Shown here one piece after another: positions 1 through 64,000 of a DNA stretch of 64,000 nucleotides. The translations under genes and the position numbers were made by a program. The notes under the pieces are model-generated. The model searched no databases, had not been told where the DNA came from, and was given only the letters and a program-made list of their open reading frames with translations. This DNA comes from Dongia deserti (lineage in GTDB: Bacteria > Pseudomonadota > Alphaproteobacteria > Dongiales > Dongiaceae): the NCBI RefSeq assembly GCF_003574735.1, contig NZ_QORW01000009.1, forward strand, positions 186,001-250,000, given 5' to 3'. How positions within the stretch are numbered: position 1 is the first letter of the stretch; each line of letters starts with the position of its first letter.

Positions 1-1
1 G

Positions 2-370
2 ATCGGTGGTGTGTTCGAGTACTACCACGACCTCAACAGCAGCCGTTCCATCGGGTTCGACTTCAGCGAGGATCTCAACGCCTGGGTCGCCGGCGGCGGC
101 ATCGCCTATGCCTACCGTGCGTGGACCTTCGGCGCGCAATACGCCTATCGCCAGGACACCTATCGACTGCACGTTGTGGGCTTCGACTTCAAACAGGAGC
201 AGGTACAGCAGCGCGCGGTGGCGACCGTCAACTACGCGCTCGGGCCCGGCATCAACCTGGATGGCGAGATTGGCTATACTTGGCGGGACTGGGATCCCGA
301 CACGGTGCTCGAGACCGACGACGATTACGATGGCCTGGAATTCGGCATCGGAACCGCTCTCACCTTCTGA
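2..370 (+). CDS. Outer-membrane porin, C-terminal part (5' end outside window)
   Basis: The reading frame is open from the left edge and ends with a TGA at 368-370. About 122 residues are visible. They alternate aromatic and polar residues as in transmembrane beta strands (AWTFGAQYAYRQDTYRL, AVATVNYALGPGINLDGEIGY), and the chain ends in a phenylalanine (GTALTF), the usual C-terminal signal for outer-membrane beta-barrel insertion. An acidic loop (DPDTVLETDDDYDG) precedes the last strand. This fits a general diffusion porin of the alphaproteobacterial Gram-negative porin family. The N-terminus and signal peptide cannot be seen, so substrate range is unknown. Confidence 0.7.
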   Translation: MGGVFEYYHDLNSSRSIGFDFSEDLNAWVAGGGIAYAYRAWTFGAQYAYRQDTYRLHVVGFDFKQEQVQQRAVATVNYALGPGINLDGEIGYTWRDWDPDTVLETDDDYDGLEFGIGTALTF

Positions 371-392
371 CGCGCATCTGATATCGTTCGGC

Positions 393-1076
393 ATGACCTC
401 CCACTCGCATATCGCCGCCAACCTCGCGGACGTGCAGGCGCGCATCGCGGCGCAGGCGAAGGCCTGGAACCGATCGCCCGATGACGTGCATCTGGTCGCC
501 GTCGGCAAGACCCATTCGGCGGAGGCGATGGAGGCTGCCTTGGCCGCCGGCCATCGCCTGTTCGGTGAGAACCGCGTGCAGGAAGCGGCGGCGAAGTTCC
601 CGGCGCTGCGCGCGCGCTATCCCGATCTGAAGCTGCACCTGATCGGCCCGTTGCAGACCAACAAGATCCGCCAGGCGATCGAGACGTGCGATGCGATCCA
701 GACGGTGGATCGCGACAAGCTGGCGCAAGGCATCGCGGCGGAGCTGGCGAAAAGCGGCAGGCACATCGATCTCTTCATCCAGGTGAACTCCGGCGAGGAG
801 GAACAGAAGGCCGGCATCCATCCGCGCGATGCCGACGATTTCATCCGCCGCTGCCGCGAGGAATACAAGCTGCCGATCGTCGGCCTCATGTGCATCCCGC
901 CGGCGGACGAGCATCCCGCGCCGCACTTCGCGCTGCTTGGAGAGATCGCCAAGCGCCACGGCCTGACGCAGCTCAGCATGGGCATGAGCGGCGACTACGA
1001 GCTCGCGATCCAGATGGGCGCCACGCACGTGCGCGTCGGCACGGCGATCTTCGGGGCGCGGGAGACGAAGGCGTAG
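393..1076 (+). CDS. YggS-family pyridoxal phosphate homeostasis protein
   Basis: A 227-residue protein of the YggS/PROSC family, a cytosolic PLP-binding protein shaped like the alanine racemase barrel that keeps free PLP in balance; it is not known as an enzyme. The PLP lysine is K39 in LVAVGKT. Other family signatures are FGENRVQEA, HLIGPLQTNK and the phosphate-binding end LSMGMSGDYELAI followed by VRVGTAIFG. The frame stays open upstream across the porin gene, but homology begins at MTSHSHIAANL, so I start at the ATG at 393, 22 bases after the porin stop. Length is normal for the family. Confidence 0.93.
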   Translation: MTSHSHIAANLADVQARIAAQAKAWNRSPDDVHLVAVGKTHSAEAMEAALAAGHRLFGENRVQEAAAKFPALRARYPDLKLHLIGPLQTNKIRQAIETCDAIQTVDRDKLAQGIAAELAKSGRHIDLFIQVNSGEEEQKAGIHPRDADDFIRRCREEYKLPIVGLMCIPPADEHPAPHFALLGEIAKRHGLTQLSMGMSGDYELAIQMGATHVRVGTAIFGARETKA

Positions 1077-1100
1077 AGGCGCGCGGCCTCTACCACTCAC

Positions 1101-1194
1101 TCATTATCCCGGCCTTGAGCCGGGATCCATCAATCCACCGCACGTGCGCCTGCGGAATGGACCCCGGCTCGCGCTTCGCTTGGCCGGGGTGACG
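1101..1194. repeat. Dispersed palindromic repeat, family A copy 1
   Basis: Two nested hairpins fill the space between the convergent YggS and L,D-transpeptidase genes. The first is ATCCCGG...CCGGGAT (about 1106-1127), the second ACCCCGG...CCGGGGT (about 1160-1190). Related copies with the same GTCA/CCCGG borders lie at 12714, 15674 and 58651, with a more distant one at 44587. Confidence 0.75.
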
Positions 1195-1205
1195 GAAGAG
1201 TGTTG

Positions 1206-1721
1206 TCACGTTGCTTGAATGCGAACGGCGTCACCGACTCTGACCTGCGCCAGGATCGCGAGCAGATCCTCTCTGCGGAACGCGATGCATCCCGCGGTCG
1301 GGCCCCAATCATCGCGCGCGACATGCACGAACACGGCGCTGCCGGCGCCGGGGACGATCGGATCGTCATTGTGGCCGATCACCACGATCAGGTCGTAGAG
1401 ATGATCGTCGCGCCAGAGTTCTTCGTGGCGCGCGGGATGGGGCAGGTGGACCATCCGGTTGTAGTCCGGTGAGGCGGGATCATCGCACCAGCCGTCCGCA
1501 GGCTCGATATGGCGCGCGGGCAGCCGCGTCTCGATATGCGGCACGCGATCGGCGCGATAGAGAAGGCGACGAAAAGGGAAGCGCCCTATTGGCGTGCCGC
1601 CATCGCCCTCGCGCTTGTTGGCAATGAGGCCGGAGCGGCCCAGCGCACACGGAAAGGTACGATCGCCAAGCCGCGCAAGCCCGCGCGTCTCGCCCAGCTT
1701 CGCTTCGACGATCAGGTCCAT
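1206..1721 (-). CDS. YkuD-type L,D-transpeptidase catalytic domain protein
   Basis: A 171-residue protein whose C-terminal half carries the L,D-transpeptidase signature: H133 in VFVHVAR and the nucleophile C145 in PTAGCIAF. Enzymes of this family cross-link peptidoglycan 3-3 or attach proteins to it. There is no signal peptide or membrane segment, so it would need another export route, or it may act on soluble muropeptides; the same short form without a signal is common in alphaproteobacteria (recalled). The start is the ATG at 1721. It is convergent with the YggS gene and separated from it by a palindromic repeat. Confidence 0.87.
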   Translation of the reverse strand: MDLIVEAKLGETRGLARLGDRTFPCALGRSGLIANKREGDGGTPIGRFPFRRLLYRADRVPHIETRLPARHIEPADGWCDDPASPDYNRMVHLPHPARHEELWRDDHLYDLIVVIGHNDDPIVPGAGSAVFVHVARDDWGPTAGCIAFRREDLLAILAQVRVGDAVRIQAT

Positions 1722-1754
1722 GACGCGAGCTTAGCAGAAGAGAAAGCGCAGCCG

Positions 1755-2822
1755 CTATTTGTTCGAACCGCGGCGGAACAATCTGGTTTCCGTGCGGTGC
1801 ACGTCATTGGCGGAGGCGGTGTTGATGCTGCCGATCTCGGCCGCGGGTTCCTCGTCCGGACCGAACAAGGCGGCGACGGCGTTGCTCGCCATGCTTTCGC
1901 CAGTCACATCGCGGAAGGCAAGGTCCACCACGGTCGAAACGGCCGCCAATGGCCCGAAGGCCACGTCGACCATGCGCGCGGCGCCATAGATCTCATCGCC
2001 GGTGATGGCGCGATAGGCGACGTTGACGAGCGGGATGTGCTGCAGCGGGTTGATGATGTCGAGGAAATCGTCCCAGCCGAACTCGCCATCAGGGCCGAGG
2101 AACAGCTTGCTCGCCTGCTCGCTCTCCACCACGCGCCACTTCTGGCCGCGCAGCATCTCGCGCTCATCCTTGTCGGGCAGGCGCGGCAGCTCCCACACGC
2201 CGTCGGCACCGCGGCGCGATCCCGGGATGGGCCCGGGTGCGCTGCTCGCCTGCGCTGCGGGCGCCGCAGACGGCGGAGCAGGCGGTGTCTCGGGCGTGCC
2301 CGTCGCGTCGGCCGTTGACTCAGGTGCGGTTGGCGCCGCTTCGACCAGCGTCGTGTCGTGGAGCGGCGTGGCCGGAGTGCCGGTGCCGTTCTTCGCCCCG
2401 GCAGCCAGGAAGGGAAACGCACGTGCCAGCTCAGGGCTAATACCGTTCCCGGGCGTGGCCGCTCTCGGCGCGGGGATGTCGAGGACGGGCTCGCTTCGGG
2501 CCGGCTCCTCGACGGCCCCCACATCGACCCCGAGGGCGGCAAGTTGTGCCGGGCTGAGGGTCGGAATGCCGGCAAAGGACGGAGCCCTGGCCGGTGCCTG
2601 CGGCGCCACCGCGGCCTCCGTCTGGGCGGCGGCCAGATGGGCCTTGAACAGCTCCTGGTCGATCGCACCTGGGCGCAGCAAGCCGCCCGAAATTCCATTC
2701 GTATCATAGCGATACGAGGCGCGCGGCACCGCCGCCTGGGGCGGGGTGGAAGCCTGGGCCGGACCTGCGGCGGAATAGGGATCCGCGCGACCGGACATGA
2801 AGTGAATCGGCATTTGCGCCAT
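1755..2822 (-). CDS. Conserved protein of unknown function, NPLQHIP-type C-terminal domain (paralogue 1)
   Basis: A 355-residue protein. The N-terminal 200 residues are low-complexity, rich in Ala and Pro (APAPPSAAPAAQAS-like stretches). The C-terminal region from about residue 205 is well ordered, with blocks GADGVWELPRLPDK, FLGPDGEFGWDDFLD, NPLQHIPLVNVAYRAITGD and IYGAARMVDVAFGPLA. The same blocks occur in the next gene. An ATG at 2822 preceded by AGGAAAG is chosen over the longer open frame starting at 2900. No signal peptide is evident. I recall NPLQHIP/YRAITGD motifs in other alphaproteobacterial proteins of unknown role. No function is assigned. Confidence 0.8.
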   Translation of the reverse strand: MAQMPIHFMSGRADPYSAAGPAQASTPPQAAVPRASYRYDTNGISGGLLRPGAIDQELFKAHLAAAQTEAAVAPQAPARAPSFAGIPTLSPAQLAALGVDVGAVEEPARSEPVLDIPAPRAATPGNGISPELARAFPFLAAGAKNGTGTPATPLHDTTLVEAAPTAPESTADATGTPETPPAPPSAAPAAQASSAPGPIPGSRRGADGVWELPRLPDKDEREMLRGQKWRVVESEQASKLFLGPDGEFGWDDFLDIINPLQHIPLVNVAYRAITGDEIYGAARMVDVAFGPLAAVSTVVDLAFRDVTGESMASNAVAALFGPDEEPAAEIGSINTASANDVHRTETRLFRRGSNK

Positions 2823-2890
2823 GGCGTCTTTCCTGACGGGACTTTGCCCTGTCAGCTCGTCTGCATGGGCTATGCCAACGATTGCGAAGG

Positions 2891-2957
2891 GATCAGGCAT
2901 CAGGAATCAGGGATCAGATGCGCTCTTCTGATTCCTGATGCCTGATTACTGATTACT
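2891..2957. repeat. CTGA-type 3'-end repeat, copy 1
   Basis: ATCAG-type units in one orientation followed by CTGAT-type units in the other form an imperfect hairpin. The TAA stop of the upstream minus-strand gene (2946-2948) lies inside it. It is the first of five such elements in the window; see 3950, 5984, 56320 and 57371. Confidence 0.75.
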
Positions 2958-3788
2958 GCCGCGGCGGACGGGCTGGCGGTCGGCGACTTGCCGGCTGGCG
3001 GTGGTGGTGTAGAGGCCGGCGAGATCGTCGGTCGCGCGCGGGCCGAAGACGGCGGCCACGGCCTGATCCTCGAGCGATGTGCCCGTGGTCGATTGGTAGG
3101 CCAACTGGAAGATGGTTCCGGCGCCGGCCAACGGGCCGAAGCCGACATCGATCAGGCTGGCCGCGCCATAGATCTTGTCCCCGGTGATGGCGCGATAGGC
3201 GATGCTGATGAGGGGGATATGCTGCAGCGGATTGACCAGGTCGGCGAAATCGTCCCAGCCGAATTCCTGATCGGGGCCGAGAAACAGGATCTGCGATTCG
3301 ACATTCTCGACGATGCGCCAGCGCTGCCCGTCCAGCATGTCGAGCTCGTCCTTGTCGGGCCGGCGGGGAAATTCCCACACGCCGTCGGCGCCAAGATGCG
3401 AGCGCGGCATGATGCCGGGGTCGCCCCAGCTGGCAGACGCGGTCTGCAGCATCAGGATGTCGCCCTCTTCGGTCACGATCTGCGGACCCAGCGCCGCGAG
3501 CATCTCAAGCGTCGAGGTGTTGACGGACGGCTCCGCGTTGACCTCCTGGATGTATTTCGCGAAATGGCCCTGATCGACCGTGCCGGGGCGCATCTCGGTG
3601 ATGGAGAACTTGGGCGAATCCCACGACTGCCCGGCGCGCAGGCGCGCCATCAGATAGGCATCGGCCTGGATCTTCTCGGCGGTCGGATCGTCGGCAGAGG
3701 CGGGGATAGCGGAGAGGGCGAGGAGCGCGGCAAGGGTCGCCGCCAAGCTGGCGCGCGTGCGGCGAGCACCGAAAGTGGGTGATCTCAT
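2946..3788 (-). CDS. Secreted conserved protein of unknown function (paralogue 2 of the 1755-2822 gene)
   Basis: A 280-residue protein beginning with a clear signal peptide (basic MRSPTFGARRTR, hydrophobic LAATLAALLALSAIP, then ASA/DDP), so it is probably periplasmic. From about residue 140 it repeats the ordered domain of its neighbour: GADGVWEFPRRPDK, FLGPDQEFGWDDFADLVN, NPLQHIPLISIAYRAITGD, IYGAASLIDVGFGPLA. The ATG at 3788 has a GAGGGG ribosome-binding site. The pair lies head to tail with about 120 bases between, filled by a CTGA-type repeat. It is likely a local duplication in which one copy kept the export signal and the other gained a long Ala/Pro-rich N-terminus. Function unknown. 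Confidence 0.85.
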   Translation of the reverse strand: MRSPTFGARRTRASLAATLAALLALSAIPASADDPTAEKIQADAYLMARLRAGQSWDSPKFSITEMRPGTVDQGHFAKYIQEVNAEPSVNTSTLEMLAALGPQIVTEEGDILMLQTASASWGDPGIMPRSHLGADGVWEFPRRPDKDELDMLDGQRWRIVENVESQILFLGPDQEFGWDDFADLVNPLQHIPLISIAYRAITGDKIYGAASLIDVGFGPLAGAGTIFQLAYQSTTGTSLEDQAVAAVFGPRATDDLAGLYTTTASRQVADRQPVRRGSNQ

Positions 3789-3949
3789 GGCGTGCCCCTC
3801 AGCGATTGCACAACCAAGAGATCACGCCGTTGGTTAAGAATCGGATAATTTCTCTAGGATTAGCGCACTGGAATGAAGCCACCGCATGTGGGGGCGGTCG
3901 ATGGCAAGACCAGGCGGATATCAATCTACGCCGTGGCGATCCGACAGTC

Positions 3950-3991
3950 GTGATCTGTTTCTGATCTCTGACCTCTGGTCACTGAATCAGA
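3950..3991. repeat. CTGA-type 3'-end repeat, copy 2
   Basis: Degenerate units TGATCTG, CTGATCTCTG, ACCTCTGGTC and TGAATCAG lie across the 3' end of ribA. The ribA TGA stop (3987-3989 on the minus strand) is part of the repeat. The strand that continues the ribA transcript carries the TCAG-type units. Confidence 0.65.
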
Positions 3992-5144
3992 ACATGTGCC
4001 CGAAGCGGCGTGCCTTGGTGACCAGGTACTGCGTGTTGTGTTCGTTGGAGGGGAAGATGTGGGGCACGCGCTCGACGACGCGGATGCCGCATTGTTCGAG
4101 GCCGCTCATCTTTTCGGGATTGTTGGTGAGCAGGCGCACGGCAGTGAAGCCGAGCTGGCGCAGCATTTCCGCGGCGGGCTGATAGACGCGCTCATCGGCG
4201 CCAAAGCCCAATTGCAGGTTCGCTTCGAGCGTGTCGGCGCCTTCGTCCTGCAGGTTGTAAGCGCGCAGCTTGTTGATGAGACCGATGCCGCGGCCTTCCT
4301 GTGCGAGATAGAGCACGATGCCCGATCCGGCCCCTGGTTTATTCCGGGCGATGGTCTCGATCGCGCCGCGCAGCTGGTCGCCGCAATCGCAGCGCAAGGA
4401 ACCGAGCAGATCGCCGGTGAAGCATTCCGAGTGCAGGCGGATGAGCACGGGCTGCGCCGGATCGGGGTTGCCGATCACGATCGCCAGATGCTCCTTGCCG
4501 CCGTCGGCGGGGCGGAAGGCGATGATCTCGGTATTCTCCGCGCCATGCAGCGGCACGCGCGCGGAGCCGACGCGCTTCAGCGACCCAGCGAGCGCGCGCT
4601 GGTGCGCGGCGAGGCCGGTGCAATCCAGCACGAAGGTTTCATCGACCCAATTGGTGAGGGCGTCCGGCGCCAGCGCGATCATGATGGCGGCGGGCAGCAG
4701 GCGCGCGGCCTTGGCCAGGTCGATCGCGGCCTCCGCCAGCTTCAGCGGCAGGTCATCAGCCAGGGTGACACCCAGCGCGGGCGTGTCGGGCGTCTCGGTC
4801 GTCGGGTCGGCGAGCTGGCGGACGGCTTCGGCGCCGATCGCGGCGGGCAGCTTGCAGATGGCGAGCGCACGGCCGGCGCCGCCCGGCGGCATCAGTCCGA
4901 GATCGGCGGCGCGCGAGGCGGTCAGGATGAGACGCGGGCCGCCGTTGGAATCGAGGGGCGCACCGTCCGGGCTGGCCGACTGCAGATTGGCGAAGCTCGC
5001 CTCCTCGACCATCTCGGCGGCCAGCGCAATGCCGGCAAAGCCCCGCCCGGTCAGACCGATGGCCCCGCCACGGCGCAGCTCCGCCAGACACCGCTCGACG
5101 GTGGCGCGATAGGTGGCGCTGCGGGCCTGGAAATCGCTGTTCAT
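3987..5144 (-). CDS. ribA: GTP cyclohydrolase II with long N-terminal extension
   Basis: A 385-residue cytosolic enzyme of riboflavin synthesis that opens GTP to a diaminopyrimidinone. The catalytic C-terminal domain (about residues 190-385) contains the zinc cysteines in SECFTGDLLGSLRCDCGDQL, the EGRGIGL motif and LLTNNPEKM. The N-terminal 180 residues begin ERCLAELRRGGAIGL, like a ribB-type domain but without an obvious DHBP synthase active site, a layout I recall for alphaproteobacterial RibA. The frame runs on to 5597, but MNSDFQARS at 5144 is the sensible start because further upstream lies the divergent regulator gene. Its stop codon sits in a CTGA-type repeat. Confidence 0.92.
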   Translation of the reverse strand: MNSDFQARSATYRATVERCLAELRRGGAIGLTGRGFAGIALAAEMVEEASFANLQSASPDGAPLDSNGGPRLILTASRAADLGLMPPGGAGRALAICKLPAAIGAEAVRQLADPTTETPDTPALGVTLADDLPLKLAEAAIDLAKAARLLPAAIMIALAPDALTNWVDETFVLDCTGLAAHQRALAGSLKRVGSARVPLHGAENTEIIAFRPADGGKEHLAIVIGNPDPAQPVLIRLHSECFTGDLLGSLRCDCGDQLRGAIETIARNKPGAGSGIVLYLAQEGRGIGLINKLRAYNLQDEGADTLEANLQLGFGADERVYQPAAEMLRQLGFTAVRLLTNNPEKMSGLEQCGIRVVERVPHIFPSNEHNTQYLVTKARRFGHMF

Positions 5145-5289
5145 GCCTGGATATGGCTCCCGCAGCGATGACGGGTCAAGGCCCGGGGGCTGCGGCGGAC
5201 GGCCCCAGAACGGGGGAAGTAGGCTTGTTTCCCGCTGTTCCAAGGTGTTATGTGGGCCGGACGGAACCGGGAGAGCTGAGGGGAGACCC

Positions 5290-5985
5290 ATGCCCGCTGC
5301 TGCGGCAAAGAAAATCCTGTTGGTTGACGACGACGATAATCTGCGGCGGACCTTGGCCGAGCAGCTGACCATGGATGGCGAGTTCGAGGCCGAAGAGGCC
5401 GCAACCGCGACCGAAGGGCTGCAGAAGGCGAAGGCGGGACGGTTCGACGTGATCCTGCTGGACGTCGGCCTGCCCGACGGCGACGGCCGCGACCTGTGCC
5501 TGGAGATGCGCCGAGCCCAGATCGCCGCCCCCATCATCATGCTGACCGCAGTGGAAGGCGAGGCGGATACCATCCGCGGCCTGGATTCCGGCGCCAACGA
5601 CTACGTCACCAAGCCGTTCCGACTGGGCGAGCTGGTGGCGCGGGTGCGTGCGCATCTGCGCCAGCACGAGCACAGCGAAGACGCCGTGCTGCATATCGGC
5701 CCCTATGTGTTCAAGCCGGCGGTGAAGATGCTGGTGGAGGAGGCGGCCAAGAAGAAGATCCGCTTGACCGAGAAAGAGGCCGCCATCCTGAAATATCTCT
5801 ACCGCGCTGGGCAGAAGTCGGTGAGCCGCGATACGCTGCTGGGCGAGGTGTGGGGCTACAACGCCGGCGTCACCACGCACACGCTGGAGACCCACGTCTA
5901 CCGCCTGCGCCAGAAGATCGAGAAGGATCCGTCGAAGGCGGCGATCCTGGTGACGGATCAGGGTGGTTATCGGCTGGTGCCGTGA
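5290..5985 (+). CDS. OmpR/PhoB-family response regulator
   Basis: A 231-residue two-component regulator. The receiver domain (about 1-125) has the acidic pair in KILLVDDDD, the phospho-acceptor D58 in VILLDVGLPDGDG, and the conserved T and K (MLTA, VTKPF). The C-terminal winged helix (about 140-231) ends VYRLRQKIEKDPSKAAILVT and RLVP, typical of OmpR/PhoB. The ATG at 5290 follows GAGGGGAG and sits 145 bases from the divergent ribA. No histidine kinase is adjacent, so it is an orphan here. Its TGA stop (5983-5985) lies inside a CTGA-type repeat. Confidence 0.93.
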   Translation: MPAAAAKKILLVDDDDNLRRTLAEQLTMDGEFEAEEAATATEGLQKAKAGRFDVILLDVGLPDGDGRDLCLEMRRAQIAAPIIMLTAVEGEADTIRGLDSGANDYVTKPFRLGELVARVRAHLRQHEHSEDAVLHIGPYVFKPAVKMLVEEAAKKKIRLTEKEAAILKYLYRAGQKSVSRDTLLGEVWGYNAGVTTHTLETHVYRLRQKIEKDPSKAAILVTDQGGYRLVP

Positions 5986-6022
5986 TCAGAAGTCAGTAAT
6001 CAGTTATCAGAAGTCAGATCAC
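5984..6022. repeat. CTGA-type 3'-end repeat, copy 3
   Basis: Four or five tandem units (ATCAGAAGTCAG, TAATCAG, TTATCAG, AAGTCAG) fill the gap between two convergent genes and supply both stop codons: TGA at 5983-5985 (+) and TCA at 6000-6002 (read as TGA on the minus strand). Only one orientation of unit is present here. Confidence 0.75.
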
Positions 6023-6605
6023 TCACGTGCGTGCCGAGCGCGGCGGATAGGCGCTTGGTCACTTCCATCATCCGGTTCGGGGTCGCCGGATCGATGCCGT
6101 AGACCGTCATCGAGAAGTTCAGCTCTCGCAGCACGGCGGACACTTTATCGTGCTTCTCCGGCGGGAACATCTGCACCGGATTGCCGAGCGCGATCCATTT
6201 GATCGGCACGACCGCGCCCGGCTCCAGCCGCGTCTTCAGGTGCACGATGCCGTCGACTCGAATGACCGATCCCTTGCCCACGTGGGCGCCGTGGAAGATC
6301 GAGGCGCCGGTTGCGATAAACACCTGCTCCTCGATCGTGCAGCCGGTGACGTGGGCGTGCGGGCCGATCAGGCAATGATCGCCGATCTGGCACGGGTGGC
6401 GCGGCCCGGCGCGCACCACGGCGTTCTCCATCACGATGACGTTGCGGCCGATGCGGATCGTGCCGCCCGCCTCGCCGATGATGCGCGCGCCATGCAGCAC
6501 GCGGCTGCCCGCCGCGATCTCGACATCGCCGCAGATGGTTGCGTCCGGCGCGACCCAGGCGGCCGGATCGATGCGCGGCGCCTTGCCGGCATGAGAGAGG
6601 ATCAT
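6000..6605 (-). CDS. Gamma-carbonic-anhydrase-like left-handed beta-helix protein
   Basis: A 201-residue protein built of hexapeptide repeats ([LIV]GxxxX type), for example ATICGDVEIAAGSRVLHGAR and IRIGRNVIVMENAVVRAG. The positions of the gamma-class zinc histidines appear in HPCQIGDHCLIGPHAHV and IFHGAHVGKG. Family members are trimeric; some hydrate CO2, others are acyl carriers or transferases, so the reaction is uncertain. The last residues (VSDLTSDN) are encoded by the CTGA-type repeat, so the C-terminal tail may be a repeat-derived addition. The gene lies 25 bases downstream of the HxlR gene on the same strand and may be co-transcribed with it. Confidence 0.85.
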   Translation of the reverse strand: MILSHAGKAPRIDPAAWVAPDATICGDVEIAAGSRVLHGARIIGEAGGTIRIGRNVIVMENAVVRAGPRHPCQIGDHCLIGPHAHVTGCTIEEQVFIATGASIFHGAHVGKGSVIRVDGIVHLKTRLEPGAVVPIKWIALGNPVQMFPPEKHDKVSAVLRELNFSMTVYGIDPATPNRMMEVTKRLSAALGTHVSDLTSDN

Positions 6606-6630
6606 GGCGTCCTCCTTATGAAGGCGGCCG

Positions 6631-7026
6631 CTATGCCGCCCGTGGCTTGGGCGCTTTCGCGGTTTCGCGTGCGTCGAACTTCTTGCGTGCGCCGTCGATC
6701 GAGGTGCGGTGATCGATCGCCCAGGCGGCGAGTGCCGAGACCGGCTGCAGCAGCGAGCGGCCGAGCGCAGTCAGCTCGTACTCGACGCGCGGCGGAACGC
6801 TGGGATAGATCGTGCGCGTCACCAGGCCGTCGCGCTCCAGCGCCCGCAGCGTCAAGGTCAGCATGCGCTGGGAGATGCCGTCGATGGTGCGCCTCAGCTC
6901 GTTGAAGCGCATCGGCCCGCGGCCCAGGATCTTGACCACCAGGACGGTCCATTTATCGCCGACGCGCTGCAGGACTTCACTCACCGCCTGGCAATTCTCC
7001 GACAGGTAACGCTTGTCCGGTTTCAT
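6631..7026 (-). CDS. HxlR-family winged-helix transcriptional regulator
   Basis: A 131-residue regulator. It has the HxlR pattern: a cysteine near the N-terminus (ENCQAVSEVLQRVGDKWT), then LGRGPMRFNELRR, IDGISQRMLTLTLRALERDGLV and YELTALGRSLL. Related proteins such as YodB and HypR sense quinones or electrophiles through that N-terminal cysteine (C12 here). The divergent neighbour is an NADPH-dependent FMN reductase, a usual target for this family. The intergenic region holds an inverted repeat at 7109-7127 that could be its operator. Confidence 0.92.
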   Translation of the reverse strand: MKPDKRYLSENCQAVSEVLQRVGDKWTVLVVKILGRGPMRFNELRRTIDGISQRMLTLTLRALERDGLVTRTIYPSVPPRVEYELTALGRSLLQPVSALAAWAIDHRTSIDGARKKFDARETAKAPKPRAA

Positions 7027-7108
7027 CGGTGTGCCCTCGTTTCAGGGATGTGCCTTCTTGTGCACGGCACGCTTGGTCACATATGTAGCCCCAGGAACAA
7101 AAGAATAC

Positions 7109-7127
7109 CAGTCACATTTGGTTACTG
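7109..7127. promoter_or_regulatory. Candidate HxlR operator between the divergent regulator and reductase genes
   Basis: CAGTCAC-ATTTG-GTTACTG has 7-base arms matching at six positions with a 5-base centre. It ends 19 bases before the ATG of the FMN reductase, overlapping where its promoter or leader would be. A half-site-like GGTCACAT lies near 7075-7082. Assignment to the HxlR protein rests on position only. Confidence 0.5.
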
Positions 7128-7146
7128 TGAAATAGGAGCGGAAATC

Positions 7147-7722
7147 ATGGCACTTCCCAAGGTCGCGGTCATCAACGGCAGCCTGCGCAAGGAGTCGATC
7201 AACAAGAAGCTGGCGCTGGCGATCGCGAAGCTGGCCGCCGGGAGGCTCGATCTCCAGCTGCTCGATATCGCCGACTTACCGCTCTACAACCAGGATCTCG
7301 AGGCGAACTTCCCCGCCGCCGCGACGCGCGTGAAGAACGAGATCGCCGCGGCCGATGCAGTCCTGTTCGTGACGCCGGAGCACAGCCGCTCGATTCCCGC
7401 GGCGCTCAAGAACGTCATCGACTGGGTGGCGCGGCCCTATGGCAAGAGCAATTGGCTCGGCAAGCCGGGCGCCATCGTCGGCACCTCCGGCGGCCAGATC
7501 GGGACGGCCCTCGCGCAGGATCACCTGCGTTCCGTTGCGTTGACCCAAGGCATCGCCGTGCTGGGGCGTCCCGAAATCTATTTCACCTACAAGGACGGCG
7601 TGTTCGATGCCGAGCACAACGTGACGGACCCGCAGGCCAAGCAGATCCTGCAGGGCTTCGTCGACACATTCGTCCCGTGGGTGGCACAACTTGCCCCGGC
7701 GGGCAAGGAGAAGGCGGCGTAA
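7147..7722 (+). CDS. NADPH-dependent FMN reductase (flavodoxin-fold, azoreductase-like)
   Basis: A 191-residue cytosolic flavoprotein. The FMN phosphate loop is INGSLRKESINKKLA near the N-terminus, followed by LPLYNQDLEANFP and the family motif TPEHSRSIPAALKNVIDWV; VGTSGGQIG follows. Such enzymes reduce quinones, azo compounds or chromate with NADPH. The start ATG at 7147 follows TAGGAG. It is divergent from an HxlR regulator, a pairing known for electrophile-inducible quinone or azo reductases. Likely induced when that regulator is oxidised (inference). Confidence 0.92.
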   Translation: MALPKVAVINGSLRKESINKKLALAIAKLAAGRLDLQLLDIADLPLYNQDLEANFPAAATRVKNEIAAADAVLFVTPEHSRSIPAALKNVIDWVARPYGKSNWLGKPGAIVGTSGGQIGTALAQDHLRSVALTQGIAVLGRPEIYFTYKDGVFDAEHNVTDPQAKQILQGFVDTFVPWVAQLAPAGKEKAA

Positions 7723-7797
7723 GCTATCCCACCATCTTAAGTTGCATTGAATTGCGCTCCCTCTGCTATAGTAGAAGCCTCGTTAGCGGAGGGAGCC

Positions 7798-8394
7798 ATG
7801 GCGAGCGAACGGGAATGGGTCGAGACAATCCGGAGTGAGCTTGAAAAAGCCATCCGGGATCAACGCTTGGCAATTGAGACGCAACGTCGCCTCAGTTACG
7901 CGAGTAACGTGGTCACCTATCGAGGGAGCCTCGAGAGCCCCAATCTCGACGATCCAACTCCGCCGGCCAATCACGGATATCATACAGATCTGCTGATTTC
8001 CGAGCGCGTTGTCGCAGGAGAGAGTCCAGAATGGGCGCCCCGTGTAGTCGTTGAGTTCAAATTCTCATCCGTGACAACTCATGATGCTCTCACCTACTCG
8101 GCCAAAGCGGCAACCCATAGGTCGCTGCATCCCTACCTCCGATACGGAATCATTGTAGGAAACTACGATGGCCCAGTGCCGAAGCGACTGATACGCCATG
8201 GTCAGCAGTTTGATTTCATGATGACGCTCGGGTCAGACCAACTTACGCCTCCCGAGCGCAAGCAAGTCATCGATTTGCTCAGTGGTGAAATTGAAGCCTC
8301 TCGCATGCTAAGCAAGTTGGCGGCAGAAAAGTCGAATGTGCGGCTTCTCCACAGAAGACTATGCATCCATAGTGAACATGGCGTTTCGAACTGA
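7798..8394 (+). CDS. Orphan PD-(D/E)XK nuclease-like protein
   Basis: A 198-residue protein. After an N-terminal helix (EWVETIRSELEKAIRDQRLAI) comes HTDLLISE, then PRVVVEFKFSS, which together resemble the D...ExK core of PD-(D/E)XK nucleases; KAATHRSLHPYLRYGIIVGN and LIRHGQQFDFMM follow. I recall other uncharacterised proteins with the ATH-HPYLRYG and RHG-FDFM blocks, but no function. The ATG at 7798 is preceded by GGAGGGAG. GC is clearly lower than in the flanking genes and codon use is more mixed, suggesting recent transfer. No methyltransferase or other restriction partner is adjacent. It may be a solitary endonuclease or DNA-repair-type protein. Confidence 0.7.
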   Translation: MASEREWVETIRSELEKAIRDQRLAIETQRRLSYASNVVTYRGSLESPNLDDPTPPANHGYHTDLLISERVVAGESPEWAPRVVVEFKFSSVTTHDALTYSAKAATHRSLHPYLRYGIIVGNYDGPVPKRLIRHGQQFDFMMTLGSDQLTPPERKQVIDLLSGEIEASRMLSKLAAEKSNVRLLHRRLCIHSEHGVSN

Positions 8395-8402
8395 TTGCGA
8401 AC

Positions 8403-9167
8403 TCAGCGCAATATTGAATCGAAAGTCGGCAGTGAAACAAGCGCAGCGCCCGCGATCAGCGCCAGGCAGATGCGGCGGAAGAGGCGCTCACTCGCCAGGC
8501 CGAACATGCGCGTGCCGAGATACATGCCGAGCGCATAGAAGGGCGCGGTGATCAGGGCGAGCAGCAGCACATGCACGCCCAGCAGGCCGGTCGCGACATA
8601 GCTGATCGCCGCGACGACGGAGGTGCAGAAGAAGAACAGGATGATGTTGGCGCGCACGGTCAAGGCCGCGCCGCTGCCGCCGAGCCAATAGGCGACAATC
8701 GGCGGGCCGGCGGTCTGCACGGCGCCGCTCAGGATGCCGGCGGCGAAGCCGACGCTGCCGGTCGTCGCGGGTGTCGGCCGGCCGTGATAGCGCCAGCCGG
8801 AGATCAGTAGCGCCAGCATGGCGATGATCAACGCGGCGATCGCCCAGCGCAGCAGGATCGGATCGACGGAACGCAGGATCGCCGCGCCGAGCGGAATGCC
8901 GATCAGCGCACCGGCCGCCATGATCGCCACTTCCTGGCGATCGGCCTCCCGCCAGGCACTCTTGAGTAGTGCGAGCTGCGCGACGCCATCGATCACCAGC
9001 AGGATCGGCGCCGCGGCCTGCGGCCCGACCGCGGCACTGGCGAGTGGCATAAAGATGAGAGCACCGCCGAACCCCGAGAAGCCCCGCGCCAGCGAGGCGA
9101 TGAAGGATGCGACGATCAGGAAGAAGAGTGCGCCGACGGACTGGCGCGTGAAAAGCTCACTCATCAT
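8403..9167 (-). CDS. TauE/SafE-family membrane transporter
   Basis: A 254-residue integral membrane protein with about seven or eight hydrophobic segments, beginning VGALFFLIVASFIASLA. The family signature GFSGFGGALIFMPL near the N-terminus and its second-half counterpart (GFAAGILSGAVQTAGPPIVA) are both present. TauE/SafE proteins move sulfite or organosulfur anions out of, or into, the cell. The start is taken at the ATG of 9167; a second ATG directly follows. No sulfur metabolism gene is adjacent, so the substrate is open. Confidence 0.88.
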   Translation of the reverse strand: MMSELFTRQSVGALFFLIVASFIASLARGFSGFGGALIFMPLASAAVGPQAAAPILLVIDGVAQLALLKSAWREADRQEVAIMAAGALIGIPLGAAILRSVDPILLRWAIAALIIAMLALLISGWRYHGRPTPATTGSVGFAAGILSGAVQTAGPPIVAYWLGGSGAALTVRANIILFFFCTSVVAAISYVATGLLGVHVLLLALITAPFYALGMYLGTRMFGLASERLFRRICLALIAGAALVSLPTFDSILR

Positions 9168-9216
9168 GCGCGTGCGCCCCCGTGTCGGGGGAGGGGATTG
9201 CACCGCGTGCCTGCCA

Positions 9217-10419
9217 TCAGCTTTGTCTCAGCAACAGCCAGCGCAGTGCGATCGCGAGCGCGGTCGCGCCGAGTGTCACGGCGGTCATGATGGTGAAGGA
9301 TAGCGGCCAGTCCTCCGGTCCTTTGATGAGAACACCCAGTAGAAGGGGGCCCAGGAAGACGCCGACGTTGCGCGCCGCCATCACGATGCCGAAGGCGCCG
9401 GCGCGCGCGGCGCCGCCGACGATGCGATGCGGCACCTGGAAGAGGCAGGTCGGCACGATGCCCGCGCCGATGCCGTAGAAGAGCAGGAGCGCAAGCCCGA
9501 TCCAGCCCTCCGCGAAGGGCGCTGCCATCCACACGATTGCCTGCGAGAGCAGGCCGAGAGTGAGCGCGCGCAGCAGCGGCAGTCCTCGGCCCAGCGCCCA
9601 GCCGGTCAGGATGTTGAAGCCAAGCAACACCACGACGGGCAGCAGATAGGCGCCGACCGACTCACGCAGCGAGAGGCCGTAGCGGATCTCGAGATAGGAG
9701 GTGAGCCACGTCATGAAGGCGAAATACTGGCCCGACCACAGCAGGAAGATCGAGCCGCCGAGCCAGAGCAGCTTCTTCTGCCGCGCGGTGAGCGCTTCTT
9801 CCGCCGTTGTCTTGCGGGTCAGCGCGCCGGCGCTGCGCCGGCCCAGCAGAGCAAGCCCGAGCGCCAGGACGATGCCGAGCCACCACAGGACCCGCCAATC
9901 GGGAAAGGGCGCAGCGACCAACGCGGCGATGATCTGGCCAATGGGGATCCAGCCGGCGAGCAGCCCGGTGACCAGCGGCAGGTCGCGCGGTGCGGCCGCC
10001 TGTGCGGCGATCGCCGGGCCGGCAATGGCGCAGAGCGCGAAACCCAGCCCTTCCAATCCGCGTCCGGCCAGAAACAGGACGGAGGAATCCGGCCAGATCA
10101 GCGCCAGCGCACCGCCCAGGGCCATCACCAGGCCGGCGAGCGCAAGGCCGCGCCCCAAACGTCCATGACCTGGCCGCCCCGTATCCTGCAGCCAGCGGCC
10201 CAAGGGCTGGGAAACCACAACCGCCACAAGGGCATAAATCGACATGAAGCCGGCGGCGACGGCCGGGTCATGAGGGTGGGCGCGCAGCAAATCGGGCAGG
10301 ACCGGCGGCAGCTTGAACTGCTGGAAGGCGCCGGCGCAGCTGACCCCCACCCCCAGCGCAACGCCCGGCCACCAGGTTCTGTGATGGGATTCACTTGCCC
10401 CTACGGTGCCTGTGACCAT
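9217..10419 (-). CDS. Major facilitator superfamily transporter
   Basis: A 400-residue polytopic membrane protein with twelve predicted hydrophobic segments. MFS traits include the cytoplasmic loop after segment 2 (QPLGRWLQDTGRPGHGRLGR) and a long central loop (LGRRSAGALTRKTTAEEALTARQKK) between the two six-helix halves. The first segment contains a GVSCAGAFQQFKLPPVLP stretch. It lies 49 bases upstream of the TauE/SafE gene on the same strand, so the two may form an operon of anion or organic-acid exporters. The substrate cannot be told from the sequence. Confidence 0.9.
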   Translation of the reverse strand: MVTGTVGASESHHRTWWPGVALGVGVSCAGAFQQFKLPPVLPDLLRAHPHDPAVAAGFMSIYALVAVVVSQPLGRWLQDTGRPGHGRLGRGLALAGLVMALGGALALIWPDSSVLFLAGRGLEGLGFALCAIAGPAIAAQAAAPRDLPLVTGLLAGWIPIGQIIAALVAAPFPDWRVLWWLGIVLALGLALLGRRSAGALTRKTTAEEALTARQKKLLWLGGSIFLLWSGQYFAFMTWLTSYLEIRYGLSLRESVGAYLLPVVVLLGFNILTGWALGRGLPLLRALTLGLLSQAIVWMAAPFAEGWIGLALLLFYGIGAGIVPTCLFQVPHRIVGGAARAGAFGIVMAARNVGVFLGPLLLGVLIKGPEDWPLSFTIMTAVTLGATALAIALRWLLLRQS

Positions 10420-10580
10420 CCCGACTTTCCCCTTTTCCTCGGCGGCGAAACAATGCCATCATCCCTGACGAAACGCCTAGCTTGGAACCGGCCACCAAGA
10501 GTCGGTCTGCGCTCGGACGGACATCATCTCGGCCGAGGGTGCGGCCGCCGACACCGGGGACGCCGGGAGTAGTAAGCAAG

Positions 10581-11411
10581 GTGACGACGGCAGCCTTTAC
10601 GGTGTGCTTCTGGGGCGTACGCGGATCGCTTTCCTGCCCCGGACAGGAATATGTCAGATATGGCGGCAATACGTCGTGCCTTGAGGTACGATGCGGGCCG
10701 CATCTGCTCATCATGGATGGCGGCACCGGCATGCGGCCCCTGGGCAAGAAGCTGCTCACAAATGGGCCGATCGAAGCCGACATCTTCTTCACCCATACGC
10801 ATCTCGACCACATCGTCGGCTTGCCGTTCTTCGCGCCGCTCTATCAGCCGGCCTGCAACCTCCATCTGTGGGCGGGGCACCTGAAGCCGCGCACGACTCT
10901 CAAGGACGCGCTCTCCGGCATGATGGTGGAGCCGTTGTTCCCGGTGCCGCTCGACGTCTTCGCCTCCCGGCCGGACTATCACGACTTCGCGGCCGGCGAC
11001 GAATTCGATCCGCAGCCCGGCATCCACGTGCGTACCACGCCGCTCAACCATCCCAACGGCGCCACCGGCTATCGCGTCGAGTTCGGCGGCCGGTCGTTCT
11101 GCTACGTCACCGATTGCGAGCACAAGCCGGGCACGCTCGATCCGCTCATTCTCGACCTGGTGCGCGGCACGGACCTCTTCATCTACGACTCGACCTACAC
11201 CGACGAAGAGTTCTCGAAATATGTCGGCTGGGGCCATTCCACCTGGCAGGAGGGCGTGCGCCTCGCGGACGCGGCGCAGGTGAAGCAGCTGGTGCTGTTC
11301 CACCACGACCCCAGCCATGACGACGATTTCATGGACAAGGTGGTGGCCGAAGCCAACAAGCTCCGCCCCGGCACCATCGCCGCGCGCGAGGGGCTGGAAC
11401 TCGGCATCTAG
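10581..11411 (+). CDS. Metallo-beta-lactamase-fold hydrolase (cyclic nucleotide phosphodiesterase/RNase Z-like)
   Basis: A protein of about 276 residues starting FTVCFWGVRGSLSCPG and YVRYGGNTSCLEV, a beginning typical of MBL-fold proteins annotated as metal-dependent hydrolases of the beta-lactamase superfamily III. The metal site is HTHLDHIVGLPFF, with further ligands in TPLNHPNGATGYRVE, YVTDCEH and LFHHDPSHDD. It resembles class II cyclic-nucleotide phosphodiesterases and RNase Z, and a membrane nucleotide cyclase lies 1.4 kb downstream, so cAMP turnover is possible. The frame is open from 10482; GTG at 10581 is chosen because homology begins there, but no strong ribosome-binding site marks it. 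Confidence 0.82.
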   Translation: MTTAAFTVCFWGVRGSLSCPGQEYVRYGGNTSCLEVRCGPHLLIMDGGTGMRPLGKKLLTNGPIEADIFFTHTHLDHIVGLPFFAPLYQPACNLHLWAGHLKPRTTLKDALSGMMVEPLFPVPLDVFASRPDYHDFAAGDEFDPQPGIHVRTTPLNHPNGATGYRVEFGGRSFCYVTDCEHKPGTLDPLILDLVRGTDLFIYDSTYTDEEFSKYVGWGHSTWQEGVRLADAAQVKQLVLFHHDPSHDDDFMDKVVAEANKLRPGTIAAREGLELGI

Positions 11412-11754
11412 CGCACAGTGCGATGGCAGATTGCGCGCGCTCTTCCCCCTCCAAGAGTTCCCCTTCCTCCCTTGCGGGGGAAGGATGCGCAGCCTTAGCG
11501 AACGACAGTGAGCTTCGGCGGAGCTGGATGGGGGGTAGCGCACCGATAGCTGCGCGCGCTCGCAAGAGCGCCATGCACGCGATAACATCTGAGCCACAGC
11601 GCTCGCGCGATGCGCGCCTGTCGGCGCGGCCCCCTCACCCAGCTTCGCCCCCGGGCTCTTTCGACCCGGGGGTCGGCTGCGCCTCGCTAAGCCTTCGCAT
11701 CCTTCCCCCGCAAGGGGGGAAGGGAATTGCTATGCGGGAACAGGGGGCATCATC
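11412..11754. repeat. Long inverted repeat, family B copy 1 (non-coding gap)
   Basis: The 343-base gap holds no convincing gene. Its left arm (about 11470-11536) begins CCTTGCGGGGGAAGGATGCG and its right arm (about 11630-11715) is the near reverse complement, ending CGCATCCTTCCCCCGCAAGG; further inside, AGCTTCGGCGGAGCTGG pairs with CCCAGCTTCGCC. A strong internal hairpin, CCCCCGGGCTC...GACCCGGGGG, lies at 11649-11672. Relatives occur at 18913, 37500 and 48575. Confidence 0.7.
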
Positions 11755-12606
11755 ATGACTCCCCGCGAGTGGTTCCGGCGCTTGCGCTTCGGGCTCGACA
11801 CGGTGCTGTCGCTCGATCGGCTGGGATTTTTCATTCCGTACCGCTATGCGCGGTCGGTGACACCGCCAAAGCGCTATCCCGCGATTGAGGCGATGTTCGA
11901 GGAAGCGCTGCCGGAGATGGCCTCAGCGCTTGATGCGCTCGAAGCGGTGGCGGAGGACCTGACGCGCATTGCACGTGACGCGAAAGCGCCCGAACCGCGG
12001 TGGGACCAGGACTGGTTCTGCGGCCTCGATGCCGCGATGCTCTATGCGCAGATCCGCCAGCATCGTCCTGCCCACGTGGTCGAGATCGGCAGCGGTCATT
12101 CCACACGCTTCGCCGCGCGCGCGATCGCGGATGGCGGACTTGCAACGCGCTTGATCGCGATCGATCCCAAGCCGCGCGCGAACTTGGCTGCGCTGAAGGT
12201 GGAATGGCACCGCGCGACGCTGCAAGAGGCGCTGGAGAACTCAGGCGGGGACCTCCTTGCCGCGCTGCATCCGGGCGATCTGCTGTTCGTGGATTCCAGC
12301 CACATCCTGATGCCGGGCACCGACGTGGAGCTGATCCTGGCCGAGCTGCTGCCGCGCCTGCCGGAAGGCGCGCTGGTGCACATCCACGACATCTTCCTGC
12401 CCGAAGCCTATCCGGAGAGCTGGGCTTGGCGCGGTTATAACGAGCAGGCGGCAGTGGCGGCCCTGCTGGCCGGCGGCCGCTGGGACATCCTGTTCGCCAG
12501 CCGCTTTGCCCGAGCGCGCTTCGATAAGCGCCTGCGCGAGGGACCGCTCGGCGCCCATGTCGATGCCGCAGGCCCGGCCACCAGCCTGTGGCTCGCGAAA
12601 CGATAA
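11755..12606 (+). CDS. Class I SAM-dependent methyltransferase-like protein
   Basis: A 283-residue soluble protein. The SAM-binding motif I is HVVEIGSGHSTRFAARAI near residue 103, followed by motif II (RLIAIDPKPRANLAAL), LLFVDSSHILMPGTDV and GALVHIHDIFLPEAYPE, the pattern of the methyltransferase-24 group also seen in cephalosporin hydroxylase-like and glycan-modifying enzymes. The N-terminal 80 residues (FIPYRYARSVTPPKRYPAIEAMF) are helical and may bind substrate. No pathway partner is adjacent. The ATG at 11755 lies just after a family B repeat. Confidence 0.85.
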   Translation: MTPREWFRRLRFGLDTVLSLDRLGFFIPYRYARSVTPPKRYPAIEAMFEEALPEMASALDALEAVAEDLTRIARDAKAPEPRWDQDWFCGLDAAMLYAQIRQHRPAHVVEIGSGHSTRFAARAIADGGLATRLIAIDPKPRANLAALKVEWHRATLQEALENSGGDLLAALHPGDLLFVDSSHILMPGTDVELILAELLPRLPEGALVHIHDIFLPEAYPESWAWRGYNEQAAVAALLAGGRWDILFASRFARARFDKRLREGPLGAHVDAAGPATSLWLAKR

Positions 12607-12713
12607 CCAAAAAACATCGCGGACACGCGTACACTCGCCCGTGACTGGCGTGGTGGAACAGTTGGCCTAGACTTGGGCCATCCTCGCGCACAACGCGCGA
12701 CCCTACTGCACCC

Positions 12714-12808
12714 GTCACCCCGGCCAAGTGTGAGCCGCGAGCCGGGGTCCATTGGGCAGACGCTCGTGCGGCCGACAAATGGATCCCGGCTCAAGGCGGG
12801 GATGACAG
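12714..12808. repeat. Dispersed palindromic repeat, family A copy 2
   Basis: GTCACCCCGG at the left edge mirrors a degraded CGGGGATGAC at the right edge, with inner hairpin arms GAGCCGGGGTCCA and TGGATCCCGGCTC. It ends about 33 bases before the cyclase start and lies in its 5' leader or promoter. Confidence 0.7.
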
Positions 12809-12841
12809 GAAGAGAGCGGGCGGCAGAGGAGCGAATATACT

Positions 12842-14191
12842 TTGGAGCTCAAGCGCATACAGCTGGTCGCTGATGACGATGCCAACGCCGACCTGCCGCC
12901 GGCGGTGCGGGCGCGCATCATCACGTTGCAGGACTCGAGCGAACGGCTGATCGGCTGGATCCAGCTCGCCATCATCATCATGTTCGGCGTGCTCTATGGC
13001 TTGAGCCGCCAGACCGCGCCGATGACCACGGCGATCTGGCTCATTACGCCGGCGGCGATCGGGCTCTATTTCATCGCGACGGTGATCCGCCTTGTGCTGT
13101 CCTATCGCATCCGCATGGGCTTCTGGCTGTTGGCGGGATCGATCCTGATCGACATGGCGCTGCTCTACAGCCTCATCTGGAGCTTCCATCTGCAATACAT
13201 GCAGCCGGCGTCCTTCTATCTGAAGGCGCCGACCCAGCAATACGTCTACATCTTCATCGCGTTGCGCGCGCTGCGCTTCGAGGTGCGCTATGTCGTGCTC
13301 GCGGGCGCGGCGGCAGCGCTCGGCTGGCTCACCATGGTGGGCTATGTCGTGTTCGCCGATCCCCATGACGCGATGATCACCCGCAACTACGTGCAATATC
13401 TGACCTCGAATTCCGTGCTGCTGGGCGCGGAGTTCGACAAGATCATCACCATCGCCGCGGTCACCACCATCCTTGCCTTCGCGATCCACGGCGCCCGGCG
13501 CATGATGACCCAGGCGGTGACCGGCGCCCAGGCGCAGGAGAACCTGTCGCGCTTCTTCGCGCCGGAGATCGCGCGTCAAATCAGCCGCTCGGGCGATGCG
13601 ATCCGTGCCGGTGACGGCGAGGCGCGCGACGCCGCCATCCTCAACCTCGATGTGCGCGGCTTCACGAAGCTTGCGTCGATGGCAAGCCCGCAGGAGGTGA
13701 TGAGCGTGCTCGCCGACTATCAACGCCGCATGGTGCCGATCATCCAGCGCCATGGCGGCGCCATCGACAAGTTCCTCGGCGACGGCATCATGGCGACCTT
13801 CGGCGCCACGCGGCCCGTGGAAGACTACGCGGCGCGGGCCATGCGGGCGCTGGAGGAATGCATGGCGGCGGCGGCCGAATGGAGCGCCGAGCAAGCGGCG
13901 GCGGGCCGCCCGCCGCTCATCATCAACGGCGCGCTCGCATCAGGGCGTATCGTCGCCGGCGCCGTCGGCGATGCGACGCGGCTGGAATACACGGTCATCG
14001 GCGACGCAGTGAACTTGTCCGCCAAGCTCGAGAAGCACAACAAGACGGAAGGCTGCCGTGCGCTCGCGTTGAAGGAGACGCATGACGCAGCGTTGGCGCA
14101 GGGGTACAAACCGCAGGGTCTGTATCGCGTGCTGAGCGGAGCGATGGTGGGCGGCGTTGCCGTGCCGCTCGATCTGGTGGCCATCGCATAA
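12842..14191 (+). CDS. Membrane-bound class III adenylate/guanylate cyclase
   Basis: A 449-residue protein with about six hydrophobic segments in the first 215 residues, then a class III cyclase domain. Metal-binding aspartates are in AILNLDVRGFTKLAS and DKFLGDGIMATFG; the substrate/transition-state region is YTVIGDAVNLSAKLE, where the aspartate fits adenylate cyclase. The membrane part contains no named sensor domain and may sense membrane state or ligands. The start is TTG at 12842, supported by GAGGAGCG ten bases upstream and the lack of an in-frame ATG before the first membrane segment. A hydrolase of a fold that includes cyclic-nucleotide phosphodiesterases lies two genes upstream. Confidence 0.92.
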   Translation: MELKRIQLVADDDANADLPPAVRARIITLQDSSERLIGWIQLAIIIMFGVLYGLSRQTAPMTTAIWLITPAAIGLYFIATVIRLVLSYRIRMGFWLLAGSILIDMALLYSLIWSFHLQYMQPASFYLKAPTQQYVYIFIALRALRFEVRYVVLAGAAAALGWLTMVGYVVFADPHDAMITRNYVQYLTSNSVLLGAEFDKIITIAAVTTILAFAIHGARRMMTQAVTGAQAQENLSRFFAPEIARQISRSGDAIRAGDGEARDAAILNLDVRGFTKLASMASPQEVMSVLADYQRRMVPIIQRHGGAIDKFLGDGIMATFGATRPVEDYAARAMRALEECMAAAAEWSAEQAAAGRPPLIINGALASGRIVAGAVGDATRLEYTVIGDAVNLSAKLEKHNKTEGCRALALKETHDAALAQGYKPQGLYRVLSGAMVGGVAVPLDLVAIA

Positions 14192-14367
14192 AGGCGCGAT
14201 CCGAGGATTGGAGTCCTTAGCACTCTGGAAAGGTTGACAAGCGGCGCCGTCGCGGCGAGGCTTCTCGCGCACTTTCGAAATTCGCAGGAAGCATCACCGC
14301 CGCAGCTCAACATGACCCAGAGCGGCGTGGTCCACTGAGCGCGAGGGCCGAAACCGCGCTCGAGCAG

Positions 14368-15159
14368 ATGCTGCGGCGGGACCGGCGCGTCATCGCCGCC
14401 GCCCTGGCTCTGCTCGCGGCCCTGGCCTGGAGCTACACGCTCTGGCTGGCGGATCTCATGCGCATGCCGGGCATGGGAACGCCCGACCTGCGCATGGACG
14501 CCAATCCCTTCGCGCCGGCGATGATGCCGCAGATCCAGCCCTGGAGCCCTACGGAGTTCGCGCTCCTCTTTGCGATGTGGGCCATCATGATGGTCGGCAT
14601 GATGACGCCAGCGGCTGCGCCGATGGTTCTGCTCCATGCGCGCGTCGGACGGCAGGCGGCGGCAAGCGGCCATGTCATGACCGGCAGCGGCTGGTTCTTC
14701 GGCGGTTATCTCCTCGCCTGGACTCTCTTCTCCCTCGCCGCAACCATCGGCCAATGGGCGCTGGAGCGTGCGGCGTTGCTGACCGGATCGATGGCGCTCG
14801 CGAGCACGCCGCTGGCTGCGGCGATCCTGTTCGCGGCCGGATGCTATCAGTTCACGCCACTCAAAGAGGCGTGCCTCTCGCATTGCCAATCGCCACTTGC
14901 TTTCATCCAGCGCCATGGCGGTTTCCGCAGGACGGCGGGCGGTGCCTTGTCTCTCGGGCTGCGCCACGGCACCTATTGCGTCGGCTGCTGCTGGGCGCTG
15001 ATGCTGCTGCTGTTCGCGCTCGGGATCATGAATGTGATGTGGCTCGCTGCGATCGCCGCCTTCGTGCTGCTGGAACGGCTGCTGCCACGGACGCGGCTGC
15101 CGTCCCACGCCGCGGGCGCCGCGCTCATCATGGGCGCAGGGTGGTTGGTATTGGGGTAA
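14368..15159 (+). CDS. DUF2182 polytopic membrane protein (predicted metal-binding)
   Basis: A 263-residue membrane protein with about six segments. DUF2182 features are the Met-rich stretches (LMRMPGMGTPDLRM, MWAIMMVGMMTPAAAPM), YQFTPLKEACLSHC after the fourth segment and LGLRHGTYCVGCCWALMLLLFALGIMN. Clustered Met, Cys and His suggest metal, probably copper, handling; the family's function is unproven. The ATG at 14368 is used. The 176-base gap upstream shows no gene. Confidence 0.87.
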   Translation: MLRRDRRVIAAALALLAALAWSYTLWLADLMRMPGMGTPDLRMDANPFAPAMMPQIQPWSPTEFALLFAMWAIMMVGMMTPAAAPMVLLHARVGRQAAASGHVMTGSGWFFGGYLLAWTLFSLAATIGQWALERAALLTGSMALASTPLAAAILFAAGCYQFTPLKEACLSHCQSPLAFIQRHGGFRRTAGGALSLGLRHGTYCVGCCWALMLLLFALGIMNVMWLAAIAAFVLLERLLPRTRLPSHAAGAALIMGAGWLVLG

Positions 15160-15169
15160 TCCGCGCCGT

Positions 15170-15556
15170 TCAATCAGCGTGCACGTAGAAAGCCTTGTTG
15201 ACGATCACCCAACGGCCTTCAGTTTTGACCATCGTCAGATAGTCGGTGAACCGGACACCCAGATAGTCGTCGGTCAACTTGACCACGGCGGTGTCACCGG
15301 TGACGTCAATGGAGAGCATCTCGGCGAAGTAGGGCGTGCCAGGCGGGATCGACCCTTCCTTTTTGCAAGCCTCAATGAAGGCATCGAGCGGGTCGTATTC
15401 GAGCCGGTCCCTGAAGTGGCCAACAATGAGGCATTTCGGATGAAAGGCACGTCGGAGCTTCGCCTCGTCCGCATACATCATGCCGTCGAGATAGTCGCAC
15501 GCAACCGCATGCACCGCCGCAAAATCACTCGCACGCTTGTCGGATGTCGTCTTCAC
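15170..15556 (-). CDS. NTF2-like (SnoaL/lumazine-binding-like) small protein
   Basis: A 128-residue single-domain protein of the NTF2-like cone fold: an N-terminal helix pair (FAAVHAVACDYLDGMMYADEAKLRRAFHP is the characteristic opening, quoted here only as landmarks DYLDGMM and RRAFHP), FAEMLSIDVTGDTAVVKLTD in the sheet, and DYLTMVKTEGRWVIVNK at the end. Such proteins are annotated as putative lumazine-binding or polyketide-cyclase-like; ligand and role are unknown. The start is GTG at 15556, preceded by AAGGGAG. It is convergent with the DUF2182 gene, ten bases away. Confidence 0.83.
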   Translation of the reverse strand: MKTTSDKRASDFAAVHAVACDYLDGMMYADEAKLRRAFHPKCLIVGHFRDRLEYDPLDAFIEACKKEGSIPPGTPYFAEMLSIDVTGDTAVVKLTDDYLGVRFTDYLTMVKTEGRWVIVNKAFYVHAD

Positions 15557-15673
15557 GACTCTACTCCCTTGCGTTTGCCCTATCGAAAGTGGCTCTGAAG
15601 CACCTTCGCTTTCTCGATTCGTGATGGTCCGGGAGCGCGCGGGTAATGCACCGCTCTACCCACCACCTCCACT

Positions 15674-15768
15674 GTCACCCGGCTTGACCCGGGGTCCATT
15701 GCGCCGCTCGCGCCAAGCCCAACGATGGGCCCCGGATCGCGCCACTTCGTGGCTTGTCCGGGGTGACA
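15674..15768. repeat. Dispersed palindromic repeat, family A copy 3
   Basis: Outer arms are CTGTCACCCGG and CCGGGGTGACAG. Inside are hairpins GACCCGGGGTC and GGGCCCCGGATCGC...GTCCGGGG. It fills most of the 262-base gap between the NTF2-like gene and the histidine kinase; nothing else is recognisable there. Confidence 0.75.
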
Positions 15769-15818
15769 GAAAGAGGCGCATCGTTGGCACGACCATGATG
15801 ATGCGGCGGGCTTGCCGA

Positions 15819-17510
15819 CTACACTCCATGCGCCGCTTCCGCGTCCGCGTCGGATTGGCGGCTGGCCTCCAGCTTCTGCGCGGGCATGGTCATGGTGATC
15901 TTGGTGCCCTTGCCGACGGCGCTTTCGATCTGGAACTGGCCGCCGTGCAGCTCCACCAGCGACTTCACGATCGGCAGGCCTAGTCCGGTGCCTTCCTGGC
16001 TGCGGGTGAAGGGGTTGTCGACCTGGCCGAAGGCGCTCAAGGCGTTGTCGAGCTGCTCGGGCGGAATGCCGATGCCGGTGTCGGTGACCGAAAGCGCGAC
16101 CCAGCCGGCGCCGGCGGGCTTCGCGGTCATCGTGACCGCGCCGCCCTGCGGCGTGAACTTGATCGCGTTGGAGAGCAGGTTGATCAGGATCTGCTTCACC
16201 GCGCGCTTGTCGGCGACGAGCTGCGGGGTCGCGGGGTCGATCGCGCGGGTAAGCTTAAGGCCGGCATTCTCCGCGCGCTCGCGCACCAGGCGGGCGCAAT
16301 CCTCGAACGTCTCGTCGAGATCGACGGCCTCGATGTGCAATTGATAGCGCCCCGCCTCGATCTTCGAGAGGTCGAGGATGTCGTTGATGATACTGAGCAG
16401 ATGGTTGCCGCTGGCATGGATGTCATCGGCATAGGTGGCGTATTGCTTGTGCCCCATCGGCCCGAACATCTGCATCTTCATGATCTCGGAAAAGCCGATG
16501 ATGGCGTTCAAGGGCGTGCGCAGCTCGTGGCTCACATTGGCAAGGAAGTCGGACTTGGCGCGGTTGGCGATCTCCGCCTGGTGCTTGGCCTCGCGCAGAT
16601 TCTCCTCGGCGCGGATGCGCGGCGAAGCATCGGTGATGAAAGCGACGAAGTGCGCGACGTGGCCGCCATCCTCCAGGATCGGATTGACATGCATGTCGTT
16701 CCAGAACGGCTTGCCGTCCTTGCGCTGGCTGCGCAGCAGCAGGTTGGCGGCGCGGCGCTGGATCAGGGCGCGCTCCAGCCGCTCCAGCTGGTCCTGTGGC
16801 GTCCCGCGGGCTTGCAGGAAGCGCAAGGGCTGTCCGATCACCTCCTGCCGCTCATAGCCGGTGATGCGCCCGAAAGCAGGATTGACATAGAGGATGGTTG
16901 CCTCCGGCGTGGTCGCATCGCACAACGCAACGCCGATGGTGATGGATTGCAGCGCGGAGGCGAGTACCGCATTGCGCGCGATGATCGCGCGCGTGTCGGC
17001 GGCCGATTCGGGTGCCGGAATGATCGGCGCGGCGCTGAGAATGGCGGGATCAACCAGCAGGCGATAGGACGCGCCTGCTGCATCGTGCAGTGCCACGCAC
17101 GCCAAGCGATGCGGCGCGCGGTTGCCGTTGGCCGGCCAGATCAGTTCGTGCGCCGGCAGGGTCGCGATGGCTGTGATGGGTGTAATGGTGCCGCCGCTGC
17201 GCTGGCTCCAGGCATCGAACAGGGCCTGCGCCGCGACGCCGGGCTTCAGCACATCATCGAGCGCGATATTGCGTGCGCCAAGCTCGTCGCGAAAGGCATG
17301 GCTGGCGCCGATCAGGCGATCCTCCCGATCGAAGCCGGCGATGGCGAGCGGCAGCTTGGCCCAGGGATCGAATGGGGAAAGGGGTGCTTGCGGGGGCTGT
17401 CGCTCCGGCCGCATAAACGCGGCACCGCCGCGCCAGAGATGCCAGGCGCCGACCGCAGCCAGTGGGGCAAGCACCGCGATCACGACGATCGCGAAGGACC
17501 CGAATTCCAT
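15819..17510 (-). CDS. PAS-domain sensor histidine kinase
   Basis: A 563-residue kinase. One N-terminal membrane segment (FAIVVIAVLAPLAAVGAWHLW) is followed by a PAS-like region, a second PAS domain (about 200-310), HisKA with the phospho-histidine in ANVSHELRTPLNAIIGFSE, and HATPase_c with N (LINLLSNAIKFT), DTGIGIPPEQ and GTGLGLPIVKSLVELHGG. The second PAS resembles LOV domains (LQARGTPQDQLERLERAL) but its GxNCRFLQ motif reads GQPLRFLQ, so the photoactive cysteine is missing and flavin photochemistry is not expected. No receiver gene is adjacent. Confidence 0.93.
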   Translation of the reverse strand: MEFGSFAIVVIAVLAPLAAVGAWHLWRGGAAFMRPERQPPQAPLSPFDPWAKLPLAIAGFDREDRLIGASHAFRDELGARNIALDDVLKPGVAAQALFDAWSQRSGGTITPITAIATLPAHELIWPANGNRAPHRLACVALHDAAGASYRLLVDPAILSAAPIIPAPESAADTRAIIARNAVLASALQSITIGVALCDATTPEATILYVNPAFGRITGYERQEVIGQPLRFLQARGTPQDQLERLERALIQRRAANLLLRSQRKDGKPFWNDMHVNPILEDGGHVAHFVAFITDASPRIRAEENLREAKHQAEIANRAKSDFLANVSHELRTPLNAIIGFSEIMKMQMFGPMGHKQYATYADDIHASGNHLLSIINDILDLSKIEAGRYQLHIEAVDLDETFEDCARLVRERAENAGLKLTRAIDPATPQLVADKRAVKQILINLLSNAIKFTPQGGAVTMTAKPAGAGWVALSVTDTGIGIPPEQLDNALSAFGQVDNPFTRSQEGTGLGLPIVKSLVELHGGQFQIESAVGKGTKITMTMPAQKLEASRQSDADAEAAHGV

Positions 17511-17643
17511 GCATCAGCCCAATACAGCCAAAGCGCGGTTGCCGGCTTTTCCCAATCCGCCCTCGCCGGTTGCCGCGACGCATTGTTCACGATTCGCGGG
17601 GAAAAGTCATGCCGGCAGCATGGCTTTGTCACGGCAGATTGGT

Positions 17644-18906
17644 CTAGGTGCGGCGGGCCAATCCGGTCTGCGCCTCCGCCCAGGCGGCGAGCTTCGACTC
17701 GCGAAAGCTGCGCCAATCCTCGAAGATCACCGAGGCCCAGTCCTTGGCGAGAGCGACCAGGGGGCGGGACCAGCCGGTATTTCGCGCAAATGCCATCAAT
17801 CCTTCGATGTCCGTCGCACCGTCGCGCCCGGCGCAGCGCAGCTGCGCCCAGGCGGTCAGCTCGCCCATCGCGGCGATGACGGTCTCGAACGCGGCACGCT
17901 CGGGATGCGTGATGGAGAGGTCGAGCTTGTCGGCGCTCGGCTGCAGTTCGCGCAGCGTGAAGCTGCGCCCCGCGATGCGCACGGCGGCCAGGAAAGCAGG
18001 GCCGACGGCCTGCATGCGATTCTCGATCGCGACCACGCGCGCTGCCTCGCTGCCGAATTTCGGCTGGCGCTGTTTGAGGCGCGGGGCGAGGGTGGAGCCG
18101 ATCTGGCTCTTGAGGTCGATCAAGGCCGCACCGTCGCGCCCGCCGTCGCCTTGCATCAGCACGACATAGCGCTTGAGGCCCAGTGCACCAACGCCGGCGA
18201 CGCGCTGCGCCACATCCAGCACCTTGAAGAAGCTGGGAACCGCGCGTCCTTCGGCGAAGCGTTTCATGAAGGCGACGACGCGTGCGCGCTCCTCCGGCGA
18301 GAGGGCGAGCGCCTTGCCGGTGTCGGTGCGCAGGCGGCGCTTGCCGTTGCGGGTGACGGTGCGCTTGGCGAGCAGATCGGCCTGGGTGCGGCGGTCCAGC
18401 TTCATCAGCAGCTCGCCGATCACGCCGCGCGCGGTGCGCCGCTCGATCCAGCGCGCCTTGCCCTCGATCAGGGCCGCACGATAGGCGGCGACGAAGATGC
18501 GGTTGAGCGCCTGCGCGCGGCGCGCACCGAATCCCATCTCGTACCCGGCGATGTGCACGCCGACCATGAAGCGCACCAGGTCTCGCCCCAGCGGCCCGAG
18601 CGCGCCGTCGTCGAAATCGCCGACGTCGAAATAGACCAGGCGGTTGTCGCCGCGATAGGTGCCGAAATTCTCGAGATGCAGATCGCCGTTCAGCCACACC
18701 GCGGGCATGCGCTCCAGCCAGCCATGGCCGGGCCAGTCGGCGTGGAACAGATGATTGGTACCGCGGAAATAGCCGAAGGGGCTCGCCGCCATCTTGCGAT
18801 ATTTGAGCGCGAGCAGCTCCGGATGGCGGCCCTTGTTGAACGAAGCGATCTTGCGAAGCGGGTCGGCGCGACTCGGCATGGCGCATGGTAGCGCGAGCAG
18901 ACTCAT
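17644..18906 (-). CDS. DUF2252 family protein (kinase-like fold)
   Basis: A 420-residue protein with the DUF2252 order of motifs: LLALKYRKMAASPFGYFRG near the start, WLNGDLHLENFGTYRG and VYFDVGDFDDGALGP in the first third, and EDWRSFRESKLAAWAE at the end. GDLHxENFG and DFDD look like the catalytic and metal-binding motifs of phosphotransferases such as aminoglycoside kinases, so a small-molecule kinase role is plausible but unproven. The frame is open to 19173; MSLLALPCAM at 18906 follows GGAGGGGG, and MPSRADPL at 18879 is an alternative. Confidence 0.87.
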   Translation of the reverse strand: MSLLALPCAMPSRADPLRKIASFNKGRHPELLALKYRKMAASPFGYFRGTNHLFHADWPGHGWLERMPAVWLNGDLHLENFGTYRGDNRLVYFDVGDFDDGALGPLGRDLVRFMVGVHIAGYEMGFGARRAQALNRIFVAAYRAALIEGKARWIERRTARGVIGELLMKLDRRTQADLLAKRTVTRNGKRRLRTDTGKALALSPEERARVVAFMKRFAEGRAVPSFFKVLDVAQRVAGVGALGLKRYVVLMQGDGGRDGAALIDLKSQIGSTLAPRLKQRQPKFGSEAARVVAIENRMQAVGPAFLAAVRIAGRSFTLRELQPSADKLDLSITHPERAAFETVIAAMGELTAWAQLRCAGRDGATDIEGLMAFARNTGWSRPLVALAKDWASVIFEDWRSFRESKLAAWAEAQTGLARRT

Positions 18907-18912
18907 CGCGCG

Positions 18913-19025
18913 AGTTCCCCCTCCCCAAACGGGGGGAGGGTCGGGGTGGGGGGAAGCGAGCGATGATTGCCTCGCACCGAGACGCGGCTTCCCCGTCCCT
19001 AACCCTCCCCCAGTTTGGGGGATGG
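18913..19025. repeat. Inverted repeat, family B copy 2
   Basis: A G-rich left half (TCCCCCTCCCCAAACGGGGGG then AGGGTCGGGG) faces a complementary right half (CCCGTCCCTAACCCTCCCCC then AGTTTGGGGGA). It lies between the divergent DUF2252 and acyltransferase-like genes and so within their shared promoter region. Confidence 0.7.
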
Positions 19026-19121
19026 GATCACAGCGTGCGTTCCCAATGCGCGATAGTTTTGCCGGCCTGGACGAAGGAGAATGACTGGCTGATTTTCGCG
19101 TGCGCGCTATAGTTCGGCGCC

Positions 19122-20150
19122 ATGAGTGATGTGAAGCAATCGGGCACCGTGCTGCCGGAGCAACCTGGGACAACCGCCGACCGTGCAGGTCCGGGCGACG
19201 CGATCAAGCGCAAGAAGCGCAAGCTCAAGGCGGGACCGGCCTGGAAGCTGTCCGACCTGGTCACCGCTGCGAGCCTCATCCTGCTGGTGCTGCCGGCGTG
19301 GATTTTGCCGGAGCGGCTGTGGGCGCCGCTGTGGCGCGGCTGGATCGGCGTCGTCTCCCTGGTCAAGCGGAGCGCCATGAAGCGCAATGGCAAGACCATC
19401 CGAACAGCTCTGGGGCTGTCGGACGTCGCGCACTCGGAAGCGATCGCGCGTGACTTGAAAGCCGCGGTCTACGAGATGCGGATGCAGGATCTGCGCGGCT
19501 GGCGGCCGGGCGGATGGACGCCGCAAACGACGCTGGAGGGCGAAGAGCATCTCAGCAGCGCGCTCAAGGGCGGCAAAGGCGCGATCCTCTGGCTGGCGCC
19601 GTTCGTCTTCAACAGCGGCCCGACCAAGATCGTGTTCCATCAGAAGGGCTATCGCGTCTCGCACCTGAGCAGCCCGAAGCATGGCGTGTCGGAGACACGT
19701 TTCGGCGTGCGCACCCTCAATCGCATTCGCTGCATTCCGGAAGACCGCTATCTGGTGGATCGCATCGTGTTCGACAGCGCCGCGCCTTCGACCGCGATGC
19801 GCCGCATGGTGCGTGCGCTAAAGGCAGGCGAGGTGGTGTCGATTGTCGCCTCCTCCACCGAAGGCTACGAGATGATCAAGGGGTCGATCTTCGGTGGCCG
19901 GCTACCGGTCGCGGTCGGCGCGCCGCGCCTCGCGATGCTGACCGGCGCGCCACTGCTGCCGGTCTTCACCGTGCGCGATCCAAAGCGCGGTTGGCGGATC
20001 GCGATCGAGCATCCGGTCGAGATTTCCTCCGGTCGAAGCAACGATGAGCGCTGCATCGCCGCGACCGCCGAATTCCTGCGTCGCAGCGAGCCGTGGGTGC
20101 GACAATTTCCGGAGCAATGGCGCGCCTGGAGCAAGTGGCGGCAGAAGTAA
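19122..20150 (+). CDS. LpxL-like lysophospholipid acyltransferase-superfamily protein
   Basis: A 342-residue protein with a basic N-terminal patch (AIKRKKRKLKAG) and one membrane segment (LSDLVTAASLILLVLPAWILP), followed by an LPLAT-like domain similar to lipid A lauroyl/myristoyl transferases. Where LpxL-type enzymes have the catalytic HxxxxD/E, this protein reads ILWLAPFVFNSGPTK, so the histidine appears to be replaced. The rest of the domain (YRVSHLSSPKHGVSETRFG, GAPRLAMLTGAPLLPVFTVRD) is intact. It may be a divergent acyltransferase using other residues, or inactive. It is convergent, two bases apart, with an ATP-grasp gene. Confidence 0.75.
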   Translation: MSDVKQSGTVLPEQPGTTADRAGPGDAIKRKKRKLKAGPAWKLSDLVTAASLILLVLPAWILPERLWAPLWRGWIGVVSLVKRSAMKRNGKTIRTALGLSDVAHSEAIARDLKAAVYEMRMQDLRGWRPGGWTPQTTLEGEEHLSSALKGGKGAILWLAPFVFNSGPTKIVFHQKGYRVSHLSSPKHGVSETRFGVRTLNRIRCIPEDRYLVDRIVFDSAAPSTAMRRMVRALKAGEVVSIVASSTEGYEMIKGSIFGGRLPVAVGAPRLAMLTGAPLLPVFTVRDPKRGWRIAIEHPVEISSGRSNDERCIAATAEFLRRSEPWVRQFPEQWRAWSKWRQK

Positions 20151-20152
20151 CG

Positions 20153-21553
20153 TCAGGGATAGCGCCAGCCCGGCTCATTGAGCTTGGCTTCCAGGCGATC
20201 GAGATGAAAGTCCAGCAGCTGGCCGAGCCGCATTTGGCCGACGGGCTGCCGGAACACGCGCTGAGGAAAGACAAGATCCAGAAAGCTGTTGCCTTCCAAC
20301 AGCGCCGGGCCGTCCGGCGTGATCGCCATGTCCCAGCCGATCATGACACGCTCCGGGACGATGCTATGGGCCTTGACCGCGAGCGCGGCGAGCTCGGGCC
20401 AACAGGGCACGATGCGCCCCGTCACCGTAGAGCCGGTGACCGGATGGTGGTCGAACCACCCCGATAGGCACGGCGGCTTGTCGCCCGTAATCCGGTCGAG
20501 TGCGCCGGTCTCGAGATCGATCGGCGCGCCGTACTCCTCAATCCAGCCCACGTCCCAGTTCGGCTCGAGCTTCGTCATCGAGCGAAGATAGGCGTTGGTC
20601 AGAACCGGGCGCAGCTCCTCGTCGAGGCAGGTGATCAGGCGGAACGTGATCAGCGTCACGTCCGCCAGATCGGCGATCGCCGGGTGGTTGTGCAGCAGCG
20701 GCATCACCATCAGCCGTTCGCGCTCCGAGCGCTCCGAGCGGCGCTGAAGCCCTTCCGTGATCTGCTCCAGCGTCACGGGCCGGTTCTCCTCGTCCCGATA
20801 CTCGAATGGCCCGGTGCGCCAATAAGAAGCGGAACTATACGCGCCTCTTCCGCGACGGCGCTTCACGAACAGGTCGCGGTCCAGGTCGGCCCGCGAACCG
20901 CCAGGCCAGGAGATCTGGCCGCCCTCCACCAGCATGATCGGATGGGGGTGCGCGATATCGTTCTCGGCGCACCAGCGCGAGACTTCCAGCTTGTCGCCCA
21001 GCTTCTGCGCGCGGTCTTTCGCATCCGGATCGATGCGGTTCAGCGCCTTGAATAGCCCGTGCTTCACCTCGTTGCGCATCATGTAGGCGCCGGCCTCTGC
21101 CATGCCGCCGTCGCGATACAGCTCCAGCACATAGTAGATCCAGGGCTTCGCGCCGTGGAACAGGATCAAGCGCACCTGATCCCAGACCTGCCGCCGAACC
21201 GAGACGCTGCAATCGCGGCGCGCCTGTGCACCCACCAGCCTGATCATCGCCGCGATCCGATAGAGATTCACCAGCGGCCGGCCGAGGAACTGGTCGAATA
21301 GCCAGTAGAGGCCCTCGAGCGAGCGGTCCCGGAGCAGGATCCGGCGCTGCAGGCGACGCGCGCGGGTGCCGACGGGCAGCGACACAGGCTTCGCCTGCGA
21401 TGCCGGCCGATCGGAGATGGCTGCGGTGGCTGAAGCGAGCGGCTGCTGGGCGCTATCCTCGGGCAAGGCTGACTGACGCATAGGACGCGCGTTCCACACC
21501 ACTGTTGGACGACAACCGGAGATACCTGCAGGCGCCAATTCCTGGCGCCGCAT
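20153..21553 (-). CDS. Sugar-transfer-associated ATP-grasp enzyme
   Basis: A 466-residue protein. After an Ala/Pro-rich start and a basic helix (RARRLQRRILLRDRSLEG) comes an ATP-grasp core: LFVKRRRGRGAYSS as the ATP-lysine loop, VTLITFRLITCLDEELRPVL, then MIGWDMAITPDGPALLEGNS, where D, E and N would bind metal. It matches the ATP-grasp group linked to sugar transfer (PF14397 as I recall), thought to join a carboxylate to an amine on a glycan or lipid. The ATG at 21553 follows AGGTGG; MRQSALPED at 21481 is a shorter option. The nearest gene downstream is the convergent acyltransferase-like gene. Confidence 0.78.
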   Translation of the reverse strand: MRRQELAPAGISGCRPTVVWNARPMRQSALPEDSAQQPLASATAAISDRPASQAKPVSLPVGTRARRLQRRILLRDRSLEGLYWLFDQFLGRPLVNLYRIAAMIRLVGAQARRDCSVSVRRQVWDQVRLILFHGAKPWIYYVLELYRDGGMAEAGAYMMRNEVKHGLFKALNRIDPDAKDRAQKLGDKLEVSRWCAENDIAHPHPIMLVEGGQISWPGGSRADLDRDLFVKRRRGRGAYSSASYWRTGPFEYRDEENRPVTLEQITEGLQRRSERSERERLMVMPLLHNHPAIADLADVTLITFRLITCLDEELRPVLTNAYLRSMTKLEPNWDVGWIEEYGAPIDLETGALDRITGDKPPCLSGWFDHHPVTGSTVTGRIVPCWPELAALAVKAHSIVPERVMIGWDMAITPDGPALLEGNSFLDLVFPQRVFRQPVGQMRLGQLLDFHLDRLEAKLNEPGWRYP

Positions 21554-21602
21554 GCCGCCACCTAACACGTGGGATATCAGCTCGGCAAGGCAGGTGGAGC
21601 GC

Positions 21603-22511
21603 CTACTGCGCCGCGCCAGCGATCACGCGAGAGCCGGCCTTGCCGGCAAGGGTCTCCTCGAGCGTGGGCAAGCCGAACTTCTTGGGAGCAAGATTGGCGC
21701 GCTCGATGACGTCAACGCCCCTGTTGCTGTCATTTGTGATCCAGGGTGTCAGCTGCTGGTCGATTTCCGGATTCACGAAATAGAGCATCGAGCAGCGCGG
21801 ATCGGCGCGGTGCGTGTTCACGACCCGGTGATAGAGGGGCTTCACCCGATAGCCGGTCATCAGTGACAGGAGGCTGCCGGGCATCACCAGTAGCTGATCC
21901 TTATCCACCCCCGCCGGGATGAACTCCCCATCCACTTCGATCTCGAGACCCGGCGCGTTTGTGCTGACCATCGTGACCAGATGACCGTCTTCGTGGGAGT
22001 CCTGCAGCAGGTCGCGAGAATGCTTGGCTGGCTCATAGAAATTGAGCTGCACATGCGTGGTTCTGAAAAAGCGGAGCTCCGGCGCGCCCGGCTGGAAGTA
22101 GTCCGCCATCGCCGCAAACAGGTCACGCACGACGTCGCCGAGGAGATCGGAGGCCCGGCGCAGCGCGCCGTGCAGCGGGCAGCCGACCGCCCAGGCATCC
22201 AGATTGGGCCGCATCCGGGTGTGGTTCCAGACGGAAAAGGATTCGGTGAGGTCCGGCCGCTCCGGCACCAAGGCATATTCCGGTCCCATCTCACGGTAGC
22301 CTTCGACCCAGGCCGGATTGGCATAGCGATACTTTTCAGCGGCGGGACGCGCGAAGAACGTGTTGGCCAGCATGAACACATGATCGGCGGCCTTGCGCAT
22401 TTCCAAATCGACCGGAATGCGCAGGAAACCCCTCCGCTCCAGTTGGGGCATCATCGCCAAATAGCTGCTGCGATCGCGCGACGGCGCACGGTCGACAGAA
22501 AGCGGACTCAT
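21603..22511 (-). CDS. 2-oxoglutarate/Fe(II) oxygenase, isopenicillin N synthase-like
   Basis: A 302-residue enzyme. Iron ligands are H and D in DSHEDGHLVTM and a distal H in LYHRVVNTHRADPRCSMLYF, where R and S in RADPRCS fit the 2OG-binding RxS motif. FLRIPVDLEM near the start and YREMGPEYALVPERPDLTE are typical of IPNS/gibberellin-oxidase-like enzymes. The ATG at 22511 follows GAGGAA. It lies 49 bases upstream of the ATP-grasp gene on the same strand and is probably co-transcribed, suggesting a hydroxylation step in the same modification. The substrate is unknown. Confidence 0.88.
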   Translation of the reverse strand: MSPLSVDRAPSRDRSSYLAMMPQLERRGFLRIPVDLEMRKAADHVFMLANTFFARPAAEKYRYANPAWVEGYREMGPEYALVPERPDLTESFSVWNHTRMRPNLDAWAVGCPLHGALRRASDLLGDVVRDLFAAMADYFQPGAPELRFFRTTHVQLNFYEPAKHSRDLLQDSHEDGHLVTMVSTNAPGLEIEVDGEFIPAGVDKDQLLVMPGSLLSLMTGYRVKPLYHRVVNTHRADPRCSMLYFVNPEIDQQLTPWITNDSNRGVDVIERANLAPKKFGLPTLEETLAGKAGSRVIAGAAQ

Positions 22512-22727
22512 GAGCAAACGTTCCTCAAAGGCGGATTCGAGTGGGTCCCCAATGACCCCCAAAATACCTATCAGATTGGTTGTGTCTAGCGCGGATCCAA
22601 AGGACTATTCTCGGTAGTATCCGTTTCGGCTTCAACCTATGGGCTCCGGTGTGATGGAACGCTGACCAAAGGCCCCGCGATTCGGCGACATAGTGCCGCG
22701 GCATGCTGTGAACCGCGACCGGCACCG

Positions 22728-23237
22728 TTACAGGCGTGAGCGCCCGCCGAAGGCCGGGGAACCCGGCCGGGGAAAGAACTCGTCGATGCCGATGACGCGG
22801 GTCACGGTCTGCCCGTCCTCCGACAACGGGAACAGACCGAACTCCGACGCGCCCGGTGTATTCTCGCGGAAGCCCCAGTGATAGAAGCCGAAAACCGGCG
22901 CCTTCGTGTCGCGGGCGCGGGCGAAGATGCTGTGCACGAACGGGCCTTCTTCCCAGTTCAGCTCGTCGACGTACCGGCCGGTCAGCTCGTTGCCCAGGAT
23001 GTGCACCTGGCGGGTGCCGGCCAGACGGTAGCGCACGCGGAACGGCTGCTCCTCCAGATCGCAGATCACCATCGAGGCGATCAGCTTCGGGATCTCGGTC
23101 GGGTCGATGTCCGCCGGGCGCGGCAGGCGGCCGCCCGCGACCTTGCTCCGCCAGTAATCCAGCATGGAAAGGATCAGGGGCGAGCGTACTGATTCCACGC
23201 TCTCATAGATTGTATCGGAGGTGGGATGATCGGTCAT
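22728..23237 (-). CDS. PAS_5-family single PAS domain protein
   Basis: A 169-residue protein with the pattern of alphaproteobacterial PAS_5 proteins: LILSMLDYWRSKVAGGRLPRP, then DIDPTEIPKLIASMVICDLE, RVRYRLAGTRQVHILGNELTG and VFGFYHWGFRENTPGASEFG. There is no output domain, so it is either a sensor that acts through protein contacts or a ligand-binding protein. The 216-base gap upstream of the oxygenase gene shows no gene or clear site. Confidence 0.86.
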   Translation of the reverse strand: MTDHPTSDTIYESVESVRSPLILSMLDYWRSKVAGGRLPRPADIDPTEIPKLIASMVICDLEEQPFRVRYRLAGTRQVHILGNELTGRYVDELNWEEGPFVHSIFARARDTKAPVFGFYHWGFRENTPGASEFGLFPLSEDGQTVTRVIGIDEFFPRPGSPAFGGRSRL

Positions 23238-23621
23238 GGACGGCTATCCTCAGCCTGCCGCTGCGGCCCTGTCAACCTGCCGAAAGGAGGTATTTGGAAA
23301 GCGCCAGTACCGCGCGCGCTCCAAAACCTGTTTAAGCGATCGGGCGCACCGCGCCGCCATCGACGCGTTGCGCCGAAGGTGCGCAGTGTGGGAGCGCTGT
23401 TGGTCCGAAACGCCAGACGCATTCTTCGCAACTCATCCTGTCACATGCGATTGCCCGCCGCATCATGGAAAGAGCAAAGCGGATACCTCGCCGCGCAGCG
23501 ACGCGTTGTGCACCGGGCGCGGCTGGTCGGCCATGAAAGCGGCGATGATCTCGCGCGCATGAAAGCGCTTGGCCTTGCGGAGATCAGGCCGCTGCGAGTC
23601 TGGCAGGTGCGCTGAGGTGCG
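23238..23621. other. Gap with a start-less coding-like tail (possible gene remnant)
   Basis: No intact gene is supported in this 384-base gap. On the minus strand, in the same frame as the monooxygenase gene and directly after its TGA (23622), an open frame runs to a TGA at 23463 with strongly coding-like codon use; landmarks are DLRKAKRFHAREIIAAFM and SLRGEVSALLF. It lacks a start codon with a ribosome-binding site. It may be the remnant of a deleted gene or a C-terminal extension cut off by a stop mutation. The rest of the gap is featureless. Confidence 0.35.
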
Positions 23622-23948
23622 TCACCGATCCTGCGGTGCGGGGCAGTCGCCGTATGCCAGCTCGAAATGGCGCACGAAGTCGTCGAAGCTGGAAAGGACC
23701 GCGCGCGCTTCAGGTTCGACGACGGCGTGATCGATGGAATCGCCGGCGAACTTGCGGATCGCATCGCGCGACTCCCACAGCGTGACGGCGATGAACTCGA
23801 CCTCCTCGCCAATCGAACGCTTCAGGAGGTAGGCACCGCGATGGCCCTCGAGCGCCGGCAGTTCCGTGAACACGCGGCTGGTGACGAAACGCTCATAGGC
23901 ATCGGCATTCGACGCTTTCGCTTGCCCGCGCCACATGCGCACGATCAT
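23622..23948 (-). CDS. Antibiotic biosynthesis monooxygenase-like (ABM) small protein
   Basis: A 108-residue dimeric alpha/beta-barrel-type protein: MIVRMWRGQAKASNADAYE opening strand, then GAYLLKRSIGEEVEFIAVTL and WESRDAIRKFAGD, the usual ABM/heme-degrading-like order. A related protein lies at 39734-40075. Some members are cofactor-free monooxygenases, many have no known activity. The reading frame continues after its stop codon with coding-like sequence, which raises the possibility that the ancestral protein was longer. Confidence 0.83.
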   Translation of the reverse strand: MIVRMWRGQAKASNADAYERFVTSRVFTELPALEGHRGAYLLKRSIGEEVEFIAVTLWESRDAIRKFAGDSIDHAVVEPEARAVLSSFDDFVRHFELAYGDCPAPQDR

Positions 23949-24069
23949 GATGCTTCTCCCCAGATATGACGTAGATATGATCTGCTCACAAACGAGAGAG
24001 CTGCTGTCCTATTCAGGAAACATTCATCTTTGCCTCGCCAAGCTCAAGGCTCGCGTGGAGGGAGCCAGC

Positions 24070-24345
24070 ATGCTGCGAGTCACACAGGGCGTATTTCGGG
24101 GCGTATTTCCGCGAGCCGGCCTTCTGATCGCCACGGCCCTGCTGGCCGGTTGTGCGGTCTATGCGGAGCCGGTGCCGGTCTATCATGGCGGGCAGCCGGT
24201 GCATGTTCCGCCGGGGCACTATCCGCCACCGGGCCAATGCCGCGTCTGGTATCCCGACCGTCCGCCGGGCCATCAGCCGCCGCCGGGCCCATGCCACGTC
24301 CTGCAATATCGGGTGCCGCCGGGCGCCGTGCTCGTGCACGGGTAG
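24070..24345 (+). CDS. Small proline-rich lipoprotein
   Basis: A 91-residue protein with a lipoprotein signal (RAGLLIATALLAGC), so it should be lipid-anchored. The mature part is Pro/Gly-rich with two similar blocks, GHYPPPGQCRVWYPDRPPG and HQPPPGPCHVLQYRVPPG. I recall the CRVWYPxRPPG motif in other alphaproteobacterial envelope proteins of unknown role. The ATG at 24070 follows GGAGGGAG. Two cysteines in the mature part (in GQC and GPC) could form a disulfide in the periplasm. Confidence 0.82.
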   Translation: MLRVTQGVFRGVFPRAGLLIATALLAGCAVYAEPVPVYHGGQPVHVPPGHYPPPGQCRVWYPDRPPGHQPPPGPCHVLQYRVPPGAVLVHG

Positions 24346-24403
24346 CTCTTAGGTTAGGGCGCGCCAGCGCCTTGTCCATGACAGGCGAGTCGGCGGTTGC
24401 GGA

Positions 24404-24598
24404 TCAGGTCTTGTCGGGCTTGTCGACGCGGGGCTCGGCTGCGTTCGCCGCCAGTTTCTGCTGCTCCGCGCGTTCGGCGAGATCGTACCAGCCGCGCGCC
24501 ATCTCAACCAGCAGATGCTTGCTCCGCTCGCTCGTCACATAGTGGGTGAACAGAAGGCATTCCCCCGCTCGCCGGCGATATTCGTCCGAACTGGTCAT
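24404..24598 (-). CDS. Small conserved helical protein
   Basis: A 64-residue soluble protein, MTSSDEYRRRAGECL then SERSKHLLVEMARGWYDLAERAEQQ. This YRRRAxECL...LLxMAxxWxxLAEQAE pattern is one I recognise from many short alphaproteobacterial proteins of unknown function, often present in several copies per genome. The frame is open to 24721, but the homology and an ATG at 24598 set the start. No regulatory site is evident. Confidence 0.75.
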   Translation of the reverse strand: MTSSDEYRRRAGECLLFTHYVTSERSKHLLVEMARGWYDLAERAEQQKLAANAAEPRVDKPDKT

Positions 24599-24772
24599 GG
24601 CGTCCACGCGGCACTTGGGAAGGAAACACCGCGTCGCGGAGTAGGTTCCCATGGGTCCGGCCCATTCTGCTTGCCGTGGAGTCCAATGGATCCGCTCGGG
24701 TGGAGGAATCTCCAGTTGCAAATCCGGCAGCGGCGCTTCGGGCGCAGCTCTTGATCCGCAGAACTGCGCATC

Positions 24773-24798
24773 TTGTACAGTAAGGCACTATTGTACAG
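24773..24798. promoter_or_regulatory. Direct repeat TTGTACAG x2 upstream of the EAL regulator gene
   Basis: TTGTACAG occurs at 24773-24780 and again at 24791-24798, 18 bases apart. Each contains the palindrome TGTACA. Spacing near two helical turns suggests a pair of sites for one DNA-binding protein. It lies in the 322-base gap before the EAL gene; the rest of that gap holds the palindrome at 24853 and nothing else I recognise. Confidence 0.4.
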
Positions 24799-24852
24799 AG
24801 ATATCGCGAGTTTAGTGGCTGCCGGCTGGTTGAATGTTCTGGCAAAGCTCGG

Positions 24853-24868
24853 AGGTTAGTCCTAACCT
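24853..24868. promoter_or_regulatory. Perfect inverted repeat in the EAL regulator leader
   Basis: AGGTTAG-TC-CTAACCT has 7-base perfect arms with a 2-base centre, 52 bases before the ATG at 24921. It is a candidate operator or a small stem in the mRNA leader. Confidence 0.4.
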
Positions 24869-24920
24869 TCCCTATACTTTCGCTCGACAGAGGGTCCATT
24901 GCGTTGGGGAGGATTGGACG

Positions 24921-26135
24921 ATGACGGCCAATCGTCTTTTGATCGTCGATGACGAACCGGCGATCGGCGCTTTCATCGGTCGCGTCGCGGCCAATGCGGG
25001 TTACGAGATCCTCGCAGTGTCCACCGCGGACAAGTTCCTGGAGCATGTCCGCAACTGGCGGCCGACCCACATCATGATGGACCTGCAGATGCCGGTGGTG
25101 GACGGCCTCGCCCTGCTCTCGCATTTGGCGGCGCAGAAATGCAAAGCCAGCATCATCTTGATCAGCGGTGTTGACCGCAGCGTGGTGGAGGCGGCGCGCC
25201 GCATCGCCATCGAGCGCGGACTCGATGTGGTCAGCGCGCTGACCAAGCCGATCCGCGTCGCGGACTTGACTGGAATTCTGAACGAGCTCAAGCGCGAGGA
25301 GCCGTGGCTCACCGTCGCCGCCATCGCCGCCGCGATCGACCACGACGAATTCCATCTCGTCTATCAGCCGAAGGTGATCTTGGAATCGGGCGAGATCCAG
25401 GGCGTGGAGGCGCTGATCCGCTGGCAGCATTCCCAACGCGGCCCGATCTCGCCGCTCGAATTCATTCCGTTCGCGGAATCCTCCGCCGCTATCGACCAAT
25501 TGACGCATTGGGTGAATCGGGCCGCGTGCGAGCAGGTACGTGCATGGAACGAAGCCGGACTGACACTGGACGTCGCGCTCAACATCTCCGCCCGCACCTT
25601 GCATGAGCCGCGGCTCGCCGAAGCGCTGGAAAGTCAATGCCGCAAGGCGGAGCTGGCGCCCGCGCGCATAACGCTGGAGCTGACCGAGACCGCGGCGATG
25701 CAGGATGCGATCCAGATGATGGACGTGCTGACGCGCCTTCGGGTGAAGGGATTCAAGCTCGCAATCGACGATTTTGGCACCGGATATTCCTCGCTGGTGC
25801 AGTTGCATCGCCTGCCGTTTAACGAGATCAAGATCGACCGCACCTTCGTCGCAGACTGCACGACCTCGGCGGAGAGCCGCAGCATCGTGCGCGTGGTGAT
25901 CGACCTGGCCCACGCGCTGGGCATGCAAGCGGTGGCGGAAGGGGTGGAGAGTGCCGAGGCGCTCGACCTGCTGCGCACGCTTGGCTGCGATGAAGCGCAG
26001 GGCTATTTCATCTCCCGCCCGGTCGCGGCAAGCGAGGTGCCGCTCGCGATCGAGCGACATAGCCAGAGCGACTGGGTCCGCCAGCTGCGATCCCGGAGCG
26101 CGCCAAGCACGAACGACGTTGCCAGCCGCGGCTGA
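24921..26135 (+). CDS. Response regulator with EAL domain (c-di-GMP phosphodiesterase)
   Basis: A 404-residue protein: receiver domain at 1-120 with LLIVDDEPAIG and phospho-acceptor D54 in HIMMDLQMPVVDG, then an EAL domain from about 140 to 395. Catalytic features are present: VEALIRWQH (EAL motif), ALNISARTL, LELTETAAM, KLAIDDFGTGYSSL, NEIKIDRTFV and AVAEGVES. It should therefore hydrolyse c-di-GMP, gated by phosphorylation. The ATG at 24921 follows GGGGAGG; an upstream in-frame start at 24834 is not used. No cognate kinase is adjacent. Inverted and direct repeats upstream suggest transcriptional control. Confidence 0.95.
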   Translation: MTANRLLIVDDEPAIGAFIGRVAANAGYEILAVSTADKFLEHVRNWRPTHIMMDLQMPVVDGLALLSHLAAQKCKASIILISGVDRSVVEAARRIAIERGLDVVSALTKPIRVADLTGILNELKREEPWLTVAAIAAAIDHDEFHLVYQPKVILESGEIQGVEALIRWQHSQRGPISPLEFIPFAESSAAIDQLTHWVNRAACEQVRAWNEAGLTLDVALNISARTLHEPRLAEALESQCRKAELAPARITLELTETAAMQDAIQMMDVLTRLRVKGFKLAIDDFGTGYSSLVQLHRLPFNEIKIDRTFVADCTTSAESRSIVRVVIDLAHALGMQAVAEGVESAEALDLLRTLGCDEAQGYFISRPVAASEVPLAIERHSQSDWVRQLRSRSAPSTNDVASRG

Positions 26136-26277
26136 GCGCCGGCGCCGGCCAGTATCCCCTCATAGTCCAGACGCATCGACATCATAGGCACCCGGCATTT
26201 CCGCCTGCGCGTCGCCGTCATCATGATGCAGCGGAGAGGCCGGCATGGCGCGCGGCCGAAAAGATGAAGGAAGATCC

Positions 26278-26775
26278 ATGTCCATCCGCATCGGTGCCGT
26301 GTGCGCGGCGGCCGTTCTCGCTGCCGGTCTCGCGGGCTGCGCGTCGCAGCCGGAAACCAGGCTTGCCGCTCATCCCGCCGCCAGCTCGTATGGCATCGTG
26401 GCGGTGAAGAGCGCGCATCCGTTCCCCGAGACGGTGGCGCGGCTAAAGGAAGACGTCGCGGCGAAGGGCCTGGTGTTCTTCCAGGAAGTGGACCAGCAGA
26501 AGCTGGCGGCGGAGGCGGGCATCGCGACCCAGCCCTCGACCCTGCTGGTGTTCGGCAATCCCGCGCTCGGCACGCAATTCATCACTGCCAACCCGCAGGC
26601 CGGCATCGACTGGCCGGTGCGCCTCCTGGTCTATCAGGACGCGCAAGGCGCGGTGTGGGCCGAATACACCGACTTCGCCTACATCGCCGAACGCCACGCC
26701 ATCGCCAGCCGCGACCCACAATTCCAGAAGGCGTCGGAGGTGATCGCGTCGATCGCGGGCAGCGTCGCGAACTAG
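26278..26775 (+). CDS. DUF302 lipoprotein
   Basis: A 165-residue protein with a lipobox signal (AVLAAGLAGC), so it should be membrane-anchored, followed by a DUF302 domain: YGIVAVKSAHPFPETVARLKE, VFFQEVDQQKLAAEAGI and VFGNPALGTQFI, then PVRLLVYQDAQGAVWAEYTD. DUF302 proteins are small alpha/beta proteins of unclear role, often associated with stress and redox functions. The ATG at 26278 is preceded by GAAGGAAG. It is convergent with the EF-G-like gene, ten bases away. Confidence 0.9.
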   Translation: MSIRIGAVCAAAVLAAGLAGCASQPETRLAAHPAASSYGIVAVKSAHPFPETVARLKEDVAAKGLVFFQEVDQQKLAAEAGIATQPSTLLVFGNPALGTQFITANPQAGIDWPVRLLVYQDAQGAVWAEYTDFAYIAERHAIASRDPQFQKASEVIASIAGSVAN

Positions 26776-26785
26776 CTAGAAGCCG

Positions 26786-27667
26786 CTACCAGCGCAACGC
26801 GGCCGCCGGCGCGAACGGACCACGGTCATCAGGAAGATTTGGCGGGATCTGTTCGTAGTGGTCGAAGGTCATCGTGTATTGCGCGTGGCCGCGCGACATC
26901 TGCATCAGTGTGGCCGTGTAGCCGAACATGTTCGCAAGAGGCACCAGCGCCGCAATAACGTGTGCGTTGTCACGACTTTCCGTGCTCTGCACCTGACCGC
27001 GCCGCAAATTGAGGTCACCAATCACGTCGCCCATGTGCTCCTGCGGCGTCACGACCTCGATCTTCATGACAGGCTCGAGGATCCGCGGACCGGCCTTGGG
27101 CATCGCTCCGCGGAAACAGGCGCGCGCCGCGATGTCGAACGTCATGACGTTCGAGTCCACGTCGTGATAGTCGCCGTCGACCAACGTGCACTTGATGTCG
27201 ATGAGCGGAAAGCCGGCTAAGACGCCAGTCTCCTTCGCGGCCGCCAGGCCTTTTTCGACACCGCGCACGTACTCCATGGGCACTGCACCGCCGGTGGCTG
27301 CGTTCTCAAAGACGAAGCCGCTGCCGGGGTCGCCCGGTTCGAAACGGATCTTGACCTTCGCGTATTGCGGTGGGCAAGCGAGCTTCTTGTGGGTGTAGTT
27401 CCACTCGATGGTTTTGGTGATCGACTCGCGATAGGCGACTTCCGGGGCGCCGACCTCGAAGTCGAGGCCTTTGACGCGCTTCAGGCGATCGATGGCGATC
27501 TCCAGGTGCAGTTCGCCCATGCCTTGCAGCACGATCTCGTTGATCGGACCGGTCGTGACACCGAGCGTAGGATCCTCAGCGCATAGTTCGTCGATGGCAG
27601 CGCGCAGCTTCATCGCCGCGATCGCATCGGGAGGCACGAGGTCGACGGAGATAAGGTGGGTCACCAT
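26786..27667 (-). CDS. EF-G-like protein of domains III-IV-V only (no GTPase domain), copy 1
   Basis: A 293-residue protein that aligns by eye to the last three domains of elongation factor G. Domain III carries EIVLQGMGELHLEIAIDRLK and PEVAYRES; domain IV carries the tip loop GDYHDVDSN with the histidine that in EF-G reaches the decoding centre; domain V carries ILEPVMKIEVVTPQEHMGD and VIGDLNLRRGQV. There is no G domain or domain II, in this frame or upstream. The other domain IV tip loop (GGRGQYG in EF-G) is replaced by KKLACPPQYA. It is probably a ribosome-binding protein without its own GTPase. It is last of three genes, 51 bases after copy 2. Start by alignment with copy 2. Confidence 0.85.
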   Translation of the reverse strand: MVTHLISVDLVPPDAIAAMKLRAAIDELCAEDPTLGVTTGPINEIVLQGMGELHLEIAIDRLKRVKGLDFEVGAPEVAYRESITKTIEWNYTHKKLACPPQYAKVKIRFEPGDPGSGFVFENAATGGAVPMEYVRGVEKGLAAAKETGVLAGFPLIDIKCTLVDGDYHDVDSNVMTFDIAARACFRGAMPKAGPRILEPVMKIEVVTPQEHMGDVIGDLNLRRGQVQSTESRDNAHVIAALVPLANMFGYTATLMQMSRGHAQYTMTFDHYEQIPPNLPDDRGPFAPAAALRW

Positions 27668-27718
27668 GGGGGCAGACACTACACGATTTTCGCGCGCGCG
27701 TCCCATTTGCCACACGCT

Positions 27719-28609
27719 CTACGCGCGCAGGCGCAGGGGGAGCGCTTCCTCGCTGTCGAGGCGGGGCGGCACTTCGCTGTAGTGGTCGAAGGCCATGGTG
27801 CTGGCGCCGCGGCGCTGGGTCATGGCGCGCAGGTCGTTGTCATAGCCTGCTAGATTGGCGAACGGCACCAGCGCGGTGATCGCGGCGATGCTGCCATGCA
27901 TCGCGAGGTTCTGCACTTTGCCACGCCGGCCGCCCAAATCGGTGATCACGTCGCTCATGAACTCTTCGGGCGTCAGGGCGACCACCACCATCATCGGCTC
28001 CAGCAGCCATGGCCGCGCGCGCGGCAGGGCCTCGCGCAGGGCGAGGCGCGCGGCGATCTCGAACGCCTCGGGCGTCGAATCCGTGTCGTGCCAGCCGGCG
28101 TCCAGGATCACCACCTGCAGATCGGTGAGTGGGAATCCGTCGACCACACCGGCCTTGCACGCGGCATGCACGCCGGTATCGATGGCGTGCTGAAAATCTG
28201 CCAGCGGAATGTGGGTCGGGATCTCGTCGGACGGACAGCGGATCTCCGTCTCGATCCCTGCCCCGCGGATGAGCGGCGTCAGCTGGATGCGCAGCACGGC
28301 GAATTGCGGCGGGTCGGATTCCTTATGGGTGTAGGTCCATTCGAGGGTGCGCGTGACAGTCTCGCGATATTGGACCTCCGGCATGCCGACCTGGAACGCA
28401 AGCTCCGGTTGACGCTGCAGATAGCCAATGACCCATTCCAGCTGCGGTTCGCTGATGCCTTTAAGGATGACTTCGCCGGTGGGTCCATCCTCGACAGTCA
28501 GCGTTGCATCTTCCGCGCACACCGCTTCCAGACTGGCGCGCAGCCTTTCCGCGGCGCGCGCATCGCCCGGCTCGAGCGGGATGGAGAGGACGTGGGTCAC
28601 GACAGTCAT
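27719..28609 (-). CDS. EF-G-like protein of domains III-IV-V only (no GTPase domain), copy 2
   Basis: A 296-residue paralogue of the next gene with the same three EF-G domains: GEVILKGISEPQLEWVIGYL in place of the MGELHLDI helix, PEVQYRETVTRTLEW, the tip loop AGWHDTDST, and WLLEPMMVVVALTPEEFMSD with VITDLGGRRGKV in domain V. It is more diverged than copy 1: GMGELHL is now GISEPQL and YHDVDS is WHDTDS. No GTPase domain is present. The ATG (28609) overlaps the TGA of the YcxB-like gene as ATGA, which implies translational coupling. The open frame continues to 28909, but that part antiparallels no homology. Confidence 0.85.
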   Translation of the reverse strand: MTVVTHVLSIPLEPGDARAAERLRASLEAVCAEDATLTVEDGPTGEVILKGISEPQLEWVIGYLQRQPELAFQVGMPEVQYRETVTRTLEWTYTHKESDPPQFAVLRIQLTPLIRGAGIETEIRCPSDEIPTHIPLADFQHAIDTGVHAACKAGVVDGFPLTDLQVVILDAGWHDTDSTPEAFEIAARLALREALPRARPWLLEPMMVVVALTPEEFMSDVITDLGGRRGKVQNLAMHGSIAAITALVPFANLAGYDNDLRAMTQRRGASTMAFDHYSEVPPRLDSEEALPLRLRA

Positions 28610-29193
28610 GGCGAGGATTCCGGCCGCACGGCGTCCCGGCTGGCTTGCCAACGGCGCACCAGTTCCGCGCCGAAGCTTTCGACATCCTGGCCTTCGAACG
28701 CCGCCTTGATCATGACCAAGCCGGCGTTGCCCGGCAACACGGCCACCAGAGTGCGGCCGTCGTTGATGATGGTCTCGATGTTCTCCCAGTTGCATGAGAA
28801 CCGGCCGCGCCGCGTGATCTTTTGGATGCCGTCGGCCTGCAGGGCATAGCGATCGCCGGCATCGAAGATGCTCCAATGTTTTTCCAGGTGTAGCCGCGTC
28901 GTGACCCAACGGTTGAAGCCGAGGGCGAATGCGAAACCGGCGGCCGCAACGGCCAGCTGCAGCGCGAGGTCCGGCTTGACAACGTCAAGAGCCTTCACCG
29001 CCATCAGGACTGACACGATCATGAACGCGGCAAAGGCATACCAGAGATAGAAGGATATGGCGTGGAGACGGCCCGCTCCGCCGCGCCAGATCACCTTTTC
29101 CCACAGGTGGCCAACCTCGCGCTTCTCCTGCGCGGTGAACGCGCGTGTCTGAACGATGTCTAGCGCGTCGGCTGCGCGCTGCCCTGCATTCAT
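28606..29193 (-). CDS. YcxB-like membrane protein, coupled to the EF-G-like pair
   Basis: A 195-residue protein with two adjacent hydrophobic segments (ISFYLWYAFAAFMIVSVLMAV and LALQLAVAAAGFAFALGF), followed by a soluble PH-like tail: YALQADGIQKITRRGRFSCNWENIETI, then LVAVLPGNAGLVMIKAAFEG and FGAELVRRWQ. The W..IE.I and .P..AF...... F...L..RW pattern matches YcxB-family proteins, whose role is unknown. The stop codon overlaps the start of EF-G-like copy 2. A second YcxB-like protein lies at 34631-35233. Confidence 0.78.
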   Translation of the reverse strand: MNAGQRAADALDIVQTRAFTAQEKREVGHLWEKVIWRGGAGRLHAISFYLWYAFAAFMIVSVLMAVKALDVVKPDLALQLAVAAAGFAFALGFNRWVTTRLHLEKHWSIFDAGDRYALQADGIQKITRRGRFSCNWENIETIINDGRTLVAVLPGNAGLVMIKAAFEGQDVESFGAELVRRWQASRDAVRPESSP

Positions 29194-29296
29194 CGTCGTT
29201 CCCCAAGCGATTATGACTTTCGACTGAGCCTAGCGACCGATGGTTAATCAAAGGTTGGGAACGCTGACCTGCTGACGACGGATCGCGCGCTGCTGC

Positions 29297-29944
29297 TCAA
29301 GGCTTTGTGGCGCGCTTGGCTTTCATGCGGCGGATGAAGGCCTCATTGCGCGGCCATCGGCCGGTGGCACGCCAGGTTGCGAAGCTTTCGAGCAAAATTC
29401 TTCCGATTCCGAAGAGCAGCATCGGCAGGAGGATCGGCGCCAGCACAAGCAGCATCAGCGTGACGCCGACCTTCTCGACGAATGTCGGCAAGGCGCCGGG
29501 ACCGAGGATGGTGCGCAGCGACGCGGCGATCATCCACAGCACGATCCCGTCGAGCAGCAGTGCGCCGATACCAAAACCGGCGCGGCAGGCGATCGCGTTC
29601 GCCCAGTACGAGTCGAGCAGAAAGCCGGCCATCGCGATCGTGCATTCGCGTGGGCCGGGACCGAATGCGATCCAGTTTCCGATGGCGGCGAAGGATCCGA
29701 TGACGAGGGCGAAGAACCCGGAGGCGAGCACGCTGCGCTGCAGCCGCTCGCCGAGCACAAGGGCGATACCGGCCGCGACGAAGACTGCACCGGCGAGGAA
29801 GCCGAGCCAGCGCGGGCCGTTGATGGCGCTGCTGTCGAGCGGCCCGAGATCGAAGGCAGCGAGCATGGGAACGACGCCGCTCGCGATGCAGATGAAGGCG
29901 ATCAGGATGCGGACGGCGGGTGATGGCATGCTTGGCGTGGCCAT
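29297..29944 (-). CDS. Polytopic membrane protein of unknown function
   Basis: A 215-residue protein with five or six hydrophobic segments, including ILIAFICIASGVVPMLAAFD, WLGFLAGAVFVAAGIALVLG, ASGFFALVIGSFAAIGNWIAF, GALLLDGIVLWMIAASL and VTLMLLVLAPILLPMLLFGIG, and a basic tail (WPRNEAFIRRMKAKRATKP). I do not recognise a family. It lies about 100 bases upstream of the YcxB/EF-G-like operon on the same strand but with its own gap, so co-transcription is uncertain. Confidence 0.72.
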   Translation of the reverse strand: MATPSMPSPAVRILIAFICIASGVVPMLAAFDLGPLDSSAINGPRWLGFLAGAVFVAAGIALVLGERLQRSVLASGFFALVIGSFAAIGNWIAFGPGPRECTIAMAGFLLDSYWANAIACRAGFGIGALLLDGIVLWMIAASLRTILGPGALPTFVEKVGVTLMLLVLAPILLPMLLFGIGRILLESFATWRATGRWPRNEAFIRRMKAKRATKP

Positions 29945-30060
29945 CTGTTGCGTAACGGTGACGCCCAGGGTAGCCGCGCTTGGTTAAGCAATGATTGTGG
30001 GCGTATAAGGGAAGGGCCCTGCCGGCCTTCGCGGCGCGGCTCACAAGCTGGGAGGAAACA

Positions 30061-30294
30061 ATGGCGGAAAGCGTCTACAAAGTCCTCGAGCTGATCGGAA
30101 CCAGCACCAAATCCTGGGAAGACGCGGCAATGGTCGCGGTCAACCGTGCCTCTCGCACGCTGCGCGACCTGCGCGTCGCGGAAGTCGTGGAGCAGGACCT
30201 GGTGATCGAAGGCGGCAAGGTCGAAGCCTTCCGCACCAAGCTGAAGGTCTCCTTCAAATACGAGGAAGAAGTGGCACGGAAGAAAGCGCGCTGA
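30061..30294 (+). CDS. Dodecin, flavin-binding
   Basis: A 77-residue protein of the dodecin family: VYKVLELIGTSTKSWEDA, then AVNRASRTLRDLRVAEVVEQD and VEAFRTKLKVSFKYE. Dodecins form hollow dodecamers that bind riboflavin or FMN, storing flavin and quenching it. The W in KSWEDA fits the residue that stacks on the flavin, and the spacing is canonical. The ATG at 30061 follows GGGAGGAAACA. Length is typical. It is convergent with the RES toxin gene, one base between. Confidence 0.95.
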   Translation: MAESVYKVLELIGTSTKSWEDAAMVAVNRASRTLRDLRVAEVVEQDLVIEGGKVEAFRTKLKVSFKYEEEVARKKAR

Positions 30295-30295
30295 G

Positions 30296-31042
30296 CTATC
30301 TCCTCCAATCCATTTCCGCAATGCGCGGATCGGCCGCAAAGGTATCGCGGCCGAATTCCAGGCTGGATCTCGGAAAGTCGCGCACGGCTTGAACTCCAGT
30401 GGAACCGACGCGGATGCGCCAGCTTTGCCGCTCGGCCGGTGCCTTGGCGCGAAAAGCGCGACAGGTTAGGAGCGCGATATTGAGCCGGTGTTGCGGGTCG
30501 CGCACCGAGGCGAAGCGTATGATCTCGACGCCGGCCGCCCGCGCTTCGTCGGCCAAGGCCTGGCATGGCGCGTAATCGGTCGGATGCATCCAGTCCTTGC
30601 GCCGGCGCAAAAAGGGTGGGCGTGTCAGATCGATCGCTTTCCCGCTGCCGTAGCGCATGGAAAAGGTGGTGTGTTCGCTCGCATTGCTGGGCCAGGGCGT
30701 CGCAGGTGATTCGGCGAAGAAAAGCAGCCGATAGAAGGCCAGCTCTGCGATCGCAGTCTCCACTTCGGCGGAGGCATAGAAGACACCCGGCGACAGCCCG
30801 GCCGGGCGAAAGCGGGAGCCTCGCGGATAGGGTCGGTAGCGGAACGGAGTGAACAGCAGGTAGTGAAGATCCCGGCATTCGATGGGAACCGTCGGCTTGG
30901 TCGCGTCGATCAGCCGCTCGAGCCGCTCCTGTTCGGCGAGAGAATCCACCAGCGCCAGGGTGGAAACGTGGTGCTGCCCCTCCACCACGCGCCAGCAGGC
31001 GCCTGCCGCGCGGCGCGCATCACGCAACGGCGCGGCGGGCAT
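30296..31042 (-). CDS. RES-domain toxin
   Basis: A 248-residue protein with a RES domain: CWRVVEGQHHVSTLALVD, then FRYRPYPRGSRFRPAG, VFYASAEVETAIAE and FRAKAPAERQSWRIRVGSTG. RES toxins deplete cellular NAD+; the R, Y and E of GSRFRPAG, VFYAS and ETAIAE are the residues expected around the site. The start overlaps the stop of the upstream antitoxin gene by 23 bases, the usual order and coupling for Xre-RES modules. The C-terminus runs into the convergent dodecin. Complete; no frameshift seen. Confidence 0.92.
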   Translation of the reverse strand: MPAAPLRDARRAAGACWRVVEGQHHVSTLALVDSLAEQERLERLIDATKPTVPIECRDLHYLLFTPFRYRPYPRGSRFRPAGLSPGVFYASAEVETAIAELAFYRLLFFAESPATPWPSNASEHTTFSMRYGSGKAIDLTRPPFLRRRKDWMHPTDYAPCQALADEARAAGVEIIRFASVRDPQHRLNIALLTCRAFRAKAPAERQSWRIRVGSTGVQAVRDFPRSSLEFGRDTFAADPRIAEMDWRR

Positions 31043-31409
31043 CGAGATAGGCGATTGTTTCGAGAAGCCCCGCGATGTTCATGATGCGCTGGAGCGGAAC
31101 GCCGCCCAAGGCCGTGTTCTCCACCCGCAGCCAGGCCTGCGCCACCCGCTGGTCACCGCCCACGATCGAATCCAGCGAGCGATAGAGGCGCACCAGCAGA
31201 AGCGCCAGCTCGAACGGCTTCTGTCCAGGAGGCAGAGCATAGGCCCCACTGCCCATGCGCGACACGGTCGCCTCCGAAACACCGATGATGCGTGCCAGTT
31301 CTCTGTTCGAGACGTCCAGCCGCGCGGCCGCGCGCAAGGTGGCCTTGGTGACCAGGGCGCCGTCTGCGCTTTCGTCGGGATGCCTGGCAGTAACAGAGGG
31401 TGATTTCAT
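31020..31409 (-). CDS. Xre/MbcA/ParS-family antitoxin (DUF2384)
   Basis: A 129-residue protein. The N-terminal half carries a helix-turn-helix (DVSNRELARIIGVSEATVSRM), the C-terminal half the toxin-binding domain, with LLVRLYRSLDSIVGGDQRVAQAWLRVENTALG quoted as landmarks RLYRSLDSIVGG and QAWLRVENTALGG, then RIMNIAGLLETIAYLDARR. It should neutralise the RES toxin and repress the operon. A perfect 14-base palindrome sits 21 bases upstream of its ATG. The region before the gene is AT-rich compared with the surroundings. Confidence 0.93.
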   Translation of the reverse strand: MKSPSVTARHPDESADGALVTKATLRAAARLDVSNRELARIIGVSEATVSRMGSGAYALPPGQKPFELALLLVRLYRSLDSIVGGDQRVAQAWLRVENTALGGVPLQRIMNIAGLLETIAYLDARRAVA

Positions 31410-31429
31410 GTGGAATAATATACCGGAAT

Positions 31430-31443
31430 ATTTCCATGGAAAT
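31430..31443. promoter_or_regulatory. Palindromic operator candidate for the RES/Xre operon
   Basis: ATTTCCATGGAAAT is a perfect 14-base palindrome at 31430-31443. The AT-rich stretch between it and the antitoxin ATG has two further GGAATA half-like elements (31412-31417 and 31425-31430). The position fits autoregulation by the antitoxin. Confidence 0.6.
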
Positions 31444-31529
31444 CAAGGATACGGCTGCTTCGAAGGGGCGACTGCACGCAGGCCGCAGCCTGTTTGGCTG
31501 CGGCCCGGCGCTGTGGTCTGCGACAGCGA

Positions 31530-32477
31530 TCAATTCGCGGCCGGCAGGCGGTCGAGAAAAGCGAGCATGGCGGCGGCGATCGCCGGTTCCTGGCTCTCGA
31601 GCGCGAAGTGGCCGGCATCCAGCAGGTGCACCTCCGCGTCCGGCACCAGTTCCTTGAATTTCTCCATCCCTGCCCTGGTGAACACGGGATCGTTCTTGCC
31701 CCACGTGATGAGCATGGGCGGCTGCAGCTCCTTCAGGAACTGCTGCCACCTCGGATAGTTCGCGACGTTGTCGCGGTATTGATACAGCAGCTCGAGCTGG
31801 ATCCTGTCGTTGCCGGGCCGGTCGAGCCCAACCTGGTCCATGGTCCAGGAATCGGGGCTGATGAGTTGCGGACGCGACTCGCCCGTCACGTACTGCCACT
31901 TGGTGCCTTCTGCGGTGATGATGTCGCGCACCGGCGCTTCGGTCTCCGGCGTGCGCTCCTTCCAATAGGCCTGCAGCGGCGCCGTGTTCACCGGGTGCCA
32001 GCCGTCGATGCTGGTGACCGCGTTCTGCACCACGATGCCGCGCACTTTTTCCGGATGCTTGATCGCGAGGCGGATGCCGACCGGCCCGCCGTAATCCTGC
32101 ATATAGAGCACGTAGGCGGTGAGGCCGAGCTGCTCGGTGAAGCCTTCGATCACGTTGGCGAGATTGGCGAAGGTGTAGTCGAATTGATCGACCGACGGCG
32201 CGCTCGACTGACCGAAGCCGGGATAGTCCGGCGCGATCACGTGATATCGGGTGGCGAGGTCCGGAATCAGATTGCGGAACATGTGGGAGGAGGACGGGAA
32301 GCCGTGCAACAGCAGCACGGTCGGCGCCGAGGTCGGGCCAGCCTCGCGATAGAAGATGTCGAGGCCATTCACCTGGACGGTCTTGTAGGCGACTTCGTCG
32401 GCACTGGCGGGAAGCGAGGCGAGCGATGCCGCGGCCAGAACAGCGGCGGCGGCCAGGATGCGATGGACTTTGACCAT
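31530..32477 (-). CDS. Secreted alpha/beta hydrolase (haloalkane dehalogenase/epoxide hydrolase-like)
   Basis: A 315-residue enzyme with a signal peptide (LAAAAVLAAASLASLPASA). The oxyanion-hole region is LLLHGFPSSSHMFRNLIPDL, the nucleophile elbow YMQDYGGPVG makes the nucleophile an aspartate, the acid is in WGKNDPVF and the catalytic histidine in DAGHFALES. Asp nucleophiles occur in haloalkane dehalogenases and epoxide hydrolases, so a C-halide or epoxide substrate is likely; a periplasmic location is unusual for these. It is divergent from a CGNR-type regulator with two inverted repeats between them. Confidence 0.9.
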   Translation of the reverse strand: MVKVHRILAAAAVLAAASLASLPASADEVAYKTVQVNGLDIFYREAGPTSAPTVLLLHGFPSSSHMFRNLIPDLATRYHVIAPDYPGFGQSSAPSVDQFDYTFANLANVIEGFTEQLGLTAYVLYMQDYGGPVGIRLAIKHPEKVRGIVVQNAVTSIDGWHPVNTAPLQAYWKERTPETEAPVRDIITAEGTKWQYVTGESRPQLISPDSWTMDQVGLDRPGNDRIQLELLYQYRDNVANYPRWQQFLKELQPPMLITWGKNDPVFTRAGMEKFKELVPDAEVHLLDAGHFALESQEPAIAAAMLAFLDRLPAAN

Positions 32478-32491
32478 GGGAGGCTCCGTGT

Positions 32492-32522
32492 GTTACCGTT
32501 CAAGCAGCATGTGAACGGTTAC
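32492..32522. promoter_or_regulatory. Inverted repeat 1 between the hydrolase and the CGNR regulator
   Basis: GTTACCGTTCA (32492-32502) and TGAACGGTTAC (32512-32522) form 11-base arms with a 9-base spacer and one mismatch. It lies 14 bases from the hydrolase ATG. Confidence 0.6.
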
Positions 32523-32533
32523 GCCAGCGCGCC

Positions 32534-32564
32534 GTAACCTGTCAAGTGGTATTTGAGCGGTTTC
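32534..32564. promoter_or_regulatory. Inverted repeat 2, same architecture
   Basis: GTAACCTGTCA (32534-32544) and TGAGCGGTTTC (32554-32564) keep the 11-9-11 layout and the consensus GTNACCNNTCA...TGANCGGTTNC, 42 bases centre to centre from repeat 1. The second ends five bases before the CGNR gene's ATG, so it overlaps the regulator's leader. Confidence 0.55.
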
Positions 32565-32568
32565 AACG

Positions 32569-33141
32569 ATGGTTGATACGAGCACTGAGGAGATACGGGA
32601 GGGCTTTCCGTTCCTAGGCGGCCGCTTGTGGCTGGATTTCCTGAACTCCGCGCCCGCCGCGATGGGCGAATTGATCGCCACGCCGGAGGATCTCGGGCGT
32701 TGGGCCGCGGCGGCGGGGATCGCACGGGATGGCCGCGCCCACTTCACGCGCGGCGACCTGGCGACCGCGCACGCCCTGCGCAGCGCATTGCGCGGTATCT
32801 ATCACGCACTGTCGGAGGGAACGGCACCGCCGGCCAAGGCGATTGCCGAGATCAACCGGCACCTGGCCGAGGCGCCGCGCTTGCGGACGCTCGAATCGGC
32901 AAAGGGCCACCTGCGCGTGACGGAGACTCTGGAAAGCGACGTGTTCGGCCGCATCGCCTCCGACCTCACCGACTTCATCGCGGGGTTCGAGCCGCACCGC
33001 CTGCGCGCATGCAACGGCCCCGGCTGCAGCCTCGTCTTCTACGACACCGCCCGCAACGCGACGCGCCGCTGGTGCTCGATGGCGGCGTGCGGCAACCGGC
33101 ACAAGGTGGCGCGCCACCGCGCCCGCAGCGCTGCCAACTAG
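32569..33141 (+). CDS. CGNR zinc-finger transcriptional regulator (ABATE domain)
   Basis: A 190-residue regulator. The N-terminal ABATE-like domain has GGRLWLDFLNSAP and LGRWAAAAGI; the C-terminal zinc finger has LRACNGPGCSLVFYDTARN, then RRWCSMAACGNRHKVARHR, giving the Cys4 set and the CGNR motif. The family is called stress-induced and is usually a one-component regulator. It faces the alpha/beta hydrolase across 91 bases with two inverted repeats, so it likely controls that gene and itself. The ATG at 32569 is used. Confidence 0.92.
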   Translation: MVDTSTEEIREGFPFLGGRLWLDFLNSAPAAMGELIATPEDLGRWAAAAGIARDGRAHFTRGDLATAHALRSALRGIYHALSEGTAPPAKAIAEINRHLAEAPRLRTLESAKGHLRVTETLESDVFGRIASDLTDFIAGFEPHRLRACNGPGCSLVFYDTARNATRRWCSMAACGNRHKVARHRARSAAN

Positions 33142-33142
33142 G

Positions 33143-33742
33143 CTAGCCGGCGCTTGCGTGCCAGCGCGGCCTGTAGCCGCGCGCGAGGATGATGAGAAAC
33201 AGCGGCGGGGTGATGAGGTCTGCCTGGCGCACCGCGCTGCGCGGCAGCGCTTCGGTGTAGCCGTCGAACGACCAGCGCAGCAGGCGTTGGCCGCGCACGG
33301 CATAGGCGGCGCCGTCGATCGCGATCATTGCGCTGTCCGGCAGATCGGCAACGATGTGCTTCTGCGCGACGGCGTCCCTGCGCGAGGCGCGGCGCTCATC
33401 GTGCAGAATGCGGTCCGCCGCGTCCGCCATCAGCGGTGGCTCCGCCAGCGAGAGGAACTGCAACGCCTCCTGCCGCCGGCAGAAGAAGCACGGCCGATGC
33501 CCGGCGCTGAGCGCCGTCACCTCATCGAGGAAGAAGAGCGAGGTATAGCCATCGCCCATGGCCTCGTGCTGATTGCCCTTGTAGTGGATGTCGCAGCAGA
33601 TCCAATGCCGGCTGGCCCACCGGCGCTTGCCGAGGGTGCGATCGTCCCGATGGAACTTTCCGCCGCGATTGCCCATCATGGTTCCGCGCGCCGCAGTGGC
33701 GACGAGCTCGCCGAAGGGGTTCACGCGGTTCTGCAGGGGCAT
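33143..33742 (-). CDS. Conserved alphaproteobacterial protein of unknown function
   Basis: A 199-residue protein opening LQNRVNPFGELVATAARGTMMGNRGGKFH (landmarks LQNRVNPFGELVA and MGNRGGKFH), then RRWASRHWICCDIHYKGN, GDGYTSLFFLDEVTALSAGHRPCFFCRR. I recall this opening and the DEVTALxAGHRPCFxCRR block in many alphaproteobacterial genomes, without an assigned function. Clustered Cys and His residues (WICCDIHY, HRPCFFC) suggest a metal site. The ATG at 33742 has a GGAG six bases upstream; an earlier ATG lies at 33757. It is convergent with the CGNR gene. Confidence 0.83.
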   Translation of the reverse strand: MPLQNRVNPFGELVATAARGTMMGNRGGKFHRDDRTLGKRRWASRHWICCDIHYKGNQHEAMGDGYTSLFFLDEVTALSAGHRPCFFCRRQEALQFLSLAEPPLMADAADRILHDERRASRRDAVAQKHIVADLPDSAMIAIDGAAYAVRGQRLLRWSFDGYTEALPRSAVRQADLITPPLFLIILARGYRPRWHASAG

Positions 33743-33853
33743 AAGGGTCTCCGCCATCGTCGGTGCCAGACACTGCGCCGGCAGTGTGACGGAGTGTGTC
33801 AGCTGCCTTTACCGCGCGACCCGGATCTTGCACCGGATCCGCGTGCCGCAAGC

Positions 33854-34543
33854 TCACGACCTTGTTCCCGGCTCCCAGAGCGGGCGCGCCATGGTTTCGG
33901 CGTAGCTCCGGAACATCAGGTTGAACGAGAAGCTGATGCGCAGCTCCTGGCTGGCATTGGCATCGACTGAATGGCACAGCCAGGCGGGGAAGAGCAGCAG
34001 CGTTCCTTCGGTGACCCGCACCACCACCTCGTCGGTGTTCTCCGCGGTCAGCGCGGTGACCGGCGGGCGGACGATGCCGGCCTGGGGTCTCGGATCGTGG
34101 AAGTCGATGGTGTCGGCCCCCGGTGGCGTCCTCACGTAATAAACGCCGCTCAGATAATTGTTGGGATGGCTGTGCTCGGGATGGGCCGCACCCGGCGCAT
34201 TCACATTGGCCCAGCAGCCACTGACGAGGATGCCGGCATGGCTGACCTTGAGATAGGAGAGCGCGCCCTGCGCCGCCGCCTGGACGCAGTCGATGAGCGC
34301 GCGGAACGGCGCGCGTTCATGCAAGTCATGTGGCGATTGCCAGCTCTGCTCAGGACGCAACGACGAGAGCGGCGCGCCGATCTCCCCGAGCGCGGCGATG
34401 AGGGCGGCGTTCATCGGTTGGAACACGCCGCGTGCCAGCTCCGCCTTCCACACGAAGGACGGAAACATGCGCAGGATGTCGGTCTTCTCGAACCGCACGC
34501 TGCGCGTGAGTTCTGTGCGCTCTGACTCTGTGCGCTCGGGCAT
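33854..34543 (-). CDS. 2OG-Fe(II) oxygenase (TIGR02466-type)
   Basis: A 229-residue putative prolyl 4-hydroxylase-like enzyme: MFPSFVWKAELARGVFQPMN near the start, NVNAPGAAHPEHSHPNNYLSGVYYV where H, H and the following residues give the iron site, IDFHDPRP, and LLLFPAWLCHSVDANASQELRISFSFN with the distal H and the R of the 2OG salt bridge. The start is the ATG at 34543; the ORF extends to 34597. The protein is unlike the IPNS-type oxygenase at 21603. No substrate clue is adjacent. Confidence 0.87.
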   Translation of the reverse strand: MPERTESERTELTRSVRFEKTDILRMFPSFVWKAELARGVFQPMNAALIAALGEIGAPLSSLRPEQSWQSPHDLHERAPFRALIDCVQAAAQGALSYLKVSHAGILVSGCWANVNAPGAAHPEHSHPNNYLSGVYYVRTPPGADTIDFHDPRPQAGIVRPPVTALTAENTDEVVVRVTEGTLLLFPAWLCHSVDANASQELRISFSFNLMFRSYAETMARPLWEPGTRS

Positions 34544-34630
34544 GGCCACGGCCTCTCGCGAGGCAAAGTGCACCGTCAGTATACGCCCCTGGCACAAGCT
34601 GGGAAGGAGCGAAGCCGGGGCGAGGCCAGC

Positions 34631-35233
34631 CTAACTCCTAGGGCTGGTCGCCCGTTCCGTGGCAACCTGGGACCCGTGGTGTGCCGACCAACGGCGCTCC
34701 AGCTCAGCGCAGAAATGCTCGACCTGTTGTGCGTCGAAGGCCGCCTTGGGGAATGCATATGTGTGGATGGAGGAGACCCGAACTGCAAAGAAAGGGTCCG
34801 AAACGGTTACCTGAAGAATGCATTGCCAGGAGAGATGTGTCAGGCACTCTTTCCCTTCGATCGTCAGGCCCCTTCCGTCGATCGCGTAGCGAGAGCCTGC
34901 TTTGGACATCTCGGCGTTACCGCGCCCCGCCACTATTCGCACCCGGGATTGCATCGCGGAGAAGGCTACGAACGCGAGCGGGATCGTCGCCGGGCTCCAG
35001 GTGTAAAACGAACTCGCGTCAGCCGACTGGTTCGCGAACTCGATCAGCGACACCATGGCAAACAGCAAGGCGCCAGACACGAGCAGCTGGAACGCCCAGA
35101 ATAGTGGATCACGACGGCAGGTCGCAGCGATGTGACGCCATGCAACGGTGCTCATCTGCTTGCCTTCGGCCAGGGTCGTGTCCCTGGCCTGCACGATCGA
35201 CAGTGGCATGGATTCCGCCGCTGCAACGGTCAT
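34631..35233 (-). CDS. YcxB-like membrane protein (second copy)
   Basis: A 200-residue protein with two hydrophobic segments (LFWAFQLLVSGALLFAMVSLI and ATIPLAFVAFSAM), then YAIDGRGLTIEGKECLTHLSWQCIL and TYAFPKAAFDAQQVEHFCAELERRW. The tail matches the YcxB pattern of the protein at 28606-29193: W at the start of a helix, a pattern FPxxAF, and F...L..RW. Unlike that copy it has no EF-G-like neighbour. The ATG at 35233 follows GGGGGGTGAA. Function unknown. Confidence 0.76.
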   Translation of the reverse strand: MTVAAAESMPLSIVQARDTTLAEGKQMSTVAWRHIAATCRRDPLFWAFQLLVSGALLFAMVSLIEFANQSADASSFYTWSPATIPLAFVAFSAMQSRVRIVAGRGNAEMSKAGSRYAIDGRGLTIEGKECLTHLSWQCILQVTVSDPFFAVRVSSIHTYAFPKAAFDAQQVEHFCAELERRWSAHHGSQVATERATSPRS

Positions 35234-35350
35234 TTCACCCCCCAATCACCTGGATCCATCGAACCGAACTCACTTAATTCCTTCGAGCAGAGCGAACAGC
35301 AATCTCGGGAAATTTCATTCCGACCCTAAATCCCCCATTCCGCACAGCGT

Positions 35351-35674
35351 CTACGCGAGGAGTCGCTCTGCCATTCCCCAGGCGACGTGGTTCGCAGGAT
35401 CGACTGCAAAGCCATTGTCCAGAGGAGCGTCGCTCGGCGCGAGGAGAATGTGAACAGAGGTCGCCTGTTCGCCACCAAGTGGAAATCCGTGCCAGCGCGA
35501 ACGCAGCAGAACGCGCTGGTAGAGGCTGTTCTGGTACTCGATCGGCTGATCCAGGTGGACCAAAGCCCATTCGATATCGTTGCTCGAGCGAACCAGGCGC
35601 TCGATCGTACCGCGTCGAGGCAGCTGGCCGGCTAGTTCTTCGTTCTGATCCAAATATGAGAGAAGCAGCCGCAT
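35351..35674 (-). CDS. Small conserved protein coupled to yifB/comM
   Basis: A 107-residue protein starting MRLLLSYLDQNEEL, with IEWALVHLDQPIEYQNSLYQRVLL, RSRWHGFPLGGEQATSVHILL and WGMAERLLA at the end. I do not recognise a family. Its ATG (35674) lies two bases after the stop of the upstream ComM-like gene (TGA-GC-ATG), so it is almost certainly translated from the same mRNA. The long overlapping open frame to 36157 is an antisense-like shadow inside comM. It may modulate the ATPase (inference). Confidence 0.72.
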   Translation of the reverse strand: MRLLLSYLDQNEELAGQLPRRGTIERLVRSSNDIEWALVHLDQPIEYQNSLYQRVLLRSRWHGFPLGGEQATSVHILLAPSDAPLDNGFAVDPANHVAWGMAERLLA

Positions 35675-35676
35675 GC

Positions 35677-37191
35677 TCACCGCCCCGGCAACACGCGCCT
35701 GTAGGTCAACGCCTCCGCCACATGGATCTGCTTGATGGCGCCGCCGCCTTCCAAATCGGCGAGCGTGCGCGCGACGCGGAGCACGCGGTGGAAGCCGCGC
35801 GCGGACAGACGGAAGCGTTCGATCGCTTGGGTGATGAGCTTGCGGCTGGCCTCGTCGAGCGAGGCGACCTGCTCCAGCAACTCGCCGTCGCATTCGGCGT
35901 TGGTGCGGATGCCGTTGCCTTTCTGCTTGTAGCGCTCGGTCTGGATGGCGCGCGCCTGCGCCACGCGGGCGGCGACTTCGGCGCTGCCTTCGGCGGGCGG
36001 CGGGAGCGTCAAATCGGTGGCGCTCACGGCGGGCACGTCGATGTGGAGGTCGATGCGGTCGAACAAGGGGCCGGAGATGCGGCTCTGGTAATCCTGCGCG
36101 CATTTGGGCGCGCGGCCGCAGGCCTGCACTGGGTCGTCGAGATGGCCGCACGGGCACGGGTTCATCGCGGCGACCAGCTGCACGCGCGCGGGATACGTGA
36201 CATGCGCGTTGGCGCGGGCGATCGAAGCGCGGCCCGACTCCAGCGGCTGGCGCAAGGCCTCGAGCGTCGCGCGTTGGAACTCCGGCAGCTCATCGAGAAA
36301 CAAGACACCGAGATGCGCAAGCGAGATCTCGCCGGGCTTGGCGCGCTGCCCGCCGCCGACCAGCGACGGCAGCGAGGCCGAATGGTGCGGATCCCGAAAG
36401 GGACGGCGCCGGCGCAGCTTGCCATCCTGCAGCAGGCCCGCCAGCGAATGGATCATGCTGGTGTCCAACGCCTCCGCGGGATCGAGCGGCGGCAGCAATC
36501 CCGGCAGGCGCTGCGCCAGCATCGACTTGCCGGAGCCCGGCGGGCCCACCATCAAGAGATTATGATTGCCCGCTGCCGCGATCTCCAGCGCGCGCTTGGC
36601 GCTCTCCTGGCCCTTGATGTCGCGGAGGTCGGGATAGATCGCATCTTCTTCGGCGAGCTGCGGCTTCGGCGCGGAGAGGATCTGCCGCCCCTTGCAGTGA
36701 TTGATCAGCGCGATGAGATGATCGGGCGCGAGCACGTCGAGCTCGCCGGCCCACGCTGCCTCGCCGCCTTGCACCTTGGGGCAGATGAGACCCATTCCTT
36801 GGCGCGCGCCGAACATCGCAGCGGGCAGCACGCCTGCGACCGGCGCGATCGAGCCGTCGAGCCCGAGCTCGCCCAGGCACACGTGCTGCGCGACATCATC
36901 GGGCGTGAGCGCGCCGAGCGCGATCAGCATCGCCAGCGCAATCGGCAGGTCGAAATGCGTGCCTTCCTTCGCGAGGTCTGCCGGCGCCAGATTCACGATG
37001 ATGCGCTTGCCCGGCAGCGCCAGGCCGATCGCCGTCAAGGCGCCGCGCACGCGCTCCTTGCTCTCCGCCACCTGCTTGTCCGGCAAGCCGACGATGGCAA
37101 AGGCGGGAACGCCACCCGCCATCTGCACCTGCACATCCACGCCCAGCACATCGATGCCCTGGAATGCGACAGTGCGGACGCGCGCGGTCAT
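35677..37191 (-). CDS. comM: YifB-family Mg-chelatase-like AAA+ ATPase (ComM-like)
   Basis: A 504-residue protein. The N-terminal S5/Lon-like part has GVDVQVQMAGGVPAFAIVGLPD and ALTAIGLALPGKRIIVNLAPADLAKEG; the AAA+ part has Walker A VGPPGSGKSMLAQRLPG, Walker B VLFLDELPEF, sensor-like AAMNPCPCGH and a Cys-rich insert (PCPCG and CGRAPKCAQ) with PLFDRIDLH. ComM is a hexameric helicase that drives branch migration in natural transformation. The ATG at 37191 (MTARVRTVAFQG) is used; the frame extends upstream to 37272. A 107-residue gene directly follows. Confidence 0.93.
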   Translation of the reverse strand: MTARVRTVAFQGIDVLGVDVQVQMAGGVPAFAIVGLPDKQVAESKERVRGALTAIGLALPGKRIIVNLAPADLAKEGTHFDLPIALAMLIALGALTPDDVAQHVCLGELGLDGSIAPVAGVLPAAMFGARQGMGLICPKVQGGEAAWAGELDVLAPDHLIALINHCKGRQILSAPKPQLAEEDAIYPDLRDIKGQESAKRALEIAAAGNHNLLMVGPPGSGKSMLAQRLPGLLPPLDPAEALDTSMIHSLAGLLQDGKLRRRRPFRDPHHSASLPSLVGGGQRAKPGEISLAHLGVLFLDELPEFQRATLEALRQPLESGRASIARANAHVTYPARVQLVAAMNPCPCGHLDDPVQACGRAPKCAQDYQSRISGPLFDRIDLHIDVPAVSATDLTLPPPAEGSAEVAARVAQARAIQTERYKQKGNGIRTNAECDGELLEQVASLDEASRKLITQAIERFRLSARGFHRVLRVARTLADLEGGGAIKQIHVAEALTYRRVLPGR

Positions 37192-37828
37192 GAGTGCGAA
37201 GCAGTTCCCCGGTTTGAAGCCGGGGCGATGATGCCATGCTGGCGGTTGCGCTTCAACAACCGAAGGTGGCAATCTGGCGCGCCCTAGCAGGCGGACGCAT
37301 CAGAGATGGAATTCGCCAGGATTTGCTTATCGCTATGGCATGCCATAGGCTCGCATGCGTTCCGCCAGATCGAATGAATCAGCCGCGATCTCTTCACTGG
37401 TCTTGACGTGCAGATCCGCCGCGCTTGGATAAAGTGGCTGCGCCGTAGGTGCGTGAGCCGCGCAAGCGCTGCAAATGCAATATCTGGCACGATCGTTCTT
37501 GCGCTCTTGCGACCGCGCACCTTACGGTGCGCCACCCCTCGTCCGACTCCGGCTAGGCGCGGCTGTGCCTCGCCAAACCTTCGTATCCTTCTCCCGCAAG
37601 GGGAGGAGGGGTCGCGGCTGGTTCCTCATATGCGATTGCCGTACCTCGACGCAGCGGAAGGCGCGCCTCATGGAAATTATCGACGAATGCCCGATCCATC
37701 GCACGCGGACGTCTGAAATCAGGATCGGGACCAGCCTGTCGGCCGGCTGAGAGCGGATTTCGCGCCGATTTCTGGGGTTTGGACGCGCCACTTGCGGAAC
37801 TGGTTGCGCCGTCAGGGGTTGACGGCGC
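37192..37828. other. 637-base gap: coding-like remnant and family B repeat
   Basis: No full gene is supported. On the minus strand an open frame ending at a TAG at 37333-37335 has a coding-like stretch (landmarks PLYPSAADLHVKTSEEIAA and FDLAERMRAYGMP) but no start codon with a ribosome-binding site upstream; it may be the 3' remnant of a gene. At about 37500-37616 lies a family B repeat piece (GCCAAACCTTCGTATCC, CTTCTCCCGCAAGGGG). A 26-codon frame from 37670 (MEIIDECPIHRT) is not convincing. The AsmA promoter should lie near the right end. Confidence 0.4.
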
Positions 37829-39688
37829 ATGCCAAAAGACAGGCGAAGTCATGTCGGCCGGCTGGCCCGGGCAGCCGCGATCGGCCTGGGAGGGCTGGTC
37901 ATCCTATTGGTGCTGGCGACGGGTGGCGCCGCTCTCTGGCTGTCGCGTGCCGATCTGACGTCGATCGCGGAGCGCGGGGCCAGCGATACGCTGGGGCGTC
38001 GCGTCAGCCTGGGCAGCCTTCACGTCGACTGGGGCAATCCCCTCGGCATCGAGATCAGGGATCTCGCCATTGCCAACGCGAGCTGGGGCAGCAAACCCGA
38101 AATGATGCGGGTCGGGCGGATCTCGGCGCTCGTCGACCTCGGCTCGCTGTTCCGGGGCGTGCTCCACTATGAGCGGCTGCGCATCGCCGATGCGGCCGTC
38201 GTGCTGGAGCGCGACGGGGGTGGAAACGGGAACTGGACGTTCGGCGAAGGCGCGACCGGCCTCGCGCTGTTTCCGAAGAATCGGACCGAGTTTCCGACGC
38301 TGATCGATTTCATCGGCGATCGCGGGCTCATCACCTATCGCACGCGCAGCGACACGCTGCTGAGCATCAGGCTCGATCATGTGGCGATCTCCTCGCCCAC
38401 GGAAGATGCGCCCGCGCGTCTGCGGGCCGAAGGCGCCTACAACGATGTTCCGGCGCGCCTCGACGCCGAGACGGACTCCTACAGGACGCTGCGGGATGAC
38501 AACGTGCCCTTCGGCGCGCGCTTCACCCTGGGTGGACGCGATACCGACATCGCCTTCAACGGCAAATTATGGAAGCCGCTCGACTTCGATGGCGCACGTG
38601 GTGAGCTCTCGATCAACGCTCGCACGCTCGCTGACATCATCGGCGTCATGAGTGGCAAGACGCAGGCGAACGTGCCGCTCTCGATCGGCGGGATCCTGCG
38701 GCGCGACGGCGATCTGTGGTCGCTGGCCGCGGCGAAGGGCCAAGTGAAGCAATCCGACTTCTCGGGCGCTCTCTCGCTGAACGAAGGCGAATCCGGCCAA
38801 CCCGACGACATCGCGCTCGATCTCGCTTTCAGCACGCTGGATATCGATGATCTCGCGCGCTCCTTCGCCGGCGGAGACGGCCCGCCGAGGCTAAGTGCGA
38901 TCCCCCTCAAACCAAGTGCGCTGACCGTGGACATGACCGCTGCGCTGACGGCTCTGCGCGCCACCATCGGCGGACGAGACCTGCACAGCGCCGCTTTGCA
39001 GGGCCGCCTGGCAGGCGGCCAAGTGCGGGTCAAAGACCTGAGCTTTGCCTTGGGCGGAGGCGGAACGGTGCACATGGCGGCATCGCTCGCCGATCGCGAG
39101 CTCAATATGCAGGCGCGCCTCTCGCGCGCGAGGGTGAATGCGGTCGCCCGCACCTTGGGCGCTACGGACGGCGAGATTCGCGGCCGGATGGACGGTGCTC
39201 TCACCTTCTCCATGACGGGACCGACGGTCGGCGCGGCGTTGAAGCGCAGCGAAGGTGCCGCCGTCCTCGCGCTGCGCAATGGCGCGATTGCGCGCAGCCT
39301 GGTCGAGCGGTTGTCCGCCGACCTGCGCAGCCTGTTCCGCAGCCAGGAAGGAACCGTGCCGGTCTCCTGCCTGCTGGGCGTGGTGACGATGAAGAACGGG
39401 CTTGCCGTGCTCGCACCGCTGCGCCTGGAATCGGCCGATGCGACCGCGACCGGCGGCGGTGAGATCGACCTGCCGAACGATAAGCTCGACGTGACGATCA
39501 AGACGGAGCCGGGCAGCACCAGCTTCTTCGCGCTCGACATCCCTGTCCGGATCAGCGGCCCGTTCGGGCGGCTCAGTGCCGAGCCGCTGGCCGACGACGA
39601 TGACTACCCGCTGAAACAGCCCGCTGCCGCGCACGAGTTGCCGCCGGATCTGCTCGAGATGGCAAACGGCAGCCGATGCTGGGAGTGA
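37829..39688 (+). CDS. AsmA-family envelope protein
   Basis: A 619-residue protein with an N-terminal membrane anchor (AIGLGGLVILLVLATGGAALWLS) and a long, repetitive beta-rich periplasmic part. AsmA features are the early TLGRRVSLGSLHVDWGNPLGIEIRDL block and the C-terminal region with MKNGLAVLAPLRLESADATATGGGEIDLPNDKLDVTI, seen as landmarks GGGEIDLPNDKLDV and ISGPFGRLSAEPL. AsmA-like proteins bridge inner and outer membranes and help move phospholipids. The ATG at 37829 is in context GGCGCATGCC. No cotranscribed partner is apparent. Confidence 0.9.
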   Translation: MPKDRRSHVGRLARAAAIGLGGLVILLVLATGGAALWLSRADLTSIAERGASDTLGRRVSLGSLHVDWGNPLGIEIRDLAIANASWGSKPEMMRVGRISALVDLGSLFRGVLHYERLRIADAAVVLERDGGGNGNWTFGEGATGLALFPKNRTEFPTLIDFIGDRGLITYRTRSDTLLSIRLDHVAISSPTEDAPARLRAEGAYNDVPARLDAETDSYRTLRDDNVPFGARFTLGGRDTDIAFNGKLWKPLDFDGARGELSINARTLADIIGVMSGKTQANVPLSIGGILRRDGDLWSLAAAKGQVKQSDFSGALSLNEGESGQPDDIALDLAFSTLDIDDLARSFAGGDGPPRLSAIPLKPSALTVDMTAALTALRATIGGRDLHSAALQGRLAGGQVRVKDLSFALGGGGTVHMAASLADRELNMQARLSRARVNAVARTLGATDGEIRGRMDGALTFSMTGPTVGAALKRSEGAAVLALRNGAIARSLVERLSADLRSLFRSQEGTVPVSCLLGVVTMKNGLAVLAPLRLESADATATGGGEIDLPNDKLDVTIKTEPGSTSFFALDIPVRISGPFGRLSAEPLADDDDYPLKQPAAAHELPPDLLEMANGSRCWE

Positions 39689-39733
39689 GGGGATGAGCGC
39701 CACATATGAAAGGAGAAGCGCCCTTCATCACCT

Positions 39734-40075
39734 TCAATCCCCGCCGCAATTGCCGCTGCTGGCGATGATGTGCAGGATCTGCACCGATTGCGGCAACTCG
39801 ATCAGGAACTCGGGATCGCGGTCGAGGTGATGGATCTGCTTGGGGTCGCTGCCGGTGAAGCGCGCCATCGCCTCGATGCTCTCCCAATAGGAGATGGTGA
39901 TGAACTCGCTCTCGCCATCACGGTCCTCGCGCAGCGATTGGACGCCGAGCGCTTTCTCCTCCAGCGGCTTGATGCCCACCTCGTAATTGTAGCGCGCATA
40001 CTCGTCGGCCTTTGCCGCCGGCACGCGGCCGCGCCAGATGCGCGCGATCCTGGGTTTGACGGCGCGATCGCTCAT
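39734..40075 (-). CDS. ABM-like small protein (second copy)
   Basis: A 113-residue protein: IARIWRGRVPAAKADEYARY opening strand, GVQSLREDRDGESEFITISY, then WESIEAMARFTGSD, typical of the antibiotic-biosynthesis-monooxygenase-like fold. It is a paralogue of the protein at 23622-23948 by the IWRGxxxAxxADEY and YWESxxAxxxF patterns. The ATG at 40075 has a very good GGGAGGTGACG ribosome-binding site; a GTG six bases further upstream is inside it. Function unknown. Confidence 0.83.
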   Translation of the reverse strand: MSDRAVKPRIARIWRGRVPAAKADEYARYNYEVGIKPLEEKALGVQSLREDRDGESEFITISYWESIEAMARFTGSDPKQIHHLDRDPEFLIELPQSVQILHIIASSGNCGGD

Positions 40076-40129
40076 CGTCACCTCCCTCGCCGAGCTCTGC
40101 GCGGAGAACGCACCCGGCCTTCAGCCGTT

Positions 40130-40200
40130 CCCGATCGGCCGTGTCAATTCCCGATCGGCCGTGTCAATTCCCGATCGGCCGTGTCAATTCCCGATCGGCC
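40130..40200. repeat. 20-base tandem repeat across the 3' end of the GST gene
   Basis: CCCGATCGGCCGTGTCAATT occurs three times in a row (40130-40189) with a partial fourth unit to 40200. The GST stop codon at 40164-40166 lies inside; each unit repeats the same GGGAATTGA-like sequence, but in a different frame because 20 is not a multiple of three. Each unit contains the palindrome CCGATCGG. Confidence 0.9.
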
Positions 40201-40835
40201 GCGGCGATTTCCGCCGCCGCCTTCCCGAAGGGCGGCCGTGCCCGCAGCCGGTCATACCAAGCGGCAAGAGCCGGATAGTCCCGGATCGATGGCCCCTTGA
40301 GCCGCTGGGTCCACAGGACGGTCATGAACATCGCGATGTCGGCGCAGGAGAGATCGCCGCACAGAAAGTCGCGCCGGCCGAGAATTTCGGCGAGCGCGGT
40401 GAAATGATCGCGCAGTGCGGCCTCCGCCCGGGCGCCAGCCTCTTCGTCGGCCGCGCGCCGCGCCGGATCGGGGTGCGGCGGATCGGTGCGATAGAAGAAG
40501 GTGCGCGCGTGGGGAAACACAACTTCATCGGCGCGCAGTTCCATCATCCGGCATTGCGCCCGCGCCACAGCACCTTTCGGCATCAAGGGCGGCGTCGGAT
40601 AGGCTTCCTCCAGATACTCGAAGATCAAGGTCGAATCGAACAAGGTGAAGTCGCCGTCCACCAGCACCGGCACCTGTCCCTTGGGGTTGGCGGCCAGCAC
40701 GTCCGGATGCTTCGGCTGATAGCCGCGCTCCTGCGTGAACGGCACCATCACGCGCTCGAACGCGACGCCCTTTTCGCTGAGGGCGATCTCCACCTTGCGC
40801 GAGAACAGGCTCAACGGCCCGGAATAAAGTTTCAT
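40164..40835 (-). CDS. Glutathione S-transferase
   Basis: A 223-residue enzyme with the thioredoxin-like N-terminal domain (MKLYSGPLSLFSRKVEIALSEKG, VLAANPKGQVPVLVDGD, STLIFEYLEEAYP) and an all-helical C-terminal domain (YPALAAWYDRLRARPPF). The SLFSRKV segment places a serine near the glutathione, as in many bacterial beta- and theta-like GSTs. The C-terminus (DRELTRPIGN) is encoded in the 20-base tandem repeat. The upstream operator-like dyad at 40881 and the divergent MerR fusion regulator suggest induced expression. Confidence 0.92.
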   Translation of the reverse strand: MKLYSGPLSLFSRKVEIALSEKGVAFERVMVPFTQERGYQPKHPDVLAANPKGQVPVLVDGDFTLFDSTLIFEYLEEAYPTPPLMPKGAVARAQCRMMELRADEVVFPHARTFFYRTDPPHPDPARRAADEEAGARAEAALRDHFTALAEILGRRDFLCGDLSCADIAMFMTVLWTQRLKGPSIRDYPALAAWYDRLRARPPFGKAAAEIAAADRELTRPIGN

Positions 40836-40880
40836 GACTTGTGCTCCGCTGCGCTCTCACAACGGAGCATGGATCGGGAC

Positions 40881-40899
40881 GCTGTCAAGTTCTGACAGC
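40881..40899. promoter_or_regulatory. Perfect dyad at the GST promoter
   Basis: GCTGTCA-AGTTC-TGACAGC has 7-base perfect arms and a 5-base centre. Its left arm, read on the minus strand, is TTGACAGC, a good -35 element for the GST gene. It lies 46 bases from the GST ATG. It may be a repressor or MerR-type site. Confidence 0.55.
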
Positions 40900-40945
40900 A
40901 GATGGCGGTGTCCCAGTTCAAATTCCTCGAAGAGCGATGATCCAC

Positions 40946-40976
40946 TTGACCTGACCCTTGGGGCTGGCTCGATAAG
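40946..40976 (+). promoter_or_regulatory. MerR-type promoter for the MerR/P-loop gene
   Basis: TTGACC (40946-40951) and GATAAG (40971-40976) are separated by 19 bases, the overlong spacer that MerR-family activators require. The core spacer CTGACCCTTGGGGCTGG holds an imperfect dyad. The GTG start lies 30 bases further. This supports autoregulation. Confidence 0.5.
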
Positions 40977-41005
40977 GACAGGGACCAACGGAGAAGGGGT
41001 GATTC

Positions 41006-42037
41006 GTGAGCCCAGCCAGGAGTCTTAGTCCCTCGCAAGCGGCGTCCAAACTTGGTGTCTCAGCCAAGGCACTGCGACTTTACGAGCAGCGCGGTCTGAT
41101 CGTGCCGGAGCGGACTTCGGCGGGATGGCGAACTTACGGCCCTGCCGAGATGGCACGGGCTGCCGAAATCGTATCGCTGCGGGCGTTAGGGCTCAGTCTC
41201 GCGCAAGTGGCGCGCGTGCTCGGTGGCGATCCTAGCGACTTGGAAGCCGGTTTGGCGGCGCATGAGGCATGCCTTCACGTTCAGGCGCAGCAGATTGCCA
41301 GCACCTTGGAGAAGGTGCGCCGCATTCGGTCCGATCTCGCGCGTGGGCAGGCGCCAGCCTCCGCAGAATTAGCCCATGTCATCGATACCCGCGCCCACCT
41401 CACGGTTTCCTTTGATCTTCCCTGGCCTTGGGGCGGCGAGATGTTCGAGCTACGCGATATCCGGCCGCTGAATTACATCACCGGCCCGCTCGGCAGCGGC
41501 AAGACGCGGTTGGCCAAGCGCCTGGCCGAAACGCTTCCCGAAACTGGATTCCTTGGCTTGGAGCGGTTGGCCGACAGCGCGAAAGCGCGTTCTCATCTCG
41601 ACGCCGATGCGGCACTGAAAGCACGTGTCGAACGAGTCCTGGCTTGGCTCATCGACGATGGCGCTCAGAGGTCAGATGCCTTGATTGCTCTAGTCGTGGC
41701 ATTGGAGGCGGAAGCGCCGAGAGTGCTTGTCATCGACATGGTCGAGCAGGATTTGGAGCAAACGACTCAAATGGCTCTTATTGCCCACTTGCGCCTGAGG
41801 ATGCGGAAGGATCGTGCTCTATTTCTCCTGACCCGCTCGTCGTCAATTCTGGACCTGGATGCTGTCGGCGGTGGCGAGACAATCTTACTGTGCCCAGCCA
41901 ACCATAGTCCGCCAATGTGCGTTACTCCCTATCGGGGGAGCCCGGGTTACGAAGCCGTTGCCACCTGCCTCGCCGCTCCCGAGGTCAGGGCCAGAACGGC
42001 CGGTGTCATAGCGTGGCGACCCGACGCGATCGGATAA
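41006..42037 (+). CDS. MerR-family HTH fused to a P-loop ATPase
   Basis: A 343-residue protein. Residues about 5-75 are a MerR HTH (AASKLGVSAKALRLYEQRGLI, ERTSAGWRTYGPAEMARAA, LGLSLAQVARVLGG). From about residue 150 it has a Walker A motif, YITGPLGSGKTRLAKRLAETL, an ABC/AAA-like Walker B candidate in APRVLVIDMVEQDLE, and LFLLTRSSSILDLDAV near the end. It is thus a ligand-responsive regulator with an ATP-binding output or sensor module. GTG at 41006 follows AAGGGG. Divergent from GST, with a dyad in the promoter region. Confidence 0.83.
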   Translation: MSPARSLSPSQAASKLGVSAKALRLYEQRGLIVPERTSAGWRTYGPAEMARAAEIVSLRALGLSLAQVARVLGGDPSDLEAGLAAHEACLHVQAQQIASTLEKVRRIRSDLARGQAPASAELAHVIDTRAHLTVSFDLPWPWGGEMFELRDIRPLNYITGPLGSGKTRLAKRLAETLPETGFLGLERLADSAKARSHLDADAALKARVERVLAWLIDDGAQRSDALIALVVALEAEAPRVLVIDMVEQDLEQTTQMALIAHLRLRMRKDRALFLLTRSSSILDLDAVGGGETILLCPANHSPPMCVTPYRGSPGYEAVATCLAAPEVRARTAGVIAWRPDAIG

Positions 42038-42114
42038 GCAGCCCGAACGCCCCTCATTGGGCGGCAGCGATCCACATGCGATTGCTGGAACTGGATCGTC
42101 GCACGTGCCCTTGC

Positions 42115-43941
42115 CTACTCCGCCGCCTTTTTCTCCTCCAGCCGCAGCAGCTCCTTGAGCTCGGCTTCGTCCAGTGTCTCCTTCTCCAGCAGGCGCTTGG
42201 CCGCGCGCTCGAGGGCGGCGCGATGGCGCGTCAGAATCGCGACCGCGCGCTCGAAGGCCTGATCGACGATCTTGCGCACCTGCCGGTCGATCGCCGTCGC
42301 GGTGTCGTCCGAAAAGTCGCGCTCGCGCGGGCCGGCGAGCAGCGGGTTGGGGCTGAGCAAGGAGCGCTGGTCCTTCTCCAGCGCCACATGGCCCAACTCC
42401 TCCGACATGCCATATCGCGTCACCATGGCACGCGCGGTATCGGTCGCCTTGCCGAGGTCGTCCGCCGCGCCGGTGGAGAGATGCTTGAAGATGATCCACT
42501 CAGCGGCCCGCCCACCCAGCAGCACGGCCATCTTGTTCTCCAGCTCCTCCCGCGTCATCAGGAAGCGATCCTCGGTCGGGCGCTGCACCGTGTAACCCAG
42601 AGCGCCGATGCCGCGCGGAATGATCGAGACCTTGTGGATCAGGTCGGTGCCGGGCAGGGTGCTCGCGACCAGCGCATGGCCGAGCTCGTGATGCGCGACG
42701 ATCTCGCGCTCGCGTGGATTGAGCAGGCGGTTGCGCTTCTCGAGGCCGGCCACGATGCGCTCCACGGCGTTCGTGAAATCCTCCATCGTGACCTCTGCCG
42801 CGCCGCGCCGGGTCGCCAGCAAGGTCGCCTCGTTCACCAGGTTGGCGAGATCCGCGCCGGTGAAGCCGGGCGTGAGGGCCGCGATCTTCTCCGCATCCAC
42901 ATCAGCGGCCAGCCTGGCCTTCTTGAGATGCACGCCGAGAATCGCGATGCGCCCCGTCTTGTCCGGCCGGTCGACCAGCACCTGTCGGTCGAAGCGGCCG
43001 GCGCGCAGCAAGGCGGGATCCAATATCTCCGGCCGATTGGTGGCGGCGAGCAGCACCAGGCCGGTCGAGGAATCGAACCCGTCCAGCTCCGCCAGCAGCT
43101 GGTTCAAGGTCTGCTCCTTCTCGTCATGGCCGCCGTAGGGGCCGAGGCCGCGCGCTCGCCCGAGCGCATCGAGCTCGTCGATAAAGATGATCGCCGGCGC
43201 CCTGCCGCGCGCCTGCTCGAACAGGTCGCGGACGCGCGCGGCGCCGACACCCACGAACATCTCCACGAACTCCGAGCCGGAGATGAAGAGGAACGGCACT
43301 TTCGCCTCCCCGGCGACCGCCTTGGCCAGCAGCGTCTTGCCCGTGCCCGGCGGTCCGACCAGCAGGATGCCCTTGGGCATGCGCGCGCCGAGGCGGCCGT
43401 AGCTTTGCGGATCTTTCAGAAATGCGACGACTTCCTTCAGCTCGTCCTTGGCTTCGTCGACGCCGGCGACGTCGTCGAACTTCACGCCGGTGTCCGCTTC
43501 GACCAGCACCTTGACCTTGCTCTTGCCGATCTGCATCAGGCCGCCACCGAGCCTGCCTGCCATCCGGCGCATGGCATAGATCCAGATGCCGACGATGATC
43601 AGCGCCGGCAGCACCCAGGAGAGCAGGTCGGTGAAGAACGTGCTCTCGATCTGGCCAGTGACGCGCACGTCATGCTGCCGCAGCTGCTGCGCGAAGTCGG
43701 GCTCCACGCGGGTCGTGACGAATTCCTGCTTGCCGTTCTCCAGCGGCTCCTTCAGCCGCCCCTGGATATAGTTATCGGAGACGGAGACCTCCGCAACCTG
43801 GCCTTCCTCCAGGTAGCGCTCGAACTCGCTGTAGGGAATCTGCGCCACCTGCCGCACGGTGGAGATCGTGCTCTGCAGCAGCAGGATGCCGATCAGGGCA
43901 AGAACCCAGTAGCCGATCTGGAACTTGGTCTGTCGTGTCAT
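42115..43941 (-). CDS. ftsH: FtsH-family membrane AAA+ zinc metalloprotease
   Basis: A 608-residue protein: two membrane segments ([18 protein letters not shown] and [19 protein letters not shown]) flank a periplasmic domain. The AAA+ domain has Walker [19 protein letters not shown], Walker [16 protein letters not shown] and the pore-loop motif [17 protein letters not shown]; the protease has HHELGHALV as the zinc HExGH motif, with a third ligand in the DD of [14 protein letters not shown]. The ATG at 43941 ([12 protein letters not shown]) is used. Its context is not the usual tilS-ftsH-folP block, so it may be a second FtsH. A very long open frame on the opposite strand is an artefact. Confidence 0.94.
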
Positions 43942-44061
43942 GGTGCACTCCGGAGGCTCACTCGCCTGCTTCCAGAAAACAGCCAGCCCACCCCTCGCGC
44001 TCCTGACAAACTTCGACAACAGGCCGCGTTAGGCTCCGCTCATCGGGATGGGAGGAGAGCC

Positions 44062-44559
44062 ATGGCTGGCGCGGCGCACGCGGCGGGCAAGACCGCATCC
44101 ACCAATGACGGGCGCAACGACTTCGATTTCTTCATCGGGAGCTGGACCTGCCGCCACCGGCGGCTGCGCACGCTTCTGAAGGGCGCGGACGATTGGTACG
44201 AGTTCCCGGGCACCTCGGTCGCGCGCAAGATCCTGGGCGGCATCGGCAATGTCGACGAGAACGAGTTTCCGACCCAGGGCTTCAGCGGCATGACCCTGCG
44301 CTTGTTCGACCCCGCGGAGCGCCGATGGGCGATCTATTGGGCGAACAGCGTGACAGGCCTGCTCTTCCCGCCGGTCTTCGGACGCTTCGAAAACGGGGAA
44401 GGCCGCTTCCATGGCGACGATGAGCACGAAGGCCAGCCGATCAAAGTCACGTACCTGTGGTCCCGCATCACGCCGAATTCATGCCGCTGGGAGCAGAGCT
44501 TCTCGCGCGACGGCAAGGCGTGGGAGACCAACTGGATCATGGAATTCACGCGGGCATAG
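44062..44559 (+). CDS. DUF1579-like small protein
   Basis: A 165-residue protein: NDFDFFIGSWTCRHRRLRTLL, then DWYEFPGTSVARKILGGIGNVDENEF (landmarks EFPGTSVARKI and NVDENEF), SGMTLRLFDPAERRWAIYW, GEGRFHGDDEHEGQPIKVTYLW and RWEQSFSRDGKAWETNWIMEF. The order FDFFxGxW...WxxxW...G.G.F.G....G fits a lipocalin-like DUF1579 fold that may bind a small ligand. The ATG at 44062 follows GGGAGGAGAG. It is divergent from ftsH. Function unknown. Confidence 0.82.
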   Translation: MAGAAHAAGKTASTNDGRNDFDFFIGSWTCRHRRLRTLLKGADDWYEFPGTSVARKILGGIGNVDENEFPTQGFSGMTLRLFDPAERRWAIYWANSVTGLLFPPVFGRFENGEGRFHGDDEHEGQPIKVTYLWSRITPNSCRWEQSFSRDGKAWETNWIMEFTRA

Positions 44560-44586
44560 GCATGCCTAAGCCGATTCCCCTCTTCC

Positions 44587-44689
44587 GTCATTGCCGGGCC
44601 GCCATGCAATGGCGAGACCCGGCGATCCAAGTTCTGGCGCAAAAGACAGCCACGGCGACTTGGATCGCCGGGTCAAGTCCGGCGATGAC
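44587..44689. repeat. Palindromic repeat, family A-like (variant)
   Basis: GTCATTGCCGGG at the left mirrors a degraded CCGGCGATGAC at the right, with inner arms ACCCGGCGATCCAAG and CTTGGATCGCCGGGT. This GTCAT-CGCCGG form is a variant known (from memory) to be widespread in alphaproteobacterial gaps. It lies between two genes that converge. Confidence 0.65.
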
Positions 44690-44714
44690 CGAAAGAGAAG
44701 CGACAGGCGGTCAC

Positions 44715-44882
44715 CTACTCCGCCGCGCGGATCTTTTCGCTGCTACTGCGTTCCAGCGAGGCCGTTCGTCGCCGCTCCTCTTCCGCATTCGCCTGCGGTG
44801 CCTTCTCGACTTGCTCCGGCGCGCGGCGTTGTGGTGCTGGGGTGTCGGTGATGACGTCGAAATCGTAGGTAACGGGCTTCAT
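44715..44882 (-). CDS. Small highly charged protein
   Basis: A 55-residue protein, MKPVTYDFDVITDTPAPQ then a helix rich in E, A and R (EQVEKAPQANAEEERRR, SLERSSSEKIRAAE). The ATG at 44882 is preceded by GAGGAG, a strong ribosome-binding site, so I regard it as real although nothing is recognisable. It is the first gene downstream of the candidate leader unit at 44941-45091, on the same strand. Confidence 0.55.
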   Translation of the reverse strand: MKPVTYDFDVITDTPAPQRRAPEQVEKAPQANAEEERRRTASLERSSSEKIRAAE

Positions 44883-44940
44883 GGCGGCTCCTCTTTCTGT
44901 TGAGCGCCGCCCGGTCATCTGATCGTCATTCGCTGGAGGG

Positions 44941-44975
44941 GTCCAAAACGAAAGGCCGCCGGATGCGGGCGGCCT
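44941..44975 (-). terminator. Rho-independent terminator (minus strand)
   Basis: Arms AGGCCGCC (44953-44960) and GGCGGCCT (44968-44975) with a 7-base loop form a strong 8-pair stem. On the minus strand the stem is followed by TTTCGTTTTGG, a T-rich run. It ends transcripts from the small frame at 45005-45091 about 30 bases after its stop. Confidence 0.75.
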
Positions 44976-45004
44976 CGTCTGGATCAATCTCGGGTGCGCG
45001 ATCC

Positions 45005-45091
45005 CTAGGCCGCTGGCATGTACCAGCGGTACCAAAATCGCTGCCCCAGCGGATTCAAGATCTGCGGGGCGAGGGTCGGGATCAATCGCAT
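45005..45091 (-). CDS. Possible 28-residue small protein or leader peptide with a Trp/Tyr/Phe run
   Basis: ATG at 45091 to TAG at 45005 encodes a 28-residue peptide whose end reads LGQRFWYRWYMPAA, with F, W, Y, R, W, Y in six consecutive residues. AAGG lies seven bases before the ATG. A strong terminator follows 30 bases after the stop, and another gene of the same strand 60 bases after the terminator. The layout resembles an aromatic-amino-acid leader-peptide attenuator, but the gene beyond it is not a biosynthesis gene, so it may simply be a small protein. Confidence 0.4.
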   Translation of the reverse strand: MRLIPTLAPQILNPLGQRFWYRWYMPAA

Positions 45092-45193
45092 GAGGCAACC
45101 TTAGGAGATTTCATGGTTGAGCGCAAGAACCGGAGCGTCGCCCGGTGGGGCGTTCAGCATAGTCGTTCCGATAGGAACTCCGAGGAGCGCACC

Positions 45194-45655
45194 ATGCAAT
45201 TCCGCATTTCCGGCCTGCCCGCCGAGCCGTTTCAGCACCTGTTCGGCCTGAGCGATGAAGACCTGCGACGCCATGGCGCCGTGCGCCGGATCGCGGAGAA
45301 CAGCGGCTATCCCTGCCGCGTCAGCCTGACCGACGCCCAGGCGGGCGACGAGGTGATCCTGGTCAATTACGAACATCAGGATGCCGATACGCCCTACCGT
45401 TCGCGCCACGCCGTCTATGTGCGCCACGGCGAGACGCGCTACGACAAGGTCGGCGAGATCCCCGAGCAATTGCGCAAGCGCCTGCTCTCCGTGCGCGCGT
45501 TCGACGAGAGCGGCATGATGGTCGATGCCGACGTGATCGAAGGCCGCCTGCTCGAGGAGATGATCGGCCGCTTCTTCGCCAACGATGCGGTGGCGTATCT
45601 CCACCTGCATTACGCGCGGCCGGGCTGCTATGCAGCGCGGGTCGATCGCGGCTAG
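45194..45655 (+). CDS. DUF1203 protein
   Basis: A 153-residue protein, MQFRISGLPAEPFQHLFGLSDEDL then RIAENSGYPCRVSLTDAQAGDEVILVNYEHQ (landmarks GYPCRVSLTDAQAGDEV and LVNYEHQ), YRSRHAVYVRHGE and VDADVIEGRLLEEMIGRFF. This is the DUF1203 pattern; the PCR and HAV(Y/F)V motifs suggest a small enzyme or ligand-binding fold of unknown role. The ATG at 45194 follows GAGGAG, so the longer frame is not used. Its stop overlaps that of the convergent HWE kinase gene. Confidence 0.88.
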   Translation: MQFRISGLPAEPFQHLFGLSDEDLRRHGAVRRIAENSGYPCRVSLTDAQAGDEVILVNYEHQDADTPYRSRHAVYVRHGETRYDKVGEIPEQLRKRLLSVRAFDESGMMVDADVIEGRLLEEMIGRFFANDAVAYLHLHYARPGCYAARVDRG

Positions 45656-46983
45656 TCGATAGCGTAGGTGGCCTGGCGTGGCAGGACGGAGTTCGCCGGC
45701 GCGAACAGGGCCCAGCTGATGCCGCTCGGATGAAAGATCAGGGTCGAGTGTCCGTCCAAGGCGAATGAGACGAGCTGCTCCAGCACCTTGCGGCCGAAGC
45801 CGCTGGAGACGACCTCGTGCACGTTGGGCCCGCCTTCTTCGCGCCATTCGAACTGGAACTCGCTGGCCTTGCCGTGCGCACCGGCCGGCACCAGCGACCA
45901 GCTGATCGTCGCCTTGCCGTTCGGCGCGCCGAGGGCGCCGTATTTGATCGAGTTGGTCGCGAGCTCATAGAGCGCCATGCCGATATACTGCACCGCCGTG
46001 GACGAGATCATGATCGGCGCGCCCAGGATCTCGCAGCGCGCACCGACCCCGAACGGCTCCAGCTGCGTGCGCACCACAGCGTCGATCGTAGCGCCTTCCC
46101 ACCTGGTGTTCACCAGCAGGTCTTGCGAGCGCGCCATCGCGCGCAGGCGAGCCTCCAGTTCTTCCACCAGTTTTTCGGGCTGTGCACTCTTGGCCGTCTC
46201 GCGCAGCACCGCCGCGATCACCGCATACTGGTTCTTGGCCCGATGCGACACCTCGCGCAGCAGCAGCGCGATGCGCGTCTCGTTCTCCTTGCGGGCGGTG
46301 ATGTCCTGGGTGACGCCGGTCATGTGCCGCGTCGCCTTGTCGACCACGGCGCGATAGGTTTGCAGCCAGACGGTCCTGCCATCCGGCCGGGTGAAGCGGA
46401 ACTCATCCACCGGCGCCATCTCCGCCTCGCCGGCCAGGTAGGCGCGCAGGCGCGACATGCGCGGCAGGTCGTCGGGATGCACCCGCGCGAGGTAGTCGTC
46501 GATCGACGGCGGCGTATCAGGATCCAGGCCCGTCACGTCGTAGAAGGTCCGGTCCCAGCGAACCTCCTGCCCGATCCACTCCCAGGTCCCGGCATTCGCG
46601 GCGCGTAGCGCGAGACTGAGCCGCTCGCGCTCCGCCCTCAGCCGCCCGATCGCATTGTCCAGCAAGTCGACAATGAAGATGATGAGCCCGCTGGTGGCGA
46701 GATAGCCCGCGACCTGCACCAAGCCCCAGCCGCTGCCCGGCAGCGCGAATTGCGGTTGCAGGAAGAACGGCGCGGCGAGGCCCGTCGCAACCAGGGCCAG
46801 CAGACCGGCAGCACGGCCGCCGACAAACGCGCTGAGCAAAACGGCTGAAAAGAAGGTGAGGAACGGCGGCAATTCCGGAAGCGCGGCGCGCGCCGCGATG
46901 GCGCCGGCGACCAGCACCGCCGCTGCGGCCAGACCAAGCGCACGATGCCGCCGTAGGCGCGGCAGCCGCCGTTCGATCCACAT
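45652..46983 (-). CDS. HWE-family sensor histidine kinase with PAS domain
   Basis: A 443-residue kinase. The N-terminal part has about four hydrophobic segments (ALGLAAAAVLVAGAIAARAAL, LTFFSAVLLSAFVGGRAAGLLALVATGL and others, a MASE/DUF4118-like membrane sensor), then a PAS fold (WEWIGQEVRWDRTFYDVTGLD, DEFRFTRPDGRTVWLQ), and an HWE kinase core with the phospho-histidine in LREVSHRAKNQYAVIAAVL and the ATP site in ALYELATNSIKYGALG. HWE kinases are common in alphaproteobacteria and often feed general-stress or light signalling. The ATG at 46983 follows GGGGGGAG. No response regulator is adjacent. Confidence 0.93.
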   Translation of the reverse strand: MWIERRLPRLRRHRALGLAAAAVLVAGAIAARAALPELPPFLTFFSAVLLSAFVGGRAAGLLALVATGLAAPFFLQPQFALPGSGWGLVQVAGYLATSGLIIFIVDLLDNAIGRLRAERERLSLALRAANAGTWEWIGQEVRWDRTFYDVTGLDPDTPPSIDDYLARVHPDDLPRMSRLRAYLAGEAEMAPVDEFRFTRPDGRTVWLQTYRAVVDKATRHMTGVTQDITARKENETRIALLLREVSHRAKNQYAVIAAVLRETAKSAQPEKLVEELEARLRAMARSQDLLVNTRWEGATIDAVVRTQLEPFGVGARCEILGAPIMISSTAVQYIGMALYELATNSIKYGALGAPNGKATISWSLVPAGAHGKASEFQFEWREEGGPNVHEVVSSGFGRKVLEQLVSFALDGHSTLIFHPSGISWALFAPANSVLPRQATYAID

Positions 46984-47215
46984 GCTCCCCCCACTCCCCG
47001 GAAGGCCGATGCTAGTGCGTGGATGGCTGCGGCGTAAAGCGGTTTGGCACCAGGCGGGCGGGCGCGGCGCAGCACCCAACGCACCGGGCTGCCAAAGGAT
47101 CCTAGGATCGCAAAGGTGCCGGCCGCACCGAATCTTGGACCCCCCGAGGACTTGAAGCCGCACGCCGCCTGACGCCATGCTAGCATTTTGGACTGCCGCA
47201 TCTGGAAAGGTGCAG

Positions 47216-47581
47216 ATGATGCCCAGACCTTATTCCCTCTCCTGCCACTGCGGCGCGATCAAGCTGGAAGTCGATGCCGAGCTCGCCGGCCTGGAGGAGT
47301 GCAATTGCTCGACGTGCGCGCGCTCCGGCTTTCTGCACTGGAGCGTGCCGATGGAGTCCGTCCGTCTCGTCACGCAGAAGCGCAACATCTCCACGTATCT
47401 GTGGCGCGATGCCGGTGGCGGTCATCAATTCTGCCCGACCTGCGGGACGGGTTTGATGCGCACCGGTTATCGCGATCGCATCTCCATCAATGCACGCTGC
47501 ATCGAAGGGATCGACGTCTTCACGCTGGAAGTCAAACGCTATGACGGGCGCACCTTGATGCCGCCGGGCCCTACCATGTAG
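47216..47581 (+). CDS. GFA-family (glutathione-dependent formaldehyde-activating-like) protein
   Basis: A 121-residue zinc protein: SCHCGAIKLEVDAELAG, ECNCSTCARSGFLHWSVP and HQFCPTCGTGLMRTG give the paired CxC and CxxC zinc motifs of the GFA/DUF636 family. Members bind glutathione or act in formaldehyde detoxification; the physiological role here is not fixed. Two adjacent ATGs at 47216 and 47219 are possible starts after AAGG. It faces the HWE kinase across 232 bases without further features. Confidence 0.92.
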   Translation: MMPRPYSLSCHCGAIKLEVDAELAGLEECNCSTCARSGFLHWSVPMESVRLVTQKRNISTYLWRDAGGGHQFCPTCGTGLMRTGYRDRISINARCIEGIDVFTLEVKRYDGRTLMPPGPTM

Positions 47582-47616
47582 CGGCTTCTGCGCCGCGGTT
47601 CGCGTTCGCCTGGCTC

Positions 47617-48129
47617 TTAGTCTTGCAGGGTCAATTCGAAAAAGACGAGCCAATCCTTCACGTCATCCGGCAGCGCGTAATAGGGCGCGATGCGTTGGAA
47701 GCCGGCGCTCTCATAGAGCCGCATGGCTTCGCGCTGCCGTTTGCTGGTATCGAGCCGCATCCGCCGATAGCCTGCATCGCGTGCTTCCGCGATGATACGC
47801 GTCGCCAGGGCGCGACCGATGCCCGTGCCGCGAAAGGAAGCGGGCACGAACATGCGTTTCATTTCGCAAACCCCATCGCCCAGGTCACGCAATGCGACGC
47901 AGCCGGCCGCTTGACCATCCTGATAGGCGATCAGCAAGCGGCCCTGCGGCCGCGCATATTTGCCCGGCAGCCCCTCTAGCTCCTGATCGAAGGCGCGCCG
48001 GTCAAAGTAGCGCTCGATCAAAGTGACGTCCTCGACATGCCGCTCGTGATGCCACGCCACAAAGGCGCGCATCAGCGAGCGGACGTCGTCCAGCTCTCTC
48101 GGAGTCACCGCTTCACGAATCAGGGCCAT
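47617..48129 (-). CDS. GNAT-family N-acetyltransferase
   Basis: A 170-residue acetyltransferase. The acetyl-CoA binding motif is RGTGIGRALATRII after FVPASF, preceded by GCVALRDLGDGVCEMKRMF and followed by YRRMRLDTSKRQREAMRLYESAGFQ, the usual GNAT order. ATG at 48129 gives MALIREAVTPREL; a longer frame adds five residues. Substrate unknown; no adjacent toxin or antibiotic gene. It is convergent with the GFA gene. Confidence 0.92.
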   Translation of the reverse strand: MALIREAVTPRELDDVRSLMRAFVAWHHERHVEDVTLIERYFDRRAFDQELEGLPGKYARPQGRLLIAYQDGQAAGCVALRDLGDGVCEMKRMFVPASFRGTGIGRALATRIIAEARDAGYRRMRLDTSKRQREAMRLYESAGFQRIAPYYALPDDVKDWLVFFELTLQD

Positions 48130-48162
48130 CGCACGATGCTCCAAGCCGGGCGGAACAATCGG

Positions 48163-48441
48163 TCACGGCCGATAGAAATAGGGGTCGAGAACCCGGACTT
48201 CGGTGATCTTGCCCACCGGCAGGTTGTTCTTGGCACCAACCCGGCGGATCGCTTCCGGATTGGGCGCGTCATAGACGCAATAGGTGCGCCGGTTGTTGTC
48301 GGTGCTGACATAGGTATGAATCCAGGTCACGCCGTCCGACAAGTTGACGTCGATGACGCCAGCCATGGCCTTGGCGCCATCGGCATTGACGGGCACGTTC
48401 AGTCCGTCGGGAAATTCACGCTCCACCACATAGCGAGGCAT
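48163..48441 (-). CDS. DUF4242 protein
   Basis: A 92-residue protein: MPRYVVEREFPDGLNVPV, then VTWIHTYVSTDNNRRTYCVYDA and PEAIRRVGAKNNLPVGKITEV. This is the DUF4242 pattern (a small ferredoxin-like-fold protein, also called nickel-binding-like, with TYCVYDAPxxExxRxxxxxxxLP). The ATG at 48441 has AGGGGTGAAG upstream, so the longer frame to 48549 is not used. It lies 34 bases upstream of the GNAT gene on the same strand and may be cotranscribed with it. Confidence 0.88.
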   Translation of the reverse strand: MPRYVVEREFPDGLNVPVNADGAKAMAGVIDVNLSDGVTWIHTYVSTDNNRRTYCVYDAPNPEAIRRVGAKNNLPVGKITEVRVLDPYFYRP

Positions 48442-48574
48442 GTGCTTCACCCCTGCAAAAAAGTCTCCGGGCAATTCCGGTGCCGCGTACCCTAGCGAAG
48501 GCGCATCTCGGACAAATCGGGAGAGTTCCCTATTTTTTCGGCCCCACACGTCTAACTCCCTTTCCGGCGGGCAT

Positions 48575-48625
48575 TAAGCGCACAGTGAGCCCCTTTCCCC
48601 CTTGTGAGCGAAGGTTGGGATGGGG
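48575..48625. repeat. Family B repeat fragment (copy 3)
   Basis: CAGTGAGCCCCTTTCCCCC and GCGAAGGTTGGGATGGGGGG match pieces of the family B arms seen at 11412 and 18913. It lies in the 237-base gap between the DUF4242 gene and the LuxR-type regulator, otherwise featureless. Confidence 0.5.
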
Positions 48626-48678
48626 GGTGCCGCCGCACCACGGCAGACAAGACGTGATGAATGGGTGGTTGGAGCGTG

Positions 48679-51297
48679 CTAGCGATCGCCTTGCTGCTTC
48701 GCCGCGCAGAGTCCCAGCCGGTTGGCCATGGCGGCGGCCTCGCCGCGCGAGCGGACGGCGAGCTTGGCGAGGATGGCGGAGACGTGGTGGTCCACCGTCT
48801 TTTCCGACACGAACAGCCGGCGCGCGATATCCGCGTTGCGGCAGCCTTCGGTGAGGAGCGCCAGCACCTTCATCTCCCGATTGGTGAGACCTTGCGGGTT
48901 CTGTCGCGTTTGCCCATGAGGTCCGCGCGCGATGCCGCGTGCGCCGCTCGCCCGCAGCTTGCGGCGGACCATGCCGGCCATCGGGCCGGCGCCCAACCTT
49001 TCAAGGATCTCCAGCGCGCGGCGCAGAGCCTTCTCTTCATCGCCGTCGGCGAGCGCCGACGCCTGCTCATAAGGGCAGCCGAGCGCTTGCCAGGCTGCCG
49101 CGGCGGCGCGCCAGTTTCCCGCGATCTGCAACGCAAAGGGCTTGGCGAGCTCGTCCAGCTCGTCGATCCGTTCACCGCAACGCCAGAGCCACAAAGCCAG
49201 CTCGCCCTTCACCCAGGAATGCGAACCCTTGCCTGCGAGTTCGTAAGCAGGGCGGACCTCTTCCAGCCGTTCCGCAAGATTGCCGCGCAGCCACGCCGCC
49301 TCCGCTCGCGCGACGACCACAGGGGCGAGCCTCTGCAACTCTCCGGTCGGCAGTGCCAGCGCCCGCGCCTCGTCAAGCGGCGTCTCGACATCGGGGTCGC
49401 CGCGGCGCGCCCGCACCAGCCCCAGCACGATCAGCGCGGTGATCTTGCTGACCGGCGCGATGCTGGGATGGCGGATGACGGCCTCCGCATCCTCCGCAGC
49501 CTTGTCCCACGTCCCTTCCAAGAGATGCGCCACGGCGCGGAACGGTTTCATGTAGCGCACCCAGGATGCAAGGTCGTGTGCCTCGCAATAGGCGATGCCC
49601 TCCGCCAGATATCGATTGGCGCGTGCAAGATCATATTTCCGGACCGTGCTGGTCGCGAGGTTAGTATAGGCACGCGCCGCGTGCTCTTCGAAGCCGCCGT
49701 CCAACGCCAGCTTCAGTGCTCGCTCGACATCGGGCAGGCCGCTCTGGTCTGCCTGCATGCGCGCGGTACCGACATTGTTCAGTGCATGGCTGAGAATCTC
49801 CTGGTCGCCGAGCGTGGTCGCGAGATCGATCGCCTTCCTGCCCCAGCTGAGGGCCGCCTCTACATTATCCTCGAGCATGCCTAGCTGTGCGCGGTTGCTG
49901 TAGGCCATGGCGAGCTCTCGCCCCGGCACCAGCGCGCTCAGGATCTCTACCGCTTCGCTGGCGTAACGCTCGGCGTCGGCCTTGTTGCCCCAGAACCAGG
50001 ACAGGCGCGACAGCCAGCGCGCGTTGTCGCCTTCCTTCAAGCGATTTCCGCTCGTGCGCCGGAGAGCGAGCGCCGCTTCGCGCGCCTTGATCGCATCCTG
50101 GATCTGGTCGGTCAGGTAGCATTCATAGGACAGGCGCTCATTCAACTCCGCACGTGCCTCATCAGGCAGAGAGCCCGCATGACGAAGCGCCGTCGCATAG
50201 TGCGCCGCCGCTTCGCGGTGGGATCGCAGCGCGGCCGCGCGCTCGGCCGCGAGGGGCGCGAAGCGCAGCACCGCCGGGCTGTCGCCGGCGAGGTCCGCGT
50301 GATGCACGAGGCGCGCGGTCGGAACATCAGCTCTCTCCAGCAGGGCGGCGAGGATGCGCGCATGCAGCGCCTGCCGCTGGGGCAGCGGCAGGTGCTCCTC
50401 CACCGCGCGGCGCGCCAGCTCGTGACGGAAGGCGAGCGAGCCATCCTCTAGCGCCACCATGCCGACCGCGAGGCAATCCTGCACCGCGGTGCCCGCGCCG
50501 GGCGCGAGCCGATCCAGCAGTTCGCGTTCCATTCTGCCCGGCACCAGGGCCGCCAGGTTGGCGATGGCAAGCGCGTCCTCTGACAGCCGCGCCATGCGCG
50601 CGATCACCGCATCGCGTACCGTCTGTGGCACATTGTTCTGCGACCCCGCCAGCACCTCGGTCACGAAGAACGGATTGCCGCCAGTGACCGCGTGCAGCTC
50701 TTTCGCCGAACGACCCATCTCTTCCGCCAGTGTCGCCACGGCCTGCTCGCTGAGCGGCGCGAGGTGCAGCCGGTGGACAGAACGCGATGGCAGGTCGCCG
50801 ATCACCGAACGCAACGGGTGCCGGGGTCCGACTTCGTCATCGCGATAGCTGGTCACCAGCATCAGGCCCAGCCCCTGCAGCCGGCGCCCCAGGAACTTGA
50901 TGAGGTCCAGGGTCGCCTCGTCCGCCCAATGCACGTCCTCGAAGATCAGGATGGCGGGCGCGGGCAGGCGCGCCAGTCGGTCAATGGTGATGTTGAACAG
51001 CGCCTCGCGTTTGGTGGCGGTCTCAAGCGCCGCTGGGAATTCGCCGCCGATCTGCCGCGCGATGTCATAAAGCGGCGCCAGCGGATGCGGCGTGAACAAG
51101 GCCTCGCACCCGCCCCACAGGACTCGCGCCGGCAGGCCCTTGGCAGCCCGCTGCCCGGCCGCGAATTGCCGCAACAAAGCAGTCTTGCCGATGCCGGCCT
51201 CGCCATACACCAGCACCACGCGCCCCTCTCCCGCCGAGATGCGCTCCAGGCAGGAGTTCAGGGCTTGAATATCGGACTCTCGCTCGAGCAGGCGCAT
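48679..51297 (-). CDS. Large LuxR-family AAA regulator (MalT/STAND-like)
   Basis: An 872-residue STAND-type regulator. N-terminal ATPase: LLERESDIQALNSCLERI, Walker A VLVYGEAGIGKTALLRQFA, Walker B ILIFEDVHWADEATLDLI. The middle is a long helical repeat region (TPR-like, e.g. ALSWGRKAIDLATTLGDQEI), and the C-terminus a LuxR HTH: LTNREMKVLALLTEGCRNADI and ARRLFVSEKTVDHHVSAILAKL. Such proteins oligomerise on a ligand with ATP and activate transcription. The next gene, divergent in function but on the same strand, is an outer-membrane barrel whose promoter lies downstream of its own 5' end. The ATG at 51297 is chosen; the frame extends to 51378. Confidence 0.92.
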   Translation of the reverse strand: MRLLERESDIQALNSCLERISAGEGRVVLVYGEAGIGKTALLRQFAAGQRAAKGLPARVLWGGCEALFTPHPLAPLYDIARQIGGEFPAALETATKREALFNITIDRLARLPAPAILIFEDVHWADEATLDLIKFLGRRLQGLGLMLVTSYRDDEVGPRHPLRSVIGDLPSRSVHRLHLAPLSEQAVATLAEEMGRSAKELHAVTGGNPFFVTEVLAGSQNNVPQTVRDAVIARMARLSEDALAIANLAALVPGRMERELLDRLAPGAGTAVQDCLAVGMVALEDGSLAFRHELARRAVEEHLPLPQRQALHARILAALLERADVPTARLVHHADLAGDSPAVLRFAPLAAERAAALRSHREAAAHYATALRHAGSLPDEARAELNERLSYECYLTDQIQDAIKAREAALALRRTSGNRLKEGDNARWLSRLSWFWGNKADAERYASEAVEILSALVPGRELAMAYSNRAQLGMLEDNVEAALSWGRKAIDLATTLGDQEILSHALNNVGTARMQADQSGLPDVERALKLALDGGFEEHAARAYTNLATSTVRKYDLARANRYLAEGIAYCEAHDLASWVRYMKPFRAVAHLLEGTWDKAAEDAEAVIRHPSIAPVSKITALIVLGLVRARRGDPDVETPLDEARALALPTGELQRLAPVVVARAEAAWLRGNLAERLEEVRPAYELAGKGSHSWVKGELALWLWRCGERIDELDELAKPFALQIAGNWRAAAAAWQALGCPYEQASALADGDEEKALRRALEILERLGAGPMAGMVRRKLRASGARGIARGPHGQTRQNPQGLTNREMKVLALLTEGCRNADIARRLFVSEKTVDHHVSAILAKLAVRSRGEAAAMANRLGLCAAKQQGDR

Positions 51298-51472
51298 GCG
51301 CAGGGATCTTCCCCCAGGTGGACCAGCCCTCAGTGTGCAGACGCGGGCAATCTTACAAGAGAAGTGTGGTGCGGCCAAACGGGGTTACCGAGGCCCTACG
51401 CTGCCGGCGCGATCACGTGTCGCCACAGCTTCGGCGCGTCCTGGAAGCGGCGCGATGCAGGGCGCCGGATGC

Positions 51473-52537
51473 CTAGAAATTCAGCCCGAAGTTCATCGAA
51501 GCAATGTGGTTTGCCGGTGTGGTGACGGGTGCATCCGTCAGGGTCCGGTCGTAGTCATAGCCGGCGGAGATGTGCCATTCCGCACCGGTGGTGGTAGATA
51601 TCTGCCAGTCGCTCCTGAGTTTGAGGAGGTGCCGCAGATCGTGCCGGCGCGCGTCCGCATACTGGTCAGTATAGCCGCGCTCCGTGGTGGTGAGCTTGTA
51701 GCTGCTGTCGATCCGCCATCCCGGGGCCAGCACCAGATGCGCCGTCACACCCGGGCCCTGGCTGAAGCGGTACTGGGAGGGCAAGGGACCGTCTGTGGTG
51801 TTGAAACCGTAGGCCAGCTCCAGCGCGCTCTTGTCGAACAGGTCGATCTTGACGCCCAGCCAGCCATAGGTGCTCTCGCGGTTGTCAGTATAGAGCAGCT
51901 CCGAGACGCGCCAGGACTGGCCCAGGGTCGCGGTCAGGTCCACGCCCCGGCCGATCTCCTGCCACAACTTGCCTTCCAGCGCGTAGTCCATGCGCTCCAG
52001 GACATCTCTCTGCATCGTCGCGTAGAGCGATGGCCGCAGGAGCAGGCCGCTGCCGCCCTCCTGGTATTGGAATGCCGCGTCGCCGCCAAACCGACCGCTC
52101 GACAGGATGCCGTCGCCGTCGATATGCGTGCGGCTGACCACGCCACTCGGCTTCAAGGACATGTTGTTGCCGAGTTCGAACTTGTGGCTGCCGGTGACAC
52201 CGGCAGCGACGCTGGGCGCGGCATCGCCATTCTGCCGCTTGCCCCCGACCACGACCGGAACGCCCGCGACATTCAGGCGGCGCTTCTGGTTCATGTCCAC
52301 TTCGTCGGCCAGGCGGTTGCTCGTGATGTCGAGGAAGAGATTGAGCGGTTGGGCGGCTTCCTTGCCCTTTTCCCCAGCTGCCGAGACGATGATGACGCTG
52401 AGATAGAGCGACACCGCGCAGAGCGAGGTGCGACACCATCGCCTTAGCAGCGCCCGACATGCACTCTCATCACGTTGCAACCACGTAGCGCGGCGCCCCG
52501 AATATGAGGGGCGCACCGCGACTGGGCGCAAGATCAT
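51473..52537 (-). CDS. Outer-membrane beta-barrel protein
   Basis: A 354-residue protein with an N-terminal export signal (LCAVSLYLSVIIVSAAG) and then alternating hydrophobic/polar strands ending in F (ASMNFGLNF), as in outer-membrane barrels. Barrel strands include VAAGVTGSHKFELGNNMSLKPSG, DLTATLGQSWRVSELLYTDN and SALELAYGFNTTDG. Many alternating strands separated by charged loops give about 12-14 strands. The family is unclear; it resembles barrel domains that follow TPR regions in surface-assembly proteins. The start ATG at 52537 follows GGGGAAT. Confidence 0.75.
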   Translation of the reverse strand: MILRPVAVRPSYSGRRATWLQRDESACRALLRRWCRTSLCAVSLYLSVIIVSAAGEKGKEAAQPLNLFLDITSNRLADEVDMNQKRRLNVAGVPVVVGGKRQNGDAAPSVAAGVTGSHKFELGNNMSLKPSGVVSRTHIDGDGILSSGRFGGDAAFQYQEGGSGLLLRPSLYATMQRDVLERMDYALEGKLWQEIGRGVDLTATLGQSWRVSELLYTDNRESTYGWLGVKIDLFDKSALELAYGFNTTDGPLPSQYRFSQGPGVTAHLVLAPGWRIDSSYKLTTTERGYTDQYADARRHDLRHLLKLRSDWQISTTTGAEWHISAGYDYDRTLTDAPVTTPANHIASMNFGLNF

Positions 52538-52796
52538 ATGTGATTCCCCGACAGCCTTAGCCGATAGACTGCACGAACGTGGTTAGTTTTTAATTAAGGC
52601 GCAGTGATGGCATTCACAGCGAAAGCGGTCGTCACAGCGAAAAAAGTTCGCGCTGACGTAGAGTCATTCCAGGGAAGCTAGTTCGATCGGACTAGGCGCG
52701 CGATGATCGCATCAGTGTTTCGCGCCGCCGACATGGTTGTGCTGAGCACGACCCTGTCGATCAGGGGCGGGGTGGGCGTGAAGCGGCGCGCGTTCT
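52538..52796. other. 259-base gap upstream of the barrel gene; direct repeat TCACAGCGAAA x2
   Basis: The gap holds the barrel gene's promoter in an AT-rich patch (AGTTTTTAATTAAGG near 52590). Two copies of TCACAGCGAAA (52614-52624, 52632-52642) lie 18 bases apart in the same orientation. A frame of 24 codons (52607-52681) covers them but is likely chance. On the minus strand a short coding-like end (RNTDAIIARLVRSN) at about 52682 may be a remnant. Confidence 0.4.
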
Positions 52797-53396
52797 CTAC
52801 AGCACGTGGATGACCTGCCCGGTGAGCAATCCCTCGACCGACTTCACGTAGGCATTGGCGGCGCGCTTGCCGGGGACGGCTTCGTGGCCGAGGAAGTAGG
52901 GGCCGTAGGAGGGCAGCGATTCTTCCAGTAAGCCTGGGCTGATCGAATTGATGCGGATGCCGCGCGGCATCTCGATCGCCGCGGCGCGCACGAAGGAATC
53001 GATCGCGCCGTTGACCAGGCTGGCGCCGACGCCGAAGCGGATCGGATCGTGGCTCAGCACGCCGCTGGTGAGGGTAAAGGAGCCGCCGTCGTTCACGTAG
53101 TCGCGGCCGATCAGGACCATGTTGACTTGGCCCATCAGCTTGTCCTTGAGGCCGATGCCGATCTCCGCCTCGCTCAGCTCGGCGAACGCCCCGAAATGCA
53201 CCTTGCCGGCGGTGCACATCACCGCATCCACCTTGCCGACACGTTCGAACAGCTCGCGGATCGAGCAGGCATCCTTGATGTCGACCTGCACGTCGCCGCT
53301 CTTCGATCCGGCCTTCACGATCTCGTGCCGCTCCGCAAGGGCGGCGGTGACGAGCTTGCCGATGGTGCCGGTCGCGCCGACGATGAGGATCTTCAT
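52797..53396 (-). CDS. Short-chain dehydrogenase/reductase
   Basis: A 199-residue Rossmann protein: MKILIVGATGTIGKLVTAAL (glycine-rich NAD(P) loop), VQVDIKDACSIRELFERVGKVDAVMCTAGKV, YVNDGGSFTLTSGVLSHDP with a catalytic serine, and INSISPGLLEESLP. The short length and the GVGASLVNGAIDSFVRAAA region (in place of the usual YxxxK) fit the atypical SDRs annotated as short-chain dehydrogenases of unknown substrate. It lies 24 bases downstream of the OsmC gene on the same strand and is probably cotranscribed with it. Confidence 0.88.
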   Translation of the reverse strand: MKILIVGATGTIGKLVTAALAERHEIVKAGSKSGDVQVDIKDACSIRELFERVGKVDAVMCTAGKVHFGAFAELSEAEIGIGLKDKLMGQVNMVLIGRDYVNDGGSFTLTSGVLSHDPIRFGVGASLVNGAIDSFVRAAAIEMPRGIRINSISPGLLEESLPSYGPYFLGHEAVPGKRAANAYVKSVEGLLTGQVIHVL

Positions 53397-53420
53397 GTCC
53401 GATGCCCTAAAGGCTTGGGT

Positions 53421-53897
53421 TCATACGAATTGCGGTGGCACGATCTCCGTCACCACCTCGGTTTTGACCGAATTGGCGATGAAGCATTCCTCGTGCGAGC
53501 GGTGATGCAGCGCTGCGATGTCCGCCTCACTCGGGCGCTTGTCGCCGGAGAAGACGATGGTGGGATGCAGCGTGACGCGCGCGACATAGAGCTTGCCGGC
53601 TTCGTTCTTTGCCATCTCGCCGCGCGCTTCGTCTTCATACGAGTCGATGGTGAAGCCTGCGCGCGCCGCGAAGGTTAGGAAGAACAACAGGTGGCAGGAG
53701 GAGAGGCTGGCGACGAAGGCCTCTTCCGGATCGACCGCCGCCGTAATTGAATAGTTCGGCACCACGAACGGCGAGGACGAGGCCGGCACCTCCAGGCCTT
53801 CATCGAAACGCCAGACGTGGCCGCGCGAATAGCGGTTGTCGGTGAAAGCCTGATCGCCCCGCCGCCACAGCACCGTCGCACGATATGCATGCGCCAT
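53421..53897 (-). CDS. OsmC-family peroxiredoxin-like protein
   Basis: A 158-residue OsmC-fold protein: DPEEAFVASLSSCHLLFFLTFAARAG carries one catalytic cysteine, and HHRSHEECFIANSV carries the second, as in the thiol pair that reduces organic hydroperoxides. Opening AHAYRATVLWRRGDQAFTDN and SEADIAALHHR fit the family. Together with the downstream SDR it may form a small redox operon. A true Ohr homologue lies at 56390. Confidence 0.9.
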   Translation of the reverse strand: MAHAYRATVLWRRGDQAFTDNRYSRGHVWRFDEGLEVPASSSPFVVPNYSITAAVDPEEAFVASLSSCHLLFFLTFAARAGFTIDSYEDEARGEMAKNEAGKLYVARVTLHPTIVFSGDKRPSEADIAALHHRSHEECFIANSVKTEVVTEIVPPQFV

Positions 53898-54096
53898 GAG
53901 TCGCTCTCCTTGGAATGAAGGCGCTAGTCTGTCGCGATGCGGCGCTGCGATGCAACCCTCTCATGACGTTTCCATGCGCAAGATCCGAAACCTTGCAGGC
54001 AAATTCGTGGGTGGTCGTGCCAAGCACGACCATGACGAAAAAAGGGATTAGCGGAGCAGCACGCGGTGTCGTAGCGAGCGTAAGCCGTTCGCGACG

Positions 54097-54627
54097 TCAG
54101 TTCAGCGCCGTCTTGCCGTCGCCTTCGCCGGTGGGCTGCGCGGCGGCGGCCTGCTTCATCATCTCCTCACGCTTGTCGCGATAGAGGGCGGCGAAGTCGA
54201 TCGGATTGATCAGCAGCGGCGGAAAGCCGCCGGCGGAGATCGCATGGGCGATCACCTGGCGCGCAAAGGGGAAGAGCAGGCGCGGCGCCTCGATCATGAT
54301 GAGGGGCAGCACGACTTCCTGCGACACGCGGCCCAGGCGGAAGATGCCGCCATATTCGCATTCGGCGACATAGACCACCTTGTCGCTGGCCTTGGCCTCC
54401 ACCGCCAGGAACAGGACGATCTCGATCTCCGGCGGGGTGCGCGGCTGCACCCGGACGTCGACCCGCACCGTGCCATGCGGCACCTCCTTGAGGGTCATCA
54501 GCGAGTCCGGGCCGCCCGGATTCTCAAACGACAAGTCCTTGACGTATTGGGTCACGACGGTGAGGGGGAAGCCCTGGGACTGCGGATTGCCGGCCTCGGC
54601 GCCGCCCTGCTTGTCATTCTCGGCCAT
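54097..54627 (-). CDS. secB: Protein-export chaperone SecB
   Basis: A 176-residue chaperone that holds preproteins unfolded for SecA. Family landmarks are VTQYVKDLSFENPGGPDSL, VYVAECEYGGIFRLG, VLPLIMIEAPRLLFPFARQVIA and GGFPPLLINPIDFAALYRDK. The length matches alphaproteobacterial SecB, with a Gly/Asn-rich start and a charged tail. The ATG at 54627 is used. The 199-base gap between its stop and the OsmC gene shows no gene. Confidence 0.96.
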   Translation of the reverse strand: MAENDKQGGAEAGNPQSQGFPLTVVTQYVKDLSFENPGGPDSLMTLKEVPHGTVRVDVRVQPRTPPEIEIVLFLAVEAKASDKVVYVAECEYGGIFRLGRVSQEVVLPLIMIEAPRLLFPFARQVIAHAISAGGFPPLLINPIDFAALYRDKREEMMKQAAAAQPTGEGDGKTALN

Positions 54628-54817
54628 AATTCAACGTCCTGATGGGGTTTGGTCCTTTGGCCGTTCCGCTAGCACTTCCCGGCGCCCGACGCAATCACGC
54701 GAGGCCCAATCAAGCCAAAGCGGACCGGAATTCACATTTGGGATTTGGCGGGTCGGCTGTTAAGGTGGCGGACGTGACGGTACGCGGGCGGACGAGAGCC
54801 CGCGAAGGTGGTGTAAA

Positions 54818-55402
54818 ATGCGCCTGTTTGTGGCCCTGGCGTTGCCGGATCAGATCCGCTGGCAACTGCGTCTAGTGTGCGGTGGGCTGGCGGGCGCGAG
54901 CCGGTGGGTCCCGCCGGAAAACCTCCACATCACGCTGCGCTTCCTGGGCGAGGTCGATGGCCGCGACGCGCATTACGTGGATGCGGCCCTCGCGGGCATC
55001 CGGGCGCCGCGCTTTTCCTTGCGGCTCAAAGGGGTGGATGCCTTCACGTCCGGTCAGCGGGTGAAGGCGGTCTATGCCGGGGTGGAGAAGCAGCCGGCGC
55101 TCCAGCACCTGCATGACAAGGTGGAGTCCGCCGTCGTGCGGGCGGGCCTGCCGCCGGACGGGCAGAAATACACCCCGCACGTGACGCTGACCCGTCCCAA
55201 GGATGCGCCTTTGAAGAAGCTGCAGCACTATCTGGCGGAGCACAGCTTGTTCAAGACCGAGCCCTTCGAGGTCACCCATTTCACGCTCTATTCCAGCGAG
55301 ATGGGCGGGGAGCAGTCGGTCTATACGGCGCTGCGCTCCTATGCACTCAGCGTGCCCGCCGGGGTCATCGAAGCCGCAGCGGAAAGAGGCGACGCGCTGT
55401 AG
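54818..55402 (+). CDS. thpR: RNA 2',3'-cyclic phosphodiesterase
   Basis: A 194-residue 2H-phosphoesterase: MRLFVALALPDQIRWQL and the two catalytic HxT/S motifs, ENLHITLRFLGEV and YTPHVTLTRPK, at the expected spacing. It hydrolyses 2',3'-cyclic phosphate RNA ends, and similar proteins were called 2'-5' RNA ligases. Divergent from secB. The stop at 55402 lies 8 bases from the convergent membrane protein gene. Confidence 0.94.
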   Translation: MRLFVALALPDQIRWQLRLVCGGLAGASRWVPPENLHITLRFLGEVDGRDAHYVDAALAGIRAPRFSLRLKGVDAFTSGQRVKAVYAGVEKQPALQHLHDKVESAVVRAGLPPDGQKYTPHVTLTRPKDAPLKKLQHYLAEHSLFKTEPFEVTHFTLYSSEMGGEQSVYTALRSYALSVPAGVIEAAAERGDAL

Positions 55403-55409
55403 CTGTGGC

Positions 55410-55796
55410 CTAGGCCGTGCGCGGCGCGATCTGTGTGCGGAACACGATCAACGCGAAGGTGAGAAAGCCCGTGAGGATCAGCAGCGATCCAATGGCGGCA
55501 ACCGGCGCCAATGCCTGATCGCCAGTGAGGCCGATCCCGGTCAGGCCAGTCATGAAGACCAGCAGCCCGGCGAGGCAAAGCCCGTACTGAACCTTGGGCA
55601 GCACGCCCACGCCTGCTTGCGGCGCAAGCGCGTAATAGCCCCCGAAGATGAAGAACGAAACCCAGCCGAGCAGGTTCAGATGCGCGTGCATGTGCGCCAG
55701 GCGGAAATCCTGATTTATGCCCATGAAAATGCCGAGCAGGATTCCGGCGATGGCGAGCAGGATGGCGGTGCGAAAGAACAACGATGGCATGGACAT
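55410..55796 (-). CDS. Small four-helix membrane protein, haem-copper oxidase-like (copy 1)
   Basis: A 128-residue protein with about four membrane segments: LFFRTAILLAIAGILLGIFMG, HMHAHLNLLGWVSFFIFGGYYALA, YGLCLAGLLVFMTGLTGIGLTG and AAIGSLLILTGFLTFALIVF. The HAHLNLLGW motif resembles the helix around haem-binding histidines of cbb3-type oxidase or NorB-like subunits, though the protein is only a fragment of that fold. It is a paralogue of the next gene and the two are 90 bases apart head to tail. The role may be haem or copper handling. Confidence 0.75.
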   Translation of the reverse strand: MSMPSLFFRTAILLAIAGILLGIFMGINQDFRLAHMHAHLNLLGWVSFFIFGGYYALAPQAGVGVLPKVQYGLCLAGLLVFMTGLTGIGLTGDQALAPVAAIGSLLILTGFLTFALIVFRTQIAPRTA

Positions 55797-55886
55797 GATC
55801 GGAGCCCCTCAGTGTAGCCGGACCAGGATACACGAAGAGCATGCCCACTGGAGGTTGATTCTGATGTGACCTGCGCCACATCGTCC

Positions 55887-56261
55887 TCAGGTTCGTGCGG
55901 CAGCCTCGCGCGTGCCGAACACGATGACCGCAAACAGGACGAAGCCAATCGCAATGATGAAAGCGCCAATGATACGGATGGGATCGAAGAACGGATTGCC
56001 CCATTCCGTGCCGGCGATGCCGACCGCTTCGACGATGACGCCGACGAGGGCAACGAAATAGTGCAAGCGCGCCAGGCCGGGTGTGGCAGCGCCGAGGGTG
56101 CGATAATAGAGCCCATAAAGCATGAAGGAGCCCCACCCGAGGATATTGAGCACGATTTCGGCATGCAGGGCGCGGTAGTCATGGGTGGCCGTCATCCAGA
56201 GCGCCAGGCCCGCAGCGACCAGAGCCAGGATGACAGATGTACGGAAACACAGCGACGGCAT
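55887..56261 (-). CDS. Small four-helix membrane protein, haem-copper oxidase-like (copy 2)
   Basis: A 124-residue paralogue with the same layout: LCFRTSVILALVAAGLALWM, LHAEIVLNILGWGSFMLYGLYYRTL, YFVALVGVIVEAVGIAGTEWG and IIGAFIIAIGFVLFAVIVFG. The HAHLNLLGW motif of copy 1 is reduced to HAEIVLNILGW, so one of two histidines is lost. MPSLCFRTS at 56261 follows GAGGCACCC and matches MPSLFFRTA in copy 1; the frame reaches 56294. The two genes probably form one transcription unit. Confidence 0.75.
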   Translation of the reverse strand: MPSLCFRTSVILALVAAGLALWMTATHDYRALHAEIVLNILGWGSFMLYGLYYRTLGAATPGLARLHYFVALVGVIVEAVGIAGTEWGNPFFDPIRIIGAFIIAIGFVLFAVIVFGTREAAART

Positions 56262-56319
56262 GGGTGCCTCGCGGGTTGTGGATCCTGCCGGCACAACCGC
56301 GGGGGTGTCGGGAAAGTTC

Positions 56320-56395
56320 CAGAAGTCTGAAATCAGAGGTCAGAAGGCGGACCTGACTGCATCCGACTTCTGATTTCTGAGTTCCGACTTCAGAC
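56320..56395. repeat. CTGA-type 3'-end repeat, copy 4
   Basis: Plus strand units AGAAGTCTGAAATCAGAGGTCAG pair with GACTTCTGATTTCTGAG and GACTTCAGAC as an inverted set (copies of arms at 56320-56345 and 56364-56395). The TGA stop of ohr (56390-56392, minus strand) lies in it. On the minus strand it would form a hairpin directly after the ohr stop. Confidence 0.7.
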
Positions 56396-56812
56396 AACCT
56401 TCAATCGCACATCGATATTGCCCTTGGTGGCGTGCGAGTAGGGGCAGACCACGTGCGCCTTCTGCACCAGGCTTTCGGCGGTGGCGCGATCGAGGTCGGG
56501 AATCTCGATCGCGAGCTCGACATCGATGCCGAAGCCTTTGCCGTCGTCGCGCGGGCCGATGCCGACGGTGGCAGTCACCGACGTGTCGTCGGAGATCTTC
56601 AGCTTCTCCTGCCCGGCGGCATATTTCATCGCGCCGAGGAAGCAGGCGGAGTAGCCGCACGCGAATAGCTGCTCCGGGTTCGTGCCTTTGCCGCCGGATC
56701 CGCCCAGCTCCTTCGGAGTCACCAGATCGAGATCCAGGGTGCCGTCCGCAGTCTTGGAATGGCCGGTGCGGCCGCCGGTCGAAGTCGCTTGCGTGGTGTA
56801 GAGAACCTTCAT
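56390..56812 (-). CDS. ohr: Organic hydroperoxide resistance protein
   Basis: A 140-residue Ohr: [42 protein letters not shown] with the peroxidatic cysteine, and [19 protein letters not shown] with the resolving cysteine. The order and both cysteines are canonical for Ohr, which reduces organic hydroperoxides with lipoylated proteins. The usual OhrR regulator is not adjacent. The stop codon is within the CTGA-type repeat. Confidence 0.95.
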
Positions 56813-56953
56813 TGCCTCTCTCTCCCTGATGACGGACGCCCTCGCGGGCGATCATGCGCCTTCGCGGCGCGCTTTCAAGCCCGGATGCATGACGGAAGAT
56901 TTGGTTTTGCGCGGCGCAATCAGATCGATGCGCAGGAAGGCGACAGACGGGAA

Positions 56954-56983
56954 GCGGGAGCGTCCCGTCAAGGACGCTCCCGC
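56954..56983 (-). terminator. Terminator hairpin of the cold-shock gene
   Basis: GCGGGAGCGTCC (56954-56965) and GGACGCTCCCGC (56972-56983) are perfect 12-base arms with a 6-base loop, 14 bases after the stop of the cold-shock gene on the minus strand. The following bases TTCCCGTC are only modestly T-rich, so termination may be partial. Confidence 0.7.
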
Positions 56984-56996
56984 TCGAGATAACGCT

Positions 56997-57206
56997 TTAG
57001 ACCTTCTTCAGGTTCTCGGCCGAACTCTTGCCGCGCTTCGGATCGCGCTGCTCCTCGTACGAGACTTTCTGGCCTTCGTTCAACGTGCCGAGCCCCGCGC
57101 GCTCGACAGCCGAAATGTGCACGAACACATCCGGCCCACCGGATTCCGGCTGAATGAAGCCGTAGCCCTTGGTGCTGTTAAACCACTTGACGGTACCGAT
57201 CGGCAT
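56997..57206 (-). CDS. Cold-shock domain protein
   Basis: A 69-residue CSD protein: [19 protein letters not shown] carries RNP1 (KGYGFIQ) and [13 protein letters not shown] carries RNP2 (VFVHIS), ending [16 protein letters not shown]. It binds single-stranded RNA and DNA and melts RNA structure. Its mRNA ends in a perfect 12-bp hairpin. Gap 57207-57370 holds its promoter; AT-rich bases near 57320 lie further upstream. Confidence 0.97.
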
Positions 57207-57370
57207 CGCTCACTCCCAAATATGATTGCACCGCGCCGCGTCCAACGGCGCGTCACACTGTCTCCAGGAATAGCAGCGAAGTCGGTCGTCCTAGGGCGTC
57301 GAAGTCGGCAATCCACAGCAGTATGACTAAGAGACCTTAGTCCGCGGCGCGGAGGGGGCCAAGGGGAAAA

Positions 57371-57468
57371 ACAGGAATCAGGGACCAGGAATCAGGTACC
57401 AGAAAGGGCACGGAGGCAGCCGTTAACGCCCTTCTGATTTCTGATCCCTGACCTCTGTCATCTGACAA
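57371..57468. repeat. CTGA-type 3'-end repeat, copy 5 (terminator-like)
   Basis: Minus-strand reading: TGA of the GST gene, then AGGTCAGGGATCAGAAATCAG units, a loop, then CCTGATTCCTGGTCCCTGATTC units, followed by CTGTTTTTCCCC. The inverted units plus a T5 tract make a plausible intrinsic terminator. It is the longest copy of the five. Confidence 0.75.
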
Positions 57469-58156
57469 CCGCCGCCGTCTGGCCGAACAGCACCTTGCGG
57501 GCTTCTTCCGTCATGACGGGCGAGGCGCTGCTGACCTCCTTGCCCTTCTCATAGGCGCGGATGGTGGCGGGCCGGTTCTGAATCGTTTCAAGCCAGCGCT
57601 TGAGGTGCGGGAAGGCGTCGATGTCCTGGCTCTGGTTCTTGTAGGGCACGATCCAGGGATAGCAGGCCATGTCGGCGATCGAGTATTCGCCGGCGACGAA
57701 TTCGCGGTCCGCCAGGCGCTTGTTGAGCACGCCATAGAGCCGATTGGTCTCGTTGATGTAGCGCGTGACGGCGTAGGGAAGCTTCTCCGGCGCGTAGTGC
57801 GCGAAATGATGGTTCTGGCCGGCCATCGGGCCGAGGCCGCCCATCTGCCAGAATAGCCATTGCCGCACCTCATTGCGCTTGCGCAGGTCGGTCGGGAAGA
57901 ACTGGCCGGTCTTGTCGCCGAGATATTCGAGGATCGCCCCGGATTCGAACACCGAGATCGGCGCGCCGCCGTCCTTGGGCGCGCGATCGATGATCGCGGG
58001 CATCCGGTTGTTGGGCGCGATCTGCAGGAAGTCCGGCTTGAACTGGTCGCCCGCGCCGATATTGACGGGCATGATGGTGTAGGGCAGGCCGGTTTCTTCC
58101 AAAAAGATGGTGATCTTATGTCCGTTGGGTGTCGGCCAGTAGTAAAGCTCGATCAT
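57458..58156 (-). CDS. Glutathione S-transferase, YfcG/Ure2p-like
   Basis: A 232-residue GST: IELYYWPTPNGHKITIFLEE at the glutathione site, LQIAPNNRMPAIIDR and ISVFESGAILEYLG for gamma-glutamyl binding, WQMGGLGPMAGQNHHFAHY in the second domain. The NGHKITIFLEE and MGGLGPMxGQxxHF motifs identify the YfcG/nu-class group, which have disulfide reductase activity. Divergent from an ArsR regulator 149 bases away with an inverted repeat between. Its stop is in a CTGA-type repeat. Confidence 0.93.
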   Translation of the reverse strand: MIELYYWPTPNGHKITIFLEETGLPYTIMPVNIGAGDQFKPDFLQIAPNNRMPAIIDRAPKDGGAPISVFESGAILEYLGDKTGQFFPTDLRKRNEVRQWLFWQMGGLGPMAGQNHHFAHYAPEKLPYAVTRYINETNRLYGVLNKRLADREFVAGEYSIADMACYPWIVPYKNQSQDIDAFPHLKRWLETIQNRPATIRAYEKGKEVSSASPVMTEEARKVLFGQTAAVVR

Positions 58157-58198
58157 CGTGACACTCCGAATTGGGTGACCTTGAACCGGTTGGGGTTA

Positions 58199-58218
58199 TG
58201 TTCTATGGTTCTAGAACA
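58199..58218. promoter_or_regulatory. Nested palindrome between GST and ArsR (operator candidate)
   Basis: TGTTCTA (58199-58205) and TAGAACA (58212-58218) are perfect 7-base arms with a 6-base centre, overlapping the perfect 10-base palindrome GTTCTAGAAC (58208-58217). Outer arms GGTTAT (58194-58199) and ATAACC (58225-58230) extend the dyad. It lies about 42 bases from the GST start and 87 from the ArsR start. Confidence 0.6.
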
Positions 58219-58304
58219 CAGCAGATAACCTGAGTCCGGCCCTTTGCAAGTGCGAATTTGTCAGGAACCAATTTTGTGAGGGGCAATTCCGTGATCCCGA
58301 ATTC

Positions 58305-58619
58305 ATGGTCATGACCGAGCGCGATTTCACACAGCCGGATATCGAGGACGTAGCGCTCCATGCGGTGCTGTTCGCCCTGAGCGATCCGACGCGCCTGGCC
58401 ATCACACGCGCGCTCGCGGATGGGGAGGAGCATTCCGCCGGCGATCTGGCGGGCGACATCCCCAAGTCCACCATGAGCCATCATTTGAAGATCTTGCGCG
58501 AGGCGGGCATCACCACCACCCGGCCCGAGGGCATGCGCTGCCGCGTCTCGCTGCGCCGCGCGGAGCTCAACCGGCGCTTTCCAGGATTGCTGGCGGCGAT
58601 TTTGAAGAATGCGGGGTAG
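58305..58619 (+). CDS. ArsR-family winged-helix repressor
   Basis: A 104-residue regulator: LHAVLFALSDPTRLAITRALADGE, GDIPKSTMSHHLKILREAGITTTR and RCRVSLRRAELNRRFPGL, the classic ArsR fold. No cysteine pair for arsenite is visible (no CxC in helix 3), so it belongs to the non-metal ArsR group that often senses redox or electrophiles. It faces a GST gene and an inverted repeat, so it probably represses GST. Confidence 0.92.
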   Translation: MVMTERDFTQPDIEDVALHAVLFALSDPTRLAITRALADGEEHSAGDLAGDIPKSTMSHHLKILREAGITTTRPEGMRCRVSLRRAELNRRFPGLLAAILKNAG

Positions 58620-58650
58620 GGCGCGTCGCTACCCACGCACTCTCTTTTTT

Positions 58651-58733
58651 GTCATCCCGGGCTTGACCCGGGATCCATCGTCGAAGCGCTCGTGCGACTG
58701 CGGAATAGGCCCCGGCTCAAGGCCGGGGTGACG
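58651..58733. repeat. Dispersed palindromic repeat, family A copy 4
   Basis: GTCATCCCGGG and CCGGGGTGAC outer arms; inner hairpins GCTTGACCCGGGATCC and CCCCGGCTCAAGGCCGGGG. It lies between the convergent ArsR and dnaQ-like genes, preceded by CTCTCTTTTTT. Confidence 0.75.
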
Positions 58734-58783
58734 ATTGTGTGGTGGCAATGACGGTGCGTCGCGCGTCGACGCATGCGGTCAGA

Positions 58784-59461
58784 TCACCCCAGCCAGACCG
58801 CGTCCTTGAGCTTGGCGATGAACGTGGCGTGGGCGGCGAGCTCTTCGGCGCTGGCGACATGCGGGCGCGCGGGGCGGACAATGCGGCCGACGACATTGAG
58901 CGCGGCGCGCGCGGCCTCTTCCGCGGCCGTCGTCAGGCTGAGTCCGGTCTGCGGCCCACCAAGCAATTGCAGATAGACCTCGGCCAGCAACTGCGCGTCG
59001 AGCAGCGCGCCGTGCAGCGTGCGCTGGGTGTTGTCGATGGCGAAGCGCTTGCACAAGGCATCCAGGCTGACGGGCGCGCCGGGAAACTTCTGGCGCGCGA
59101 GGCGAACGGTGTCGATGGCGCGGTCGAGGGAGAGAGTCACGCGCTTCAGCAGATTGAGCTCTGCATTCAGGAAGCGCATGTCGAACTCAGCATTGTGGGC
59201 CACCAGCGGCGCATCGCCGATGAACTCCATGAGCTCGTCCGCGATCTCCGCGAATCTCGGCTTGTCGCGCAGGAACTGTTCGCTCAGGCCGTGGATGCGG
59301 AATGCCGCTTCCGGCATGTCCCGCTCGGGATTCAGGTAATATTGCTTCTTGCGGCCGGTCGGGATCTGATTGACCAGCTCCAGGCAGGCGATTTCTACGA
59401 TCCGATGCCCCTCGGAGGGCTCGAATCCCGTCGTTTCCGTGTCAAAGATGATCTCCCGCAT
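58784..59461 (-). CDS. dnaQ: DNA polymerase III epsilon subunit (proofreading exonuclease)
   Basis: A 225-residue DEDDh exonuclease: exo [15 protein letters not shown] (D, E), IVEIACLEL, exo [18 protein letters not shown] (D), and exo [23 protein letters not shown] (H and D). The C-terminal tail contacts the polymerase alpha subunit. The ATG at 59461 (MREIIFDTE) is used because an upstream frame to 59632 is the divergent yyaL promoter region. The 139-base gap to yyaL holds both promoters. Confidence 0.95.
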
Positions 59462-59600
59462 GGCGGCAGAAATAGCGGACAAGTCTGAGTCGCGGCAACT
59501 CGGAAACGCGGCATCGGAAGCCGGCACCGGTCGGCATTGATTTGAGGCTGGGAACGGCGTCAACTCCGGAGCGACTTCCGGCTTCGCGGGTTCATCCTTC

Positions 59601-61655
<2,055 letters not shown>

Positions 61656-61676
61656 AGAGCCGGAAGGTAGGATAGA

Positions 61677-62192
61677 ATGTTGCAGCACGTAGACATCGTC
61701 GGGACCGGCACGCCGCATCGGGAAGAGGGGATGGCGACCGCAGCCTTGCAAACCGAGATCGGCTGGATCGAGGTCAGCGCCGACAGCGACGCGATCACGC
61801 ACCTCCATTGGCGCGGCGTGCAGCCGCAGCGCCTACAATCCTCAACGCTGGTGAAGGAGGCGGTGAAGCAGTTGCAGGCTTATTTCGATAAGCGCCTGAT
61901 GCAGTTCGACGTGCCGATCGCCGCCGACGGCACCGGCTTCGCCAGGGATGTGTGGGACGTCATGCTCTCCATCCCGTACGGCCAGACCCTGACCTATGGC
62001 GAAGTCGCCACGCGCCTGAACGCGCCGGCGCAGGCGGTCGGCCAGGCCTGCGGCCAGAACCCGATCGCCATCATCATCCCCTGCCACCGCATCGTCGGCA
62101 CCAACTGGCTCGGCGGCTATTCCAGCGAACTGGGCATCAACGCGAAGGAATACCTGCTGGACCTCGAGCGCGGGCAAGGCAGGCTGTTCTAG
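61677..62192 (+). CDS. ogt: Methylated-DNA-protein cysteine methyltransferase
   Basis: A 171-residue DNA repair protein. The acceptor motif is IIIPCHRIVG with the suicide cysteine, preceded by IPYGQTLTYGEVATRLNAPAQAVGQA (the helix-turn-helix: Y, A and R for flipping; landmarks YGQTLTYGEVA and QAVGQACGQNPI) and followed by GGYSSELGINAKEYLLDLE. It repairs O6-alkylguanine. The ATG at 61677 has AGGA four bases upstream; MATAALQTEIGW at 61731 is an alternative. It lies 21 bases after yyaL and is probably in the same operon. Confidence 0.95.
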   Translation: MLQHVDIVGTGTPHREEGMATAALQTEIGWIEVSADSDAITHLHWRGVQPQRLQSSTLVKEAVKQLQAYFDKRLMQFDVPIAADGTGFARDVWDVMLSIPYGQTLTYGEVATRLNAPAQAVGQACGQNPIAIIIPCHRIVGTNWLGGYSSELGINAKEYLLDLERGQGRLF

Positions 62193-62308
62193 GCAAATAC
62201 TCTTCTCCCACGAGGGGCAGGCCATTCCAGGTCGCTGGCAGCTTTGACATTCCTGTGCGTGGCTGATTCTATCGGCGTCCCATTCTCTCTTCGGCCGCGA
62301 GCGCTTCC

Positions 62309-63649
62309 TTGGGACCCGTCCTCGATCCAGTCGATTCCGATTCCACCGTGCCACAGAAGGTCGACGTCGTCGTCATCGGCGGCGGCATCGCCGGGGTCTC
62401 GACAGCCTTGTTCCTGGCTCGGCGCGGGATCTCCGTCGCGTTGTGCGAGAAGGGTGTCATCGGCGGCGAGCAATCCAGCCGCAATTGGGGTTGGTGCCGC
62501 ACCATCGGGCGCGATCTGCGCGAAGTGCCGCTGGCGATGGAAAGCCTGCGGCTGTGGGCCGGCATGAATGCGCTGGTGGAAGCAGAGACCGGATTCCGGC
62601 CGGCCGGCATCGCCTATCTCTGCGACGATGCAAAGGAGTTGGCGGGCTATGAATCCTGGCTCGCTAAGGCCGAGGGTCAGTGCCGCGACTATCAGCACCA
62701 CGCGCGCATCCTGCCTGCGAGCGGGATCGACAGTCTGGCACCGGGCGCTGCCAAGCGCTATGCGGGCGCGCTGCACTGCGCGAGCGACGGCCGGGCGGAA
62801 CCACAAAAGGCAGCGCCGGCAATCGCCAATGCGGCGCGCCGCTTCGGCGCCAACATCCTGACCCAGTGCGCAGTGCGCGGCCTCGATCTCGCGGTCGGGC
62901 GCATCGCCGGCGTGATCACCGAGAAGGGCCGCATCGCCTGCAATGCGGTGGTGCTGGCGGGCGGTGCGTGGTCGCGCCTGTTCGCGTCCACCGCCGGCGT
63001 GACGCTGCCGCAGCTCAAGGTGCTGTCGACGGTGATGCGCACCAATCCGGTCAGCGGGGGTCCCGAAAACGCCTTGTGGGCGGCCGGCTTCGGCATCCGC
63101 CGGCGGCTGGATGGCGGCTTCACCATCGCAAACGGCAGCTCCAGCCGCGCCGACATCGTGCCCGATTCCTTCCGCTTCTTCGCACAGTTCCTGCCGGCGC
63201 TGAAGATGGAATGGAAGTCGCTGCGCATCCGCGTCGGCAAGCGCTTTCTCGACGAATGGCGGCAGCCGGGACAGCTGACGCCCGATCGCGAAACGGTGTT
63301 CGAGCGCGTGCGGGTGCTCGACCCCGAGCCGGAGACTTGGCTCAACGATCGCGCGCTGGCGACAGTCCAGGCGACCTTCCCGGCGCTGAAAGGCGCGACG
63401 ATCGCGCAGCACTGGGCCGGGCTCATCGACGTGACACCGGATGCGGTGCCGGTCATCTCGCCGGCAGCGCAGGTGCCGGGCTTCTTCATCGCCACAGGCT
63501 TCTCCGGCCATGGCTTCGGCATCGGCCCGGGCGCTGGCCGCTTGATGGCCGACCTGGTCAGCGGCGAGCAGCCGGTGGTCGACCCCGCGCCCTACCGCCT
63601 GTCGCGCTTCTTCGACGGATCGCCAATCCGGTTCGAGGCGGGGTTGTAG
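62309..63649 (+). CDS. FAD-dependent amino acid oxidase-like oxidoreductase (DAO family)
   Basis: A 446-residue flavoenzyme: VDVVVIGGGIAGVSTALFLARRG (dinucleotide fold; landmark GGGIAGVSTALFL), GEQSSRNWGWCRTIGRD, RIACNAVVLAGGAWS and GFFIATGFSGHGFGIGPGAGRLMADL at the FAD/substrate site. D-amino-acid or sarcosine oxidase-like; the substrate is likely a secondary or D-amino acid. The start is uncertain: TTG at 62309 gives the full length, GTG at 62348 would give VPQKVDVVVIGGG; neither has a clear ribosome-binding site. Confidence 0.85.
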   Translation: MGPVLDPVDSDSTVPQKVDVVVIGGGIAGVSTALFLARRGISVALCEKGVIGGEQSSRNWGWCRTIGRDLREVPLAMESLRLWAGMNALVEAETGFRPAGIAYLCDDAKELAGYESWLAKAEGQCRDYQHHARILPASGIDSLAPGAAKRYAGALHCASDGRAEPQKAAPAIANAARRFGANILTQCAVRGLDLAVGRIAGVITEKGRIACNAVVLAGGAWSRLFASTAGVTLPQLKVLSTVMRTNPVSGGPENALWAAGFGIRRRLDGGFTIANGSSSRADIVPDSFRFFAQFLPALKMEWKSLRIRVGKRFLDEWRQPGQLTPDRETVFERVRVLDPEPETWLNDRALATVQATFPALKGATIAQHWAGLIDVTPDAVPVISPAAQVPGFFIATGFSGHGFGIGPGAGRLMADLVSGEQPVVDPAPYRLSRFFDGSPIRFEAGL

Positions 63650-63814
63650 GTTGCGTCGCAACGCGGCCGGGGCTTGAGTGCGCAGTCCTAATTTGCGCCA
63701 AGCCCTCCTCAGGTCACCCTGCTTACCCAAGCTTTCTCAGCTGTGCCGCAACGACGTGGCACGTCTCACTGTTAGCTGCGCATCAACACTAGAGCTTTTG
63801 CTTGGGAGGAAGTC

Positions 63815-64000
63815 ATGGTCCAAAGCGAAGCCGCCGGAGCGGCTGCGAGTACGGAATCCCTGAAGGACAGCGCCGCGCAAACGGCCGACCAGCAGAAGGA
63901 AACCGGGGCCCGGCAATTGTCCGGCATCGCGGGGGCAGTCCACGCTGCCGCCGACCAGCTGCAGGATCAACTGCCCAGGGCAGCCACCTATATCCATGAC
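63815..64000 (+). CDS. Start of a conserved helical stress-protein-like gene (3' end outside window)
   Basis: ATG at 63815 after GGGAGGAAGTC begins an open frame to the right edge, about 62 codons: VQSEAAGAAASTESL, AAQTADQQKETGARQLSG, IAGAVHAAADQLQDQLPRAA and TYIHD. The composition (A, Q, E, S-rich, helical, with HAAADQLQDQLP) matches a type of alphaproteobacterial protein of the nutrient-deprivation or hydrophobic-tail group that I recall only loosely. The full gene lies beyond the window. Confidence 0.65.
   Translation, partial: MVQSEAAGAAASTESLKDSAAQTADQQKETGARQLSGIAGAVHAAADQLQDQLPRAATYIHD

Follow-up and report, generated by a model that had tools for sequence, protein, structure and literature searches.

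Elongation factor G (EF-G), one of the most thoroughly studied motors of the ribosome, reaches the decoding centre with its domain IV. What the C-terminal half of the factor does without GTP is an old question that has so far been addressed with engineered truncations, and Borowski and colleagues reportedly found in 1996 that EF-G without the G domain promotes partial translocation. The block of domains III-V can be made and studied alone, as the FusB work shows (PMC4725979, PMC3352095), and one such protein, EF-GC3, which is EF-G without domains I and II, is folded in NMR and binds FusB (PMC4725979). Bacteroides EF-G2 (fusA2) is described as supporting GTP-independent translation and as induced on carbon limitation (PMC10294740). 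For natural EF-Gs that lack the G domain, we found no description among the matches listed in the open-access literature, a search with subscription papers mostly outside it. Translational GTPase surveys that require a G domain cannot see such genes; one survey, whose members include EFGII, spdEFG1/2, and the tetracycline ribosomal protection proteins, kept only sequences matching the GTP_EFTU model and would therefore have missed the genes described here (PMC4342817).

These genes came to light in a 64,000-nucleotide stretch of the Dongia deserti genome (hereafter the window). Three genes lie on its minus strand in the order YcxB-like, copy 2, copy 1: the YcxB-like gene (28606-29193, 195 aa); copy 2, a diverged stand-alone EF-G III-IV-V gene (27719-28609, 296 aa); and, after a spacer of 51 bases, copy 1, also a stand-alone EF-G III-IV-V gene (26786-27667, 293 aa). 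The ATG of copy 2 (28609) lies within the stop of the YcxB-like gene, so that the two overlap as ATGA. This overlap, pointed out in the earlier note, recurs in both sister genomes and is thus present in 3/3 genomes of the genus (g1) that carry the pair of genes. For copy 1, the most likely start is the ATG at 27667 (293 aa), with a GTG further upstream at 27715. The leader of the YcxB-copy 2 unit (29194-29263, minus strand) is alike in the three species (three genomes compared), with the pattern TTG[AC]TTAACCA..CG..CGCTAGGCTC ... TTGGGGA[AG]CGACG-ATG, and from its sequence it looks like a promoter. These 70 bases 5' of the YcxB-like gene contain a TTAACCA box, a TAGGCT box, and a ribosome site reading GGGGA in all three species. 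The region before copy 1 (27668-27690), inspected by eye, is without a clear Shine-Dalgarno sequence and has a TAGTGT box 8 bases 5' of the ATG, an arrangement as in a leaderless transcript; its counterpart in the sister genome G009 reads TAGCGT. Convergent with copy 1 is a DUF302 gene (26245-26775, plus strand), to which nothing matches within the 19.5 kb surrounding copy 1 in G009.

Both copies match EFG_III, EFG_IV, and EFG_C above the Pfam cut-off, while GTP_EFTU (PF00009) has no match in either copy and no other Pfam domain was found in either, in agreement with the earlier note, which had read them as two intact genes for EF-G domains III-V only, without a P-loop domain. Against TIGR00484 (the NCBIfam EF-G model, 691 positions), copy 1 spans 405-681 (score 303.7) and copy 2 spans 400-680 (score 186.7), compared with a cut-off of 659.4. 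Chance likeness to EF-G is excluded by the E-values of these matches (2.2e-90 and 1.4e-57, respectively). Structure prediction likewise returns the expected fold: the AF2 model of copy 2 has a mean pLDDT of 89.8 (residues beyond about 284 are of low confidence), and its best Foldseek match is an EF-G structure (E 3.5e-35, TM 0.86 over the query). Elsewhere the genome encodes a normal EF-G (open frame of 695 aa), with which copy 1 shares 67% identity in the III-V region, as well as an EF-G2 (open frame of 687-719 aa). We also considered a split EF-G with its own G-domain gene and rejected it, since none of the 16 GTP_EFTU matches in the genome is, by score and open frame, a separate EF-G-like G/II half; two shorter frames among them (378 aa and 216 aa) look by eye like Era and EngB, and two others are frames of <50 aa.

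Stand-alone genes are present in 4/17 genomes of the family. Three of these (G000, which is the window genome, G009, and G011) belong to one genus and carry two genes each, while G014, of another genus, carries one. The fourth genome of the window's genus, G010 (68% complete), shows none, giving presence in 3/4. The earlier note had asked whether the pair is conserved in other genomes; the genes are kept in three, but the two copies adjoin in only 2/3, being 540 kb apart in G011, where the neighbours of copy 1 are an argB-like gene, a HAD hydrolase, and a dapD-like gene (HAD by Pfam, the others by eye). Beyond the genus, an EFG_IV search of 75 genomes of the phylum (all matches listed) added one open frame to those of the window, that of G455 (316 aa). 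Two further matches were not counted, since the frame in G422 (174 aa) lies at the start of a contig and the EF-G of G436 is broken into two frames. The same search in 95 genomes of the class (three without any match) gave G020 (303 aa) and G129 (299 aa), of which G129 was rejected as a stand-alone gene, its EF-G2 being split into two overlapping frames. The split EF-G2 of G129 (L110) is either a frameshifted gene or an assembly error. In the genus of G455 (g285), 14/81 genomes have a stand-alone gene (7/81 gave no match at all at the limit used, EF-G included), whereas in a sample of its family (101 genomes, about one per genus) only G455 does, two shorter EF-G2-type frames (394 and 464 aa) falling outside the count. 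Outside the window's genus, G-domain-less EF-Gs thus occur in G014, of a different genus in the same family, and in two further families, represented by G020 and by g285. Searches of plasmid and phage proteins gave no clear stand-alone gene among the matches listed. EF-G-like stretches were seen in very large uncultured phage records of 484-735 kb (LR756501-LR756504, LR756508, LR745206).

Trees place the stand-alone proteins beside the EF-Gs of their own lineages. In a 54-row tree, all six g1 proteins fall into a single clade (100/100) beside the g1 EF-Gs, and the grouping of g1 stand-alones with the genus's own EF-Gs has support of 100/100 in this tree and 100/99 in another. Thirteen g285 proteins likewise form one clade (100/100) inside the EF-Gs of their family (100/100), the G020 protein and the EF-G of the same genome are sisters (100/99), and the G014 protein falls with the EF-Gs of its genus (82/95, on a long branch). 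EF-G2 rows were dropped from the G455-test tree and the 54-row tree, and G129 and G610 are also absent from the 54-row tree onward. A single ancient stand-alone family was rejected both with g1 and G455 as a clade (p-AU 1e-11) and with g1 and G020 as a clade (p 0.014); a clade of g1 and G014 was not rejected with the smaller set (p 0.14) and weakly rejected with the larger (p 0.020). Because the trees put the stand-alones beside their own lineages' EF-Gs and the joint clades are rejected, there were at least three independent births. Within g1, copy 2 branches on a long branch from within the copy 1 lineage, and copy 1 as a clade of its own was rejected (p 0.008). Recent gene conversion by fusA in g1 was also rejected, given that copy 1 of the window and of G009 shows no preference for the EF-G states of its own species; copy 1 of G011 is nearest its own EF-G, but the G011 EF-G is also nearest to other copies. 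The genes may also have spread horizontally, their bodies then recombining with the host fusA. The g285 and G020 proteins start at an internal Met of EF-G in the linker between domains II and III (where EF-G reads ILERMEFPDPVI).

We asked which parts of EF-G the stand-alone proteins have kept by following the columns that are invariant in EF-G itself (49/70 in domain III, the largest share, 52/122 in IV, and 50/79 in V). Averaged over five groups, the stand-alones keep 0.44 of these residues in domain III, 0.73 in domain IV, and 0.67 in domain V, and the difference between IV and III was reached by 0/10000 column shuffles. The kept fractions for domains III, IV, and V were 0.37, 0.87, and 0.82 in copy 1; 0.27, 0.53, and 0.61 in copy 2; 0.43, 0.63, and 0.60 in G014; 0.47, 0.79, and 0.64 in G020; and 0.69, 0.84, and 0.68 in g285. 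Domain III is thus lowest in four groups and about level with V in g285, while the highest fraction belongs to IV in every group except copy 2, where V leads. Identity of copy 1 to its own EF-G follows the same lines, at 72-93% in domain IV and 23-38% in domain III (for identities of this kind, the EF-G of G565 stood in for some g285 genomes). This pattern is consistent with proteins that lost the GTPase and kept the arm facing the ribosome.

The tips of domain IV are less uniform. Loop II of copy 1 (GDYHDVDS in the window) is kept in 3/3 genes, whereas loop I is kept in 2/3 (TGGKGEY, RTGGSGQY) and reads ACPPQYA in the window. The PPQ-type loop I that the earlier note described for both copies therefore holds for copy 2 (DPPQF in the window; PPQ, PSQ, and PPQ in the three species), but for copy 1 only in the window genome. 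Both tip loops of copy 2 are altered, and its loop II, recorded as AGWHDTDS in the window, has Thr in place of the tip His in one species (AGWTDSDS). Since G014, one copy 2, and several g285 members have lost tip residues, a role in the decoding centre cannot be uniform. At the C-terminal end of the protein, two residues that are invariant in EF-G are retained by 0/21 stand-alones, and for the five invariant columns among the final 14 positions of EF-G the kept fraction ranges from 0 to 0.48. In EF-G, the C-terminal helix belongs to domain IV and touches domain V (PMC3352095). In the stand-alones, this end is replaced by tails such as PDDDNFPPAIGMRA, FEGPPFRPAIGMRA, PDDFDPPPAMAIRA, and PDPRFPGAMGMRVA, with DDRGPFAPAAALRW in copy 1 of the window. 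We compared tails between groups by counting how many of 500 shuffles per pair reached the observed mean similarity. For copy 1 against G014, g285, G020, and copy 2, the count was 0/500 each, as it was for g285 against copy 2; the remaining pairs gave 8/500 (G014 and copy 2), 9/500 (g285 and G020), 14/500 (G014 and G020), 73/500 (G014 and g285), and 246/500 (G020 and copy 2). A null drawn from natural tails includes orthologous pairs and is not relied on; in it, 1.8-2.5% reach the best observed scores (10.7% for G020 and copy 2). By this measure, copy 1 tails are closer to the tails of the other groups than shuffling would produce. The exact tail PAIGMRA has two matches in 385 genomes of the class, neither in an EF-G, and one of them reads TGG with no stop.

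Our preferred reading, to which we assign a probability of roughly one in three (0.36), is that copy 1-type proteins are GTP-independent A-site mimics of EF-G. Partial duplicates of the lineage's own fusA, starting at the linker between domains II and III, would comprise only the ribosome-facing half of the factor. Such proteins would enter the ribosomal A site as domain IV of EF-G does, would bind and leave the ribosome without GTP, and may modulate or occupy ribosomes under some condition, competing with EF-G or with the delivery of aminoacyl-tRNA. Copy 2 would be a diverged sister with its tip partly lost, which the YcxB-like membrane protein may control or localise. The notion of ribosome binding without GTP draws indirect support from a single observation, the better retention of domain IV than of III. 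Counting against the A-site mimic are the better retention of domain V than of IV in copy 2 and the retention of III at the level of V in g285, together with the lost tip residues, the patchy distribution, and a rate of evolution above that of EF-G.

The YcxB-like protein encoded next to copy 2 gives no hit to Pfam at E<=1, and the label given to it in the earlier note holds instead by homology, because related proteins of the two sister genomes score 37.1 and 25.1 bits against PF14317 (YcxB), above the cut-off of 23.3. The AF2 model (mean pLDDT 79, four sequences) begins with two long helices (residues 40-107), which probably form a hairpin in the membrane, and ends in a PH-like beta domain; fold matches in the PDB are weak and of FERM/PTB type (best E 3.2e-3, none <0.001). 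A protein search found relatives of the window protein in 3/17 genomes of the family, all in this genus. We know of no link between YcxB-like proteins and EF-G. Other G-domain-less EF-Gs, for which the earlier note had proposed a profile search next to YcxB genes, do exist (G014, G020, g285), but no YcxB partner was seen beside the g285 or G020 genes (ORFs within 4.5 kb, BLAST clustering). A general YcxB link is therefore not supported, the link being seen only with copy 2 and in one genus; with no neighbour common to the g285 and G020 sites either, it looks like a local addition outside the basic design. A second YcxB-like gene lies in the window at 34637-35245 (minus strand; PF14317 at 22.2 bits, just below 23.3), with no EF-G half adjoining.

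This partner bears on the first of the alternatives, in which the EF-G half would have been repurposed as a non-ribosomal protein, with copy 2 working in solution together with the membrane-bound YcxB-like protein. Copy 2 overlaps the YcxB gene in every g1 genome that carries it and is far from EF-G (38-40% identity to its own EF-G in domain IV, 20-26% in domain III), yet it is 69-78% identical between species. Copy 1 and most g285 members, on the other hand, keep domain IV well, the g285 and G020 genes are without a YcxB neighbour, and the YcxB-like protein itself evolves fast (29-47% identity among the three species), contrary to what a tight, co-evolving interface would lead one to expect. 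For the stand-alones as a whole we regard this as rather unlikely; copy 2 taken alone would favour it more.

In a second alternative, the III-V block would serve as a decoy or sink that absorbs an inhibitor, drug, or protein attacking EF-G, with no action on the ribosome. Docking on domains III-V is known, as FusB binds this part of EF-G alone (PMC4725979, PMC3352095), and structures of EF-G complexed with argyrin B have been solved. The distribution is patchy and accessory-like (14/81 in g285, 1/101 in the sample of that family), and in g285 the gene occupies three unrelated sites: four genomes have it with an ABC-F ATPase, seven beside genes for nitrile hydratase, and three in the vicinity of yajC/secD-like genes. 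The labels come from NCBIfam for a single ABC-F and a single nitrile hydratase, and from clustering or inspection by eye for the others. We compared the neighbours of 15 stand-alone genes (14 from g285 and one from G020; ORFs within 4.5 kb, BLAST clusters), and in g285 they recur within each of the three sites with none common between sites. In four g285 genomes the ABC-F ATPase lies 0.6 to about 4 kb from the stand-alone gene (e.g., L073 9046-10668), and none is listed within 4.5 kb of the other ten. The ABC-F of G455 meets a ribosomal protection-like model, that of G623 is split into two frames, and the ATPase is likely a ribosome factor. Among the neighbours of the stand-alone genes, judged mostly by eye and in part scanned for domains, we noticed neither resistance genes nor toxin systems, and a pure decoy would not explain why domain III has drifted further than domain IV. 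We therefore think this explanation unlikely.

Finally, the frames of copies 1 and 2 are intact in three species, with protein identities of 64-69% for copy 1, compared with 95-96% for EF-G III-V. In the six g1 pairs of copies 1 and 2, dN/dS is 0.23-0.29 for copy 1 and 0.22-0.39 for copy 2; it is 0.34-0.79 for the YcxB gene and 0.05-0.08 for EF-G III-V; over 78 pairs of g285 stand-alones (G129, G610, and G020 left out), the median is 0.32 and the maximum 0.41. The stand-alone genes thus evolve faster than EF-G, and the ratios indicate that copies 1 and 2 are under purifying selection and not decayed, as the earlier note had supposed in calling them full frames rather than decay products; unlike the gene in G129, they are not frameshifted copies. 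We found no G-domain remnant upstream in another frame, copy 2 being preceded by the YcxB-like gene and copy 1 by copy 2. That the genes are relics, truncated fusA duplicates kept by chance for a while and slowly decaying, could draw on their faster evolution, their patchy presence, the loss of the tip in G014, and two oddities in g285 (no start found in G610, an internal insertion in G623), but it is improbable in view of dN/dS well below 1 in 78/78 g285 pairs (G610 left out) and in all six g1 pairs, the intact frames, the conserved overlap and leader, and the domain-specific retention.

Returning to the A-site mimic, half-factors that have arisen several times hint at an undescribed GTP-free action on ribosomes. 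If the reading is true, natural, selected, and repeatedly born G-domain-less EF-Gs would be living examples for the question so far put to truncated constructs. A wider and more doubtful statement is that Alphaproteobacteria repeatedly made the EF-G half into a GTP-free ribosome factor by a cut at the linker, a relaxation of domain III beyond that of IV, and replacement of the C-terminal helix by a similar acidic, proline-containing, and hydrophobic tail, with one genus placing a second copy under the control of a membrane protein.

Among known systems, PF14317 YcxB-like proteins correspond to the gene upstream of copy 2 through its relatives in two sister genomes. With EF-G (fusA) the copies share domains III-V and the fold, and they derive from the EF-G of the host lineage itself, but they are without the G domain and domain II, have replaced C-terminal residues, and have their own start and tail. 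Bacteroides EF-G2 is a diverged EF-G paralogue that acts without GTP (PMC10294740), as the stand-alones may also do, but it is full length (717 positions in NCBIfam EFG2_Bacteroid) and no half protein. EFGII, spdEFG1/2, and the tetracycline ribosomal protection proteins are likewise duplicates within the EF-G/EF2 family with altered roles, but again full length. The engineered EF-GC3 has the same domain limits as the stand-alones; it is a laboratory construct with a normal EF-G sequence, whereas the stand-alones are genes of their own.
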